In this document: positions 1-64,000 of the stretch, one piece after another
Position numbering within the stretch: position 1 is the first letter of the stretch
How the letters are laid out: each line of letters starts with the position of its first letter
Assembly: GCA_021234155.1 (NCBI GenBank)
Contig: JAJEKV010000055.1
Location: 1,667,090-1,731,089 of the forward strand
DNA: 64,000 bases
Direction of reading: 5' to 3'
DNA from: Isoetes taiwanensis
Taxonomy: Eukaryota > Streptophyta > Lycopodiopsida > Isoetales > Isoetaceae
Notes under the pieces: generated by a model
Seen by the model: only the letters and a program-made list of their open reading frames with translations
Database searches by the model: none
What the model was told of the DNA's origin: nothing
Made by a program: the position numbers and the translations under genes

Positions 1-70
1 GCCTTGGTGTTTCTGGACAGAGGCTTGGTGTTTCTGGCCATGGCCTTGTAGGCTTAGTATTTCCAGGAAC
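1..70. repeat. GGTGTTTCTGG satellite remnant
   Basis: The first bases carry two spaced copies of the core GGTGTTTCTGG. The same core builds the minisatellite at 11.55-12.49 kb and occurs twice at 45.57-45.61 kb, upstream of the MULE. Downstream, about 105-165 is clearly similar to 12606-12680 (stretches around CTATAGTATCTTTCAAA and AAGGCATCAAA), so the satellite and its flank exist in two copies 12.5 kb apart. The left edge is cut by the window. Confidence 0.7.
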
Positions 71-104
71 ACTTATCAACCCATCCTACTTTTTAGAACA
101 GCCC

Positions 105-165
105 GAGCACTCTCACTATAGTATCTTTCAAACTATAATAAGGCATCAAAATATAGAGCATATAT
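105..165 (+). repeat. dispersed repeat, copy 1 (matches 12606-12680)
   Basis: A stretch of about 60 bp matches 12606-12680 with few substitutions, in the same orientation and in the same place relative to the GGTGTTTC satellite. This shows the two loci come from one repeat unit larger than the satellite itself. No coding potential is seen. Confidence 0.75.
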
Positions 166-237
166 ATGAATAATGTTTGGAAAGTCAAAGGCTGTATTTT
201 TGGATCCACAGATTACTGTACCCCTTTATGCTAATAG

Positions 238-1680
238 CAGCATGCATGATCAGACTAATTCGTCCCCTTGGCATTGCCTCCACCATCACCTAAGAGCAGC
301 ATGGCATTAACTTTTTAAGATTGCTATCCACAACTAGGAGGAATTAATTTCAAAGATAGTGTTTGAATTATTGAAATACCTTGACATCGTGTGATATGAT
401 CTCACATTCCTTTGAGAAAACGCTAAGTGAACTCCTATTCTTCCTCTTCTTGTGGCTCTCTATGAAAGGTACTGGTTTAGCAATGGTCTTCCCATTGAAG
501 TCTTCTACCATGGCTAGACTCGGTGCCATGGTATTGGCATTTCTACTTTCACTTAGCCTTGACAGCTTATTGCTAAGTTCAGCTAGAAGGAACCTAGCTT
601 CAGTCCATACTTGGGGGGCTCCTAGAAATGGTATCCTTGATACTTGCCATTGTGTCATCTATGCCCAGTACTACACCTTCGTGTTTTCATATCTGCGGTA
701 TGCCCGCTCTGCCTCTCGGATGTTGAGACTCTTGAGCATTGTCTCTTTGATTGTCCTGAGGTTCAACCAGCGTGGTCCTGGCTACAAGGTTTGTTTAACA
801 GTACACTGGACTGCCGATGCATCCTTTTGGCGTCCTATCCCAATGGATGGCCTTCAGCTAAACAAAGGGCATTTCACCTTGGTTCCGGTTGGCTCCTATG
901 GTCGATATGGGAGCGCCGCAGACACCACATCTTTTCGTGGCATTTATTCATCTCGCATCACGTTGTTATTACAAAGGCCCGTAAAAAGATATTGACAACT
1001 TTACGCAGTGTTCTTCCCTTGACTCAATCGGTGGATCGTGACCGATTCAGTATTCTCAAATTGATTCTTATCATTAGTCTCCTATTCGAGTAAGTACATT
1101 GTGCTCCGTGCTCGTGTTCCGTGGCATCTTTGTGTGCTTACGCTTAGATGAGACATGTAAATTTTGTACTTTTTCTCATTAATAAACTTTTTGGCTTTCG
1201 TCCTTCAAAAAAAAAAAAAAACCTTCGTGTTTTCACTCAAATCATCTCCAAAGCTATAATCCAAATCTTCGTCATTGGATGCAACTCCTAATGCAACTCC
1301 TGGGCATGGCCCTTCTTCCCAAGAAGGCATGGTGTCGTCATATGCCTCAGCAAAACACCTTATATTGGACAGCCCGCCAGCTTGAGAACCATGTAGAGTC
1401 CCACAAAACCTTAAAAGGTCACCCTCTTTGTACTTGGACATCATTCTGATCACAACTCGATGCTTGCACATATTCCCTTTCATACCCCATGGACAATCAC
1501 AAGATGACCAGTGTTCATGTGCAACATCCACTAAGTAAGGCAATGCCTCTCGATTATCATCCCAGGTGTCCATGTTTTGACTCCACACCTCGGCCCTCCC
1601 CTCCTTTAAGTTTACCCATCTAACAGCTTCATCTGGAAGTTCTCGAGCACCTATGATGGCAGTCTCAATTATATTTGCGC
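238..1680 (-). mobile_element. MULE fragment (3' part of transposase), interrupted by a LINE
   Basis: On the minus strand this is a diverged copy of the last part of the MULE at 46-48.7 kb: 1680-1221 matches the SWIM-finger region and 689-238 matches the C-terminus and 3' flank. The SWIM motif C-x-C-x(n)-C-x-H is visible (CDCPWGMKGNMCKH), followed by the family's YDDTMPSWEEGPC segment. The DDE catalytic part is absent, so this is a truncated non-autonomous copy. A LINE 3' end (690-1220) sits inside it; without that insertion the two halves align directly with the intact copy. Substitutions and small indels relative to the 48-kb copy show it is a separate, older insertion. It is a DNA-transposon relic, not a gene. 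Confidence 0.92.
690..1220 (+). mobile_element. 5'-truncated LINE insertion with poly(A) tail
   Basis: The plus strand reads the C-terminal zinc-knuckle (zf-RVT-like) region of a LINE reverse transcriptase: CPLCLSDVETLEHCLFDCP followed by WSIWERRRHHIF. A short 3' UTR follows with AATAAA near 1180 and a tail of 14 A at 1207-1220. The 15 bases at 675-689 (ACCTTCGTGTTTTCA) are repeated exactly at 1221-1235, the target-site duplication expected from target-primed reverse transcription. Only the 3' 531 bp were inserted. The perfect duplication means the insertion is younger than the MULE fragment that hosts it. Confidence 0.95.
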
Positions 1681-1689
1681 CTCAATGTG

Positions 1690-2420
1690 CTGGAAATCAG
1701 CCACATAGCAACTCCATTTTTTATATTATTTTATCAACATGTCAATTGCTCAAACAATAAATTGCATGTGCAGTTATTTTTCTTATATTCGACCTAGATT
1801 GACGATTGACTAGCAAAAATCAACATATTAATAATAAACAAGGCATATGATCTGGGATAGCTTTTCCATATGTTTTATATGGCATCAATTTAGAATTTTC
1901 ATAGTTGATGACTTATGCTCTTGAGAATTTTTTCATGCGGCATTCTAGAATTTAGTAATGCATCATTTAAGTCTTTGACTTAATGGCTTTGCCTTTATGT
2001 AGATTGTAATCCAACGCTTAGCCTACTAATCTTCCTACCAGGACTATAAGCTTTACGTGATGATTCAATTCTTCTAATTCTCATAGCCTTGGTTGACAAA
2101 CTGCTACGAGGCACAATAAACAAACACTCTTTGCAAAATGATTGACTTTATGAAATGCAAAAAGACTTCAAACCAAATATTCATGCATCCACATTTGTAA
2201 TGCAAGCAAAGTTGATTAAGCATAATAATAAGCCACAAATCAAGATAAAATCAACGACACACTGACAAAAGTTTTGGCATAATTAGTATAAACTAACTTA
2301 GCTGTAGATTGAAGGCTGATGAATGCAAGGCTTCCATTCTAATACACATTGTTGACCTAATACACATTGTCATATGTCCTCATGGATGCTGCCAATGTCG
2401 CATGACGTAAAAATACTATC
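1690..2420. other. AT-rich spacer, no gene seen
   Basis: No convincing reading frame, repeat structure or RNA gene is visible. It lies between the MULE fragment and the TATA box of the small secreted-peptide gene, so the right-hand part presumably contains that gene's upstream promoter. Confidence 0.5.
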
Positions 2421-2430
2421 TATCTTATGC

Positions 2431-2437
2431 TATAAAT
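2431..2437 (+). promoter_or_regulatory. TATA box of the small secreted-peptide gene
   Basis: TATAAAT lies 43 bases upstream of the ATG at 2474. A start of transcription about 30 bases downstream would give a very short leader of roughly 10-15 bases. The position fits a plant core promoter; the assignment is inferred from spacing only. Confidence 0.55.
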
Positions 2438-2473
2438 TGGTCCCCTGGTGTTATGTGTGAATAAGAAGAAGAA

Positions 2474-2880
2474 ATGTCGAATATTGTAGGTTTGATTGTC
2501 TTGATCTGTTGCTTGATTTCAATAAGGGATTCCTATGAATTTGAATTAGGCAAGGAGGCTCTGGAAGCTTGGTATGGCAATAGAAACCTTGCTGAAAAAC
2601 CTCTAACCCTGAAAAAAGTTTCATCAGCTCCTCCTAAGAGAATAACTACTTCTGCCCATAATGCTCCACCTTCTAAAAAACATTCTCCAACTCCTCCTAA
2701 GAAATCACCTCTGCATCTAGCTAGTGACCAGGTATTTCAATAATGTATTTACTATTTCTTATAGTCTATTCCTAACATAACTTTGGTTCTATTTTGCAGA
2801 AAGTTACTCAATCTTTGACTACTCAACCCCCCAAATTCAAATCTCCTCCTCCAAGCGGAATACATTCTATCCCATGATGA
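2474..2880 (+). CDS. small secreted proline/lysine-rich protein, two exons
   Basis: Exon 1 (2474-2731) starts with ATG and encodes 86 residues; a GT-AG intron (2732-2800, ending TATTTTGCAG) joins in phase to a short exon 2 that stops near 2880. Residues 1-20 (MSNIVGLIVLICCLISIRDS) form a good signal peptide. The mature part begins acidic (YEFELGKEALEAWYGNR) and then becomes rich in Pro, Lys and Ser, with SAPPKR, SPTPPKK and similar repeats. A TATA box 43 bases upstream and AATAAA at about 2893 frame it, so all parts of a minimal gene are present. I recognise no family. It may be a secreted or cell-wall-associated basic peptide, or a fragment of a longer proline-rich protein. The end of exon 2 is less certain than exon 1. 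Confidence 0.55.
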
Positions 2881-2892
2881 CTAGATGCTCAT

Positions 2893-2898
2893 CAATAA
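2893..2898 (+). terminator. poly(A) signal AATAAA
   Basis: AATAAA lies about 15 bases after the stop of the small secreted-peptide gene, in an A-rich context. It is consistent with that gene ending here. Confidence 0.4.
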
Positions 2899-3289
2899 AA
2901 AAAATTATAGCTATGCAAGCAAATCTTTAGATATTATATTGTCAATATTACAATAGTATTTGATCGCATGATTGAACATCTATATTGATGGGATATCAAA
3001 CAAGAAAAATGCCACCATGGGCAATAGTTTGGTGGATCTTTCACATGTTTATTTTTTATACTTTAATCATTACTCAATCCATTGATATATCTACAATCTT
3101 AGCATAGCATAGCATATTTTAGAAACTTTAAATAAGCCATACATTAATATTATTGCATAGCCAGTCGTGCAATTTTTTCAGTGGTCTATGTGCATCAGAT
3201 GTGTGAAGCGAGATGGTCACGGGTATGATACATGTTCTACATTACACATAGTCACAATGTTGACATGGTAAACAAATGGATTTTTGAAC

Positions 3290-3735
3290 GAGAATTGGAT
3301 TTTATTTAGCATCCCACACTTGCTTTTATTTAGCATCCCACACATGCTCTACAGGAATGCCCAGCATATGCACACATCCGAGCAGCTCATGCCGATCTAG
3401 ATGCTCTGAGATAGCAATTCATCAACTGCTGGCTTCGCCAATGGTGGCACGTCTTGCGTCCTACATTCTGCAAGTCTCCACCGCCAGGGAGTCCCTCACA
3501 GCACAGGGAATTTGAGCGCCTAGATAGGGCCTCTCAACGCCTACTACAAGGGTTTTTCCTCCCACATGGGGTTTTTTTTTCATCCCAGTGGTAGAGACAC
3601 ACTGTACAGGGTTTCTGTGGTTTTTTTTGTGTTTGGAAACTTTTCGTTATATTGTAAAACCGTCTCATAGGCCAGTTGGCCTCCGCGGACATTAAAATAT
3701 ACTTCCTTCCTTCCTTCCTTCCTTCCTTCTCTAAG
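3290..3735 (+). mobile_element. LINE 3' end with (TTCC)n tail
   Basis: The plus strand near 3335-3405 can be read as the end of a LINE C-terminal finger (ECPAYAHIRAAHADLDAL, similar to HCPAYERSGPD in the 43-45 kb LINE). A 3' UTR follows, then a (TTCC)n tract at about 3702-3729. The last 60 bases before the tail match, in inverse orientation, the sequence just beside the (GGAA)n tract at 61746-61780 that ends the LINE at the right edge. The copy is strongly 5'-truncated and broken. Confidence 0.75.
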
Positions 3736-3739
3736 AGGC

Positions 3740-5560
3740 CAAGATGATGAATAAACTTTCTAAATATATTACCTACATTAGAACATTTCTTAAACAAATC
3801 CAAAGGATAAGATGTTAATTTTCTTCCCTAAAAATGGTTTTGAAGTGATAATATCATCCTTTGTAAGGACCAAGACTACTAAATTCATTGGCCCAGACTT
3901 TGCTCCATGTATTGGTGGAAGATTCATCAGCTACTGCAGCTCTTCCTTCCTTAGGTAGTACTCGGGGGTGGAATAAGTTATATGTCTAATTATTTCTCTT
4001 GTAGGTAAGTTTTTCTATCTAGGCACAAATTTTATTTGGGAAAATCTAATCCATGTTAGATCAAAGTTCGATTGCTTTGCATTAAACTTCTTTATAGTCT
4101 GTTGTCATTTTTTTTAATGTACAACCTTGTGTTGTGATGTATTATGTCTTGCCACATATCCCTATTGTTTTGATAACTCTCCCATCCCTCCATAACCATT
4201 GGCTGGGAATACAAGAATGCAGCCAGGAATACAGGAGAACCACCTAATATCACAACCTTAGAGGAGAAGGAGGATATATTTAGTGGGAGACTTATAAGAT
4301 GATCAGAGATGACAATGTACAAGCTGAAACAGTTGAGAATTTAGCAAGCACACTAGTCCATTATAACCTTGAGTAGAACCATTGTACGCGCATGCAAAGC
4401 CTAAGTTCAAGGATTGATGCTAGTACTTGCAGACCATCCAGGAGCTTAAGTTAGTATAGCAATAGGAACAAGACCTAGGAACTACATGCATCAACACATC
4501 AATCCACTTGTTATTGATGTCCAAACTTAGAAAATGGATATCGTCATTCAATTATACAAGTAAGATAATATCACATGAAGTATTCAAAAATTGTTCTAGT
4601 TAAATGATGTGAAGAGCAAAATAACTGAATCACACAGTCAGAAACTGCCAGGCAAAGTCATGTTAACTATTTGTATGCATACCTACCGAGAAGAACGTTT
4701 TGAACCCTATGAACTTTCCATGGAAACTAATCTCACACCACTAAGTCCAAATTTAACTAGATAGGACCAGTAATCTATTGATTGCTTTAAATACATCTAG
4801 ATTCCAGAAGAAGAAGTTCCATTTCACAGAGAACAACAAAGATATGATCTACTTCTGAAAGTAGAAATCACGTTATCTCAGGCAGAGCCCCAGGGCATTT
4901 TATTTTAAGGGGCAGCTATGATTATGTTGTTAAATCCCAGAGATGGAATGCTCCTCATGCTTTCTCTTCTTGTCAGCTGCCTAGCTCCTGTGGATCTTAT
5001 GGGCAATGACCTTGGCCTAGTCTATTTAAAGTTCAAGGGCAGGCAAAATCAAAGAAGTCTCTTATATTAGGTGCTCCATCATTCAATGCTAACCTGATTG
5101 AGAAGGGATAAAATTTGTTGAAGTTCCCTGCTAACGAATATCAGAATGCTGTGGATGATATTGCTGGTTTATGTTTATAGCAACTGAACAAATAAGTTAA
5201 AACAGGAAATTCTTAACGTAATCTCTAATCTAAACAGATAAAATATTCTAGAGTCTTCAAAGTCCAGCTAAAGATTCTGCAACTGTAATTACATTACAAA
5301 TAAACATGGAAGTCCTGTGCTCACAATGAAACAGAAGAAAAAAGATGGACTGACAGCACAGACAAAAGTCTGTATTTACTTGAACAAGGAAACAAAAGAC
5401 ATCACCCTAATGATCGCCTATTTTCTAGTTTCATTGCCATATCCGTGTCTGTATAAGTCTGCGCTCTTTTTTCGTTTTAGGGTTTAAACAGAAGTTCATA
5501 AAGCAGCATATCATTTCTTTCTTTTATTTCATGGGTCCTACTACTCTTACTGAACGTGTG
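3740..5560. other. gene-free AT-rich region
   Basis: Only short scattered reading frames are present, none with recognisable motifs or consistent splice signals. The right end precedes the aspartic protease gene; CATAAAAG near 5561 could be a weak TATA element for it but the distance to the ATG is about 155 bases. Confidence 0.5.
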
Positions 5561-5717
5561 CATAAAAGCCAAGAGTATTTTCTCCAAAAACATCCAATAG
5601 GCTACCTTTCGAACTTAAAAGGCTCCTTTTTGGAAAGGTATTGGAGGACAAAATCAGGACAAACGTCCAGTAATAAATAATAAATCAAACAGGAAAGCAG
5701 TGGAGAAGTCGAAGCTA

Positions 5718-7028
5718 ATGGGAATGTCGATATTTTGGATATTGTTGATGATCGGGCTAGTAGCAGCAAGGGCAGAAGTTTACACGGAAAAACTGCGGCA
5801 TGTCGACACAGGCAAATCCACAGCTGAGAAGCTAAAGCTTGGAGCAATAAGAAGCTTGAAGAAATTGGCAGCAAGAACAAAAGGCGGGCAAGGGCATGAT
5901 CTTACATATGAAAGCAAGGTGCATTCTGGGCTGGAAGAGTATGTGATGGAGCTGCAACTGGGTACGCCACCAAAAAATTTCACAGCGGTGATGGATACAG
6001 GAAGCGAGCTAGTGTGGGTACAGTGCAGCCCATCGTATGAATGCAGCGATAAGCGTACCAGAAATTGCCGCCATCCATCGCCAAATTCTTCGTCTTTGCT
6101 GCAGCCCTCCCGCTCCAGTTCCTTTTCCCCTATCCTTTGCAACACCGGCGAGTGTGCTTGCCTACGAGAATCCTCTTGCCCCCGAACCTATCGTAACCTA
6201 AACACCAAAAATGATTCTTGCACATTTTACTATGCTTACGCATCTGGTGAATACTCTGTCGGTGAATATGCCTCTGACGTCATCACCCTTACCTCCCCTT
6301 CTGGCCTCACTCGCACTCACAAAATAAACATAGGTTGTTCCCATGTCGCTGTAGGAGATTTTAGTAACAGTAATGGTTTTGTCGGATTAAATCTTGGCTC
6401 TGGTTCTCTCATCTCGCAACTCCCTTTTCTCCATGGAAAATTCTCCTATTGCCTCAGTCATTATTCCAAAGATGCTCATAGCACTCTGCTCCTTGGCCAC
6501 ACCATATCCTCTTCTAGCAAATCCAGCATACAATCCACTCCCCTCCTTGACATTACTCAAGGTTATCAAGCCCACATTAAAAGCGTAACTGTTAGCAATA
6601 CTGTAATTTCTAGGTGCAATGCTTCTCTAGAACTCAATGCTGTAGAGGGCACTAACTTCGACACGGGTTTTGCGTTCACCGCTTTTAGCCCTCCCGTATT
6701 CCGTGCTATAAAAGATGCGTTTGTTGATGCTTTGCCTGGTCTCCCTATAATTAAAGACAACACTCATTATTATGATACGTGCTTTAATGTTTCAAGTGCG
6801 CCTAATGTTAAGATCCCATCCCTGAGTATCCAATTTCATGGGGCTTCATTTCGTCCTCCTCCAGAGAATTATGTGACTTTTGATGGTGATCGTATGTGCT
6901 TGTTATTATTGCCTTCAGATGATGAGGGTGGTACCATAGGAAACATCATGCAACAAAATTATATGTTTTCCTTTGATACTAAAGCAATGACAATGTCTTT
7001 TGAGAAGTCAGATTGTAGCAAATTGTAA
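5718..7028 (+). CDS. nepenthesin-type secreted aspartic protease (family A1)
   Basis: A single uninterrupted exon encodes 436 residues from the ATG at 5718; the frame is open a few codons further up but has no earlier ATG. Residues 1-19 form a hydrophobic signal peptide, followed by a propeptide-like basic stretch. The A1 fold is clear: YVMELQLGTPP, first catalytic DTGSELVWVQC, a cysteine-rich nepenthesin-type insert after it (several Cys before residue 150), the flap-region segment FYYAYASGEYSVGEYASDVITL, the GCSHVAVGDF segment, second catalytic Asp in FDTGFAFTAF, and the C-terminal GGTIGNIMQQNYMFSFD motif. In most plant members the second site reads D-S-G-T; here it is D-T-G-F, an unusual variant. 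Intronless structure and length match the family. The product is likely secreted or vacuolar and degrades proteins; substrate unknown. It looks intact and is the best-supported host gene in the window. Confidence 0.94.
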   Translation: MGMSIFWILLMIGLVAARAEVYTEKLRHVDTGKSTAEKLKLGAIRSLKKLAARTKGGQGHDLTYESKVHSGLEEYVMELQLGTPPKNFTAVMDTGSELVWVQCSPSYECSDKRTRNCRHPSPNSSSLLQPSRSSSFSPILCNTGECACLRESSCPRTYRNLNTKNDSCTFYYAYASGEYSVGEYASDVITLTSPSGLTRTHKINIGCSHVAVGDFSNSNGFVGLNLGSGSLISQLPFLHGKFSYCLSHYSKDAHSTLLLGHTISSSSKSSIQSTPLLDITQGYQAHIKSVTVSNTVISRCNASLELNAVEGTNFDTGFAFTAFSPPVFRAIKDAFVDALPGLPIIKDNTHYYDTCFNVSSAPNVKIPSLSIQFHGASFRPPPENYVTFDGDRMCLLLLPSDDEGGTIGNIMQQNYMFSFDTKAMTMSFEKSDCSKL

Positions 7029-7029
7029 C

Positions 7030-7730
7030 ATGGTTACAATGCTACTTTATACACATTCATTCTCTATAATGTAACATCGTAGTACTGTTGTAATGGTTTT
7101 TAATTGTAACATTGTTACAATGCTTATACACATCCATTCTCTACTATGTTGTTGGGCTATTATGTAAAATAAAATTGTACTATTGTTGCAATTGTTTCCA
7201 TTCTCTCTATATTGTTGCCTTGTTGTCTATCATGTGGCAAAATCATAGGCGTTCTTTTAATAATTCGATGAAAAAGGAGATAAAGTGGATACACATTAAT
7301 CCATAAAGATTTGATGCCACAAAGATTTCATGCCACTCTCTTACTTTATCTTTATTGTGGTCATGGGTGACTTTCACAAACATGAACACATGATGTACGC
7401 ATGATATGTGTCTAGAGGTCTTTCTTTGGCATGTAGATTAGTGGTCTAGAGTAGGTCTAGATGTAGGGTTAGTATCAATAAATTAACATGTAGATTAGCA
7501 GTCTACTAGGTCTAGGTGTGGGGTTAGGATCAAATATCTATACTGTATGAAGAGTATTTGTTCAAATGTTATCACGTGGATTGGATATTCTCTTCTTTAG
7601 AACATTGGATCATAATAAACGAGATTGAACACGTTAAATTCGTTTGGAGTGATCCTTCTTAACACGTCCATTGAGTTAAAAGGATGCAAAAGACTAAAAC
7701 GGCTAGAAAGCCGAAAAATCCCCTTTTTCG
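7030..7730. other. 3' flank of the protease gene, no other gene seen
   Basis: Short imperfect repeats of a TTGTAACATTGTTACAATGCT-like unit occur at 7022-7135, just after the stop codon, and probably form the 3' UTR. The rest is AT-rich with no supported feature. Confidence 0.5.
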
Positions 7731-9560
7731 TTTTTTTTTTTTTTTTTTTTTTTTTTTTTGAACGAGAAACTATATTATATTAAGAGAAAAAAGTATTACA
7801 TAAGGATGCTAAGGAAGGTGGGGAAATTCTTGCCAATCAATGGTCTGTCGAGCACCGTGGTCGCCAAATTGTTAGAGCCTGAACTCTAACCTTGCAAGAA
7901 GGATGAAAAACCCAACAATCCAAGCTCAATCTATCAGATCAAGGCAATGCACAAGACAAAGAATCATCATCTCCATAGCTAGATCAAGCAAAATGCTCTC
8001 TCCCAATACACCGTCTCTCTGTTCTTCTCTCTCTGCTCAGATAATACAGTGCTCATCATGGCTCCACAATGCATACGTGCAAATATCCTGCACGCGTGCA
8101 TGCGCGTATAGCACTCTATATACGGTATATGATGAGTGTGGTGAGTGGTGACAAGTGTGATGAGTGGTGACGAGTGTGGTGAGTGGTGCGTGGTGACGAA
8201 TGTGGTGAGTGGTGATGAGTGTGGTGACGAGTGTGGGAGTGTGGTGAGTGGTGATCACCCCAACAACGTTTACTTTAAACAACTTTTAGCGTACGTTTGT
8301 ACGTTAAACTGGCCCTCGTACGTTATCGTGTACTGTACGTCGCATACGTACTGTACACGTACGGTATGGGAAGTACGGTACTACACTGTGTGTAACCTAG
8401 CAAAATTCTCCAAAGAGACTTGGAAATTAAAATCTTACTGTGTAGAGCAAGATCCATCATGCACAGACCACCATTCTTTTTGTACCATATACATTTCTTC
8501 CAACCAGCTTTGACCACTGCTCCTGTTTCATTGCCACCCTAGACGAAATTACGTATTGTAGCAACAATCTCTCTGAATTTAGAAGCTGGGACCAGTAAAA
8601 CAGACGTGGCATATGCATGGGTATTGTTCAAAATAGACTTAGCTACTTGAACTCGTCCAGCCATTGATAATAATGTGCCACTCCACCATAAAAGATGTTT
8701 TTGCAAGCTTGCAATGACCTGATCCCAAGCCTGTGTCATAGAACTGCCAATACCAAAAGGAACATCTAAGAGTCTCTTCATAGTATTCGAAGGAAGAATA
8801 GACCATGGATATTGCTGCACACAAGCAAGAACTGGAGTGTCCAAAGCCCACAAGGCACTACACTTATGCCAATTAAGCAGACACCCAGAAGCCAGAGGGA
8901 GAGATGTCTAGGAGTTGCTTAGCTCTGTCTAATACCTTTGTCCACGGAGAAAATCTCAAAAGGCTCACTCTGAAATGAAATAGTGGCCCTAGCGAACTTC
9001 TATAACTTCCACACAGTTTGACAGAAGATGGAGGAAAAACTCAACTTGTGCATGATTTGCAGCAGAAAGGTCCAAGAAACGTTGTTATAAGCTTTGGCAA
9101 AGTCAAGCTTAAGTTACACTGGATGTTGCCCAGTCTAATGTGCCCAATACATGTCCTCAAAAGCAGTTGCGCCATTGTCGAGAATATGACACCCAAGTAG
9201 GAAGCTAGAGTGCTCCTGATTAAGAGAATCTTCCAAAATAAGCCTTAGCCTCTCTGCATGCGCCTTTGCTATGATCTTGTAGACTACTCGCAGTAGCGTA
9301 ATGGGATCCAATGAGAAATTGTTCTAGGCTCTTTGACCTTTGGAATTATTAAAATCTTGTCCAACTGATGTGACTGCAAAAGATTATGATACGCCTGCCA
9401 AATCAACACAAGAAAATTTGAAGAATTCTACTAGAATGTCGTCATTGCTTGGACATTTATCATTAGTCATCAAGTTTACTGCTCCCAAGAAACTTATTAA
9501 AGAGTTCTACTAGGATGCCATCCCTGCTTGGACACTTATCATTAGCCATCAAGTCTACTG
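7731..9560 (-). mobile_element. L1-like LINE relic
   Basis: On the minus strand the reverse-transcriptase region of a plant L1-type LINE is readable in pieces. Near 9340-9180 are segments like PKVKEPRTISHW and AKAHAERLRLIL; near 9120-9020 LDFAKAYNNVSW (the FDKAFD-like region); and at 8850-8330 the thumb/connection region, with GRVQVAKSILNN and KKNGGLCMMDLALHSK. The T run at 7731-7759, followed by a sequence reading TTTCTCGTTC-poly(A) on the minus strand, would be the 3' tail. The frame is interrupted by many stops and shifts, and a 65-bp stretch is duplicated at 9425-9560. The segment 7870-8320 contains other repeat material, so the tail may belong to a second element. Confidence 0.82.
8129..8254 (+). 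repeat. GTGGTGA-type minisatellite
   Basis: About 125 bp is built from variants of GTGGTGAGTGGTGACGAGT, with irregular unit boundaries. It lies in the 3' part of the L1-like relic. The strong G-over-C asymmetry makes open frames in several phases that should not be read as genes. Confidence 0.85.
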
Positions 9561-9569
9561 CTTCTTGAG

Positions 9570-11000
9570 ATCCTGGAAGGTGAGTTTGAGGTGAGCCCTT
9601 GATCCAGAGTATAAGTACAAGGTAAATCTGGCCAGGTTTTTGAAGAGATGCAAAGAGCTAGCTCTGGGTGCTGGTCGGGCTATGCTCGAGAATATTGAAG
9701 ATGGGAAGGACAAAGAGAACAGTTTGGAGTCTTATACTGAGGGATATGTAGCTCGGAGGAGGATGGGATGGGAGGCAATGAAAGAGCAAAAAATAGCTTA
9801 GTATGAGAGGTATATAGGTCTGGATTCTGTGGACCGAAAGGAATGGGCTGACCGTGAGGCTTATGGGAACTTGGAGACATGCAAGGAGGGTCTGCAGACA
9901 CGGCTTCTTTATTGTGGCAGATTTGAGGGTAGCTCAAGTGTCCCGAAATCTCCATCCACACCAGTTACCTGGCTAACGAAATCCATAGTTGCTGGGTTGA
10001 ATTTCAAAGCTCCTCAGAAACCAAGGCTGAGGATTGGGGCCGAAACTTCTTTAGGTACCCAATTGAGTGCTGCTGCAGCTTCTCCCGTGCACCAGATGTC
10101 TACTTACTTGGATGTGGTAGATGATGGGGAGGCAGACGTGATCAAGAGAACAATGGTAACTATGACCGAGGATTTTATTTTGGATTTTGAATTCTTCATG
10201 CACCTTGATGATCTCACTACTTTGCAATGGGTTAACAAAAAGAAGAAAGGGAAGGCCACCAAGGCCAATCCAATTCTTTCATATGATGCTCAGTGGCTCC
10301 TGCATCTTAGAAGCCCACTTTGGGCTACTGTTTCAGAGGGCAAAGGTGAATTTGTGATACGTCAATCAGAAGCCGCGTTCTTTGAGCATCTTGGTTCTGA
10401 TAATGTTGCAAAGATTGGCTTATCTTGGCTGAATGAGCAATGCGTGGGTGCCTACTTGATGTAAGTGTCTTCCCTTTTATAGACTTTGTTGAATTCAAAA
10501 TTTCTGTGCAGGGTAATATCGGTCCACCAGAGACAAAGTCATGTGTTTTTTCATCCTGGACTGGTAGACCTCTACATGAATAGGAGAGAGTCCATTTGGA
10601 GGAAGATTATTCCTCCTAGACCCTCGAGAACCATCTCTTCATCGTGGTAAGAAGGTGTTTTTCACATCATGACATTCATTTCCATTTAAAAATACTTGTC
10701 CATGTATCACCGCTTGGCTAGTCAGTTTCTACCTCGCTTTTAAGTGTACCACCATTGAGCCTTTACCTCTATTGTGCCGATTGGGGAAATATGTAAGTCA
10801 CTTGAGTGCCACACCCCGCCTCGGCCAAAAGACTTTGATTCTAAGTGATGAGATACCATTCTCATTGAGATGTTCGCGGAAATAGTGGGAGGTTGTTTGC
10901 ATGCAATACTATTTGTTGCCTTTTTGCCCTTTTTCTTAAAATCATCTCTCACTAGCATGGTATGGTCAGCAGTCGCTGAAGGAAGTGCATGCCTGCTTGG
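9570..11000 (+). pseudogene. Ulp1/C48-like gene relic (transposon-type), two or more exons
   Basis: An open frame from 9829 runs to a donor at 10461 (GAT|GTAAGT); a short intron ends TGTGCAG at 10511 and joins in phase to an exon ending at about 10646 before another GTAAGA. The first exon starts with a charged helical part (KRCKELALGAGRAMLENI, EGYVARRRMGWEAM) and contains LDFEFFMHLDDLTTL. Around the first intron the reading is LSWLNEQCVGAYL and then VFFHPGLVDLY, which resembles the start of Ulp1-type cysteine proteases (WLND-x-x-IN-x-Y, later FF). The catalytic His/Asp/Cys part is not clear after 10740. Ulp1-like domains are common in plant MULE and CACTA elements, so this is more likely element-derived than a SUMO protease gene. 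It appears broken. Confidence 0.45.
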
Positions 11001-11545
11001 GGATGCCTCGCACTGCAAAATGGTTGACATTCAAGCAATTGAAATGTGCGCGGGTCCACAAAGAGCAAAATGGTTCGCATCAGGGGTGTACACACATCGT
11101 ATGCAAGGTGCTTTATCCGAGATTTCATTCTTAAGGATTTATACCACGAGGTAAGGGTATTGGCTAGGTGAACATACTCATCAGGTAATTACGCCGACAT
11201 AGCTGAAATGCGGTGTGACTGACCGCTCGACAAGATTGATGTAGCAACCCAGAGACATATTCGTGAGCATGTCAAGTGTGCTATATGAAGCCGTAGGCGT
11301 GCAAAAAGCCACCCAAGACAATTTAAGAAATGTTCTGATATATGTTGCTGGCTTTAAACTCAACATGGTTGGCTCTAAACTCTTGAATGGTCGGATTATG
11401 GTTGCAAGATTTTGTAGTTATTCCATGATTTACAGCATAAGTTATTCCATGATTATGACACGTAAAACTTGTACAAAAGATTCTCAAGAACTGCTTTGAT
11501 GGTGTTTTTGGAACGTAAACACAATATAGCGGCCGTGAACATTCG
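11000..11545. other. no gene seen
   Basis: The stretch between the C48-like relic and the minisatellite holds only short frames without recognisable motifs. Confidence 0.4.
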
Positions 11546-11549
11546 CTAT

Positions 11550-12490
11550 TTTGGCTAGATATCATGGTGTTTCGTAGCCAAGCAAGTGGTGTTTCCGTCG
11601 ATATGGTGTTTCGCTAGAGCCATGGTGTGTTTCTCGCCTTCTGTAGATAAGACCTTGCTTCAGCTTCTAATTCCTGTAGATAAGCACTGCGGAATACAAA
11701 TTTGTAACCCCTAATTGGAATACAATATCTAAAAACATTGAGACCTCTAATTGGAATAATAATATCTAAAACATTGAATTGCACTTTCAACATATGAGTG
11801 CAACTCATTGTGAGTAGAAATCTTAATAGTGCAACCTTATAATCGGTGTTTCTAGCCAAGGACATGGTGTGTCCGCCAGAGGCATGGTGTGTTTCCGCCA
11901 TAAGCATGGTGTTTTCCGCCGTAGGCATGTGGTGTTTCGCCATAGCTATAGTATTTCCGCCAAGGAGGTGGTGTTTCCGCCATAAGCATGGTGTTTCCGC
12001 CGTGCGTCTTGATGTTTTCGACCATAAGCATGGTGTTTCTAGCCGCAGGCATATCCGCCATAAGCATGGTAAGCCGCCAAGGAATTGGTGTCTCGCCATA
12101 ATGGTCGGTGTTTCGCCATAAGCGGTTTTTCTTGGCCAAGTGAGTGGTGTTTCTCGCCGTGTCTTGGTGTTTCTAGCCATAAGTATGGTGTTTCTCGGCC
12201 GTGGCATGGTGTTTCCGGCCATCGCGATGGTGTTTCCGCCAAGGAGTGCGGTGTTTCCGCCATAAATATGGTGCTTCGCCGAGGCATAGTGTTTCCGCCA
12301 TAAGCATGGTGTTTCCGCCGTGAGGCATGGTGTTTCCCGACCAAGTGAGGGTGTTTCGCCAAGGAGATGTGTTGCCAAACTTGCGTTTCCGGGCCATAAG
12401 CATGGTGTTTCCGCCGTAGGCATGGTGTTTCCGACATGCAGGTTTCCACACGCGATGGTGTTTCGACATGTGAGTGGTGTTTCGTTGCCG
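11550..12490 (+). repeat. minisatellite, unit about 20 bp (GGTGTTTCCGCCATAAGCAT)
   Basis: Roughly 35 diverged units of GGTGTTTCCGCCATAAGCAT and close variants are arranged head to tail. The block has a non-repeat interruption at about 11635-11845. The core GGTGTTTC is well kept, while the second half of the unit varies (CCGCCGTAGGCAT, CTCGGCCGTGGCAT). Because the unit lacks stops on the minus strand, several long overlapping minus-strand frames result; the longest spans 11614-12711. They consist of the repeated HAYGGNTM / ETPCLW pattern and are not genes. The same core occurs at 1-40 and at 45570-45610. Confidence 0.93.
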
Positions 12491-12605
12491 CTTCGGCCAA
12501 TGTCATTGAAGCAGAAAACAAATGAGCATCTTCGTGAACTTGGCACACTTAATGAAAGAAGATTGGATTGAAAATCCATATGTATCCGTGATATATCCTG
12601 TAAAG

Positions 12606-12680
12606 GAGCAACTATAGTATCTTTCAAATTATCATAAGGCATCAAACATAGAGCACATATATGACTAATGTCTGGAAAAG
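12606..12680 (+). repeat. dispersed repeat, copy 2 (matches 105-165)
   Basis: This is the second copy of the unit that follows the GGTGTTTC satellite at the left edge. Together they show that satellite plus flank were duplicated as one segment or belong to one transposon family. Confidence 0.75.
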
Positions 12681-14401
12681 CACATTCAAGTGGTTGGTAT
12701 TTTAGATTCAATAAGTAGTAGGTTAGTGGGTATCAAAACGCTGCCCTCAAAGACTCCTAGATCAAAGACTCGATGTACTATTCTATCATAAGATTCCACT
12801 TTGTTATTAATTGGAGTTGTTACATATTTCCTATTGATTACCCACTACTGTGCTAGCACCAAGAACACCTTAAACAAGTCAGCCATATGGGTGCTATATG
12901 AGTGTCACCACATGTGTCCTGACGCTTTTGATACTGGACCAAAGATACTTTTGCCCAAATTAATTTTAATTCTTTATGCTAATTGCGGTGGTAGAAGCAT
13001 GAAAGGTAAGCAAAAAAGGGACACTTTTATACATTTACATTTGGCAAATGCAAAAATTCTTGAGGTCTCATTTATTAGGGTACCTAATTTTCAAATCCAG
13101 TTGGGAACTTTAATGCACCACTTTTCAAAATTAAAAAAAAAAAAAAGACCCTCCTTCATTCCTTTTTTGATCCCGCTTCCATTCTAACCCCTCGGCTGCT
13201 TTTCCCGCTATAGCCGCATCTTTGGTAAGGTCGCATCATGGACCCTAAGCCCTCGAGCACTCTCCTCACATTTCCAGACCGTATGCCAGGGTTTAGGCCG
13301 CAGGAGGGTGTGATTTTGTGCATTCATCGCTGATTGATCAAGCCCTATTAGTAGTGGGCAAGAAGCAATGAAGCAAATAAGGTCGGATCAGTCCCGTGAA
13401 GTCGCCAAGAACCAAGGGGTTTGAAGCCCATGGCAACCCTGCATTCAAGCCATCGAAAGCACAGTTAGGAAACTAAAGACAACTTCGAAAAATCTTCATT
13501 GCAGCCGAGTTGCTCTCATAGTTAGCATTAGATGCCTTAGGACCTACAATTTTGATTCGGTTTTTCCAAAATCATGTAAGTGGTTCGTGATGTTTGGGGC
13601 TCAACCACCAAATGCTAGGGGTTACCAAGATGCTGTGATCCAAGGTTTGGATGGGCGTGATTTTCTTAAGAAATATGAGCATGTATTCTAAGAAGACCTG
13701 AGATCACAACTATCACATTCCATTGTAATTTTTGTAAGGGCCTGGTGACTTATTACAAAGGCATAGAAATTGACTGAATGAGGTAAAGGATGCTATTTCT
13801 CAAGCAAAAGAGCAAAAGGAAAGTCTGATGTTACACATGCAGGACCGAAAATCGCCCAATGTAAAATATGCATGTAACCGCCACAGTCGCAGTTTTAGGG
13901 GCATGCATGGGATGGGTTGAAGAAATTGTTGAGAGTAGACTTGTGGATGCTACTATCTTGATTAGTAGATTGAAGGAGTTGAAGGACAAGAGGAAGCTAC
14001 TTGAACTTAGATTTGCAGTGCTGTAGAGTGAGAGAAGCATTAAGTAGGTTGTCCAAAAATCTGATGCGTACGTATAAACACTCGCCTTGCCAAAATTCTC
14101 GACACTAAAGGTGCTAGACAGCCAATAGATTTTGCAAATGGCATCGCAAGTCACTTTGAAGAGGAAAATCAAGTTTTATGAGGAGATGAAAAATTAACAA
14201 AGCCAATCAAGACATGACTTCGAAAGTTGCATATTAGCCACGCCATCCATGAAATCAGCAAGGATTTGGAGATGAATGAAATTAGTGAGAGTAGGATAAA
14301 GGACATGATATTACATCTTGAAACATCGATGTAATTACCTTGCATCCCAAATCCTCGTTTTGCAAAGCAGAGCAGTAAGGCATCAAATCCTCGCGGTGAA
14401 G

Positions 14402-14575
14402 AACACATGTCGCTCTTGCAATGCATGCCTTGACAAGAGTATTTTGGTGTTGCCATCATGTGGACATCCCTATCGCCTTCTTTGTCTCTCATACCGTGTC
14501 TCTACTTCAACCAGCAGGTGTTTTCATTGTCTTTGGCCTCAAGAACTTCGCAAAATATGGGAATTTCTACTCAAG
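14402..14575 (+). other. RING-like zinc finger exon
   Basis: The reading is CRSCNACLDKSILVLPSCG, then HPYRLLCL, then CFHC about 18 residues further on. This gives C-x2-C, C-x-H, C and C-x2-C spacing of RING type, though with altered loop lengths. The exon ends at CTCAAG|GTAATT (14575). It belongs to the multi-exon relic around it. It could equally be another treble-clef finger. Confidence 0.55.
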
Positions 14576-14769
14576 GTAATTGCTCACTTGATTTCATTTT
14601 ACAAAGGTAGGAATACTTTTTGATATGCAAGTGATTATCTTTAGATATGTATTTGTTTGGTAGAGTAATCAATCGACATTTACCTTCTACATAGACTTAA
14701 GTTTTGTTGTTCTCGAGAATGAATGTAGTTCAAGGTGCTTGGATTTGATCCAGACATTCTTTTCCGCAT

Positions 14770-14882
14770 TTACATTTCTTTCATGTACATGCTTTCTTGC
14801 TTCACTTAAATTTCTGTCATGTACATGCTTTCTTGCATAACTTACGCACTGCCTCATGTAGATGCTTTCTTGCATGACATAC
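14770..14882 (+). repeat. three imperfect copies of a 36-45 bp unit
   Basis: The word CATGTACATGCTTTCTTGC (last copy CATGTAGATGCTTTCTTGC) recurs three times in an intron of the transposon-type gene relic. Confidence 0.8.
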
Positions 14883-15827
14883 ATTTATTGACACTTTACA
14901 TTCTTGATTCCTTGTTTGTTAGTTTTGATTACATTTACTTTTTGTTTTGCGTAAAAAAACAGGAGCATCAAGAAACCCTCGAACCCGGCCGTAAATGTAA
15001 TGTAAACATGTAGATGATTTGTAAACATGTAGAATTTTTTAGATCCGAGTCTAGCTAACTAGCCATTGTCATATGCAGGTGTGAAGCCATTCCTTGAAGG
15101 AAGAACCTTGCTACCCTAATTCTCGACATGTTTCGTAACCTAAACCAACCAAGGATGATGCCATGTCCTACATGGACTCCTTCTACATCAAAGATCACCT
15201 ATTAAGGCATTCTCTCACAAAATGAAAGACAAAATCAGAAAGTTTGTGGAGATGGCAATGGCCGTAATCAAGAAGTTCAAATTTAATTGAGTTGATATAA
15301 GCTTCAATATTATTTCAGGTTGCTAATTTGTAAGATGTGTGATTGCAGTGGAATTAGTCTTCAAGAGGAGATCCCAAATTTGATGCCGAAGTTGGCTTCC
15401 TTGACTCAAAGAATGTGTTCCTATCAAAGGTGAGCCATTTTAAAGCTCATCAAACAAAGAATATTTGTTCATGAGGTGCATATTCTCTAACCGTTATGGC
15501 AGATGAAGATAAGAAAGCACCAAAGAGCTATAGAAACGATTATCGTGAAGGAGGAGGATGCTCCCCAAATAACAAGCTTTAAAACTCGAGCCGTAAAGGA
15601 TGCACCAGCCTAAGAGTGCAGCTAAGAAAAGGTATGCACTTCATCTTAACTCACACCATTTCTTCAACTCACACCATTTCTTGTAGGCAAAAATCATGTT
15701 GAAGACACAACATCTCTTGAAGATTCTAAATCCGGTGAAGAATCTGATGTTGATGCAAGGTAATATTATGAAACATTTGTTTTTATGCACCTGCATGATA
15801 CTTGACACTTCAATTTGATCCTTGTAG

Positions 15828-16310
15828 GAGCATGCGTGAGAAACTGTGTTCTTACACGCCTTTCGTGCCTTTCAAGGATAGCCCCCCTGATCCTCCCATG
15901 AAGGTGGTCGATATTGACCTTGAAGAACTCGGCACCCGCATCAAGAATGACAAGCCGCCTTTATTGAACTGTATGGCAGTGTATGCACAAGGTGTTGTAG
16001 ATGTAATTCTGATTTCATCTCCTATTCTTTGTGTATTTATAATGACGATAATTATGACCTTATCTTCTTGTAGGTACCGTGATCATAATTTGCCATCGGA
16101 GTGGAAGAACAAGATTTTCTTTTATCCATCTTTTAACTTTCACTTGTTCAAGGAAGCTACAGCAAGTAAGAAAAAAACCGAGGCCTCAAGAAACATTGTA
16201 GATATCGTGAAACAGGGAATGAAAGGGCTGGTTATGTCAAAATGCCAGTATGTTCTTCTACCCGTGCTTGAGAATGAGCACTTTGTGTTGGCTATATTTG
16301 CCTTTGCGTA
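15828..16310 (+). other. C48 (Ulp1-like) protease core region
   Basis: Two exon-like parts, 15828-16002 and 16074-16310, surround a probable short intron (GTAATT...TTCTTGTAG). The second reads EWKNKIFFYPSFNFHLFKEA and then KCQYVLLPVLENEHFVLAIF. The latter fits the H-x-x-L-x-V/I stretch holding the catalytic His of C48 proteases. Shortly after (16330-16400) a segment reads APSIHILNSLKAFM, which would be the Asp-containing YLDSL-like strand, with Asp replaced by Asn. A cysteine site is not clear. The two parts do not join in phase with the obvious splice sites, so the copy is probably dead. Confidence 0.5.
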
Positions 16311-16999
16311 AGGGAATCCCCGCAGTTCTTCGCGGCACCATCGATTCATATATTGAATAGTCTCAAAGCTTTTATGACAAATGAGAAGGCAATTAGAGGG
16401 TATGCATTTCTATCTACTTTCTCCCATTCCCCGCCTACTTAAATATTTACATTTCTACTTTTAAATGTGCATGTGCGTGCTTCATACACAGATATTGACT
16501 CAATCAATGAGTCAAACCTCAAGCGTGTTGATTTTATTCGCAAAATAATGTGAAGGGGCTTGAACATCTTGAAGTACCTCAAAGAGTCCCGATCCGTCCG
16601 AATTAATGGCTTGTATGTGATGGCCTGCATGCACAAATTTGTGAACGCAGCTTGTCGGAAAATAAGGAGTTGAAGGTAAGTGTCCAATTCTCTTGCAAGC
16701 TTTTAGTTAACACCATTTTTACATTTCGCTTGCTTTAATGCACTATGCAATGTGTTACAAAGAGTCGGTTTTCACACGATTATGCGCTAGGTCGGCGAAA
16801 GCATGTTCCGCAAGAAGCCCCGCTAAAACAAAGGTGAAGATGGAGAAGCCATTGATGTGTCGATTGGTAGATGAATCTAACCATTTGTTTATGAGTTTTG
16901 TGGATGAACAAAAAAAGCTTTCAGATTTGATCAACACTTGGTTTATGCTCGATATCATAACCCCAGATAAAATTCGGATATTGGTAATACCTTCAACCG

Positions 17000-17265
17000 C
17001 CTAATGGAATCACTCAAGATAAAAATCAGACTTTGTTTTGGCCTAGTTGCCTTCAAAATTTCGGATGTACTTGGCCGTAGTGCCTCAACCAATTAATTTT
17101 GAAAAAATGACATAAGTTGTCCCATATGGCATTATTCTAAAGCATGTATCCGGTTTCGCCAAAGTCAATTTATCCCAAGTGTTTTGTATGTCTTTCATTT
17201 CTCCCCGTTCTTAAATTATCCTCATAAAAGTTCTACCACTTATTGACAACTTAAGCTCATATTAG
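17000..17265. other. no gene seen
   Basis: AT-rich sequence between the C48-like relic and the tandem repeat; nothing supported. Confidence 0.4.
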
Positions 17266-17402
17266 ATGAGTGCTTCAAGATGATGAATGTGAGGTCATGA
17301 TCTTACATGACTTGATCATTTGAGATGGGTTGGATGAATGCTCCAAGATGATGAATGTGAGGTCATGATCTTACATGACTTGATCATTTGAGATGGGTTT
17401 GA
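17266..17402 (+). repeat. tandem duplication, unit about 70 bp
   Basis: Two nearly identical copies lie head to tail, sharing GATGATGAATGTGAGGTCAT and TTGATCATTTGAGATGGGTT. A recent tandem duplication is the simplest reading. Confidence 0.92.
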
Positions 17403-17739
17403 TGATAGTGTATGCTTGATACATCCCATTTCTTTTCCCGACTCACTAAGTCCCCAACACTTGACTTACAGAGTGCGGTGACTCTGACTCCTGACTATGT
17501 ACCTTCACATTCTTCTCATGCAACAACCTCTCGACTCTGACTCCAACTTTTCATGGGGTCCATGACGAGGAGGTGAAGGTACAAATTGACTTGATGGATA
17601 CACTTTCATCCCCTCAAATGTTAGTGCAAGGTATTTCAGTTTTTGATAAGTGCACACTTTTTTTGCTTCCATCCCATGTCGTGGACTTCATGATACCGAG
17701 CCCATGGGATTGAGATGGACAAGTGCATTGACAATTTTG

Positions 17740-18540
17740 TAATCTCTGACCATGTACATGAGATATAGTTGTAAATTTTGACATGTACATGAGATACAGT
17801 TGTAAATTTTGAAGTCTGACCATGTCAATATTTTGACATTGTGAACATGTACACTATTTTGACATTGTAACCACCCCTATCTAAATATATAAAATCTCTA
17901 TCTCCTTCTTATTGTCAGACACTTCATAGAACTATCAAGCCTAGCATCCAAAGCATAAATTCTGCCCGTTGTATTGTCAGAGCACAATTAGGAGGAGATG
18001 TTAATAAGTTGTATAAGTGGTCAAGATGTCAAACATTGCACAAAAGTACTAGCACTTTGTGCACAAGGTGTTAACACTTTGTGCACAAGTGTTAAATAAC
18101 TTGTATAACCGGGTAAGGGAAAAAAAAACTCGTGTCCCCTTTTTTTATTTTTACAAGGTCAATAATGTCTTGCCAAGGTTCAAGACCTTTGTGCAACTTG
18201 TGTCAAGATGTCAAACCTTGCACTTGTTGTCAAGATGTCAAACCTTGCACAAGTGTCCCCCATATAAGTCCCCCATTCTAAAGGATACAATATAAGTGTC
18301 CCCCATTGTTTTGAAAGAGGCATACTGAGCTATGTCAGTATAAGTTGTACTGTAAGCAATGATCAAACAAGCAAATTCAAAACCACAACACTAGGCACTT
18401 CCAAAATGGCTCTTACCATATATACACTCACGAAATTTGAACCATTAACCTAAGGTAGCCATTAACCTTGAGTTTTCAAGTACAAGTACAAGTGTCTCAA
18501 GTACATGTACAAGTGTCTTGAACCTACCTGCTGCCAATGT
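17740..18540 (+). repeat. cluster of short tandem repeats in AT-rich DNA
   Basis: Several different short units are repeated here: ACATGTACATGAGATA-type at 17745-17815, TATTTTGACATTGT at 17828-17865, TCAAGATGTCAAACCTTGCA at 18200-18250 and AAGTACAAGTGTCTC at 18475-18520. No gene is seen from about 17.4 to 18.6 kb. Confidence 0.7.
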
Positions 18541-18639
18541 ATTCACTTTAATATTGAAAACAAGTGATCAGAATTGTTCTCACTGGGCCAAACACATGAC
18601 AATAATTATGTAGCCCGATGTACAAAAAGGTAAACCCGA

Positions 18640-21600
18640 TACAAGAACAAAATTCACAAGACATCTACAATCTCGTGCGATTTCCTAATAGCATCTCGTA
18701 CAATATCGAGACAGCCATATGCATAAGCAACACCTTTTATCTTGTGCTTGATCGGCTCCAATGCGGCTTAACCCCTATTACGCACTCCTGAGGGACAAAA
18801 ACCTTCTTCTTTTTAGTAACCTGTACTTCCTCGATGGCAGCCTAGGGATCAGCTCAAGAAGTTGCCCTCAGTAATAACCTCATCACCTCCTCAAAAAATA
18901 AGTTTCCATAGTCATCCATGGTATCTACCTCGAGTACATGTTTTACTTCTGGCATTGAAGGATATAATAAGGGACCCCCTCATGATTGTCCGAGTCGAAG
19001 CATCCAAAATAATCACCAACCCGCAGCTGCCTCGCCAATATTATCCTCGCCATTTGCCCATAAATCCTCAGCCTCATCAACATCTCCGTGATTGATCTTA
19101 CTAATTGGCTCTAGTTTTCGCAACTCCCACCTACCACAATGGTCAAGATTCTCACAAGCAAAGCCAATTAAAATTGATGCATGCTTTGCAAAAACATGAA
19201 AGAGGTCTCGCACAATAATTTTGTAGCATCGCTTGAGTCTATTGAAGACACACAATGAAGTGATTGCACGCCTTTACCGAAGTACATCATGTGCTTGGGA
19301 CCGATCAATGTCGGGCCACCTCCCGTAATACCCTCTCCACATCCGATTTTTTCTCCTCAATACTTGACACGCAGCTGTCGTGATCTTTTACTATCTTCCC
19401 ATCCTTTTTCCTTTGTTCTCGCTTCAAGCCACAATTTAGAGATTGCCCTTCCCCATCGTGGTGTTCCCTTCCCATGTCCTCGAACCAAAGAAATTCCACC
19501 GCATTCTTATCTTATGTCAACATGGTATCTTGTCACATGATAGAATGCTCTTCTAGATTTAAACCGGGCTGCACAACCATCGGACCAAACCAAATGGTAT
19601 TTCAAATGGCCACCACCATTCTCTTTGCAACCATTTGAGGTGCATCTTGAATGCATCTTGTAATGGCGGGTATCATGAGTTTTGTCGCCTCAAAATAAAT
19701 GAGTGCACACATTTTCTCAATCTGCCATTTACCTTGAACATGGTGATATGAACCGTAATACTAATTTGTTCATTGTACCAATGCTGAGCTTGAATCTCGC
19801 TGAATGGCTTCAAAGTATAATTTTCGTAAAAAATCAACAACCGATAGCAATCAATCGCCGCTGGTGTTCGTGATGCATTCTTTTGAACCGCTTGCTTTGC
19901 CAATGTGCCACAAAATTGTGATATATAAACTTAGACATATGGTCGAACATGCTGTCCAACATCTCCTTTGCAATCGCCTCTTCTTGTCAACTAACTTTAG
20001 CCTTCGAAGTTCCCTTTTTGAAGGTTCATTAACATAGTTATAGACTTGCCAATCGACCGGAATCCTCGATGCTTCCATCCTTCTCTCTCGACACAACTCA
20101 ATTAATCGCTTTCCCACAACCGCTACATTTTGTTTCCATGCAAAAAGGCTTGTGCCACTCCTCATCTCCGCCTCTGCATACCATGGCTCTCCAAAAGCGT
20201 GCTCACATTATCATAATTTCGCTTCTTAGCTTGGCAAATCCCGCATTAACTTCTGAAGCACACATTGCAATTGCAAGTACAATTCTCGTGGAATTTTGAC
20301 CTCATCATATTGAAAGCCTTCTTATATAAATCTGCCTCGCTCATGCTTCACACAACAAATGTATTCCTCTCCTTTAGCTTTCAGATGCAAGGAGGTTTTA
20401 AGTATTCGAATTGCCTTCGATGCCAATATTGACTTTTGATGCCGATCAACAAAGATTTGGTATAATTCAGCCTCGCAAAAGTACAATCGTCGTAATCTTA
20501 CAAAATATTAGAATGTACATTCTATATGTTTTAATGTATCTTCCACATTCTTACATCTAAGTACTTTCTTCCTCAAAACCCCACATCCTTACATAATAGC
20601 TACTTTATGAAAAGCATTCACATATTTTCTTGACATCTACTACATTCCTACAAAGAGCTTCCTTCAGCTTTTATTTTCTTACATCTATAGCACATATCTA
20701 CGCTTAGCTTCAAGTATACCTTCAAGTTGATTCAATGTAAAGCATGTCAATATAACTTCTACAAGAAAAAACTGAATAACATTTCTTGATGCATGATGTG
20801 GAACATGCTTGTACGTAAAAAGACTATCACACCTGCGCAAAAAAATGTAGAAAACATCTACATACATTCCTAGCTAAAGTACATTTGATGTTCGATCGAA
20901 AATTCAAAAACTATGTGACTCCTCCATGACCCTAAAATACTAGCATGTACCTGTGTAATGTCGATGTACCGAATTGGTTCAGTCCTCTTCTTCATGACAT
21001 CTCTTACCTTTGGTGATACTTTTGTATTATCTAACCGAAACGAACAACTCGTCCTTCATAGCCCCGATCTATGGCATTTTTTCTTGGCTTTCGGCCCGCT
21101 AATGCCCACAGATTTGCTCCACATAAAGACATTTTTTTTCCTCCTTTCTCACGCTAGCTTCATATTTCTAGGATGCAATTTGAGGATTTTGGCTGCCAAA
21201 GTGTGGTCTCATTGTAATACTCCTTCCTTTCCAACTACCATGGAAAGAACACTGTGTTTGGCAAAGAAGCTTGTCATTGCTATTAGCACGCTTTCACTTC
21301 TTGGAGGCCATCCTTAAGGTTTTCAAATAAATCTCTTTTCACAATAGCCTCTTTAGGCCTTCCAACAACAACAAAATAAATAAAAGTCCAATCTACTATC
21401 CCGAGCAATTTTCCAAAGAAAAGTTTTTTCTCGCTTTGGATTCAATCTAGAAACTTGATTTAGTATGTGATTCACGTAATCATTCACCCTTCTTCTAATC
21501 TGCTTTTGTCCCATATCCCTCTCTCTTGCATCTTTTTGATGAAGATTGGTTGTCCCTTTAAGAAATGCATGTAGAGTCCTCCTCAATAGCAAAATTCGAA

Positions 21601-21800
21601 TCCGATGGTAAGTCCTCCTCAAGAACAAGATCCGAATCCGTTGTTGCCGGTGAATTTGATTCTCGCCATAGCTTCATACATTCCAAGATCGATCAAACAG
21701 GCATAGAAATGGGGATCCTATTCTTGGTTCCAATGAGAAAGGGGTTTCAAAGGCATCGTTCTATTACTTTGCCACCGTAAAGGACTCCATTTGCAAGTTA
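18640..21800 (-). mobile_element. transposon-like gene relic, DUF7869-like family, copy A
   Basis: On the minus strand, conserved blocks of a transposon-like family found in plants and animals are readable. One is FMFDHMSKFIYHNFVAHWQ-like near 19.95 kb; YENYTLKPFSEIQAQHWYNE at about 19830-19770 corresponds to the DF-x-EN-Y...EIQ-x-x-HW-x-N-x-Q signature; and HLVWSDGCAARFKSRRAFYH near 19.58 kb corresponds to the WSDGC-x-x-QFKS block. The upstream part (20.3-21.7 kb) has charged helical frames such as QIRRRVNDYVNHILNQVS. The copy is broken in many places and no start is assigned. Family identity rests on motif recognition, and the catalytic chemistry of the family is not known to me. A related copy lies on the plus strand at 31.4-34.4 kb. 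Confidence 0.65.
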
Positions 21801-21940
21801 ATAGTTGGGACATTCTCTTCTTTAGGATGATTGAAATTAAGGATCTGAGAATAGAATGTTGTTGGGCTTTTGTAAGATATTCTTATAGTCAAATAATAAC
21901 CTCTCAATGCTTGATATACATTTAGACGAGAAAAGGAGAA

Positions 21941-21965
21941 AAGTCGTATTTAATTAAAGTGGGAC
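21941..21965 (+). repeat. 25-bp inverted repeat, left copy
   Basis: The 25 bases beginning AAGTCGTATTTAATTAAAGT are the exact reverse complement of 34584-34608. Weaker similarity continues outward on both sides (ATATCAAGCAT about 40 and 8 bases outside). The pair brackets 12.6 kb that contains the palindrome-rich block and the second DUF7869-like relic. Confidence 0.9.
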
Positions 21966-22213
21966 TCATTCCATTCCCACTTTTTTCTAACCCCAATTAA
22001 TTTACACAAGAAAAAGCACCCCGACCCGAAAACTATCCTTAATTCGAATTTTTGTCTGTTAGTGTGCATCCAAGCTTTCTTCCAGTTTTCCCTGGATAGC
22101 GAGTCGAGAACAAGAACAATGCAACTGAAACAAAGGAAATTCATTAAAGATTGAAACCAAAGCCGTAGTTGAAAAAGAATTTTTATTAATGAATTGAATA
22201 GGTACAATGTATT

Positions 22214-22591
22214 TTACATCGCACGCAGAGACCATGGCGGTCTTGCTGTCACTACAGTTACATCATCTTGGTATGTGGTCCACCTTAGGGGATTAACTTG
22301 CGGCGCTTCTTCACGCCGACTGTAAGCCTTGGGGGCAACCTGAAGTGTGTGGAATGCCTCACGTGGAGGTGCCTCTGGAGCCACCGGCTGACCTGTCCAC
22401 CCGACTTCTCCACTCTCCTCCCGCAGCTTTTCATCGAATATGCTCCATCCCCAACCCCCGTGGATGTTATACAATGCTTGCAAGATGCTTTGAGCTTTCT
22501 GGACTGTCTCAAATTTCTGCCCCTCTTCTTTATCCCGAGGGTGTGCATGGCGCCCGTGATCACGAGCAACCTTATCCCAAAGGCCGGGCAA
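22214..22591 (-). CDS. hypothetical protein fragment, 125 codons
   Basis: An open minus-strand frame with a charged first half (DHGRHAHPRDKEEGQKFETV, YNIHGGWGWSIFDEKLREE) and a proline-rich second half (APEAPPREAFHTLQVAPKAY). The frame remains open upstream of the first codon, so the true start is unknown. It is the last coding-like piece of the minus-strand block. No family recognised. Confidence 0.3.
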   Translation of the reverse strand: MPGLWDKVARDHGRHAHPRDKEEGQKFETVQKAQSILQALYNIHGGWGWSIFDEKLREESGEVGWTGQPVAPEAPPREAFHTLQVAPKAYSRREEAPQVNPLRWTTYQDDVTVVTARPPWSLRAM

Positions 22592-24112
22592 GAGTGTAGC
22601 GTGGAGCGGATCTCGTGCCGCATCCAGATCTCTTCCGCCTTGAGCGGGATCTGTCCGCTGGAGCGGTCTCGTGATGCCCGAACGGGATGCGGCTTGTCGG
22701 ATGCAGGTGGCTGAACCACCCGGAGCAAGGAGAGTCTATGATTAACAATTACGGTGCCATTAGTCAAAATGAAGAAAAGAATGGTGAAATCAAATTACAA
22801 TAGAGAACATTCATTCCATATAACCGCATCCAATCACGTGAAAGTAGTATCTTTTCGACTCAAGAAAGTCGAGAAAGGCCCGAAAAGTCAAAGTACAACC
22901 ATTCCCATTAGAATATGGTTGCATCCAATCACACATGGAAGGCATACAAATGGTTGCATCATAATAGATTATGGTCGCATCCAAATACACAAACAAACAT
23001 ACAAATGGTTTCATCAATCAGACAAGATGCCTTTCTCGGCTCATGAGTCGAGAAAGCCAATGAAACTCAATATACAAGTATATTCATTACAAAATATAGT
23101 ACATTTCTTCACGCTTTACAATATTCACACAATTTGACTATCCGAAAGCAGAGGTCACTCTTCTTGATCACCAAAATATTTGTCGCCCATAGCTTTCATG
23201 ATCGCTCTACTCGGATCGGGTTCCTTGAGGCTCGGATAGTTGCTAATCACATCGCCACAAGAATGGCAAAGAGGGATTCCGCCAAGACAGACAAAAGTCC
23301 GAAAGACAACCACCTATCCGTCTCATACTCTTCTCGGGTCGATAAGTCTTAGCAATGATTGTATTTTATGAAGTTATGATAGCACTTGTAGGCGGAGTCG
23401 CTCTATGATCGTGTTGTGTTTGCCAAAGTCCCGAATTGTTCATAAACCCCTGCCCAAACCTTTTCACCATAATATGCTTCCCTTTGTGATGGCTGGATCG
23501 AGGTCCCACACATGCTCGACCCTTTCGCTTCCCCAAAACAAACTTGAACTTCAAAACTGGAAGGCCGAGAACACCAAGAACATTGACAATATTTTTCTTT
23601 GCCATACAAGACCATATGGCCACTTCAATCCCCTGCCTGTGCACCATTCAATAATTTCCTTTGCTCTAGGCCCTCGATACACGATTTTATGCTCCGCTTT
23701 CGCCGGATCTCGGCGAGGTGTTAAGCCTCGAGGGACGCCTTTATCGTGGTATACGGGTAGCTAATACTCCATTGACGCTAAAATATTACAAGCTTGGCGG
23801 GACCACCGATCCTAGTTGAGTTTGGCTCGACCATATTTTTCGGTTAACGGGATCCATATGCGGGATCATTATTTTTTCAGGTCCTTTCTTCGTCGTCCGC
23901 AGCGGTTCTCTTGCTCTTGATTGTCTTTGGGGAGTGCAAAGGTCCTCACGACGTGAACCGCCACTAGATATTGACAATGATCCGGAGTCGCTATGCTCGA
24001 TGTTCCCGAAATGATGAGAGATGTCGATAGGAACGAGTTTTTCGACTCGAAGTCGAGAATGGGAAGGTTTCTCGACTCGCGAGTCGAGAAACACCGACAG
24101 AGCAAAGTGAAC

Positions 24113-25080
24113 TCACCTCAATTTCAGATTCTCAAGAATTTGTTCCGCAGCATTCTGGTCTAAACCTTCGACATGCTCGTCTCCGTCATGTTTCTCTCCC
24201 TCGCCTCGTGGTTTGTTCTTAACCATCATCGCCCCATCGCTTCCATTTGTCTTCCTCCCTTTGAAATGCTCATGAAGCAGATCCAGATATGACCGAATGG
24301 TTTCAACCATGTCCTTATTTCCAACCACGGATATAGGTTTCATTCCATACAAAGATAGCCCCCTGAGAGAATAGGCCATTCATGTACCACTCGCATACAA
24401 TTTGATCTTCCTCGACCAAGCTGGTTATGAAGTACTTGATAACTCTCGGCCGGATAGGAATTCTATGTATAGGACCCGTCGCACCATCATTGCCGACTTT
24501 GTCCATCGATGGCACATCCTCCATAAATCTGCCCCCTTCCGTGGTTCCATCCGCTCTTGAGAAATCATGAACCTGCCGAGATAATGATGTTTGCTAGACC
24601 ACCACTTGTCCAGTCTACACCCATCTTGAAACCAAAACCAAAACTATATTGGCAAAGCTTGTGCCTTCGCAAGCCAAGTCTACACTCATGTTCAAGTTCG
24701 TATATGGAGTACAAGATCTTGTTGGTGAAGTTAATATCACCGCCCATTGGGAGATCAAGCAGTTGTCCGATTGTCCTAAGCATGCAAAAGACAAGGAAAC
24801 CGAAAGTATCCAGTTTCGGTCATGTCCGTTGCCTTGTACCACCGCTCTATGTCGCCTTTCTCATAAAAAGGGTGGGGTCTTCAATCATATTGATGGCAAT
24901 AGTGCCACGGGCCCCGGTGCCGCCTGCACCACCAAATCCCTTGTGTCCCAATGTTACCGTGAATGGGGAGGAGCTATCATCGGCCTTAAATGGGACCACC
25001 CTCAATCCAAGCTTCCTCTTCGCACTGCCATTGCACGCTCAGGAAGGGAAGGGTTTTGACGCTACGCTTTAGCTTGGTGT
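24113..25080 (-). pseudogene. unrecognised gene relic with conserved-looking segment
   Basis: Minus-strand pieces in this stretch have strongly protein-like composition. They are a glycine-rich segment at about 24960-24900, NFTNKILYSIYELEHECRLG at about 24735-24675, LCQYSFGFGFKMGVDWTSGG directly after it, and a final piece ending in VEGLDQNAAEQILENLKLR at 24113. The reading changes frame several times between them. I do not recognise the family. The regular spacing of aromatic, cysteine and glycine residues suggests a real ancestral protein. Confidence 0.4.
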
Positions 25081-26857
25081 TGATGTAGGGTTGACTTAGA
25101 CGTTCAATTCCTTCATTTCTTCCTCATCAAGGGCAGCCTTTTTCCTTGTAATAATCAAAGTCATGGTATTCATTGGAAGCAACATTGCGAACTCCGTGAT
25201 GCCCTCTCTTCCAATGCACGCCGCCTCTTTTAGGACCGTGGCATAATCCTTTGCATCCTGCATTTTTGAGCTTCTACTTTTCCTTAGCAGGATTGTTCCA
25301 TCCAGATTCTACCCTCAGAGATCAAAGCGTTTCCTTGTCGGGCCAGCCTCCTTGTATCCTTTTTCATAAATTGCCTATCGAACAACTTTGGGTCCGGCTT
25401 GCATGGAAATTCCCATTGTTGTCCTTCACCTTGCCTCTTGTCCATTGAGCCCATATCTCACCATTTCTCCCAGACCGATTGCTAAGAATGAGGTCATATT
25501 GGTCCGAGAGACTCCCCGCCCTTTCTTGGTGTTCTCTTCTTCTCTCTTCATCCTCCCCTCTTCATCTTCCTGCCTTCCAGCAGAACATATCTGCATAGTT
25601 TCTCAAAGGTCTTCCACTTATCCGAGGGTGCCCTGTTTCCTTTAGGACGCTGAGGAAACCAATGCTTTCCACTCTGCTGAGCGTGTATGATCTCGGTCGA
25701 TACGGGCTGCATTCAAAAAAATGTCCCAATGTTAGAGCATGAAAGTAAACACTAAATAGGAGGATCACGATGGGTTTCTCAGCGAAATCGAGAATACCCA
25801 CAAGGAGAGGAGAAAACATAGGAGAGTCCGGTTGTAGTGAAAGCATCGCAAGATTCCCAAATCTTTGCTTTCACGCCTCTTCGAACGATGCAACTTAGGA
25901 TATAAACTAAGCAACATTGCCCGAAGAGGCGGGGAAAGAAAGACTGGGAAGGCTCGATGCTTTTTGCTCTTCAAATATTAATCTCCGGTTCTCTATTGCT
26001 GGTTTCTCGACCAGCGAAAGTCGAAAGTGAAGGAGAATACAATGAAAACATGGACTTTCTCGGCCGCGAAGTCGAGAATACCCCGCCCAAAGAGGCCGAG
26101 GAAGAAAGGATGGGAAGGCTCGATGCTTTCACCGTCGACCATTATCTCGAATGTTCTTTATCGCCTCGGGTTTCTCGACTCGCGAGTCGAAAAGTCCCTT
26201 GAATGTTTAATTTTCTTTTTACTTCAATGGTTTTCGACTCGAAGTGAAAGCTCGCGATCCTTTGATTCTTTCAGGCCCGCTTTCGACTCGGCGAGTCGAA
26301 AACCCCAAAGAAAATCGAAAATGATAGGATGTTAGGCTTTCGACTGCGAAGTCGTCGAAACCGCCGAATCGAGAGTTCTTTACCTTATGTAGCCGGCACT
26401 CGCCGCTATTGTGTTCGGGCAAAGTATACGCCGCCAGCTTCTGTCGGCATCTCCGCCGCAAGAACTCGCACTCTCGCTGGCATATCTATCCTTGATCCTT
26501 TGGCGCACCTCCTTCTCCGTCTCGCAATACTTGCGCCGCCCTCACCGAACCGCCTACTACCCAGAATCGACGCCTTTTCCCTTCAGATCTTCCTCGACTT
26601 CCAAATTAACAAGTCACCTGGCCGACCGGCTTTATGACATCCGGTCTTGATCGCAATGTGATGTCGCACCATCATATCTCCAAAGATGTGTGCCGGATTA
26701 AATTTCTCCCCGGTTGAACAAGACGCATCTCCCGCAAACCTTCACCGCATCGATGTCCACCAACAGCCTTGTGTGATATTCCCAACGGATAATACCGAGC
26801 CAGCCGCTCCATTTTCTCGCCCCTCTCGCGGAAATCCTCGACCGCTTATCCGATCCA

Positions 26858-27553
26858 TTAATTGGGAGTCGACCATATCTTCGCCTGCTTCATCATCTGA
26901 TTCCTCCCGTGTTGTGTCATCTCCTCCATCTGTGGTCTTGTCCGGACTTTTTCTTTATGAACCACAACTTCCCTCCCCACCGCCGAAAGTGTTGTAGAGT
27001 CTTCAAAGACAAAGGAGGTGAAGCTCCCCGTGTTGAATGCTTTTTCCCTCACTGAAATCTCCATTCCAAGCTCCCCGGATGTTAGGGTCCCGCCTCCTTC
27101 ATCCTTTTCCGCATCCTTCCACCCAAGGTTCTCGACAGCTTTAAAGGCGCCGGCCTTTTGTCGGTGCCCTTCGACTTGCTCATTGAAGAGTGAGAATAAT
27201 TTAAAACTGATAATTTCTTCGTGTGGTAGATCTTTACTCTTCCGGGCAGCCTTCCACAAACATTGATAGGTGCTTCGACCGGGCGCAGAGATCGGAGAGC
27301 ACAACACCGACCTTTTTGTACTTGTCTCCTGAGCTCTTCTTATCCCTTTGGTGGAGAAACGATCTTTCTCCTTCCCACTTGTTGATACCTCGACATACCA
27401 CCAAGAATCTGCTGGTGTGTCAAGAAGCTCGCCTCCAATCCCTCGATGACGAAGAACGGAGTTCGGGCCGCTGATGACCAAAGGAGTCCTCGTGAATGCC
27501 GCAAGACCAAAGGATGGATCAAGAAGGGTATTCCGACCAAAGAAAAACCTCAC
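26858..27553 (-). CDS. hypothetical protein, 231 codons
   Basis: This is the longest frame of the palindrome block. It starts MRFFFGRNTLLDPSFGLAAF and continues with a moderately hydrophilic protein, including LDTPADSWWYVEVSTSGKEK, HEEIISFKLFSLFNEQVEGH and a basic, Gln/Met-rich end. A second coding-like piece lies directly upstream on the same strand (27766-27557) and has a nuclear-signal-like KTSKRRKLNSEGF. The two may be parts of one product. No domain is recognised, and the composition is similar to the other minus-strand pieces at 22-25 kb. Confidence 0.35.
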   Translation of the reverse strand: MRFFFGRNTLLDPSFGLAAFTRTPLVISGPNSVLRHRGIGGELLDTPADSWWYVEVSTSGKEKDRFSTKGIRRAQETSTKRSVLCSPISAPGRSTYQCLWKAARKSKDLPHEEIISFKLFSLFNEQVEGHRQKAGAFKAVENLGWKDAEKDEGGGTLTSGELGMEISVREKAFNTGSFTSFVFEDSTTLSAVGREVVVHKEKVRTRPQMEEMTQHGRNQMMKQAKIWSTPN

Positions 27554-28489
27554 ATCTCACCTGAGCGCTCGTTTTTCTTCTCTTGCCGCCGCTAGAACCA
27601 AGCTTTCCGCCTCCGCCTCGCTTCTTGACGGAGTCGTCATGTCAGATGCCCCCGCATCTTCTTGCCGCTCGAACCCTTCAGAATTAAGCTTCCTCCGCTT
27701 TGAGGTTTTAGGACTGCACGTAAAAGGGTCGGGCGTGTTCTTAATTTTGAATTTAAGGACATACAATCATTCAAGAAAAAAAGCGGGGCTAAGGGTACAA
27801 GACGACGGCGGCTTTAGCCCGCCCAAACACCATTTCAAATTGAATCACATCCGTGGATTCTAGTGAGCCGCAGCAAGCTTATCTTCACCGCTGCATTGGC
27901 TTACTTAGAGTTGAGAGGCGAGCATCGACCGTAGTTTACTTCGGAATGGCGCCACGATGCGTAAGCTCCTCACAAATTTGCTCGTATTTTTTCTAACCGC
28001 CTTATTGCAAGTAGTTGATTTGATCGATGAGCACGGAGCTAAGGTAGCAAGCGAAAGGAACCGCCAGACACGGAATGCTACACGCAGCAGCCATGGAACG
28101 GGATACACGAATCGCATTGATACAAGTATTAGATGCGAATGCACTCTTGATGAGACCGACGTAAGAAGCAAAGACTCTTGGTGAGGCCGCTGGATCCGCC
28201 ATACAATGGCCCGCGGAATTACCGCGGAAGAGGTGAGTTTCGAGATGCCCGTGTATTTTGTGTGTAGAACATGCCGTCCGCGGCTTAGATCATGGGACCG
28301 CCATAAGCTCGACGGATTTATCGCTTCCTTTGTCGAAGCATTTTTCAGCTTCGAGATGAATTACTTTTGGGTTGAGAGATGCTCGCACTAAACAATGGAT
28401 CGGGGGTAAACGTGAACAGTTCCCGCTTTTTAGGTGTGTTTTTTCTTAGAGTGTTGTATATAGATCAGGCTAGGTCTAAGGCACTAGAG

Positions 28490-29850
28490 ATGCGGTTCAA
28501 AATGCATCCTCCTTCGTGGTTAGCCCAGAGAGGCTCCACTGCCTAAACCACCTCCTCTTCAATATTCGAGGAATGTGGTTCAAGAGAGTGGCTCGACATG
28601 TGCTAGAGGCACTTGGAACTAAAAATGAGAATACAAACAGAGTGCTTAGTTGTAGAGGCCCTGTGTTTACGTCCAAAGGCCCGCAGATAGCCGCCAACCA
28701 CTTCCCTTCGCAATATTCGAGCAATATAGTTTGAAGGAGAGTGGTCGAGACTGCCCCCAGCACCCGGAGAATGCGTGAGCGGCATTGCTTGGGACTAAAA
28801 TTCTCGACTTGCGGAGTCGAGAAACCCATGTTTTTGAGGCATTCTACATCGGTGACCTCGATAGGTAAGTGCTGGTCAGAACCCCCGAATGCAGGCAAAG
28901 AAGCTCTTCGCAAGGCATATTCGAGCAATATAGTTTGAAGGAGAGTGGCTGGGTCCCACTGCGACCATACACAGGCGAACTGAGAATGCACGGTGCCCTT
29001 CATTGCAATGTGGGAGAAGCCTGGTTCGAGAAGGATTGGCTCGACTTGTTGAGTCGAGAATGCAAGAGAATTGGTCGGGGTTTCCCCTGCGGGTTAGTCG
29101 CCTAAGTCGAACTCCGCAATAAGTTGATATTCGAGAAAGCCTAATTCCGCGAGAATTGGTCAGACATTCTCGACCTAAGGCAGGGTTCAGAAAGTCCGCA
29201 AGTCGAATGCCTTAGCCAATGGTTAAGGCATTTCCACAAGCCGCGGTTTCGCGGGTTTCCCTCCCTAGTTGTAGAGGCCTCCACCCGCCCGAGCCCCTTC
29301 GCAATATTCGAAAGATGGTTCAAGGAGAGTGGCTCGACCGGGTAGAGGCCACCGCATACACACGTAGAGAATTGGCCGGGTTACTCTGATTCTCGACTTG
29401 GCAGTCAAGAAAGGCCCTGTTGGTTTTCGTTTCAGAGTTCCCTCACCGCAAGTCGAGAATGCCTTAGCCATCGGTGAACCCGATAGTGCACATGGAGGCC
29501 GGTGGTTAAGGCATTCTCAACTCGCAGTTTGTAGATAGCAAGCTCGTGGGTTTCCCCGGGTTATTGTAGAGGCCCACCAGCCCAGCCCCATCCCCTTCGC
29601 AATATTTCGACGGTAAGATGGTTCGAAGGAGACGGTCTCTGACTGGGTAGAGGCCACTGCGACCATACACAGGAGAATTGGCTGGCTAAGAATTGGCTGC
29701 GACCGAGGCCTGCAGACAGTCAAAGCCACTTCCCTTCGCAATATCCGAGCAAGATAGTTTGAAGGAGAGTGGCTAAGACTGTCTGCAGGCACCTGTAGAT
29801 TGCACTAGAGCCGGCACTGGTGTGTGTTAGATTAGCGGGTGTTGTCGACA
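28490..29850 (+). repeat. tandem array of a 170-390 bp unit, about six copies
   Basis: The module CTTCGCAATATTCGAGCAAT-(A/G)T-GTTTGAAGGAGAGTGGCT recurs near 28550, 28705, 28915, 29290, 29595 and 29740. It is followed each time by a GACTG...AGGC(A/C)C stretch and often by CACTGCGACCATACACAGG. Spacing between modules is irregular and palindromes of the TCGACT/AGTCGA type lie between them. No gene is seen in it. Confidence 0.85.
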
Positions 29851-30299
29851 GGTTAGAGGCATTGGCTAGGTATGACATTCTCAACCTCACGAAATCGAGA
29901 ATGCAAGAATGAGTGCATTCTCGACAAGGGAATCCCTCAACCGACCAACAATCCGCAGTATACATTCCTCCTCTCGCCTCGCTGAAGTCGAGACATTCTC
30001 GACTCGCGAAGTCGGAATAAGGCCCCGTACTTTCTTGATTGTTGGCAAGTCGAGGGATTCCCCGACTGGCCACCGAAAAGCCGGTTCCCTCTCTGACCTC
30101 CCCGCAAAGGAGGATATGCTGTGAGTGAAATTTTCAATGTATGGCAATTCCTATTTTAAGTTTCTGTAAAGCAATTTCATGCATAGTTATGTTCTTTTAT
30201 GAATCATAGACAGTTCTCTTACTGTTATGCAATACTTTTCTTCCTATCTCTCAGGATTCCTAAGTCGGGTGCTTGCCACTACTATTAGCATCTAAGAAC

Positions 30300-30730
30300 A
30301 CCGATGCCCGCACAAGGTATTCAAGTAAACAATAACTAAACACAAGAAAGCACAAACGAAGATAGCAAAGAAGCAAAAGGAAAACAGCAGACAAAATGAG
30401 AAAATATTAAGAAACAAACACAAGAAAGCAAAGAAGCAGCTTTGAAACAAATGCAGACAAAATGAGAAAAATATTAAGAAAAAAAAAATTGGGAGATTTG
30501 TTGGATGTGGAGGAAGCTGCAGAGTTCGATTCCATTTTGCTACAAAGGCTTTTAAAAGCGAGAGTAAGGATTTGTCGGCCGAAAAATGTATCGTGGTATA
30601 TAAAGAGGCAAAGATGTAGAGTAAAGGAAATGCAAAAAACAATAAAAACAAGCACAAGAGTAAAGGAAATGCAAAAGATAGTAGTAAAGGAAATGCACAA
30701 AAACAATAAACAAGCAAAGATAAGAATATA
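30300..30730 (+). repeat. A-rich repeats (ACAAGAAAGCAAAGAAG and AGTAAAGGAAATGCA units)
   Basis: Two unit types are tandemly repeated: AAACAAACACAAGAAAGCAA with ACAAAATGAGAAAAT at 30345-30480, and AGTAAAGGAAATGCAAAA three times at 30620-30705. On the minus strand this gives long Phe/Leu-rich frames that are composition artefacts. Confidence 0.8.
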
Positions 30731-30769
30731 AAACTTACGTAAAAGGTTTCTCACTTTTCTTCTTAGGGA

Positions 30770-30841
30770 AGTACTTTCTAACCCAAATTGAGCCAAAACC
30801 TCGTCGCCGGATGCTGCCGCTGATCCGGCCGACCACGCCAT
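30770..30841 (-). other. possible first exon of a captured or dead gene
   Basis: On the minus strand an ATG at 30841 opens MAWSAGSAAASGDEVLAQFG and is followed by GAAAGTACTT, a possible donor. The Ala/Ser-rich start and GC-rich leader look like a plant gene 5' end. No downstream exon is recognised in the A-rich repeats that follow. Weak evidence. Confidence 0.2.
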
Positions 30842-31129
30842 ACCATAAGACCGCTCGGATATGCAGAGTCAATCGAGCGCCAAGGCGAACAAAGTCACGA
30901 GTCGGAAATGGAACCGGGAAGACAAAGAGGAATGGAAGGAATAGGGTCGCTGAGAAGAGGAAGAGGGTGCGCGATTTGGCCGCACCTCTAACCGGTCAAA
31001 AGTGGCATTTATGACACTCCTACAACACGCAGGTGGCATGCCATCCGGTGACTGATTGCCGACATGGCTATGTCGATGTCACGACGAAGGGCCACGCCGC
31101 CACAGCCATGATTCCGGGAAGCCTATGTT

Positions 31130-31400
31130 TTAATGGTTATAATGTTTTAATGCTTTTTAATGGTGTCTATGTTAAATGTTTTAATGTAAAATGTTAGTGT
31201 TAAATGTTTTAATGGTTATAAGGTTTTAATGCTTCTTAATGGTTAATGTTAGCCAAGATTTCAATGGTTTTTAATTGTTATAAGGTTTTAATGTTTTAAT
31301 TCTTCTTAATGGTTAATGTTAGCCAAGATTTCAATGGTTTTTAATGGTTATATGGTTTCTAATGGTTATATGGCTATAGTGCTCATTCATATGGTTGTAT
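31130..31400 (+). repeat. AT-rich minisatellite (TTTTAATGGTTATAAGG)
   Basis: Variants of GTTTTAATGGTTATAAGGTT and TTAATGGTTAATGTTAGCC are repeated in a unit of about 78 bp, with shorter units at the left. It precedes the second DUF7869-like relic. Confidence 0.88.
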
Positions 31401-31419
31401 ATGGTTTTAATGTGTGCTC

Positions 31420-34400
31420 TTTCATTCGTGGAGCATGTGAGATGAGCAAAGTGGAGCCAAGGAAGCCCAAAGACAAAGCATTGCCCTAGGCTCCAATGGA
31501 GGAAGAGGGTTGCTTGTTGTTGCACCCTTGCAACGAGACTTTATTTGCAGAGGGCATAATAATTGCGCAGTTGATCCTTTGATAGTGTGAATGATGAAAG
31601 GCTGGGAGATGATCATCTTGGAGTTGGCATTGTGAAGCTTCTTATCGGTTGATACAATCATGTCCCAGGGAAGCTCTAGTGATTGCATTGTGTGCTCGGG
31701 TTGCCGGAGTCCCAAACTCGCTTGAGATGGCCAATTAGATATATAACACACAAGAATGGTGATAGTCCTGAATGCCCTATCAACTACATACCCCAAGACC
31801 CACCCAAGGCCATGTGGAAGATTTGGTGGTCGATGAGCATCCTTTGATCACAAGGAAGAGACGCTATGTTTTTCATAAAAGGCAAAAAGGGTACCCAAGA
31901 GGCCTAGAAGTGACAAACATTTAGAAAGGATGGAAAGTATGGCCCCAACCAAAGAAAACCTAGAGGCAATTAGGGGACAAGAGTGTTGCAACCTAGATTG
32001 CACAAAGGCAAAGATCTGGTGGATGACCTCGCAGATAAGGTCCCAATACATTGACAGCTACAAAAAGATAGGATTAATTTCATCTACTCCTTGTGTAAGA
32101 ATTCCAGCTATGATGAAAATACGTGAAGGCTACTATATCAATTGAGGGGCATGAAGGTATGTATGAGAGCATTGAGATGGATTCTTGGGGTGAGCAAGTC
32201 TTCATTCTACGATACATCGAACAAAGTTAGAAAAGGGCACGCTTTGTTCCAACATGGTAATGCACTCACTTTGAAACCTAGAGCAAATACTCTCAATGCC
32301 ATTGCAGTCTTGAGAGCTTTGTGAGATACATGTCTCAATCTATGCCCCACAAGTCGAGGTGAACGAGCACCCAGCGAAGTGGTGCAAAGGGTGTTGCCAC
32401 AACACTATATCCAAAAGGAGTGCCTTAAAGAGGTCAACTCCATCCTAGAAACTACTGGAGGTAGGCCTCTTTCAATCACATTTCAGCAGAAGTTATGGAG
32501 CACTCACTTCTCGGGCGGAGTGTCCTGCAACACATGCCATTCTCAAAGTGCAACACTTGCATTCAACTCAAGGATACACTTGCATCAACCGCAATAGAGA
32601 AAGAAAGAATGGCAATTAGGGAGCAATTTGCAGATCACCAAAGGGACCAAATATCATGTAGACAGCCAGTTGGCAAAGGGGAGAACATTTTCCGAGATGC
32701 TCGGACAAATTTTTGTGTATAATTCATGATAAGATGGACCAACACAAGACTTTCTTGCCAAAGCTAGATCCTTTACCCAAGCGTTGTCAAAACGCTTTTC
32801 GATGAAAGTAAGTCCGGGCGGGTGTCTTAACACATGGTCATGGAACTGTTTCTTTACCCAAGCGTTGTCAAAACGCTTTTCGCATGAAAGTAAGTCCGGG
32901 CGGTGTCTTAACACATGGTCATGGAACCGAACATATGGTCATTTTGTGCTTGATCTATGGAGGGATGATCCAAACTTCCATGTGAGCTCTATTTTCAAGT
33001 GCTTGAGAACACTAGAGAAAGGATCAATAGAAGGGAGGAGGTATTCCCCTTCAAAGACCCATTTTGAGGCTTTGATGGATGATCAACCGCTTTGTTACCA
33101 AAGGCGATAAAAAGCTCACATCCAAGGTGTCTAGTGAATCAAGGAGGACTTGGGATGATTTCCCCTTACTTGAGAAACCACTGCCTGAGGAGCTATGTGT
33201 TCAATTGGACAACTGTTGGAAAGAAAACAAGAATAGATGGATGTTTGGGGCAATGTCATACTTGACAAAGCAAGTGGGAGTATTCAAAGTTGTGAAAGTG
33301 GGATTCATGATGGTTGGGCATACGCATGATGATATAGATGGATTCTTTGGAACTTTCTCCACCAAGCTCAAGAGAGAAAACGTGACTAGTCTACCTGAAC
33401 TAATGGATGTGTTTGAGAGTCTGCATTGACCCCAACCCAATGGCTTTCTTGATGGATGAGGTTGTAGATTGGAAATCATTTGTAGAGGGATACTTGCTAG
33501 ATGGTAAGGACCAGCTTGACAGACACACAAAGCCACTTCGCCTCAAGTTTTGGGTTAGGGATGGAATACCAATCATGCAATATAAGTGGAGACCAGGTGA
33601 CAAGTTGTGGATGCCTGCATAAAGGAATCGAAAGTTGTGGCGGAGGGGTGTTCACCGCCAGGAAGTTCTCATTCCTAAAGGGCAGCCAAAACCACTACCT
33701 CCCTTCAAGACCGGCCAAAGACTCTAGCCAACTAGTGAAGGGCATCAAGGATTACATAACGACCGGGATGATGTTCAAATGGAAAGCACACCTCCACTCT
33801 TAAGAAAAAATCAAATGGACTCCCTAATCAAGTAATCGAGAAAGTTGTGACATGCTTAGAAACCGAACAACCATGTGGGAGGAAGCTAAGAGACGGGTTC
33901 TTGCCAGAGTCAAGATGGGAGGGTTCTCAAGGAGCAAGCACGTCTAAGAATGTTCACTTGGGTCCTAACAAGGGTTCCAAGTGGTTTGTGGGAAGTAAGG
34001 CCTCAAAGCCAAAGTGGTTTGATCTTCCTGAGTGGGATCCCTTTGAGGACATCAAGGAAGGATACTTTGTACTAGTAAGGCCTGATGATGAGGACTGTCC
34101 AATATGGTTAGGGGTGGCACTCTCTGATGTAACCACCACTATGCCCCTCGATGGAGAGGAGTTACGCCCCGGATTCCAAATTCAATATTGGGAGCCCATT
34201 GGGAGACACAAGAAAGGCAACTTGAAGGAGCAATACACCGAACGGCCGAGAAGAAGTGGAGGGCAAATTATGCCGATTCTCAAAGGAGGGAATTGGTGGA
34301 GTGTGTGGTATGGTCATATCCAAGTTCTCACACTGCAAAGGAGAACACACACAAGATCCCAAAAAGGGAGATGGACAAAGCCATGAGCAACCTCCATGCT

Positions 34401-34430
34401 ATATCATTGTATGAGGGTAGATAATATTGA
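31420..34430 (+). mobile_element. transposon-like gene relic, DUF7869-like family, copy B
   Basis: The plus strand carries the family's blocks in order. A Cys-containing N-terminal segment (QECCNLDCTKAKIWWMTSQI) is followed by a helix-turn-helix-like stretch (MKVCMRALRWILGVSKSSFY) and the C-x-x-C finger in FSGGVSCNTCHSQSATLAFN. The core is the best preserved part, at 33079-33429: LCVQLDNCWKENKNRWMFGA, then VGFMMVGHTHDDIDGFFGTF. The C-terminal piece (33950-34330) has GYFVLVRPDDEDCPIWLGVA and IQYWEPIGRHKKG. The VQLDN...ENKN and VGHTHDDID motifs define the DUF7869-like region. The copy is broken in several places. It looks better preserved than copy A. Confidence 0.72.
32775..32935 (+). repeat. 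tandem duplication of about 80-87 bp inside copy B
   Basis: Two copies of a segment containing CCCAAGCGTTGTCAAAACGC and GGTGTCTTAACACATGGTCA lie head to tail, with one or two small differences. It is a local duplication within the transposon-like relic, so later than its insertion. Confidence 0.92.
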
Positions 34431-34583
34431 GAAGCTTGAAAACTTTCTCAACTAGTGGTTTGTAAACTTTATGAGGGAAACAAGTAACCCAATTCTTTGT
34501 GTGTGATGTGTAATTCTATTCAAGCAATGAATTCAAAAAAATTTTTGTCCCATTTTCAGTCCGAGTCCCAAAATTCAAGATTT

Positions 34584-34608
34584 GTCCCACTTTAATTAAA
34601 TACGACTT
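34584..34608 (-). repeat. 25-bp inverted repeat, right copy
   Basis: Exact reverse complement of 21941-21965. It starts GTCCCACTTTAATTAAATAC and lies about 150 bases after the last recognisable piece of copy B. Confidence 0.9.
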
Positions 34609-34609
34609 A

Positions 34610-35800
34610 TAAGTCATATCAAGCATGGATTGCAAGAGCCCACTGAAGTGATGTGAGATTGCGAATGGGATTGCAGTTGCAGGAAGGTATGCTTCTATAT
34701 AAACTTGTCTAGATGTATTTGTTTGCATCTTCAATCCATACGCCTTGATGTTTGATTTTATGCTAAAACTATGATTTCATGTCATCATTGTTTTTAATTT
34801 AATTATTTCATGCAGTGCAAGCGGGGGCGTCTACTTTTAGTCTCTTGAAAGTGCATGTTTTGAAATGGAAAATATTGATCTTTCTGAAGAAAATGGTCAA
34901 AGAAGTGAAATAAATGATATCTCCATTTGTAGTGGTATTACAGATGAAGTGAACATAGCCTTGGCCTTTAAGGATTCTTCCATACAAGTTCTAAAGTCCG
35001 AAAGCTAATGTAAAATCAGAAGTGTATCATATGTTCATTAGTACATTTTTCTTTTTGCTTATTCACACTTTACACATCCTGCAATGGTCAAGTTTAACAC
35101 ATATATGAATCCTTGCCAGACCTTTGGAATTCGTTACTAGCTGAAATCACTTAAGAATTCGCACGACTATTCAACTTCGCATCAAGCATGCATAGGAGAT
35201 AATAATCAACATTGTTAATACCATTGATAACAATATACACACCAATATACATTTGGAGACTTCTATATGGTTTTGCCGAATAATCATTTGGAGACTTCTA
35301 TATGGTTTTGCCGTTAATATTTTTCATTGTTTCAAAATCAACAAATAGAGAGTGGTGCTAAGTATAAATGGCATGAGGCGTATATTTGCATATGGGAGTA
35401 AACCGCCATTTACACCTCTTGCATAATCCAATTCTTACCTTATTCAATGTTGAAAACAACATGCAATTAAACTTTCCACAATTTGTTTAGTACTGTAGCA
35501 AGGTATTCTTGCAGTGATTGACTATGATTTATGTATAGGATTGTATGAAAAGTCGTATAATTCAGGGAGTATGAGCGGTTTGTTGGTCTTGTTTCTATCT
35601 TCAGGCATTTTGAATGCCCTTTGTTGCAATGGTCTAAAAACAGAAAGAGGTGGACACCAATTTTGGAAAGTATTGGAATGTAGACTTGATTCATCATTAG
35701 ACCGGACCTTGGAAAAACTGGTTTCCTGAACATGGCTCCATAGCCAGCTTTCGCTGTATTCCAACAGATATCATTTTTTATGCGTGCTTTGCATGAGGGA
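34610..35800. other. no gene recognised
   Basis: AT-rich. A short open segment at 34843-35007 (FEMENIDLSEENGQRSEIND) follows a possible acceptor at about 34815, but no partner exon is found. A 30-bp stretch (CATTTGGAGACTTCTATATG) is repeated directly at 35250-35310. Confidence 0.4.
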
Positions 35801-35816
35801 TTCAAGGTTCTGGCTC

Positions 35817-36120
35817 GTTGTAGGGCAGTTCTATAGGAGAGTAGAGGCTTCCCGGTATTGTGCAGCTATAGCTACAAATAAGTCGTGGGCTTTCTGGCGA
35901 CCAAGTATCCTGGTTGCTTGTGATAGACGTCCATGCTCTTTCTTTTTTTTTGAGCTATGGTTTTTGGGTCACCATTCTCGTTCATGTGGGTTTGTGGCAT
36001 ATTCCATGTATATGCTAGTTTATACTCGAAATATACTAATAATTGCTCCAAACCCATTATTGACTGTAAACTGGCAGTGGCTTCTATTGCTGGATACCCA
36101 ATCTCGAAACCGGCTAACCG
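35817..36120 (+). repeat. dispersed repeat, inverted partner of 51370-51700
   Basis: The part 35960-36115 aligns with the reverse complement of 51380-51560. Shared words include ATGTGGG, GCATAT, GTAAACTGGCAGT and CGAAACCGG / GGAAACCGG at the end. Identity is moderate. Family unknown; no terminal repeats or coding motifs recognised. Confidence 0.65.
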
Positions 36121-36129
36121 GAGAGGTTT

Positions 36130-36830
36130 CTTTCCTTATCAAATGGCTAAATCATCTTTGTATTGTCCTTCACTTCCAATATATCGTCATAATGTGATCA
36201 TACTTGTTGTATCTGGCACTATGTTTGCCTCCAAGTTTCTGCTGCTTGCTATCAAATTTCTATTGTCTGTGACATTAACAATGATGGTTTAAATCCAATA
36301 GTCACTTGTGCGTTCTCATTCTCCCTTATGTATCTTATCTCCTTTTTTTGGTTTGGGTTTGGTTTTCCAAGACTATAAAATATGTGATTCTAACACTTTT
36401 TAGCAAACAATTTAGAAGTTGGGTCATCTATTTCTGCTGGCGCTTATTTTTGTATAGCCACGTGGCATATGCCAATAACGAGAATTAACCCGGAAGGGAA
36501 ATCGGCTTGCAGAGATACATACCTAGCAAACCGTCGTCGCCAATATACACATCTAGCAAAACTTCCTGTTACAAAGCTTCTTGTTGCCACAAATATTTTT
36601 GAGCAAAGCTTCTCGTTGCCGCATATGTTTTTTAATAGAGCTTTAACTTGCAAAGCATATTAAGCAGGATTTTTGTGCCTAAACTTGCAAAGCTTTTAAT
36701 TTTTGAGCCGGACCAGCGTGTTACGAGGAGGTAACATCTGTGTTTAACATTCTAGAATGGGACTCGCAAGAAACCAACAAACCGCCCATAGGCTTCTCAT
36801 TCATCTCAGCAGATTTTCTACAATGGTGGA
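36130..36830. other. no gene seen
   Basis: AT-rich sequence with short frames only. A small repeat of CAAAGCTTCTTGTTGCC / CAAAGCTTCTCGTTGCC is at 36570-36620. Confidence 0.4.
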
Positions 36831-37260
36831 CAGTGGGTAGCCGCATACATGCGAACTACCCACGAAAAGGGAAAATCCAATTATATCATTTGGACCCCAA
36901 AAAAATACAATGCTAATAGATGAGTGGCTGATGTACCTGCCGAAAGCTTATCATCGGGATTAAAAAACCCCGCCCTTTCGGGTTTTCGAGAAGAAACCCT
37001 AGTGATAAGCCTTCGGCAAGGGGCTTAGACAAACGTAAGGCATAGAATCGCTCCCAAAACCCCGCGCATGGAGAAGTCGAAAGATGACGCCGCCAACCCC
37101 ACCGCACATCACCAACACAACAAACGAGACAACACAAACATACCGTAGAATAGCATCACCCGGGGTGGAAAAAAAGCATCACGCAAATGGGTGGAAAACA
37201 TGATAAAATGTAAACTTATACAAAATACAATAAACAAAGAAGGGGGGGAGGGTGGGTTCA
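36830..37260 (-). mobile_element. LINE 3' UTR relic
   Basis: The segment with AAAAAACCCCGCCCTTTCGG, followed by GTTTTCGAGAAGAAACC, aligns with 61855-61890 beside the tail of the LINE at the right edge. A shared stem (AACCC...GGGTTTTCGAG) and shared flanks (GGACCCCAAAAAAATACAA / GGACCCAATACAAAAAAAC) support common origin. Orientation is minus, as in that LINE. No coding part is attached. Confidence 0.6.
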
Positions 37261-37599
37261 AAGAGAATAAGGTACTGCTGAGAGAAGAGGAAGCGCCGAT
37301 GAGACGTGGATGCAGAAACGCGCCTGAAATAGCGAACTCCCAATCAAAACGGGCATGCGCCGCCCGCATGCATGCACGACATGCATGCTCGTCCCATTCT
37401 AGAATGGCGATCCGATGTCTCGGATCGATGCGATTAATTTTGTTGAGATCAACGAAGTTAAAGAATCATGAACTTAATTCTTAGTTCAGAGCACTATACA
37501 TCAAAGATTATGTACACATCCCTCCAGGACACCAGAGGGCAACCCTTCGTGCGCAGCACCTTGTTTGTTTTATTTTGTTTTGGTGTATTATGGGATTTG

Positions 37600-38230
37600 T
37601 GCTATATTTAATGTTTTATATGTTATTCATGAACTTGCCACACCAACAGCCTGCACGATGTCAGCCGGAACCACGCACTGTCACGCCACCAGGTCGCCCC
37701 ATACCACCACCCCAGCGCAGGCCGCAGTCCATAGCTTGCCAACTGCAAACAACACCTGCACAACAGACGTCCCAAATCGCCACGGTTGAAATTGACCCAT
37801 AGGTCATAGAACTTCGGGAGCGCAAATGGAGAGGCCATAATTTGGTACTCCGGGTCTTATCGGAAGAAGAAGGGGAGAATCTCATGCACTGCCTCCAGAT
37901 GGAGATCATCGACCATATGACGTTTCCTGTGCTTGTTCACATTGCTAGAGGAAGCCGCCATAGTGCTCAACGCCCTGACCACAAATGCATTTTGGTATTC
38001 ATGATCATAGATGCACATGTATGGGGTGCCATACTATGCTAGGGCAAGCAGTTGAAGGGGACATCCTTGTATGTAAACGTAGACCTCACTCCAAGGCAAT
38101 AAGAGTTCAGCATGCTGGAGCTGGCCAAGATTAGAAGCATTTGCCAACAAAGGGGGGCCGCAGGACTAGTTCGAGGCAAGAAATGCATTTTCTGCCCACC
38201 GAATGCTAGTGCAAGCCTTCAGACCCACTC
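37600..38230 (+). mobile_element. LINE ORF1-like relic
   Basis: A proline-rich stretch (PPGRPIPPPQRRPQS) is followed in other frames by RKWRGHNLVLRVLSEEEGEN and, near 38050-38160, QLKGTSLYVNVDLTPRQ, then a basic end. This order (linker, RRM-like part ending in LKG-x-x-(V/I)-x-V-x-x-DLTP-x-Q) is typical of the first ORF of plant LINEs. The frame is broken at least once. No reverse transcriptase follows; a PPR relic lies downstream instead. Confidence 0.5.
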
Positions 38231-38507
38231 TGCATCAGCCCCAACCTCCTTTGATCATGCTCCTACCTCGCCTGATGCTACCATATTTGGGAAGCATAGA
38301 AGAGCCATGTGCATGAACTACACCTTTGGCTAACATTTGGTATGACACATGTCTGCATGAGCTAATCAAGCAACAGAATTGAAGACACCTACTTTTGAAG
38401 ATTCTTAGAAGACATTTGTGATGAAGAACCAAGTGATTGGGCATCATACAAGTATGGCAAGGAAGTTGAGATTCAAGCAAGAAGATTTGAGCCTAAATTG
38501 AAGACCT

Positions 38508-39041
38508 ATGTATATTAAATGTGGGAGCTTAAGTGAAGCAGTTAGAGTCTTTATTAAACTGCCAACGCGAAATGCAATATCTTGGAATTCTATAATCGCG
38601 GGATGGAAATACCTTCATGGCTCTAAGATGTCTTGAGACAATGCAACAAGAAGGACTACAACAGTTGAAGCACCCTTCAACAATATATTTATTGCATGCA
38701 GTCGTGTTGGCCTAGTAGATGAAGGCTGTTGGTATTTTTATTTACTGAGTGAATATAAAATTATACCTAGTGTATCTCACTGTACTTGCGTGATTGACCC
38801 CCTTGCTCGTGCAGGATTGTTCAAAGAGACAAAACATTTACTTGAGTCCACAATTCAAACTAATATATCAGGATGGATGGCTTTATTTGTTGCTTCAAAA
38901 ATGCATGGGAATGTGCAATTAGGGAGGCATTGCTTTGGTCAACTTACTTGTCTAGACTCCCACTTTGGTGCTTGGTATATTCTTGTGTCAAATATCTATG
39001 TGGATCTGTACAGGATGGAAAATGATATATTCTACTATTAA
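38508..39041 (+). pseudogene. PPR-protein pseudogene fragment
   Basis: The plus strand reads a PPR repeat MYIKCGSLSEAVRVFIKLPT and RNAISWNSIIAGW. It then shifts frame to ALRCLETMQQEGLQQ at about 38618, and back to a segment with FIACSRVGLVDEG. From 38790 it continues as IDPLARAGLFKETKHLLEST, WMALFVASKMHGNVQLGRHC and ILVSNIYVD. These match the last PPR motifs and E-type motif of plant PLS-class organelle RNA-editing factors, which need many such repeats plus an E/DYW tail. At least two frameshifts and the loss of both ends show it is a dead fragment. Such genes act in mitochondria or chloroplasts; many fern genomes have very large PPR families, which fits the organism guess. Confidence 0.88.
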
Positions 39042-39049
39042 AGAGGTAC

Positions 39050-40120
39050 ATCTTTACATCTTTGTAGGAAGGCCATTGTGAATGTACCATAAAGATGGAG
39101 ACAGAGAGGACCCATAGCCACATATCACTGAATGCCGCCAAGACTAAACAAATCTAGTAACATAGGTACAAAGAAGATTGACAATAGAGCAGATTCTCTG
39201 TCATCCTTGAGTCTTGAAACATCTGTCATTCTTAGGTCTTGAAACATACTTGTTATGATGGTCAATATTATGACAATAGTGTAAAATCTCCTAGTCCTTC
39301 AAACATCATTATCGAGACAACAAATGTATACAGGAAAAGAATTTGACTACAGAGGGTTGATGGGTGGTATGTGAAGTCTAGGGCAAACCAAGAAAATGCA
39401 GAGAACATTGATGGCGAGTTGAAGCACATAACTCAGAATAAGGATAAAAGGAGTGAAAATGCCTTATCAGTTTGAGGATGGGTGCAACAAAAAGTCTTGT
39501 TTGCAGAGAGTTGATGTAGAATGCCATCAAAAGATAAAGTTGCGCCTACAAAATGTGTTATGGCGAGTTGTTTCTCCTTGCCTGGAAGTTTCGTGATGCA
39601 GAGCTGTCTTACGAGGATGAGAGCATGATTTATTTGTCTGGGATGGTCAATCCAGTCGTTGACCAAGAACGGGGATGCAATGCCACAGAGAAATGAATTC
39701 AAGATTCTATCCACGAGAACAACAAACTACTCAGTTACATATACAATTCGATCGAGGGCACTTGTGGACATGCTTGTACATGAATGTAGGGGAACTACAA
39801 GCTTATTGTAAGAACATGGTAGGGGTCTACTTTAATTTAAATATAGATTGTGAAAACATGACTTCACGGTTAGATTTAGGCCACTTCACCCTCAAGAAAC
39901 TGGAGGGCAACCCTATGTGCGCAGCACCTTTTTGCATATGGAAACACGCTATCAGTGGCTTAGTTACGTGGCCTTTGTATGATGGGAACCTCGCCACGAT
40001 AGATGAATTATGATCTTGTAACATTTGGACTAAGCCATTTACAAGTAAGTTGCCGTTTGATATATCAGGTGAAAATGGCCGCAATAGTCTTATCGAAATT
40101 GATACAGGACTCAAGAAGAT
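39050..40120. other. no certain gene; possibly part of the copia fossil
   Basis: An open frame at 39675-40013 has no recognised domain. The stretch lies directly before the copia remnant and may include decayed internal parts of it. Confidence 0.3.
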
Positions 40121-40129
40121 CTACCATAG

Positions 40130-40560
40130 GGTATTGAGTTATGCTACACGGGGCTACAATCACATGGACAAGCACCGAACAAACTTCAATGGCCTTATCA
40201 TCTAGTGAGGCATAGTATGTAGCAACTTCAGCAGGGCCTGTAAGACAGATGGATCAGACAATTTCTGGAAGAGATTGGATATGTTGAGCATAGTCCCAAA
40301 TGTAATTTATAATGATACGGGAGTAGTATTGCACTCACTAAAAATCCTAATCATCACAGAAGGTCAAAACATATATCCATACATCATCACTTCACCAGGG
40401 AAAAAGTGGTGGATAGAACTATAGTAATTGAGTACATATTTACAGATGAAATGCCCGCTGATATGCCTGCTGATATGCTGACAAAACCTTTGTCCATAGG
40501 AAGTTTAAAAGTTCACAGAAATGCGTTAGGCATAGGATCTTTGAATGGTTATTTGTAGAG
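40130..40560 (+). mobile_element. Ty1/copia-type LTR retrotransposon fossil, 3' part of pol
   Basis: The RNase H end of a copia polyprotein is recognisable from its family signature, the (T/S)SMALSS-x-EA region and the downstream MPADMLTKPL-like end region. It is broken in several places and only the 3' part remains. I could not identify LTRs with confidence. It looks old. Confidence 0.8.
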
Positions 40561-40569
40561 TTCTTGACA

Positions 40570-41450
40570 TTAGGTAGGAGTAGTATGTTGGTTAACACGT
40601 GCTATCTGTGCCTATATTTAATGATCATTACATTTTGGAACAAAAACCAATTCATTCATGTATAACGTTTTGAAATCAGGAAAATGTAGAATAAACTATG
40701 AGTATCACATGATCTAGAGTTCATCAATTAAAAAAGAAGGTCAGTAAACACTTCAAGTGAGGCCTAGCAGCTGGGAGTCACTTGCATTGTCTGGTCCCTC
40801 TAGGGTGTGTGTCTCTGTCACCTCATTAGAAACTTGATGGGCATGAAGCCAGAATCAGAAGGATCAATTAGGCTGAATTCTGAAGAAAAACTTCATGGTT
40901 TTAAATAAGAACGATAAAGCCCCATTGAATGGTCGGTTGGTTTGCAAGGCCCCGAGGTGTCTTGCTACGGACACTTCATTTTGATACCACCAATGAGGTA
41001 CACTGCAGATCTATCTATGTAAGAGATTCCCACCAATTCCATCTTAGATCAATAGACGAGCAATGGACAAAACTTGGAAGGGGACGGTGGAGATGTAGTC
41101 ATTCTAAGGGTTAGGTTTTTGCATGTTCTATTATTCCAAATGCATGAGTTAAGTCTGAATTTTAAGATTCAAACTGGCAAAAGGAAAGTGTGCCATTTAC
41201 CAAAAGTACGTACCTAGAGCATGCAAAAAGTTGCAAGTTGCAGGTTTTCGATCACATGGCTATGTCGTCGTCTCAATAAGCAATCAAATTCGATTCTTTA
41301 CCACGCCCCTTGATCCATGGAGCTTTCCCTCTATCAAATCGTGGCTTTCAGAAGCAGCAACGGTCCTGGCTGGCTCCGTCACGGATTCTGCCCTTTCTTG
41401 TTAAGGTATGTCTCCAAAATCGCCTCCAACTTCTGTTCCGGAGCCCCCCC
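40570..41450. other. spacer and upstream region of the CASP-like gene
   Basis: No gene is supported. The right part (about 41280-41450) has a GC-richer, coding-like leader before the ATG at 41454 and may be its 5' UTR. Confidence 0.4.
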
Positions 41451-41453
41451 TTC

Positions 41454-42552
41454 ATGGAGTCCAAGAAAGCTGATCATTCTGAGGGTCAAAATCCTCCTGT
41501 AGATGCAAAGGCGAAGCCTGATAAGTGGAAATCCAGAATTAAGATTTTAGGGCTTCTTTTTAGGGCTGGAAGTATGGTGTTTAGTTTTGTTTCTCTCATT
41601 GTTATGGTTACTGGTGAATCGGCCACGAGCGTATCTACCAGAAGATGGAGTTCTGATTATTCTAACACAGAAGAAGACTCTGTTTCAGTGAGCTATGAAG
41701 ATTTCAAGTCTACAGAGTAAGCTGTTATTGACATTATACATTAAGCATATTTTATTTCATAAGTTAAAAGTATCTTGCGTTCATTTTGGCCTTTTTAGCT
41801 CTTCATCTGCATGTTCTATTGTAATTAAAAGAAAAAAAGCAGTCTAATTCCATACCAGTTTTCATCCTGTTCTTCTGACTAAAAGTTTGAAAAAGAAAAA
41901 GAAACGTCATCTATCTTTCATTGTTCAATAGTGTATTTTGATGTCATATGGACGATTCTAAACTAGGTACTCATATTAGTCATTTAGCTCGTCCAATACT
42001 GTACTTAAAAGGTAGGGGCATACTCTATATGTACAGATCTGGCATTCTTTATGGCATTTTCTGATGCAGTTTTTGAAACCCCAGATTTTTTGTGAAAACA
42101 AATGTGATAGTAAGTGTACATTCGGGGATGCAAATTGCCATCAAAGTTCTCAAAATCGTGAAGAATATCAGCCTTATGAAAGGCCTAATACCAGACCTTA
42201 TCAGCTTTATCATAGATCAGGCAAACATTTTCTTTAAAATTAAAAAATAGGAAGCAAAAGAGAATTTAGCAACTGATATTTTCGATGTTGAATGCAGGTA
42301 TTGGCTTATTTGATGGTTGCTGCAGCAGCTGCAGGTGCATTTACTCTAGATCTTGATACTAAGAAGGGTGTAGAAGATGGCACAGTCTTGGCAAGCCTAT
42401 GCAAAAAGGCAGGCCTTTCTTGCTTTTGCAATCAGGCAGGGGTAGCCATAGGCATTGGTTTCATAAGCTTCATAATTATTGCTGGATCTGCTGTTTTATC
42501 TGGATATCAACTCTTCAAACGCTGCACAAAATACTCCTCATCAAAGTCTTGA
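41454..42552 (+). pseudogene. CASP-like membrane protein gene, middle exon not found
   Basis: Exon 1 (41454-41716) encodes MESKKADHSEGQNPPVDAKA, a basic stretch, then TM1 (ILGLLFRAGSMVFSFVSLIV) and an extracellular-loop-like acidic segment ending SYEDFKST before donor GTAAGC. The last exon (42298-42552) starts after TTGAATGCAG and encodes VLAYLMVAAAAAGAFTLDLD (TM3), a Cys-rich loop, then TM4 (GIGFISFIIIAGSAVLSGYQ) and KSS-stop. These are typical of the CASPL family of four-span plant membrane proteins related to the Casparian-strip scaffold. TM2 (usually Y-x-x-L-V-x-x-N-x-I...YS) is missing. Exon 1 ends with two extra bases and the last exon starts in phase 0, so direct splicing breaks the frame. 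No exon of the needed size is visible in the 581-bp gap. Either exon 2 was deleted (pseudogene) or it is too diverged for me to see. Confidence 0.75.
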
Positions 42553-42559
42553 GCCATAC

Positions 42560-43000
42560 AAGACGTGCAAATTTGGCTTCATCTTCTTCTGAGCAGCCTA
42601 ACTAACGAACGTTAACATGCAGAGATTTGGTTACGGTCAACTAAATTTAAATTGTGTATTCTGCCCTTTTCCTTAGGTCATGAAGAAGAAACAAACACAG
42701 TGAAAGTTAAAACTGTTCAGAAGATTATGAAGTGGATTTGCATGCATGGTTATGGCACCTTAGCCTTTTCTTTTCTTTGCTTCCAGAGTCTACATTTTGC
42801 CCCTACATTGTGGATTCCAACTACCATTTCAAATGTCCAAGCTACCTCTTGCAACGTCCTTTCAAAGCATTCCATGCTTATTAAATGAAAAATCAAATGG
42901 CAGCATTATGATTCCTACAACTTACCTCCTAGAAAATTTTATTTCAAACTGAAAATAATTTTGGGCAAAATTGAAAACATTATATTCTAAAATGTGTAGC
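42560..43000. other. 3' flank of the CASP-like gene
   Basis: No gene seen. The first 350 bases probably include its 3' UTR; ATTAAATGAAA near 42880 is a weak poly(A)-signal-like stretch. Confidence 0.35.
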
Positions 43001-43009
43001 TTGCATCTG

Positions 43010-43225
43010 AACAGTTTATGTAGCAAGTGGTGGCCTGTGTGATGCCCATTTTTGTGGTGGTTTGAACAGTTTATGTAGAAAGTGGTGGCCTGTGTGACCC
43101 CCATTTTTATGGTGGTTTGACAGGGAAGGTGAAACTATTAAGCTGGGAGTTGGGTGTGTAGATCTAGATGGGGATGTCTAAGCTGGGAGATGGGTGTGTA
43201 GATCTAGATGGGGATGAGAGGGACA
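43010..43225 (+). repeat. two tandem duplications (57-bp and about 40-bp units)
   Basis: The unit GAACAGTTTATGTAG(C/A)AAGT...TGGTGGTTTG occurs twice at 43010-43122. Then AAGCTGGGAG(T/A)TGGGTGTGTAG with TAGATCTAGATGGGGATG occurs twice at 43139-43218. Both pairs are nearly identical, so recent. Confidence 0.92.
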
Positions 43226-43236
43226 CCCTGGAACGA

Positions 43237-43310
43237 GGATGTTATGCCCTATTATAACAAACAAGGGCCAGAGGCCCAAAGTTTGTTATAGTAGGGCATA
43301 GGCCCAAAGT
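43237..43310. repeat. inverted repeat (hairpin) next to LINE 3' end
   Basis: TGCCCTATTATAACAAAC at 43243-43262 is followed about 20 bases later by its near-perfect inverse GTTTGTTATAGTAGGGCA. The loop itself contains GGGCC...GGCCC. A second partial copy of the right arm follows. It could be a hairpin-end element or a palindromic insertion target. Confidence 0.85.
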
Positions 43311-43329
43311 TTGTTATTAGAATTAAGAA

Positions 43330-45545
43330 TTAGAATTAATTAATATCACGCCCACTTTGGACCTTGAAAGGTCAAAGAGTGAACAAGCATATTGTTCACA
43401 ATTTCAATACTAGTGAACGGTGTGCTTCTATAGAGACCAAGCATCATAGGATCATTATCTAATAAAGATGAAAATTTAGCAGCTTGTATACATAATCTGG
43501 CCCAGATCTCTCATAAGCTGGGCAGTGCAAAAATATATGAGTCTCATCCTCGACCATGCTCAACTTGCATACTTCACAAAATCTTTCTTCTTTTGGAGTC
43601 TTCGACCATCTGCCTGTTTCCACATGTAGCCTTGTTCTATACCTTGCAATGTACTTCTTCAGGGAACTTGGTATTTGAGCTTTCAGATAGTTTCGTTCTG
43701 AGTACACCAGCAAAGGTTTTACCTCTGATGCATATGTAATCATGTGTGAGCCTCTGTTTGCACAAAGTTTCTCTACAACTCGTATCTGCACCAAATCTTG
43801 GGCACCAAGAGTTGTGTCCGGTAACTGATGCATAGATATCCCCTGTTTTTCAGCCCATATAGTCACCTCCCGATACAGCCTGACGATGATGATTGTGCCA
43901 GCGCCATCTTAGGCAAACGCCCATCTGGCTGTTTGTGAAGCCTTACAACAAAGTTCAGTGTCTAGTATAGTGCCTCGGCCTCAAGCGAGAGCATGCCGAA
44001 TACTGCCAGCAGTATCGCATATGGGACCTGTGGTTTAATCCCTAATTCCTCCCGGAGAAATATCTTCAGCACTGATTCAATTTGGGTCCATTGCTGTGTT
44101 GAAATGCATGGCCCCCATATAGGCGATCCATAGAAGACTACGGTCTGTACCGAGGCCTTGAATAAGATTTTTTTGAGCCCCCAGTCTATGAGAGATGCCT
44201 TGTGATACTTGGTTAGCATACAGTACAAAGCCATCTTGCCTCCTTCCATCCGTTTCCTGATACAATCCTTCCATCTATATTTTGCTAAAAATTCTAGCCC
44301 CAGGTATTTGTAGCTGTCAACAATCTCTAGAGTGTCACCCTTATATATGAATATAGGTCGGCTTACCGTTCCTAGGATCATTGCTTTTGACTTGGTTAAA
44401 TTGACCTTCATGTGTCTCACATCACAAAATATAGCCAGACTAACAAGGTGGGATTGCACAGGTCTGTTTGCTACCAAAACCACATCATCAGCGTACAATA
44501 GGAGTTGGACAAGGAAATTACCCAATCAAGAGCCTGCTAGACCTCTTGTTCTTAACCATTCTTCAAGCTCATCTATGTACAGACCGAACAGGGTTGGGGA
44601 CAGTGGGCATCCCTGCCGGACACCTATTATGCTGCGAATTTCTCTATCAAAATCTACAGACAATTTTGCCATCACTTCTGAGTATAGCTGGGATATGGCT
44701 CCTCCGATTGCCTTTGGAACTTCATTCTGTTCCATTCGAGTCCACAAGTCTTTTTGAGGAAGTATATCAAATGCTTTTGTGAAATCAATGAATGCTAGAT
44801 ATAAAGCTTGCCTAGGTTTTTCTTGCTTGTTCGATCAACACCCTCAAATTAAGAGCATGATCAAGAGCACACTGCTGTTTTCTGAACCCTGCTTGGCAGC
44901 GAGATCTTTTCTCACTCTCATCGGCCCAGAAACTAAGCTTCCTCTCCAGCAAACTTCCTAGCAACTTAGAGAACATGCTGCCTATCAAAATGGTCCTGAA
45001 TTACGCACGTTGGTTTTGTCCCCAGCCTTGTGTCTCAGAAAAACTCTATTTTCCTTCCAATCTCGTGGCAGGCCTTGCCTAACAGCTTGATTCATCAATC
45101 TTCGTCTCTGCACCATTTCAATAATACGATGCTCAAACCTTGTAGATCTGCTACCTTCCCGTTCGTCATGCCTTTGAGAATCTCTTTTACATCGTTTGAT
45201 GTGAACATATCTTCCTCAATGACCTATTGTTGCATAGCTTCAACATCATGGGCATAAATTTCCTTGGCCATGAGGAGCAGCTCCATGGGTTCTAGATCTC
45301 TCTGGGCTATTTTGGTTGATAGTTGTTTCCAAAATGGTTTTGGATTCTCACAAAACTATTGCTGCAGGGATGCTTGCCTTTTCCGAGAATACCTTCTCTT
45401 CTTTCCTCTTATGAGAGCTTTGTACCCATTTTAGTTTACATATGCAGTAAGTCTTCTATGCCTGAAATTTTCAGATTCCAGCTCTGGCTTCTAGCTCATT
45501 TTTTTCAGAAGATATTCTATCTTGATGTAAAATCATTTGCTCTTT
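43330..45545 (-). mobile_element. LINE (non-LTR retrotransposon), ORF2 region, broken
   Basis: On the minus strand, in order: the linker before RT (FTSNDVKEILKGMTNGKVAD, 45.2-45.1 kb), RT motifs including the AFID-FTKAFD region (about 44.78 kb), RSIIGVRQGCPLSPTLFGLY (44.63 kb), the catalytic LLLYADDVVLVAN (44.49 kb) and the thumb part KYLGLEFLAKYRWKDCI. The C-terminus has GRWSKTPKEERFCEVCKLSM and HIFLHCPAY, a CCHC-like finger. The YADD box is intact. At least four frame changes and several stops break ORF2, and the endonuclease domain is missing, so the copy is 5'-truncated near 45.54 kb. It belongs to the same family as the LINE at 61.7-64 kb (shared FGLYIDELE, TP-x-x-R-x-C-x-x-C and VEDE-x-H). 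The family resembles the L1/jockey groups; exact clade not assigned. Confidence 0.93.
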
Positions 45546-45625
45546 AGGGACGTCCGTATATGGAGTCCGGGATCCGGTGTTTCTGGACAAATTACCTCCG
45601 GTGTTTCTGGACGTCCAGAAACAGC
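45545..45625 (+). repeat. GGTGTTTCTGGAC motif pair at the MULE 5' side
   Basis: CCGGTGTTTCTGGAC occurs twice within 40 bases, the same core as in the satellites at 1-40 and 11.55-12.49 kb. It lies exactly between the LINE 5' truncation point and the start of the MULE, so it may belong to the MULE terminal region. Confidence 0.6.
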
Positions 45626-46038
45626 CAATGCATGCCCATCCGCTGATCCATGGATGCATCAATGCCAGGACGCCTGAGGATCCATGCATCCCGGGCATCT
45701 TGAACCGCGCAGTTGAACCGCGCTATTTTTTGAAGGCAGTTGGACGTGACACTTTTTTTGACTTGTAACTGTGGCAGTGTCCCTTGTACTTGTTTGTACA
45801 GATGCATTTAATGAATGTGGTGGTGGTATTTCCATCCCAAGGTTGGTGGGGTATTTCCGGCCCAATTCAAACGGAATTGGGGGATCTTTGCTGTTACCAC
45901 AGAAACCAGTCCGGCCCTGTTCGAAACGATCCATTGGAACATCTGGGTTCGGGCCAGGCATGGAGACAGAGGATAATAATATCGAGGTAGAACAAGTAAG
46001 GTTAGACATAGCTTCACATTGAGTTTAGTTTTAGCAGT

Positions 46039-48363
46039 GTGCCAAATCTTTGTAGTCATTTTTGTCTTCCAGACTCTTTTACATCTCCCGGTTCAAGATC
46101 CCCCCCTCCCCCCCTCGGTGTATTTTCGAGACTGCAATTGCAACGGGAGATAGAGCAGCATTCTGTTGTGCAAGTAACCTACCCTGGACACCAAACTATT
46201 CCAGTGTATGCATGCTATATCCCCACAAACAGGGTGCAAGATTTCGTGGAAGGGGAGCAGAATTTGAAGGGTGCACTTCAGGAAGCGTGGATCTCGGGGT
46301 AGAGAAGAGGGATCTGCCAAGAAAAGAGTCGACCAAAATGCCCACCTTAAAATAACCAAGTAAGTGAATTGTTTTGTCATTCAGTTTCATGCTTTTACTG
46401 CCTAAATGGCTTCATGTAATTTCAAGTAAAGTGAACCATTATTTCTCAGCTGTACCTTAGCTTTATTCTTGAGACTTATTGCTTAGGTTTGTAACTGAAC
46501 AACTATTTCTCAATTGTAGCTATTGGTGCAGCTATGGCCTTGAAGATTATCGTGAACGTTATCGGGAGGTCAAAGATAAAACAACCCGAGCTCTAATTGC
46601 TGAAGCAAAGAAGAAGAATCCTTCCTACTCAAGGAGGCAGAGAAGAGGAATGAGTATTAGGCGAGGTTGCAGGTGTCACTTTCAGGTGAAACAGTTGTAT
46701 TTGAGGCCTGAGATATGTAAAATTACATACTATGAGATGAGGCACATTGATAATCAAGAGAAATTCTGCCATGGAATTGAGGATTCCCAATGCACAAGAA
46801 CAAGGCATGATGTAGCTCCATGGCTATCAAAGGGTAAGAAGGCTTGGGCCTACCAACAATTGCTCCATAACCACACTCCCCAAGAGGTCTTCCGTCAACA
46901 CGAGGAACAAGCTGGCTGCTGACACGTGGATGCTGCACAAGAATGTGGCCACAAGTGTTAGGATGTGGGTTGATTTACATCAAGAGGATGTGTTCTTGTA
47001 TCAGGAGGAAGTCCCTTTCACATTGGGCATCATCACACCCTTCCAAATGAAGATCCTGTTAGAGCATGGAAGGGGGAATGTTGTAGCCTTGGATTCAACC
47101 GACCACTGCTACAGCCTTTATACCTTGCTAGTTTATGACACACATGGAAATGGCGTCCCTGTTGCTTGGGTTCTATCCTCTAGTGCCACCGAGGAGGACA
47201 TCCATCCTTGGCTGATTGCAATGAAGAACCGCATACATAGGGAAGACCCAACTTGGGAACCTGCATGCTTCATTGTAGATGATGCACAGGCTAAAATCAA
47301 TGCCTTGAAGGATGTTTGGCCCGAAACCAAAATTCAGTTGTGTATTTGGCATGTTCGAAGAAACTGGATGAAGTTGCTTTTAAAGCACGTGAAGAACAAG
47401 AAGGTTAGGGGGGAAATGTTTAAGGACCTCGGTCGTATTATATATGCCACTAAAGTAGATATTGACCCAAGAAGGACTAGTGATTATGTGGAAGCATGCA
47501 CCAAAGAGGTCAAGAAGTTGTTGGATGAATTCAAGGAAAAGTACAAGATGTGGAAGAGGGTTGTGAGGTATATGAACAGAGTTTGGACCAATAACATCAC
47601 ACATTGGATAATTGCCACAAGGATGTATCCACATGCTAACCAAGAGACTAATGCTGGTATAGAGTCCTACCATGGGCACATGAAGAGGAGATTAGGGGTA
47701 TCCAAGCATGCCTTGAGAGGAAGGAGAATAGATTGGCTCATTTACATGCTTACAGGTATATTACAAACTCACTTGTCCTTTGATAGATTCATGAAGGATT
47801 CGGGTTTTAAAACCAACAAGAGACAAGAGCACATAATTGAGACTGCCATCATAGGTGCTCGAGAACTTCTAGATGAAGCTGTTAGATGGCTGAACTTCAA
47901 GAAGGGGAGAGCCGAGGTGTGGAGTCAAAACATGGACAACTGGGATGATAACCGAGAGGCTTTGCCTTACTTAGTGGATGCTGCACATGAACATTGGTCA
48001 TCATGTGATTGTCCATGGGGTATGAAAGGGAATATGTGCAAGCATCAAGTTAAGGTGATCAGGATGATGTTCAAGTACAAAGAGGGTGACATTCTAAGGT
48101 TTTGTGGTACTCTACATGGTTCTCAGGCTGGCGGGCTGTCCAATCTAAGGTACTTTGCCGAGGCATATGATGACACCATGCCTTCTTGGGAAGAGGGGCC
48201 ATGCACAGGAGTTGCATCCGATGATGAAGAATTGGATTTTAAAATTGGAGCTTGTTTGAGTGAAAACCCCAATGTGTTACAGAACATAGACGAGACAATG
48301 GCAGGTCTCAAGATACCATTGCTAGGAGCCCCCAGGTATGGAATGAAGCTAGGTTCCTTCTAG
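46039..48363 (+). pseudogene. MULE transposase (FAR1/MURA-type), nearly complete
   Basis: An N-terminal basic exon (about 46270-46359) splices in phase via a GT-AG intron (46360-46519) to an exon with the WRKY-GCM1-like zinc-binding region (RGCRCHFQVKQLYLRPEICK...HIDNQEKFCHG...H). From the ATG at 46930 a 477-codon frame holds the core. D1 is in NVVALDSTDHCYSLYTLLVY, D2 in CFIVDDAQAKINALKDVWPE, the C/H region follows in QLCIWHVRRNWMKL, and E is in TNAGIESYHGHMKRR. The SWIM finger is CDCPWGMKGNMCKH. All three acidic residues and the SWIM ligands are intact. Between the two coding parts (about 46890-46930) the frame changes and some 20 residues seem missing; a further change lies near 46280. So this copy is probably dead but recent. 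A truncated relative lies at 238-1680 on the other strand. Terminal inverted repeats were not identified. Confidence 0.93.
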
Positions 48364-48369
48364 CTGAAG

Positions 48370-48700
48370 CTGGCAAGGCTAAGTGAAAGTAGAAATGTCA
48401 ATACCATGGCACGAGTCTAGCCATGGTACAAGACTTCAATGGGAAGACCATTGCTAGACCAGTACCTTTCGTGGAGAGTCACAAGAAGAGGAAGAAGAGG
48501 AGTTCACTTAGCGTTTTCTCGAAGGAATGCGAAGATCATATCACACGATGTGAAGGTATTTCAATAATTCTAACACTCTCTTTGAAATTATTTCCTCTAC
48601 TTGTGGATAGCAATGTTAAGAAGTTAATGCCATGCTCTTAGGTGATGGTGTAGGCAATGCCAAGGGGGTCTAACCATGCATGCTGCAGGGTAGAAGCATG
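48370..48700 (+). mobile_element. MULE 3' region
   Basis: Homology between the MULE and the inverted fragment at the left edge continues to about 48690 (partner 238), well past the stop codon. This gives a minimum 3' extent. The family's 3' flank reads NGKTIA(R/K)PVPF(V/I)ESHKKR in a second frame in both copies, so the ancestral protein may have been longer. Confidence 0.8.
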
Positions 48701-48832
48701 AAAGGGTGTCTTGTATTTCTTGCAAATTGATGTAAAAAAATACACTAGCTTAAAGTGAATTTAAGGTAAAATTTGAATTTTACATGGGCTGCCTATCATT
48801 AATGCTTGTGGTCCACGTGAGATTCTTTGCAA

Positions 48833-49200
48833 TTATTTTTGGCAACCCACGAATTTGGGGGCACGTTTTGAGTTTTGAACTCCCTCCACAGGATTGAAAG
48901 AGTGAAAAGTTTTATTGCAAATTACAATTTCACATCCCCCTCTACCTTCATCTACATTCCAAATCTTTACTGTTCCATCCCAAGATGTTGTTACCATCTT
49001 TGAAGTATTTGTGTTGAAACGCAAGCAAGAAACTGCATCATCATGCACCCAAACATGCAAAAGCAAATTACTGGCTCAGAGATTATAATAATACCAGAAC
49101 ACAAAGAACTAAAAAGAACAGACCTTCCCAAGCGACCGTCCATAGTCCACCGAGTAGGCATAAACACAGTTGTCATATTAGCCAAAGAACAACCTACTAA
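48833..49200 (-). pseudogene. WD40-repeat fragment (FAN-like), two exon pieces
   Basis: On the minus strand two pieces are separated by about 95 bases. The upstream one (about 49185-49130) reads DNCVYAYSVDYGRSLGK. The downstream one (about 49066-48840) reads HDDAVSCLRFNTNTSKMVTT, then SWDGTVKIWNVDEGRG. HDDAVSC...SWDGTVK-(I/V)-W is a WD40 blade, and the YSVDYGR context resembles the C-terminal WD40 domain of plant FAN/BEACH-type proteins. The exon junction does not fit cleanly and a stop precedes the first piece. It lies just beyond the recognised MULE 3' end and on the opposite strand, so it is either a host-gene relic or a fragment picked up by the element. Confidence 0.6.
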
Positions 49201-49209
49201 ACAAAGCCG

Positions 49210-51375
49210 GATGAATCATACGTACTTGGTTGAACAACAATTAACAACATCCAAAGACATGGTACATATCAAGCATGCATACAGGATCCATCACTCCTCG
49301 GCACAAGTGCAAGCGAAGAAAGAGGCAAGTTCCCCAATTTAGTTGAGCGTCATCAGAACCCTTCCCTAAATAGAATAAACCCGAAAAGATTTTCCATACC
49401 GAGAAGAATGAGTAATCTAGCATCAATCCTATTGCGAAGATTTTGACTCAGGTACATGCAGCCCTCTTGAAACCACTTTTTTCCCACTCATGTGGCTAAG
49501 AAGATAAGCCTTTCTTGAGCACCACTTATTTTAAGACTTAGCTCTTGGGCAGATTGTTGTTCAACTAACTAGGACAACATCCTCCTCGCAATTTTTCTTT
49601 GCGGATACCCGCTTGAGGATTTAAGTTTAAGAACTAGTATAAAACCCAAAATGATCGAGGCCGGGCTATGGGGAATCCTAGAAAATGCACACCATCCGAA
49701 CTAGTAGGATCGCTTCCCCACAAGCATTGCATCCGGGTGGCGTGTGCATTCCCTCCTTAGCATTCCAACCCGAGGCTGGCGGATTCGCTCTCTACAACGA
49801 CATTCCATCGTAACCGAAACTGTTCCATGGGAATCACCCCATCTCTGCGGCTAAACGGAACTAGCTCCATGAGTACCGTTCCACCCATTTGCACCAGCCC
49901 AAAGCAGGAGTTACCCCAATTAGACTCTGCTACATGAGCACCATCTCCCCAACCTCGGCGTAGCGTTGTGAACGGGGCCCAATTTTTTTAGGTCTCCCAA
50001 AGACTATTTGCACGGCGGTTGCATCGCCGGGATCTCCTAAATCAACAAATTCCTGCAAGCTTTACAATCTTATCTGACCTCGATTAAGTAACAAAACCAT
50101 GGTGACACCTCCTTCCAGCTTCTCTCATACATGACGACCACCAAGCTTAATCCCAAACCTCCAAGCTACGACCTCGCAAGGCTATTAAGATGTCAACTCC
50201 GATTATACACATCCGATTGCAATCAAATCATACATAAGCCCACTTACAATTAAACATCCGCAGACAATGCCTCTAAAATATCTAGATCTTTTGATATATT
50301 ACCTAGCATCTAGGTTAATAATACCTTAGTTCTCCATTTTGGTGCACACATCAACAATTTTAGCTTCAAGATAACAAAAGGCGTCAAACTCTCAAGATGT
50401 TGATATGTCCGCATTTATAGAATTTTCTCTGATAGAATTTTGTGGTGTGTGACTAGCATCACTATATGTTGCGCCTAGCTTGTAAAAATCTAAGCTTTCT
50501 TTATCAAGACCTGCAAAGACAACGAACACCTACGCAAATTTTATTGAAAGTTTTATTGAAAACCGATGTCCTCCTCGTGACCTAAAAGATCCATATACAA
50601 AATTTTCCTATCTTATGAAAGGTTCCTCGCTCGATTTAAATCGACTTTGGCACATCAAATCGAAGCTTGAATATATAGCTTGAGCTCTCATAAAGCTTTG
50701 ACGTTTCCCGGACATTGGCAAGGAGAAACATGGAAAAGTGGAGAGAAGAAATTCTACACTATGCAAAACTTTTAATGATATCCTGCTTAGAAATGCATTT
50801 GGGCTATTCTCCACTTATCTTACCCCGAACCACAAAGGGATGCACCAAATAAATCATTGGAGTCAATACATATCAGATAATATTTTGGTTTCTTTTGTGA
50901 AATCCAGTTTACTTTTGTATGATAATTAGCCCATTCTCTAACTAAGCAGAGCTAAATCATGTTAAACATGCAAGACATCCAAGAAATCTTAAGCTTCAAG
51001 CATGGTAACTTTGAATCGATAAATGCCAAAATGAAGATGCAAGCATAGCAATACCTCATAGCAATGTCGCGAGAAGGGTTTTGCTTTGTTTCAGATCCGT
51101 CCAGCTCCAAAGCCACGATCATCCATAACCTTGCCATTGCCATAGCTTACCATGAGCTTACCATATGACCTCGGATCTGCCTAAGAGGATCCGGCCTTGC
51201 TTTGCATTTGTATTTGTAGCAAAGGGTTGTTTGATTATAATTATTCAAGCATACTGGCTTTGCATAAGCATCCCGTTGCATTCCCATTATGAGCAATCAT
51301 TCATGAGCAAGTACTCCATATTCTTGTTTAAAGGAGCATAAGCTCGATCAGGATGATTTTACCCGAAGCAACCAA
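49210..51375. other. no gene recognised
   Basis: Short frames only. The part 49640-50040 is GC-richer and has repeat-like composition but no internal repeats or known motifs. Confidence 0.4.
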
Positions 51376-51700
51376 AAACCGGTTACCCGGTTTCCAGAGT
51401 GGCTATGCAGCAACGAAATGACTGCCAGTTTACAGACAATAGGGGGTTTTGAGCAGTCATTAGCATATTCCAAGCATATACTGGCATATACTTGAGATAT
51501 GCCAAAAGCCCACATAAACAAGGGTTTGCCCCCCTAGGGGCAATCCAAAAAAAATCATTTTTTTTTTCGATACAAATGCGGCTGATAGGCATTGCTACCA
51601 TAACATCATCTCGCAAAGTAAAGAATGAAAGAGGTCCAAAAAATAAACTGCCCAACCTATATGTCTTAGTTTCAGTATCTTCATAAAAGCTTATTGCACT
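51370..51700 (-). repeat. dispersed repeat, inverted partner of 35817-36120
   Basis: See the partner: reverse complement of 51380-51560 aligns with 35960-36115. The two copies are in opposite orientation, 15 kb apart. Confidence 0.65.
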
Positions 51701-51859
51701 ACAATGACCTTTTGCAATAGTTGCAATGTTGCCTTTTGCAGGTCTTCTGGTTTGTTTAGCCATGGCTAAGCTCTGGAAGTAACCAAACATCTCCTGTTCA
51801 TCTCCTCTTTCCTGTTCTGCTACATGAATCCAAAAGCGACTTTGAATCCTACCACACAT
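51383..51859 (-). CDS. hypothetical protein or exon, 158 codons
   Basis: An ATG-started open frame. Its first 70 residues (RIQSRFWIHVAEQERGDEQE, FGYFQSLAMAKQTRRPAKGN, SAISFYEDTETKTYR) look protein-like and end at a possible donor (TATAG|GTTGGG). The second half overlaps the repeat shared with 35817-36120 and looks like non-coding sequence read through. I recognise no family. It could be the last surviving exon of a host gene. Confidence 0.3.
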   Translation of the reverse strand: MCGRIQSRFWIHVAEQERGDEQEMFGYFQSLAMAKQTRRPAKGNIATIAKGHCSAISFYEDTETKTYRLGSLFFGPLSFFTLRDDVMVAMPISRICIEKKNDFFWIAPRGANPCLCGLLAYLKYMPVYAWNMLMTAQNPLLSVNWQSFRCCIATLETG

Positions 51860-51869
51860 AGACTTGGAG

Positions 51870-53316
51870 AGCCAGATAAAAATAATTTATGGCCAATTCA
51901 ATACAATCTGTTGGTAAACCATCATAATTATGTTCCAGAATCAAGCACAAGCTCAAGCTCTAGCAAATGAAAGTTCAAGCTTATTAAGCAAACCCTGGAG
52001 CCTAGGAACTACATCACCCCTTGCAATAGTTTGCCCCGGTCTGAACGACTAATATAACTATCCATCTCACATTTTACCTGATGCATAATCTCATGATTAA
52101 TCTGACAATCCATCTGATTTGTAGTCTAAAAATTAGTCTGATGATTCAACTGAAACTTTTCGTGACGTGTGCTGTAATGATTACCTTATGCGTATCCCAA
52201 CATCTTCTTTATATTATAAAGTTATAGCATCCTATCCTTATAGGGTGTTGTATCCAGCCCTAAATCGGAGGGTGAGGTTTTACTTAAGAATTGAACGGTC
52301 GAGATATCCCTTCTCACCCTTTCCACGTTTTAGGTTCCTCGATTGATGGTGCCGCCGAGGACCTTCCTTTCCTACTCTTTGGTTTTGTTGAGTGGATTCT
52401 GGAAAGGGTTAACCTTCAGCAAAGCTCCACGGCTATGGCAGGATGAGAAGTTTCCTTTTTAAAGTCAGAAGCCCCAAGCTCTTTCATCTCTAGCTGCAGA
52501 TCCCTGTGTTGGTATCTCTTATGAATATATTCCTGTTGGAGCAATATTACATGTGGTCATATTACATGTGGTCATGTCGATTCTAAGGATCGTCTACAAA
52601 TTGATCAGACGAACCTCTACAGCATCGGTTCAAGGCATGCACAGCCAGGGCATGCTAAGGGGTTTCCATTGTGTATGTGGAACATGAGGTTTCTTCTTCC
52701 AAAAGGGCAATGATTTTCGTTACCCTAAGAAGGCTGCGGGTTTGAACAGAGAGCCCTGACTATGGCAGGTTTGACTGCAGCCATGCATCATTTAATCTGG
52801 CTATATGTTCTTGAATTTGTTCCAGCTATGTGACGAGATATAGGGAGGTCCTTCACAAGATTGATTTACGCTTTAATCTGCTTGCATTTTTGTTGTCTGA
52901 CATGTTTGTTTCTTGCAAGTTTTGCTAAGTGCTATTTGATATATCCAAGTGATGATAATCGTTTGCTAACAGGACAGGATATTAGCTCTTCGATATACCC
53001 AAGAGCTGATAATTATCTGCATTGCTACAGTCTACTCTACTGAAGCAACAAAATATCTTTGTCATTTTACAGCCTCAGAAGCAGTAGCACCTCATTAGTA
53101 CCATGTGATTTTGGTTAAACCCTCACTGTTGAAAGATGATACAGAAAGGTGTCAAGACCATGACGGGATATTGATAGCGGGAACTCTGATATGAAAGAAT
53201 ATGAAGCTCTTCTTCAAGATATGTGTTTTGAATTGTTGCTTTTCTTATTTAATGCAATTCTGGTGTGAGATTGTTATGTAATTTGAAAGTGAATTGATTT
53301 GAATAATACAAACAAT
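51870..53316. other. no gene recognised
   Basis: A 17-bp direct repeat (ATATTACATGTGGTCAT) lies at 52545-52577. A short open piece near 52825-52925 (SYVTRYREVLHKIDLRFN) has no known motif. Confidence 0.4.
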
Positions 53317-53859
53317 TTATGTGCTGCAGCAGTGTGGAACTGGATCAAGGATAGAATCAATTATCCTTAGTTAGTCTACGCTTTGTGAAGGATTGTTAGC
53401 CAGACTACTTTGAGACCTGTGCGAGCATTAATGAAGTTGGTTGGATTATTATTCTCATAGTCTGTCAATATTCGTTTGCTTCCTTTTAGTTTTTCTTTTG
53501 TTTCTTTAGAGCAATATCTGATTGCTTAAAGCTCAAGCACATGTATTACTTGAATCATTTTTCTTGTAATGACTGCTGCAGGAAGCACAACGTTTAAATT
53601 TATGCTTCCTAAGACAAAAAATGCAGTCACATGATTGGATGCCACATATATAGAGATCACATGTGCATGAGATTAGGCCAGGCCTGGACGCATGAACTGT
53701 GCATTAGTCTGCAAGGGAAAACCACATTACTCTTCTACTTTGGAGGTTCTGATTGCAAGCAAGCATATTCTTAACTATTAACTATTGTTATTAGCTCATA
53801 ATTAAATTCTCTAGAACCTTGACAGAAAGCTATTATGCACAACCAGCAAAAAACTCACC
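53317..53859 (+). repeat. 543-bp direct repeat, left copy
   Basis: Nearly identical to 59517-60059 (I count about 16 differences, roughly 97 percent identity). Both end at AAAAACTCACC. The two copies flank 5.66 kb that includes the gene-capturing element. They lack clear TG...CA LTR ends and no primer-binding site follows, so a segmental duplication is more likely than a pair of LTRs. Confidence 0.95.
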
Positions 53860-54450
53860 TTATCGGACTCTTGTATGTAAAGGGAGAGTTGTTTTTTTTT
53901 GCATATTTTTACTAGAAGAGTACTGATAACTAGTTATCAGTACTGGAGGAGTGATGACAATTAATTATCAAGATTACTCCTCGATCGATAACTAATTATC
54001 GATCTTGGGTTTACAAGTCGGTTTCTGTGTCCGCCGCGCATCTTTGTGTTTCTACAGATTTGGGGCCTTATTCTGGCCACAGGCCCCGTTCCTCCTGTTC
54101 CTTCCCTATTCCGCAATGCAACAAAAGAGGAAAGTGCAAAAAACAGAGCGGATCTTTGTGAGGAAAGATAAAAAAACAGAGCAAAAAATAGATGCAAAAA
54201 AACAGAGCAAAAAACAGATCAATCTGCAAAAGCATTCCGCTGCTCCTTCATCTCTACTTCATCTCTAGACGACTCTGCCGGGACGATCGGTATCGCCATC
54301 GCCATTGCTTTCGAGGCCATCTCATTGCTCGACCGCCATAGCCAGCCGCTTTGTCAGTCCTCCAAAACCTCGAAACCTAAGTAAGTGAAAAATGGCAAAT
54401 GTCGACCAGAAAGGAAAAAAAAAATGACAAATTTTAACGCAGCCCGATAA
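53860..54450. other. spacer between left 543-bp repeat and the captured-gene element
   Basis: It contains a nested palindromic stretch (GATAACTAGTTATC at 53927-53940 and CGATCGATAACTAATTATCG at 53982-54003). An A-rich segment with repeated AAAACAGAGCAAAAAA units follows at 54130-54220. A GC-rich part at 54250-54375 could be a dead first exon. Confidence 0.5.
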
Positions 54451-54460
54451 GGCGGTTATC
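54451..54460 (+). repeat. target-site duplication, left (GGCGGTTATC)
   Basis: GGCGGTTATC here is repeated exactly at 59505-59514, just outside the inverted ends of the element between them. Nine to ten bases is the duplication length known for Mutator-like elements. Confidence 0.75.
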
Positions 54461-54498
54461 CGATGGTTTTTTCTACGCCCGATTTGGGTTGGGCTTCA

Positions 54499-54940
54499 AT
54501 GGAAACCTCCCCAACTTTCCCTGGAAACCTCCCCAACTTTCCTGGGAAACCTCCTCAACTTTCCCTGGAAACCTCCCCATTTTCTCGGAAACCTCCCCCT
54601 GGAAACCTCCCCAACTTTCTCCATATTAGAAAAAACGGGGGTTTCTATCAAGCTCTCCCACCTTTCAGGAAACCTCCCGGCTTTCTTGGATGACCCGGGA
54701 GGTTTCCAATTAAGAAAAACAGGAGGGTTTCCCGCGGAAAAAATGTGGGGAGGTTTCCATAAAAGAAAAAAAGAAAAGGCTCTTTAAATTTGCACGAAGA
54801 CCAAGACTAACCCCGTGCATCTCGGTCCTCGTGCATTGCAGTCCATCGGTGGTTGCCAACATTAATGACTATTTTTTATTTTTTTAAATATTTTATGGAA
54901 ACCTCCCCAACTTTCCAAAGAAACTAGGGGAGGTTTCCAC
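54499..54940. repeat. subterminal repeat array (GGAAACCTCCCCAACTTTCC)
   Basis: About ten copies of GGAAACCTCCCC, half followed by AACTTTCC, occur in both orientations. The same unit occurs about five times in the right end (59100-59470). Such subterminal repeats are often transposase-binding sites in DNA transposons. Confidence 0.9.
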
Positions 54941-55930
54941 AAAATGTCTATAAAATTTCAAAGTGAGCTATTTCTTGAAGCAAATCGTCTGTTTGAGTTC
55001 TTCTTTCATCAACGAATTCATCCAAGCTTTTTCTTTTTAACATTTACGTCAAAATTTACACTAGTTTATGAATGTTTCATAAAAATAGTTCCATTTAAGA
55101 CGTAAACTCTCTCATATATCCATCCTAGTTGTATACTATGCCACTGCAACCCTTAACATATTGACTTAGTTAAATCAAACCTTGCTATTTTTCCTTTATA
55201 ATTTTCATATCTAGCCTTATTGATGTCATTTTCTATCTCATCATTTATCCTTATATCTTGTTCATATCTAGTCTATCTCATTGTTCCTGTCAGATTTAAA
55301 CATCTTAGGCATCTTACTTTAAAGCATTCAGAATCTCATTTTATAAATACAGAGATCAATTACAACTTGCATATCTCAAAATCTTAGAATATGCTTTTAT
55401 TTCCAATGATATCCATATTCAAGTTCTACAAACTTTGTATCTTATAATTACAATAGACCAGCCATCCATAAAAGCCGTTGTACATGAGCTGGCTTTGCAT
55501 CTTGTACATGCAAACTAAGGCTTTGCTTGCAACTTCCGATCAGAATAGGTAGGCTGTAGCATGCCAGAAATATTTAATCTACAAATTTCATTTACAGACA
55601 AACATTTAGGCCTGATATTTGGCATAAACTTTAAGCCATTCAGTCTCAGATATACTAAGAACAGCGACCTAGGATCTCAAAATGAAAATGCAAAAGCCAT
55701 TGACAATAGAAAAACCCCAAATAGCATCATGAAAAACCCAAATAAGATCACTCTAGCGAATTGTAATTCGTGCCCATTGATAATAGAAAAACTCCATGAG
55801 CTGCAATTATGCAGTTTCATACCAGAAAACAATGGTTTACCTTAAGATACATCTTATTTTACTGTTAGTACAAGTTCAACTGCCATTAAAGCACCTGAAT
55901 CATGTGTTTGAACATATGGGCAACATAAAC

Positions 55931-56300
55931 TCAAGCACTCAATACCAGATTTGACAGAGACCAGTCATCTGCAGCAACATGTGCAGTAATGCTTTCTTCG
56001 ATACGGTTCAAATTCGCATTGAGAGCTTGCTCCGCAGAGGGCTTAAATAGTTTGGCAAGATATGGAGATAATGATAATCCCTATTTTTCCAACAAGGAAC
56101 AATGACCAAACGCAATTTGCACACATTCAGCAGCAACCCTTAATCCTCCAGCTGCAGCAGCAGATGATAGAACATGCTTTTCTAGAAATGCCATAAACTC
56201 TTCTAACACATGGAACGCCCACAATAGCAGCTCTGACCCATAACCTTTGTTTTCACCAAACACAATCTTTTGCTGCTTGTGCAGTGGCAAGTTTTCAAAT
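55931..56300 (-). pseudogene. EXO84 (exocyst subunit) C-terminal exon, captured
   Basis: The minus strand reads SELLLWAFHVLEEFMAFLEK, HVLSSAAAAGGLRVAAECVQ, then IAFGHCSLLEK. After one TAG stop (56081-56083, where plant homologues have Gln) it continues in the same frame as GLSLSPYLAKLFKPSAEQAL, NANLNRIEESITAHVAADDW to a natural stop at 55931. This is the conserved C-terminus of plant EXO84B/C, a subunit of the exocyst that tethers secretory vesicles to the plasma membrane. The single stop and otherwise good sequence suggest recent death. No other EXO84 exon is seen nearby; different gene pieces lie upstream. So this is a captured fragment in the 54.46-59.50 kb element rather than the gene itself. 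Confidence 0.87.
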
Positions 56301-56428
56301 CCAATAGATCTTATTGTAGATCTAGAAATCTAAGAAGAATAGGCACCATTTGACTAAAGGAGATTAATCATAATGTCTGCTAGAATTATGAAGATTACAA
56401 ATAGATGCAACAAAGAGAAGAGAATTAC

Positions 56429-56760
56429 CTAAGCTGACTTTTTCTCTTCAATAGGATCTTTAAGCCTTCTAGCCAGAGGAAGTGCCTTCTCAAATTCATC
56501 AAAAGCCGCCTTGGTTTTTTCTCATGTAGAAACCTCTTTCCTGCTTTAAGATAATTAACCATTTCCACTTTCATTGGATCACTTTGGATTTGATCAAAGA
56601 CCAAAACCGATGAATGTGAGGCGTCACGTCAAGGCATATAACCTTTGGTATTTGCCTTCTCATCTTGGCAAAGACTTGGCAAAGCTGTGCATTTATATTC
56701 TCAACCTCAACATTTCTTTGTCTCGCTACCATTCCTAGGAAACAAAAGAAAAACATTAGA
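56429..56760 (-). pseudogene. TPR-type exon fragment
   Basis: On the minus strand a piece reads NYLKAGKRFLHEK. After a one-base shift in an A run (about 56520) it continues as AAFDEFEKALPLARRLKDPI and EEKKSA before donor GTAATT at 56428. The spacing (GK-x-FL-x-E...A-x-x-x-FEKALPLA) is a tetratricopeptide helix pair. Upstream in the same piece is NVEVENINAQLCQVFAKMRR. TPR repeats bind protein partners; the parent gene is not identified. It is unrelated to EXO84, which lies 130 bases further on. Confidence 0.55.
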
Positions 56761-56916
56761 AACTTCTAAGCACAATGTTGTCATACAGATTTCATTTTGA
56801 TGGTTTGAGTAATGTCATTGTATGTTAATTTCATAAACTCAAGATGAAGTGTGATTTTAGGAAGCATAATTTCGTACTGAGAGTAGGAGACTGGAAAGAA
56901 AGCAAAATAGATCACT

Positions 56917-57120
56917 TCACCTCCCATCTGCAGCCCCTCGATAACATAGCGCTACCGCTATATGTGCAATTACCACCAAGGTGTTGATATCCTGCCCAGC
57001 AAAACTAGTACACTCACTTAATTCTGCCAATGCGGCACCAGAGCTATAGGCAGCTAGCATAAGAAGAGGAATCATGCTTGTCTTCACAATATTCTGCGCC
57101 ATGGTTTGCTGCAGGTGCAC
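56917..57120 (-). pseudogene. unidentified exon-like fragment
   Basis: Minus-strand frame MAQNIVKTSMIPLLMLAAYS, then SGAALAELSECTSFAGQDIN and TLVVIAHIAVALCYRGAADG, ending near a possible donor. It is helical and Ala-rich. It is probably from the same parent gene as the exons at 57.55-57.96 kb, since it is on the same strand and in order. No family recognised. Confidence 0.4.
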
Positions 57121-57553
57121 AAAATATAAGTGCAGCTATAAACTTGTTGTTCTACAAACCTAATTCTATGCCATCATAAACCTTATAATGTAGGTCGAAA
57201 AATTCATCTCACCAGTATGGGAAGAACTAGGATGTTGATTAAAACAGACACCCAAGCGGACTTTATTTGCACCATATTCCAAAATGCAATAAACTGGGTT
57301 TATTCCATATCGAGCACGAGCCATCCTTTAGCACGAGAACCCTAGTAAGTCTGGTACCGGACTTGTAAAGAGATTGATGCGAGAATGGAGAACGGATCAC
57401 TACCTCCATAGCCAGGACAACTTATTATAGGATAACGAATCGAATGGTAAATTGGATCATTTCAATAGTGAGATTTTCAGGACGTGCTCTGGCAGCTAAG
57501 CCTCGGGACAGAATAGCAAAACTAAGGAAAAACAAGAAGTAAAAAATGAACAC

Positions 57554-57956
57554 CTGTGCCATGTCTTGTCACCATCGCCAGATGCTCCATTTCCAAGCTG
57601 AAGCAAGATACGAATAATAGCTGCACATCTTACGCACCTTTGCGGCCGCCATAACTGATTCCTGCATTGCATGATCAAACAAAAGTGGGGATTCAAGAAG
57701 AATAGAGCAAGTGATAAGGACATTCATATTATTACCTTGAATGCCGGAAATAAGCTCCAAAGACGGACGGAATAACTGGATTCTGAGACAGAGATTTTGG
57801 AGTACGCTGCATCCCAGCTTGAAGATCCAACAGCTTCTGGCTATGACGAAGGCCATGACCGCCATATCCACGAGCAAAAATGAGCGCCAAAATATTCTGA
57901 GCGATGGCCATAGACATTAAATTTGGGTTATTATGAAAAACTGCTGTCGTAAACAA
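57554..57956 (-). pseudogene. two phase-compatible exons of an unidentified gene
   Basis: Exon pieces 57956-57736 and 57661-57554 are joined by a 74-bp intron with GT and AG ends (CAAG|GTAATA...AATGCAG|GAATCA) and keep phase. The first includes NNPNLMSMAIAQNILALIFA and GGHGLRHSQKLLDLQAGMQR; the second includes CAAIIRILLQLGNGASGDGD and ends at a GTGTTC donor. Intact splice sites and phase imply a real gene part copied with its introns. I do not recognise the family. Confidence 0.5.
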
Positions 57957-58499
57957 CGGGGAGGGCTTTTTTCCTCCTGGATTCCTGTTTTTGTTTCGTC
58001 CGTGGAAACTTTTGTTGTTGGCGGGGCTTAAGCCGCGCCGCCACTATTGTTTACATTCAGAAAATTTCACTATTGTTTACAATCCAAAAATTTCATTACA
58101 ATCCAAAATTCAATTACAATTCGAAACGGATTTACTCCTAGTTTCTGCAATTACAACACACGCAGCAGATGAAGATCCATTACAAGACCTGCGTTGCATC
58201 TAACCTCCAAACCATCTCGCAAAACGGATTTCCGTGCAAAACTGAACCAAAAGCGAGAGGATTTTGCATTCCACAGAGCCTCGGAACATCTGCGGTGTTG
58301 AATTCAAAGAGGTTTCAACCAGGTAGCCTTGATATCACGTGTCACAATTTCCAGGTCTTAACACAAATGGAATATCTGTGCTCCTGGAGCTATAAACTCC
58401 CCCCATATCCATCCCCGTGCTACAGAGCTTATCCTCATTCTCAAGGGAACTGTTGAGGCTGGAACAACAAAAACACAATCCAGAACCTGCTTTCCTCCA

Positions 58500-58755
58500 C
58501 CATACTCAAGAACTCAAGAACTCGCCAGAAGACTCAAGAACTCCCAAGAACTCGTCCCAAGAACTCCAAAACTCGCCAGAACTCGCCAGAAAGTCGCTAG
58601 AACTTCGCCCGAACTCCTCGGAACTCCTCGAACGCCCGAGAACTCGCCGAGAACTACTTCAAATCCAGAAAAACTTGAATCTAACGACGATGCGCCACTG
58701 TACAACTCGCCAGAACTCAAAACAACTCGCCAGAACTCAAAAACTCCAAGAAAGC
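58500..58755 (+). repeat. minisatellite (GAACTCGCCAGAACTC)
   Basis: Variants of AGAACTCGCCAGAACTC are repeated with irregular length through about 250 bp in the right half of the gene-capturing element. Confidence 0.9.
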
Positions 58756-58759
58756 TTCA

Positions 58760-59100
58760 AGAAAGCTCCAAATGCAGAAAAATCGGCATCAAAATGAAGC
58801 TAAGGGGATGGCGCCACCGCCAAACTACACGGCAGGCCACCACAAAGAAATACCCAAAAAAGCGACTCCGGCTGCGGAGTTCATTATCGCCAAAGCTTAC
58901 GCTCAAAAGAAACGAGGGCCAATTCATCCAAAAATCCACGTCGGCGACACGCGTCCGCCACCTCGGAAAAAGCCCTCCCGGTTGTTTTACGTAGCGAACC
59001 GCATGCGTGTTGGAGTTTCCGTGGCGGAAACTTTTGGGGCGCGACCACCGCGTCAGCGGCTCGGCGGCGCTAATGAAAAGCGGCCCCTTTGGATTCATAC
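58760..59100 (+). other. GC-rich coding-like stretch, unidentified
   Basis: An open frame through 58772-59173 has a basic, proline-rich composition (MAPPPNYTAGHHKEIPKKAT, FIIAKAYAQKKRGPIHPKIH). It may be another captured piece. No family recognised. Confidence 0.25.
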
Positions 59101-59504
59101 GGAAACTCCTCCCCATGGCGGTTTCCTATTACGTAAATATTTTTGGGATTTTATGGAAATCTCCCCAGGTTAGCAAGATTGGAAACCTCCCCAGCTTTAT
59201 GCCCTGTTCACATGCATAAAAATAAAAAAACGCCGGCTGCAAAGCGGCGTGACATCCTAAGCAAAATGCAAATTTCATAGCGGTCTTTGCAAATTTTTTG
59301 CCGTTTCGCGTACACCCATCAGCGAAACTGCAGCAGCTAGAATCTGCTGCACCGCTGGTCACGCCCACCTCCATCGCTGCTGCTATTTCAGAAGCTCATG
59401 TGAATCTTCCATTAGCCGAAAGCTGGGGAGGTTTCCAAGAAAGAAAGTTTGGGAGGTTTCCATTCTTGGGACCTTAACCCAATTTGGGCGTATATAATTT
59501 GAGC

Positions 59505-59514
59505 GGCGGTTATC
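59505..59514 (+). repeat. target-site duplication, right (GGCGGTTATC)
   Basis: Exact copy of 54451-54460, directly outside the right inverted end. Only two bases separate it from the start of the right 543-bp repeat. Confidence 0.75.
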
Positions 59515-59516
59515 GG

Positions 59517-60059
59517 TTATGTCCTGCTGCAGTGTGGAACTGGATCAAGGATAGAATCAATTATCCTTAGTTAGTCTACGCTTTGTGAAGGATTGTTAGC
59601 CAGACTACTTTGAGACCTGTGCGAGCATTAATGAAGTTGGTTGGATTATTATTCTCATAGTCTGTTAATATTCGTTTGCTTCCTTTCAGTTTTACTTTTG
59701 TTTCTTTAGAGCAATATCTGATTGCTTAAAGCTCAAGCACATGTATTACTTGAATCATTTTTCTTATAATGACTGCTGTAGGAAGCACAACATTTAAATT
59801 TATGCTTCCTAAGACAAAAAACGCAGTCACATGATTGAATGCCATATATATAGAGATTCACATGTGCTTGAGATTAGGCCAGGCCTGGACGCATGAACTG
59901 TCCATAAGTCTGCAAGGGAAAACCACATTACTCTTCTACTTTGGAGGTTCTGATTGCAAGCAAGCATATTCTTAACTATTAACTATTGTTATTAGCTCAT
60001 AATTAAATTCCCTAGAACCTTGACAGAAAGCTATTATGCACAACCAGCAAAAAACTCAC
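59517..60059 (+). repeat. 543-bp direct repeat, right copy
   Basis: Partner of 53317-53859; see there. Downstream sequence (ATGACTTACTCTACTTC...) differs from that after the left copy, so the repeat boundary at AAAAACTCACC is sharp. Confidence 0.95.
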
Positions 60060-60537
60060 CATGACTTACTCTACTTCTTTGTAGGTTAAAGCTTTTCTTG
60101 CCAACTGTGCAACTATTTAATCTTTTTTTAAGGGGCTTTAATCTTCAATATTTTGCTGAATGTAAAAGCATCACAAATAAGGGCATATAATGGCATAGGT
60201 CTATTCTTTGGTACGCATCACATACAAGGGCATAGATCTAATACCACATATAAGGGCATAGATCTATTCTTTGATGATTCCATTGAAGCTATAGAGTGGG
60301 TATATCATTAACTATGTATTTATGTGGCTGTGATTGCATTGTTTTCTTGCCTCAATATATCATGTTGATTTTATAGAAAATTGGGCGCACTTGATTTTGT
60401 GTCTTTTGGTCGCATTAGTTGTTTCTCCATGGATCTTTGACATTCGTGTCTGAAACCAATCCTTCGTTCCTATAACAACAAACAACTATCTATCTATTTT
60501 TAAGATTGTATATGTGTAGATAATACAAAATATCCAT

Positions 60538-60682
60538 AACCAAGTTGTCAAGATGTTATGTTCCAAGGTGCCAAGGTATTCTGTATTTGTGGATGGCATG
60601 AGAACAAAGTAACCAAGTTGCCAGGGTGTTATGTTCCAAGGTGCCAAGGCATTATGTATCTATGGATGGCATGAGAACAAAG
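60538..60682 (+). repeat. tandem duplication, unit about 76 bp
   Basis: Two copies share TTATGTTCCAAGGTGCCAAG and GGATGGCATGAGAACAAAG with few differences. Confidence 0.9.
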
Positions 60683-61194
60683 ATCAAACAAATAGTTTAT
60701 TCAAACAACTACAAGTTCTCCTCAATGAATCAAGATATGTGTGTACATCATTGTATTTCATATAATGAATACATAAAATCCTTTTAAGAAGTTTACATAA
60801 AGACAAATTTAAATGAACAAATGAACGAATGAATTCATATATAAGGGTGAATGCGTATTTGCACACCTTGGACTTTTGTGAGTTGGTGTTCTCATGGAAA
60901 ATTCCCCTTGGAATTGTGAAAGCTGGTATCTTCATAAATGTATATTTGCACACCTTGGAAATTTGAAAGTTAGTATTTTCATGTAAAATCCTTACCTCAA
61001 CCCAATGCTAAGTATACATTTACATAGGTCTCCAAGTTCAACAACATATGGCATTTTGATTAGAATTTTTTTCCAAATAAAAAAACAATAATAGAAAATT
61101 AACAAAGATGACCCCCTCCGTGTTGTATTATATTAGTTTGTTCAAATCAAAGATCTTTGTAACTCTCAACATAATACAAGCTATATTGTGCGAC

Positions 61195-61560
61195 TTAACC
61201 ATTTACATGTTCCGATGTTAACCCAGCAACGCTGGGCACCACCTTATGCCCAGCCTTGCAAAGAGATATAGACTTTGACTATAGTTATAGCCTTCCCTCA
61301 AAACATGTTCAGATTAACACTTCACCCACTCATACTTGCTACGAACAAGCGCCACTCAAACCTCAAAAAGATACAGATGCAACACTATCTAACATGAAGG
61401 AGCTTAGGTTTCCTTTAAAACATTGTTAAAGCTTGGAAAAGTTTTTGTTAAATTAAAAAGTTACAAAAGTTGGACTATTACTGCACGCTTTTCTCATTGC
61501 GGCAAAAACATTTACATGTCGAACTTATGCCCAGCAACGTTGGGCACCATTACTAGTAAG
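61195..61560 (+). repeat. repeated hairpin CCCAGCAACGCTGGGCACCA
   Basis: ACATTTACATGT...CCCAGCAACG(C/T)TGGGCACCA occurs at 61200-61245 and again at 61507-61552 in the same orientation, about 300 bp apart. The core can form a short stem (CCCAGC/GCTGGG). The pair may mark the ends of a small element; TIRs were not found. Confidence 0.7.
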
Positions 61561-61745
61561 TAAATATGTATCATGTATCAAACCCTAGATTGGAGGGACG
61601 GGATTGGCCATCCTATTGAGAGGCCGAGATTTAATTTATTAGAGTGTCATCATGATTCACTTGCTTCAGTCCCACGGTCAAAAAGTTTTGAAAGGGCAAA
61701 AGGGAAAGGAGGAAAAGGGAAAAAAGGAAAGCCAAAAAGGGAAAA

Positions 61746-64000
61746 GGGAAGGAAGGAAGGAAGGAAGGAAGGAAGGAAGGTACTTTTATCGTCCACGGAG
61801 ACCAATCGGTCTATAGGACCCAATACAAAAAAACGAAGCCCGGATTATCGCCGGATTAAAAACCCTCCCCGAAGGGTTTTCGAGGAAAACCGTGGCGTGC
61901 AATCAATCACGCTGACAAACCATAAGGCAACATATACAATGCGAAACACCCAAATATATATACAAATATGCACCACACCAGTGAGTGCCCAATCAACGAA
62001 AGCGGCCCGGTGGGCAAAGGTGACCTCGCAGTCCAAAGACTTCGAATGTAATGACCCTGTGGCACGCATCGAGGGTGTGTTCATCAGCCAGATGTAAGGG
62101 CAAGTCCGCCGTGCATTTCAAGGGAGCGATATCCGCCTTGGATGTGATCAACGCCGGGCAACTCGAAAGTGTGAGACTCATCCTCAATGGCACCCGCTTG
62201 ACAAAGATCGGCCAGAGCCCTGGCCCCGGCGGGGCTCCCAATCCACCGCCTGCCTCGATCGAAGATGGTGGGCACCTCGTGCGAATGGAGGCAATGAGTC
62301 CGCGCTTTTCGGGGCACCGAACGCAGTAGAGCTGTGGCCCCTGCTAACACGGGTTGATTCAAGCCCCTTGTAATGGGCCGCTTTGACCTCCTTCTAGAGC
62401 CGCCGGGTCCCGTGAGCTTGCCAAGGAAACAAGCGCCTAGGGTACTCCCGCAAAACGATCGTCACTGTGGTCCACTCACGCGCATCTATGCTCCCCGCGA
62501 CGCTCCATCCGGCGAACCACCGATGTCTCTTACCCCTCCAACAGTTCCTAAGCCGCCGCGGACCCATTGCCACAAGTAAGCCCGCGCTGGAGCCGAAAGC
62601 ATCACCCATAGTAACTACTTTTCAAAATAGACGATGTGTCTATCATACGCTGCCACCGGCTGCAAGAATCCAGTTTCTGCAGCGAACCGATAGGGGATCA
62701 AGGTTTCACCCTGTGCGGTGGCCAAAATGCCTTCGGCTGCTCCAAGTCATTCCGGTGTCGCCATAGAGACGACCGGGCCCCAAACCTCGACCCCGCATGT
62801 ATGACCAGTTTCGACCCGGTTCGAACAGATGTGACCGATGGCCCCAATCATAGAGCTCGCCGGATCGTTGTTCTCGCATGGCATAAAGCGCTTCTGCTTT
62901 GTCACCCGCAAGCGGATAGACGCCTCCCGCCAGAGCGAGGAGGGGAACTCCACCCCTAGGTACTTGTAGGTGGGCGCGACGCCCACAAAGCTGCCCCCGA
63001 TATGTGAGAGTGGGAGGCATGGGGTGACGCCAAGAGGATATGAGAACCACCCGGTCTTGGCCAAGATTCACGCCAATGTCTCGTAGCCCCACAAAATGTG
63101 TCTAGGGCATCCAAGTGAGACCCATAGCTTCGGGGTGTGGGCCAAAGAGCCAACATCGTCGCAGATAGATGAGCCGGGCGGATGACCCGGTGCAAAGTCG
63201 TATGCCATCCCCCATGCTCCGAGAAGCCGTGGCTCTAATCGATCAATGTAGAGGCCAAAAAGTGTTGGCGAGGGGGCAACCCCCGACCCTCGATACTATC
63301 GGTGAATGCTTGGCCTGGCCGGCTGCATCCCGCCAAAACAACTCTCATACAACTCAGATATGGCATTCTCGCACCGGCAATGGAGCCCCGATTGACGCAG
63401 CCTAGCCCACAGCTTTTCTCGGGAACCAGATCAAAAGCCTTCGCTAAGTCCACAAAGCAACAATACAAGTCCCCGATGATTCCGGCCGTCTTCAATCGCC
63501 CGCAGTGTAAAGATATGGTCAATCGTTGAGTGGCGGGGTCTAAAGCTCCGCCAGGTGAGGGCCCGCATCATGTGGCCTCTGCCAGCGTGTCAACCGCCGC
63601 TCGAGAATGCTAGCCAACAGTTTGGCAAATCTTGAATCCGACCATGATCGTCCGTTAGTTGGTCGGACGGGTGGGTCGCCTGCCTTGTGAATGGGAACGA
63701 CCACGCTTGTAGTCCATTGTCGGGGAGACCTTCCCAATGCTCTATTGAATAGGGTAGTGAGGACCTAGCACAAGCGGCTGCCCTGCCCATTTGAGTAACT
63801 CGGCCTGCATACCATCGAGGTCAGCTGCCTTCCCATTAGCCAGCCGTTGCAGGCCCTCCTCAACATCCTCCTCCACGAGAACCAATGGGGGGCCATCCTG
63901 TGGGGGTATGGGCGTATGCGTCCCTGGCGGGTCATAGAGCCGCCGCAAAAAATCTGCTCCCACCGCCGGGTGTGATGTCCCCTGTAGGCTGGGCTGGCCT
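61746..64000 (-). mobile_element. LINE, same family as 43-45 kb, runs off the right edge
   Basis: GC-rich. On the minus strand, from the right edge: pre-RT linker EDVEEGLQRLANGKAADLDG (63.86 kb), LYCCFVDLAKAFDLVP (63.44 kb), SPTLFGLYIDRLEPRL (63.23 kb), thumb KYLGVEFPSSLWREASIRLR (62.95 kb) and the C-terminal finger region GRRWIGSPAGAR...AIEDESHTFELPGVDHIQGG (62.25 kb). The YADD box is not readable. Many frame changes break the ORF. The 3' UTR ends in a tract seen as (GGAA)n on the plus strand at 61746-61780, i.e. a (TTCC)n tail. The 5' part lies outside the window. Confidence 0.92.

Follow-up and report, generated by a model that had tools for sequence, protein, structure and literature searches.

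A probable Pack-MULE carrying EXO84 and TPR gene fragments in the genome of the lycophyte Isoetes taiwanensis

Introduction

The stretch of Isoetes taiwanensis DNA analysed here (64,000 nucleotides, hereafter the window) contains pieces of host genes lying between repeated ends, and the question raised by this locus is what kind of element brought them together. A sequence-only reading had proposed a transduplicating Mutator-like element (MULE). Most descriptions of Pack-MULEs come from grasses and other flowering plants, and MULE target duplications are mostly 9 bp. The excerpt of PMC6446971 gives MULEs target duplications of 8-11 bp, at times without inverted repeats, and rice Pack-MULEs (Jiang et al. 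2004) are presented in excerpts of PMC8903248 and PMC13317346 as transposase-free MULE ends around host-gene pieces.

Results

Borders, target duplication and empty sites

The features at the borders of the element were the following:
54461-59505, no strand assigned: whole element, with borders taken from other copies and with the EXO84, TPR and third fragments all on the minus strand
54452-54460, plus strand: left 9-bp target duplication, GCGGTTATC, single copy in paralogous empty sites
59506-59514, plus strand: right 9-bp target duplication, from the repeat in the window and the family duplication table
54250-54460, plus strand: terminal part of an older repeat into which the element inserted, with paralogues that serve as empty sites

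The element measured 5045 bp, or about 3.65 kb without its two nested insertions. The left border was placed at 54461, where the first base of the left end matched in eight other copies, while the right border was obtained from copies C959 and C932 and from the family duplication table, with GAGCG as the last bases. Since the duplication in other copies begins after that G, the element ends at 59505 and the duplication is therefore 9 bp long. The sequence-only reading had given 54461-59504 and a duplication of 9-10 bp; its left border and the duplication itself were retained, its right border was one base short, and the length was settled at 9 bp. It had also claimed that one sequence flanks both ends, and GGCGGTTATC was indeed present twice in the window (54451-54460 and 59505-59514), with a mean of 0.07 occurrences in shuffled windows and two occurrences in none of 100 shuffles.

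In all eight copies for which both canonical ends and the flanks were read, a 9-bp duplication, within the 8-11 bp of MULEs, matched at 8 or 9 of 9 positions, in two of them at a one-base offset, while none of 56 mismatched flank pairs reached 8 of 9. The insertion seen in L040 and L041, which has a degraded left end without the outer 13 or so bases, gave at best 6 and 7 matches of 9, not a clear duplication.

Four paralogues of the target repeat were fetched, and all four were uninterrupted, lacked the insert and carried one copy of the target sequence, from which two of them differed at a single base. Among the four, C1103 and C1032 were almost identical to each other. The older repeat stops 2-3 bases beyond the duplication, and this is why the paralogues and the window agree no farther. 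No direct empty site spanning both flanks of the window copy was present among the 40 matches listed, five of which crossed the element junction by 15 bases.

These sites bear on whether the gene pieces were simply copied by ordinary segmental duplication, with unrelated repeats flanking them. Such duplicates do exist, as L040 and L041 share flanks on both sides and represent one insertion duplicated later. The composite of EXO84 and TPR pieces, present in the window copy and in L040, was nevertheless found with family ends at further sites, C932 having its own 9-bp duplication, and paralogous empty sites exist, so that this explanation is barely credible.

Ends and family size

The terminal regions shared by the family, and the adjoining stretch, were the following:
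54461-55035, plus strand: family-shared left terminal and subterminal region, containing a 22-bp GGAAACCTCCCCAACTTTCC array
55036-55691, no strand assigned: stretch shared with sisters L040 and L041, of which 55123-55462 also occurs at C1007:8987989 (83%)
59415-59505, plus strand: family-shared right terminal region, ending in GGGCGTATATAATTTGAGCG

A search of the 1.66-Gb genome allowing up to two mismatches found 256 left and 221 right ends, while reversed-pattern controls gave 0; end pairs shorter than 0.3 kb or longer than about 13 kb are possibly mispaired, and two right ends were used twice. Of 40 scored places, 31, among them the window itself, matched the left-end query over all 440 bases at 80-100%. 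Other copies with the same ends were found; the sequence they share covers about 0.6 kb on the left and about 0.1 kb on the right, and many of them had unrelated interiors. The C959 copy contained a short-chain dehydrogenase fragment (4.3e-11), and the C468 copy contained HSP20 (1.8e-27) with a frame open across nearly the whole domain. In the C1087 copy much of the length came, by eye, from an apparent Copia-type insertion, and in L042 the right part was inverted relative to the left part.

Inverted ends had been claimed, and positions 54474-54541 do pair with 59492-59418 (78.7% over 75 columns). These terminal inverted repeats are imperfect, and apart from the leading CG the two ends do not pair in their outer 13 or so bases. 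A tandem unit of 22 bp was present at 54500-54598. The subterminal GGAAACCTCCCC arrays were present as described earlier, and the outermost ones were inverted between the two ends, but each orientation occurred within the arrays.

Captured host-gene pieces

Three captured pieces were delimited in the window copy:
55794-56289, minus strand: captured EXO84 fragment that covers the C-terminal part of Exo84_C and is interrupted by a premature stop (CAG to TAG)
56295-57512, minus strand: captured TPR-protein gene fragment with several small indels and stretches read as introns
57508-57953, minus strand: third captured segment, a candidate gene piece with 46 genome matches listed

The EXO84 call of the sequence-only reading was borne out through the donor L054, in which Exo84_C (PF16528) was found at E 1.6e-18 and to which the window fragment aligned base by base (22 mismatches in 496 ungapped columns, 59 gap positions); PF16528 in the window fragment itself reached E 0.0017, short of the curated threshold (18.7 of 32 bits). 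The TPR-type fragment was likewise identified through its donor L045 (PF13424, E 6.2e-11), to which it was 89.5% identical over 1243 columns (92 mismatches, 39 gap positions). Its alignment to L045 and L046 continued through the stretches read as introns; the TPR piece was thus captured at the DNA level with introns, the introns being a reading of unannotated donors. The EXO84/TPR junction contained about 5 bp of filler. For the third segment, no donor was identified among the 46 matches, several of which lay outside known ends and resembled exons with shorter gaps. The EXO84 donor and both TPR donors lie elsewhere in the genome. About 1.5 kb to each side of the matches was read and showed no family ends, and over this range the donors are not linked to element ends.

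The EXO84 and TPR fragments of the window copy are broken. Selection on the captured fragments, acting through a working chimeric protein or through a regulatory RNA, is quite unlikely. Multiplication of the composite and the open HSP20 frame of C468 would agree with such a role, and against it stand the EXO84 stop in the window copy, the L040 frame that terminates at the same residue, and the frame-shifting indels of the TPR fragment, one of which (7 bp) is common to L040. Neither Rfam families nor tRNAs were found when the window was scanned.

Nested insertions

Two later insertions were located inside the element:
57954-59131, no strand assigned: nested insertion with CGTAAA on both sides, itself a genomic repeat, that contains a cupin fragment
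59200-59414, no strand assigned: TTA-flanked nested miniature insertion of about 215 bp, with at least 30 relatives 75-94% alike

The first was absent at the same site in L040, L041, L044, L058 and L075, although about 15 other bases occupied the site in L044 and L075. The second was absent in L044, L058 and L075, while L040 and L041 had a short deletion there. The cupin (germin-like) fragment (about 58371-58478; Cupin_1, 4.8e-6) lies on the plus strand; therefore the minus-strand placement previously given to all gene pieces holds for EXO84, TPR and the third segment and fails for the cupin piece.

Transposase linkage

No transposase had been visible to the sequence-only reading, and none was found inside the window element with Pfam in the plus and minus frames or with three transposase parts as queries. 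Pfam also gave no transposase in the plus frames of the C1096 copy or in the minus frames of the C1007 copy, the latter showing weak PPR_1 (0.017) and VARLMGL (0.00078) matches, both below cut-offs. The N-terminal transposase part was found on the same strand behind 17 of the 100 perfect left ends listed, at 1.0-1.7 kb from the left end in 16 of those 17. A catalytic core followed 0.9-1.2 kb beyond the N-terminal part in 15 of 56 compared places (of 150 listed), seven of the 15 being more distant relatives (64-70% alike). At C985, left end, N-terminal part and core lay in order, as judged from coordinates, and the matches contained stop codons. The core was read in a single relative, L078, where PF21056 was above cut-off (2.3e-6) and PF10551 under it (0.0028; 18.5 of 27.6 bits); the zinc-finger part of L078 was 38% alike to that of the window element's family. 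A comparison of 88 PF21056 places with 93 zinc-finger places gave one same-strand neighbour (C1101) and one on the opposite strand. Transposase parts, with a MULE-type core in their relatives, are therefore linked to the family ends. The evidence for a family-encoded MULE-type transposase is this linkage, no copy with both ends plus a whole transposase being present among the copies read.

In a separate PF10551 search, 150 of 1020 candidates were scored, and the positions of 97 of these were checked against 47 ends; none of the 97 lay within 50 kb of an end, the closest being 57 kb away. A reading as "not MULE" from this distance was overturned by the diverged core reached through the family's own protein.

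A gene-capturing element from another or new DNA-transposon superfamily, MULE-like in duplication length only, is quite unlikely. It would fit the imperfect inverted ends starting with CG, the compared PF10551 places that do not adjoin ends, and the tested parts of the encoded protein, which had no significant Pfam match, one of them resembling by eye an integrase-type zinc-binding domain. The 15 core-followed places, with PF21056 and weakly PF10551, argue against it, as do the 8-11 bp duplications of MULEs that sometimes have no inverted repeats (excerpt of PMC6446971).

Discussion

The results argue for a non-autonomous Mutator-like element, specifically a Pack-MULE, at 54461-59505, with a probability of about 0.92, and the transduplicating-MULE reading is supported by the shared ends, empty sites, distant donors and linked transposase parts. 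Helitrons also capture gene pieces, introns included, and a Helitron-like element could have captured these genes. Helitrons insert between A and T and are not known to have target duplications or inverted ends, whereas 9-bp duplications were present in eight of eight canonical copies and MULE-type transposase parts were linked to the ends, which makes a Helitron extremely unlikely.

Under the Pack-MULE reading, the ends would at some earlier time have come to enclose three joined pieces copied from DNA, namely an EXO84 exon, a TPR gene together with its introns, and a third gene, and the composite would then have multiplied through transposition. A MULE transposase from other family members would recognise the ends, excise and reinsert the element and duplicate 9 bp of the target. 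Two more insertions entered the window copy afterwards. We infer that the window copy was moved by such a transposase and that capture took place through template switching or gap repair.

Some MULE transposases have WRKY-GCM1/FLYWCH-type zinc fingers. Next to these transposases and their ZSWIM1/3-like RNase H core (Pfam), the Isoetes family is similar by eye in the zinc-finger-like C/H spacing of its protein, and its relatives have a PF21056-matching core; unlike them, the family protein has an extra N-terminal region without a Pfam match. The Isoetes taiwanensis family is a Pack-MULE, an already known kind of element. As in rice Pack-MULEs, to the extent covered by excerpts of PMC8903248 and PMC13317346, it has pieces of several host genes, multiplied composites and mostly broken fragments, and it differs in its lycophyte host, its GGAAACCTCCCC subterminal arrays and its left and right ends, which mirror each other in part only. 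Pack-CACTA and other Pack-TYPE elements likewise have gene fragments between transposon ends, with duplications of 5 bp in CACTA and 8 bp in hAT against 9 bp here (excerpt of PMC8903248). Animal Pack-TIRs also represent DNA-transposon capture outside flowering plants, with template switching proposed, and differ in hosts and elements (excerpt of PMC8277862).

No report of a lycophyte Pack-MULE was found in the literature searched. It is possible, though put forward tentatively from sequence, that one MULE family carries out genome-wide exon shuffling in a lycophyte, repeatedly and modularly recombining HSP20, EXO84, TPR, short-chain dehydrogenase and other pieces, with some composites expressed. 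If true, this would extend MULE gene capture beyond seed plants, and whether capture is an ancient trait of plant MULEs could then be tested. The annotation of this genome may also be affected, since gene counts could be inflated by hundreds of elements that contain exon-like pieces. With a well-supported lycophyte family of varied captures, MULE gene capture would not be a peculiarity of flowering plants, and the family would offer a second, distant system for asking how capture works and whether the pieces become genes.

Borders, target duplication and empty sites

The window element was assigned as a non-autonomous Mutator-like element of the Pack-MULE kind, with a probability of about 0.92. 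The genome searched comprised 1,658,258,908 bases in 1110 contigs. The sequence-only reading had placed the element at 54461-59504 with a 9-10 bp duplication, and both of its sites of the 10-mer GGCGGTTATC were found (two in the window, against 0.07 expected). Its left border stood, and eight further copies (loci L002-L008 and L047) have left ends that start with CGATGG at the base aligned with 54461. Its right border was corrected: in the copies on contigs C959 and C932 the duplicated target begins past the final G of the common right-end sequence, GGGCGTATATAATTTGAGCG, which puts the last base of the element at 59505 and gives a 9-bp duplication (54452-54460 and 59506-59514).

In the eight copies that have both ends in canonical form and were read on either flank (window, C959, C932, C1087, C1007, C1089, C1096 and C1100), the flanking 9-mers agreed at 9, 9, 9, 9, 9, 8, 8 and 8 positions, respectively, with a one-base offset needed in C1087 and C1100. 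None of the 56 control pairs of 9-mers taken from different copies reached 8. The sister copies L040 and L041 have the same flanks and thus represent a single insertion that was duplicated afterwards. Their left end is without the outer 13 or so bases and no clear target duplication was found in them (best 6 and 7 of 9), which slightly reduced the confidence in the assignment.

The left flank of the element is the terminal part of an older repeat. All four fetched paralogues of this repeat, two of them almost identical to one another, were uninterrupted through (G/A)ATAAGGCGG(T/C)TATCGG. In the window the element interrupts this sequence, and a second copy of the 9 bp stands to its right. The empty site called for earlier was thereby recovered in paralogous repeats. 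Past the duplication the paralogues match the window for only 2-3 bases, because the older repeat ends there, and among the 40 matches listed no single genomic place matched both window flanks over their length.

A 544-bp direct repeat (97% identical, 53317-53859 and 59517-60060) encloses the element and about 0.6 kb of older repeat, and part of the direct repeat has a further copy (96%) at C1040:1013355. Elsewhere in the window, a degenerate tandem array lies at 11845-12437, its repeat unit (GGTGTTTCCGCCATAGGCAT) about 21 bp long. The GC content of 62001-64000 reaches 58% against 36-51% in the remaining 2-kb steps, and only two frames of at least 120 aa overlap 61500-64000.

Captured genes and nested insertions

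The window copy and L040 were 92.6% alike over 3574 columns. Two pieces of the window copy, 57954-59131 and about 59200-59414, were absent from L040, and the sister copies were continuous across both sites with small local differences. Without these pieces the window element measures about 3.65 kb, and L040 measures 3617 bp. As two insertions have landed in it, the window copy is not new. The first insertion is itself repeated (copies of 83% and 79% in L048 and L049), includes a fragment of cupin (germin-like) type (PF00190, 4.8e-6) and is possibly a second gene-capturing family within the first. The second, about 215 bp long and bordered by TTA on either side, is a miniature repeat with at least 30 relatives, which we take to resemble a PIF/Harbinger-type MITE.

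Cargo of the window copy
55036-55691, origin not assigned
55794-56289, EXO84
56295-57512, TPR gene
57508-57953, gene not identified

The parental genes of the EXO84 and TPR pieces, which the earlier reading had proposed to locate, were found at other genomic sites. A nearly complete Exo84_C domain (profile 5-204 of 205, 1.6e-18) is present in the EXO84 donor (L054, contig C941). Aligned to this donor, the captured piece shows 22 mismatches over 496 ungapped columns and 59 gap positions. The captured frame is stopped through a CAG-to-TAG change; the L040 frame stops at the same residue, so the break probably predates the separation of these copies. The TPR donors (L045, contig C1106, and L046, contig C1080) match across 1.2 kb; the L045 alignment contains 92 mismatches and 39 gap positions over 1243 columns. 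By our reading of the stretches this match spans introns. Indels shift the frame of the captured TPR copy, and about 5 bp of filler lies at the EXO84-TPR junction. No element ends were detected near the donors in roughly 1.5 kb fetched on each side. No sign of protein production from the captured EXO84 and TPR fragments was seen.

The family and its composites

The end patterns, with up to 2 mismatches, occurred 256 (left) and 221 (right) times in the genome; the reversed control patterns did not occur. From 100 listed places per end and nine further left ends (one a duplicate, giving 108 left ends), 46 left-right pairs of 0.2 to 28.6 kb were formed, 14 of them spanning 3.1-3.6 kb. The copies have the left 0.6 kb and the right 0.1 kb in common, and the interiors mostly differ. 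Interiors were compared in 16 sequences from 15 copies (L002 belongs to C959), with L003-L008 and L047 represented by their first 1.9-3.7 kb only. Three sharing groups were found: the window, L040, L047 and L006; L005, L006 and L047; and C1089, C1096, L077, L003 and C1007. Beyond the end regions, L004, L007, L008 and C1087 had no stretch over 80 bp in common with the other compared copies.

The C959 copy carries a short-chain dehydrogenase fragment (PF00106, 4.3e-11), the C468 copy (L005) an HSP20 frame (profile positions 2-101 of 102, 1.8e-27) and the C919 copy (L006) a shorter HSP20 piece (2.2e-9). Deeper inside, L006 has 136 columns in common with L040, right beside the EXO84 stretch of the latter, and this combination would fit a stepwise building of composites. 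The searched part of the interior frames of L004, L007 and L008 gave no Pfam match. The EXO84 stretch recurs in six or more further loci (L042, L043, L044, L047, L050 and L052), so the composite multiplied after capture. The family has inserted with a 9-bp duplication, spread as composites and captured pieces of four or more host genes that can be recognised.

A 37-kb stretch (G000:C1026:2063814-2100521) holds a cluster of incomplete copies of the EXO84-bearing element, and their similarity to the window copy reaches 99% over 270 bp. In L042 (C1078:15492698-15497466) the right portion of the element runs opposite in orientation to its left portion and cargo.

Transposase

The earlier remark that no transposase is visible holds. 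The plus and minus frames of the element contained no transposase family, and three transposase parts searched against the window gave no match inside the element, their sole window match being 13 residues at 43791 (E 0.6), outside it.

Three copies with family ends (C1089, C1096 and L077) encode parts of one protein, without a significant Pfam match. Its 108-residue N-terminal stretch had at least 150 genomic matches, and 56 of the 150 listed (43 best and 13 chosen by eye) were compared. Among the 100 perfect left ends listed, 17 had one of these 56 places downstream on the same strand, at 1.0-1.7 kb in 16 and 2.8 kb in one. The next part of the protein has a Cys/His spacing that by eye resembles that of zinc fingers in MULE proteins. 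A relative of this part (38% alike) lies at C1101:908025, and 0.6 kb beyond it an RNase H-like core follows, which scores 2.3e-6 for PF21056 (over the cut-off) and 0.0028 for PF10551 (under the cut-off). A search with this core gave at least 150 genomic places. The core lay 0.9-1.2 kb after the N-terminal part in 15 of the 56 compared places, 7 of them in relatives that resemble the family at only 64-70%. On C985, by coordinates, a perfect left end has the N-terminal part and then the core after it, at 1.0 and 2.1 kb, and the matches contain stop codons. A PF10551 search, run first, did not lead to the family. The family ends are linked to transposase parts, and relatives of those parts have the MULE-type core.

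Mechanism and novelty

Transposase supplied in trans would act on the window copy, and capture may have proceeded via gap repair or replication template switching. Template switching is proposed for Pack-TIRs (PMC8277862). Pack-MULEs are a known kind of element, and a search by title and abstract start, with most subscription journals outside its range, found, among the papers listed, no description of them in a seed-free plant (lycophyte, moss or fern). What is new here is therefore the family and not the kind of element, and its host is unexpected.
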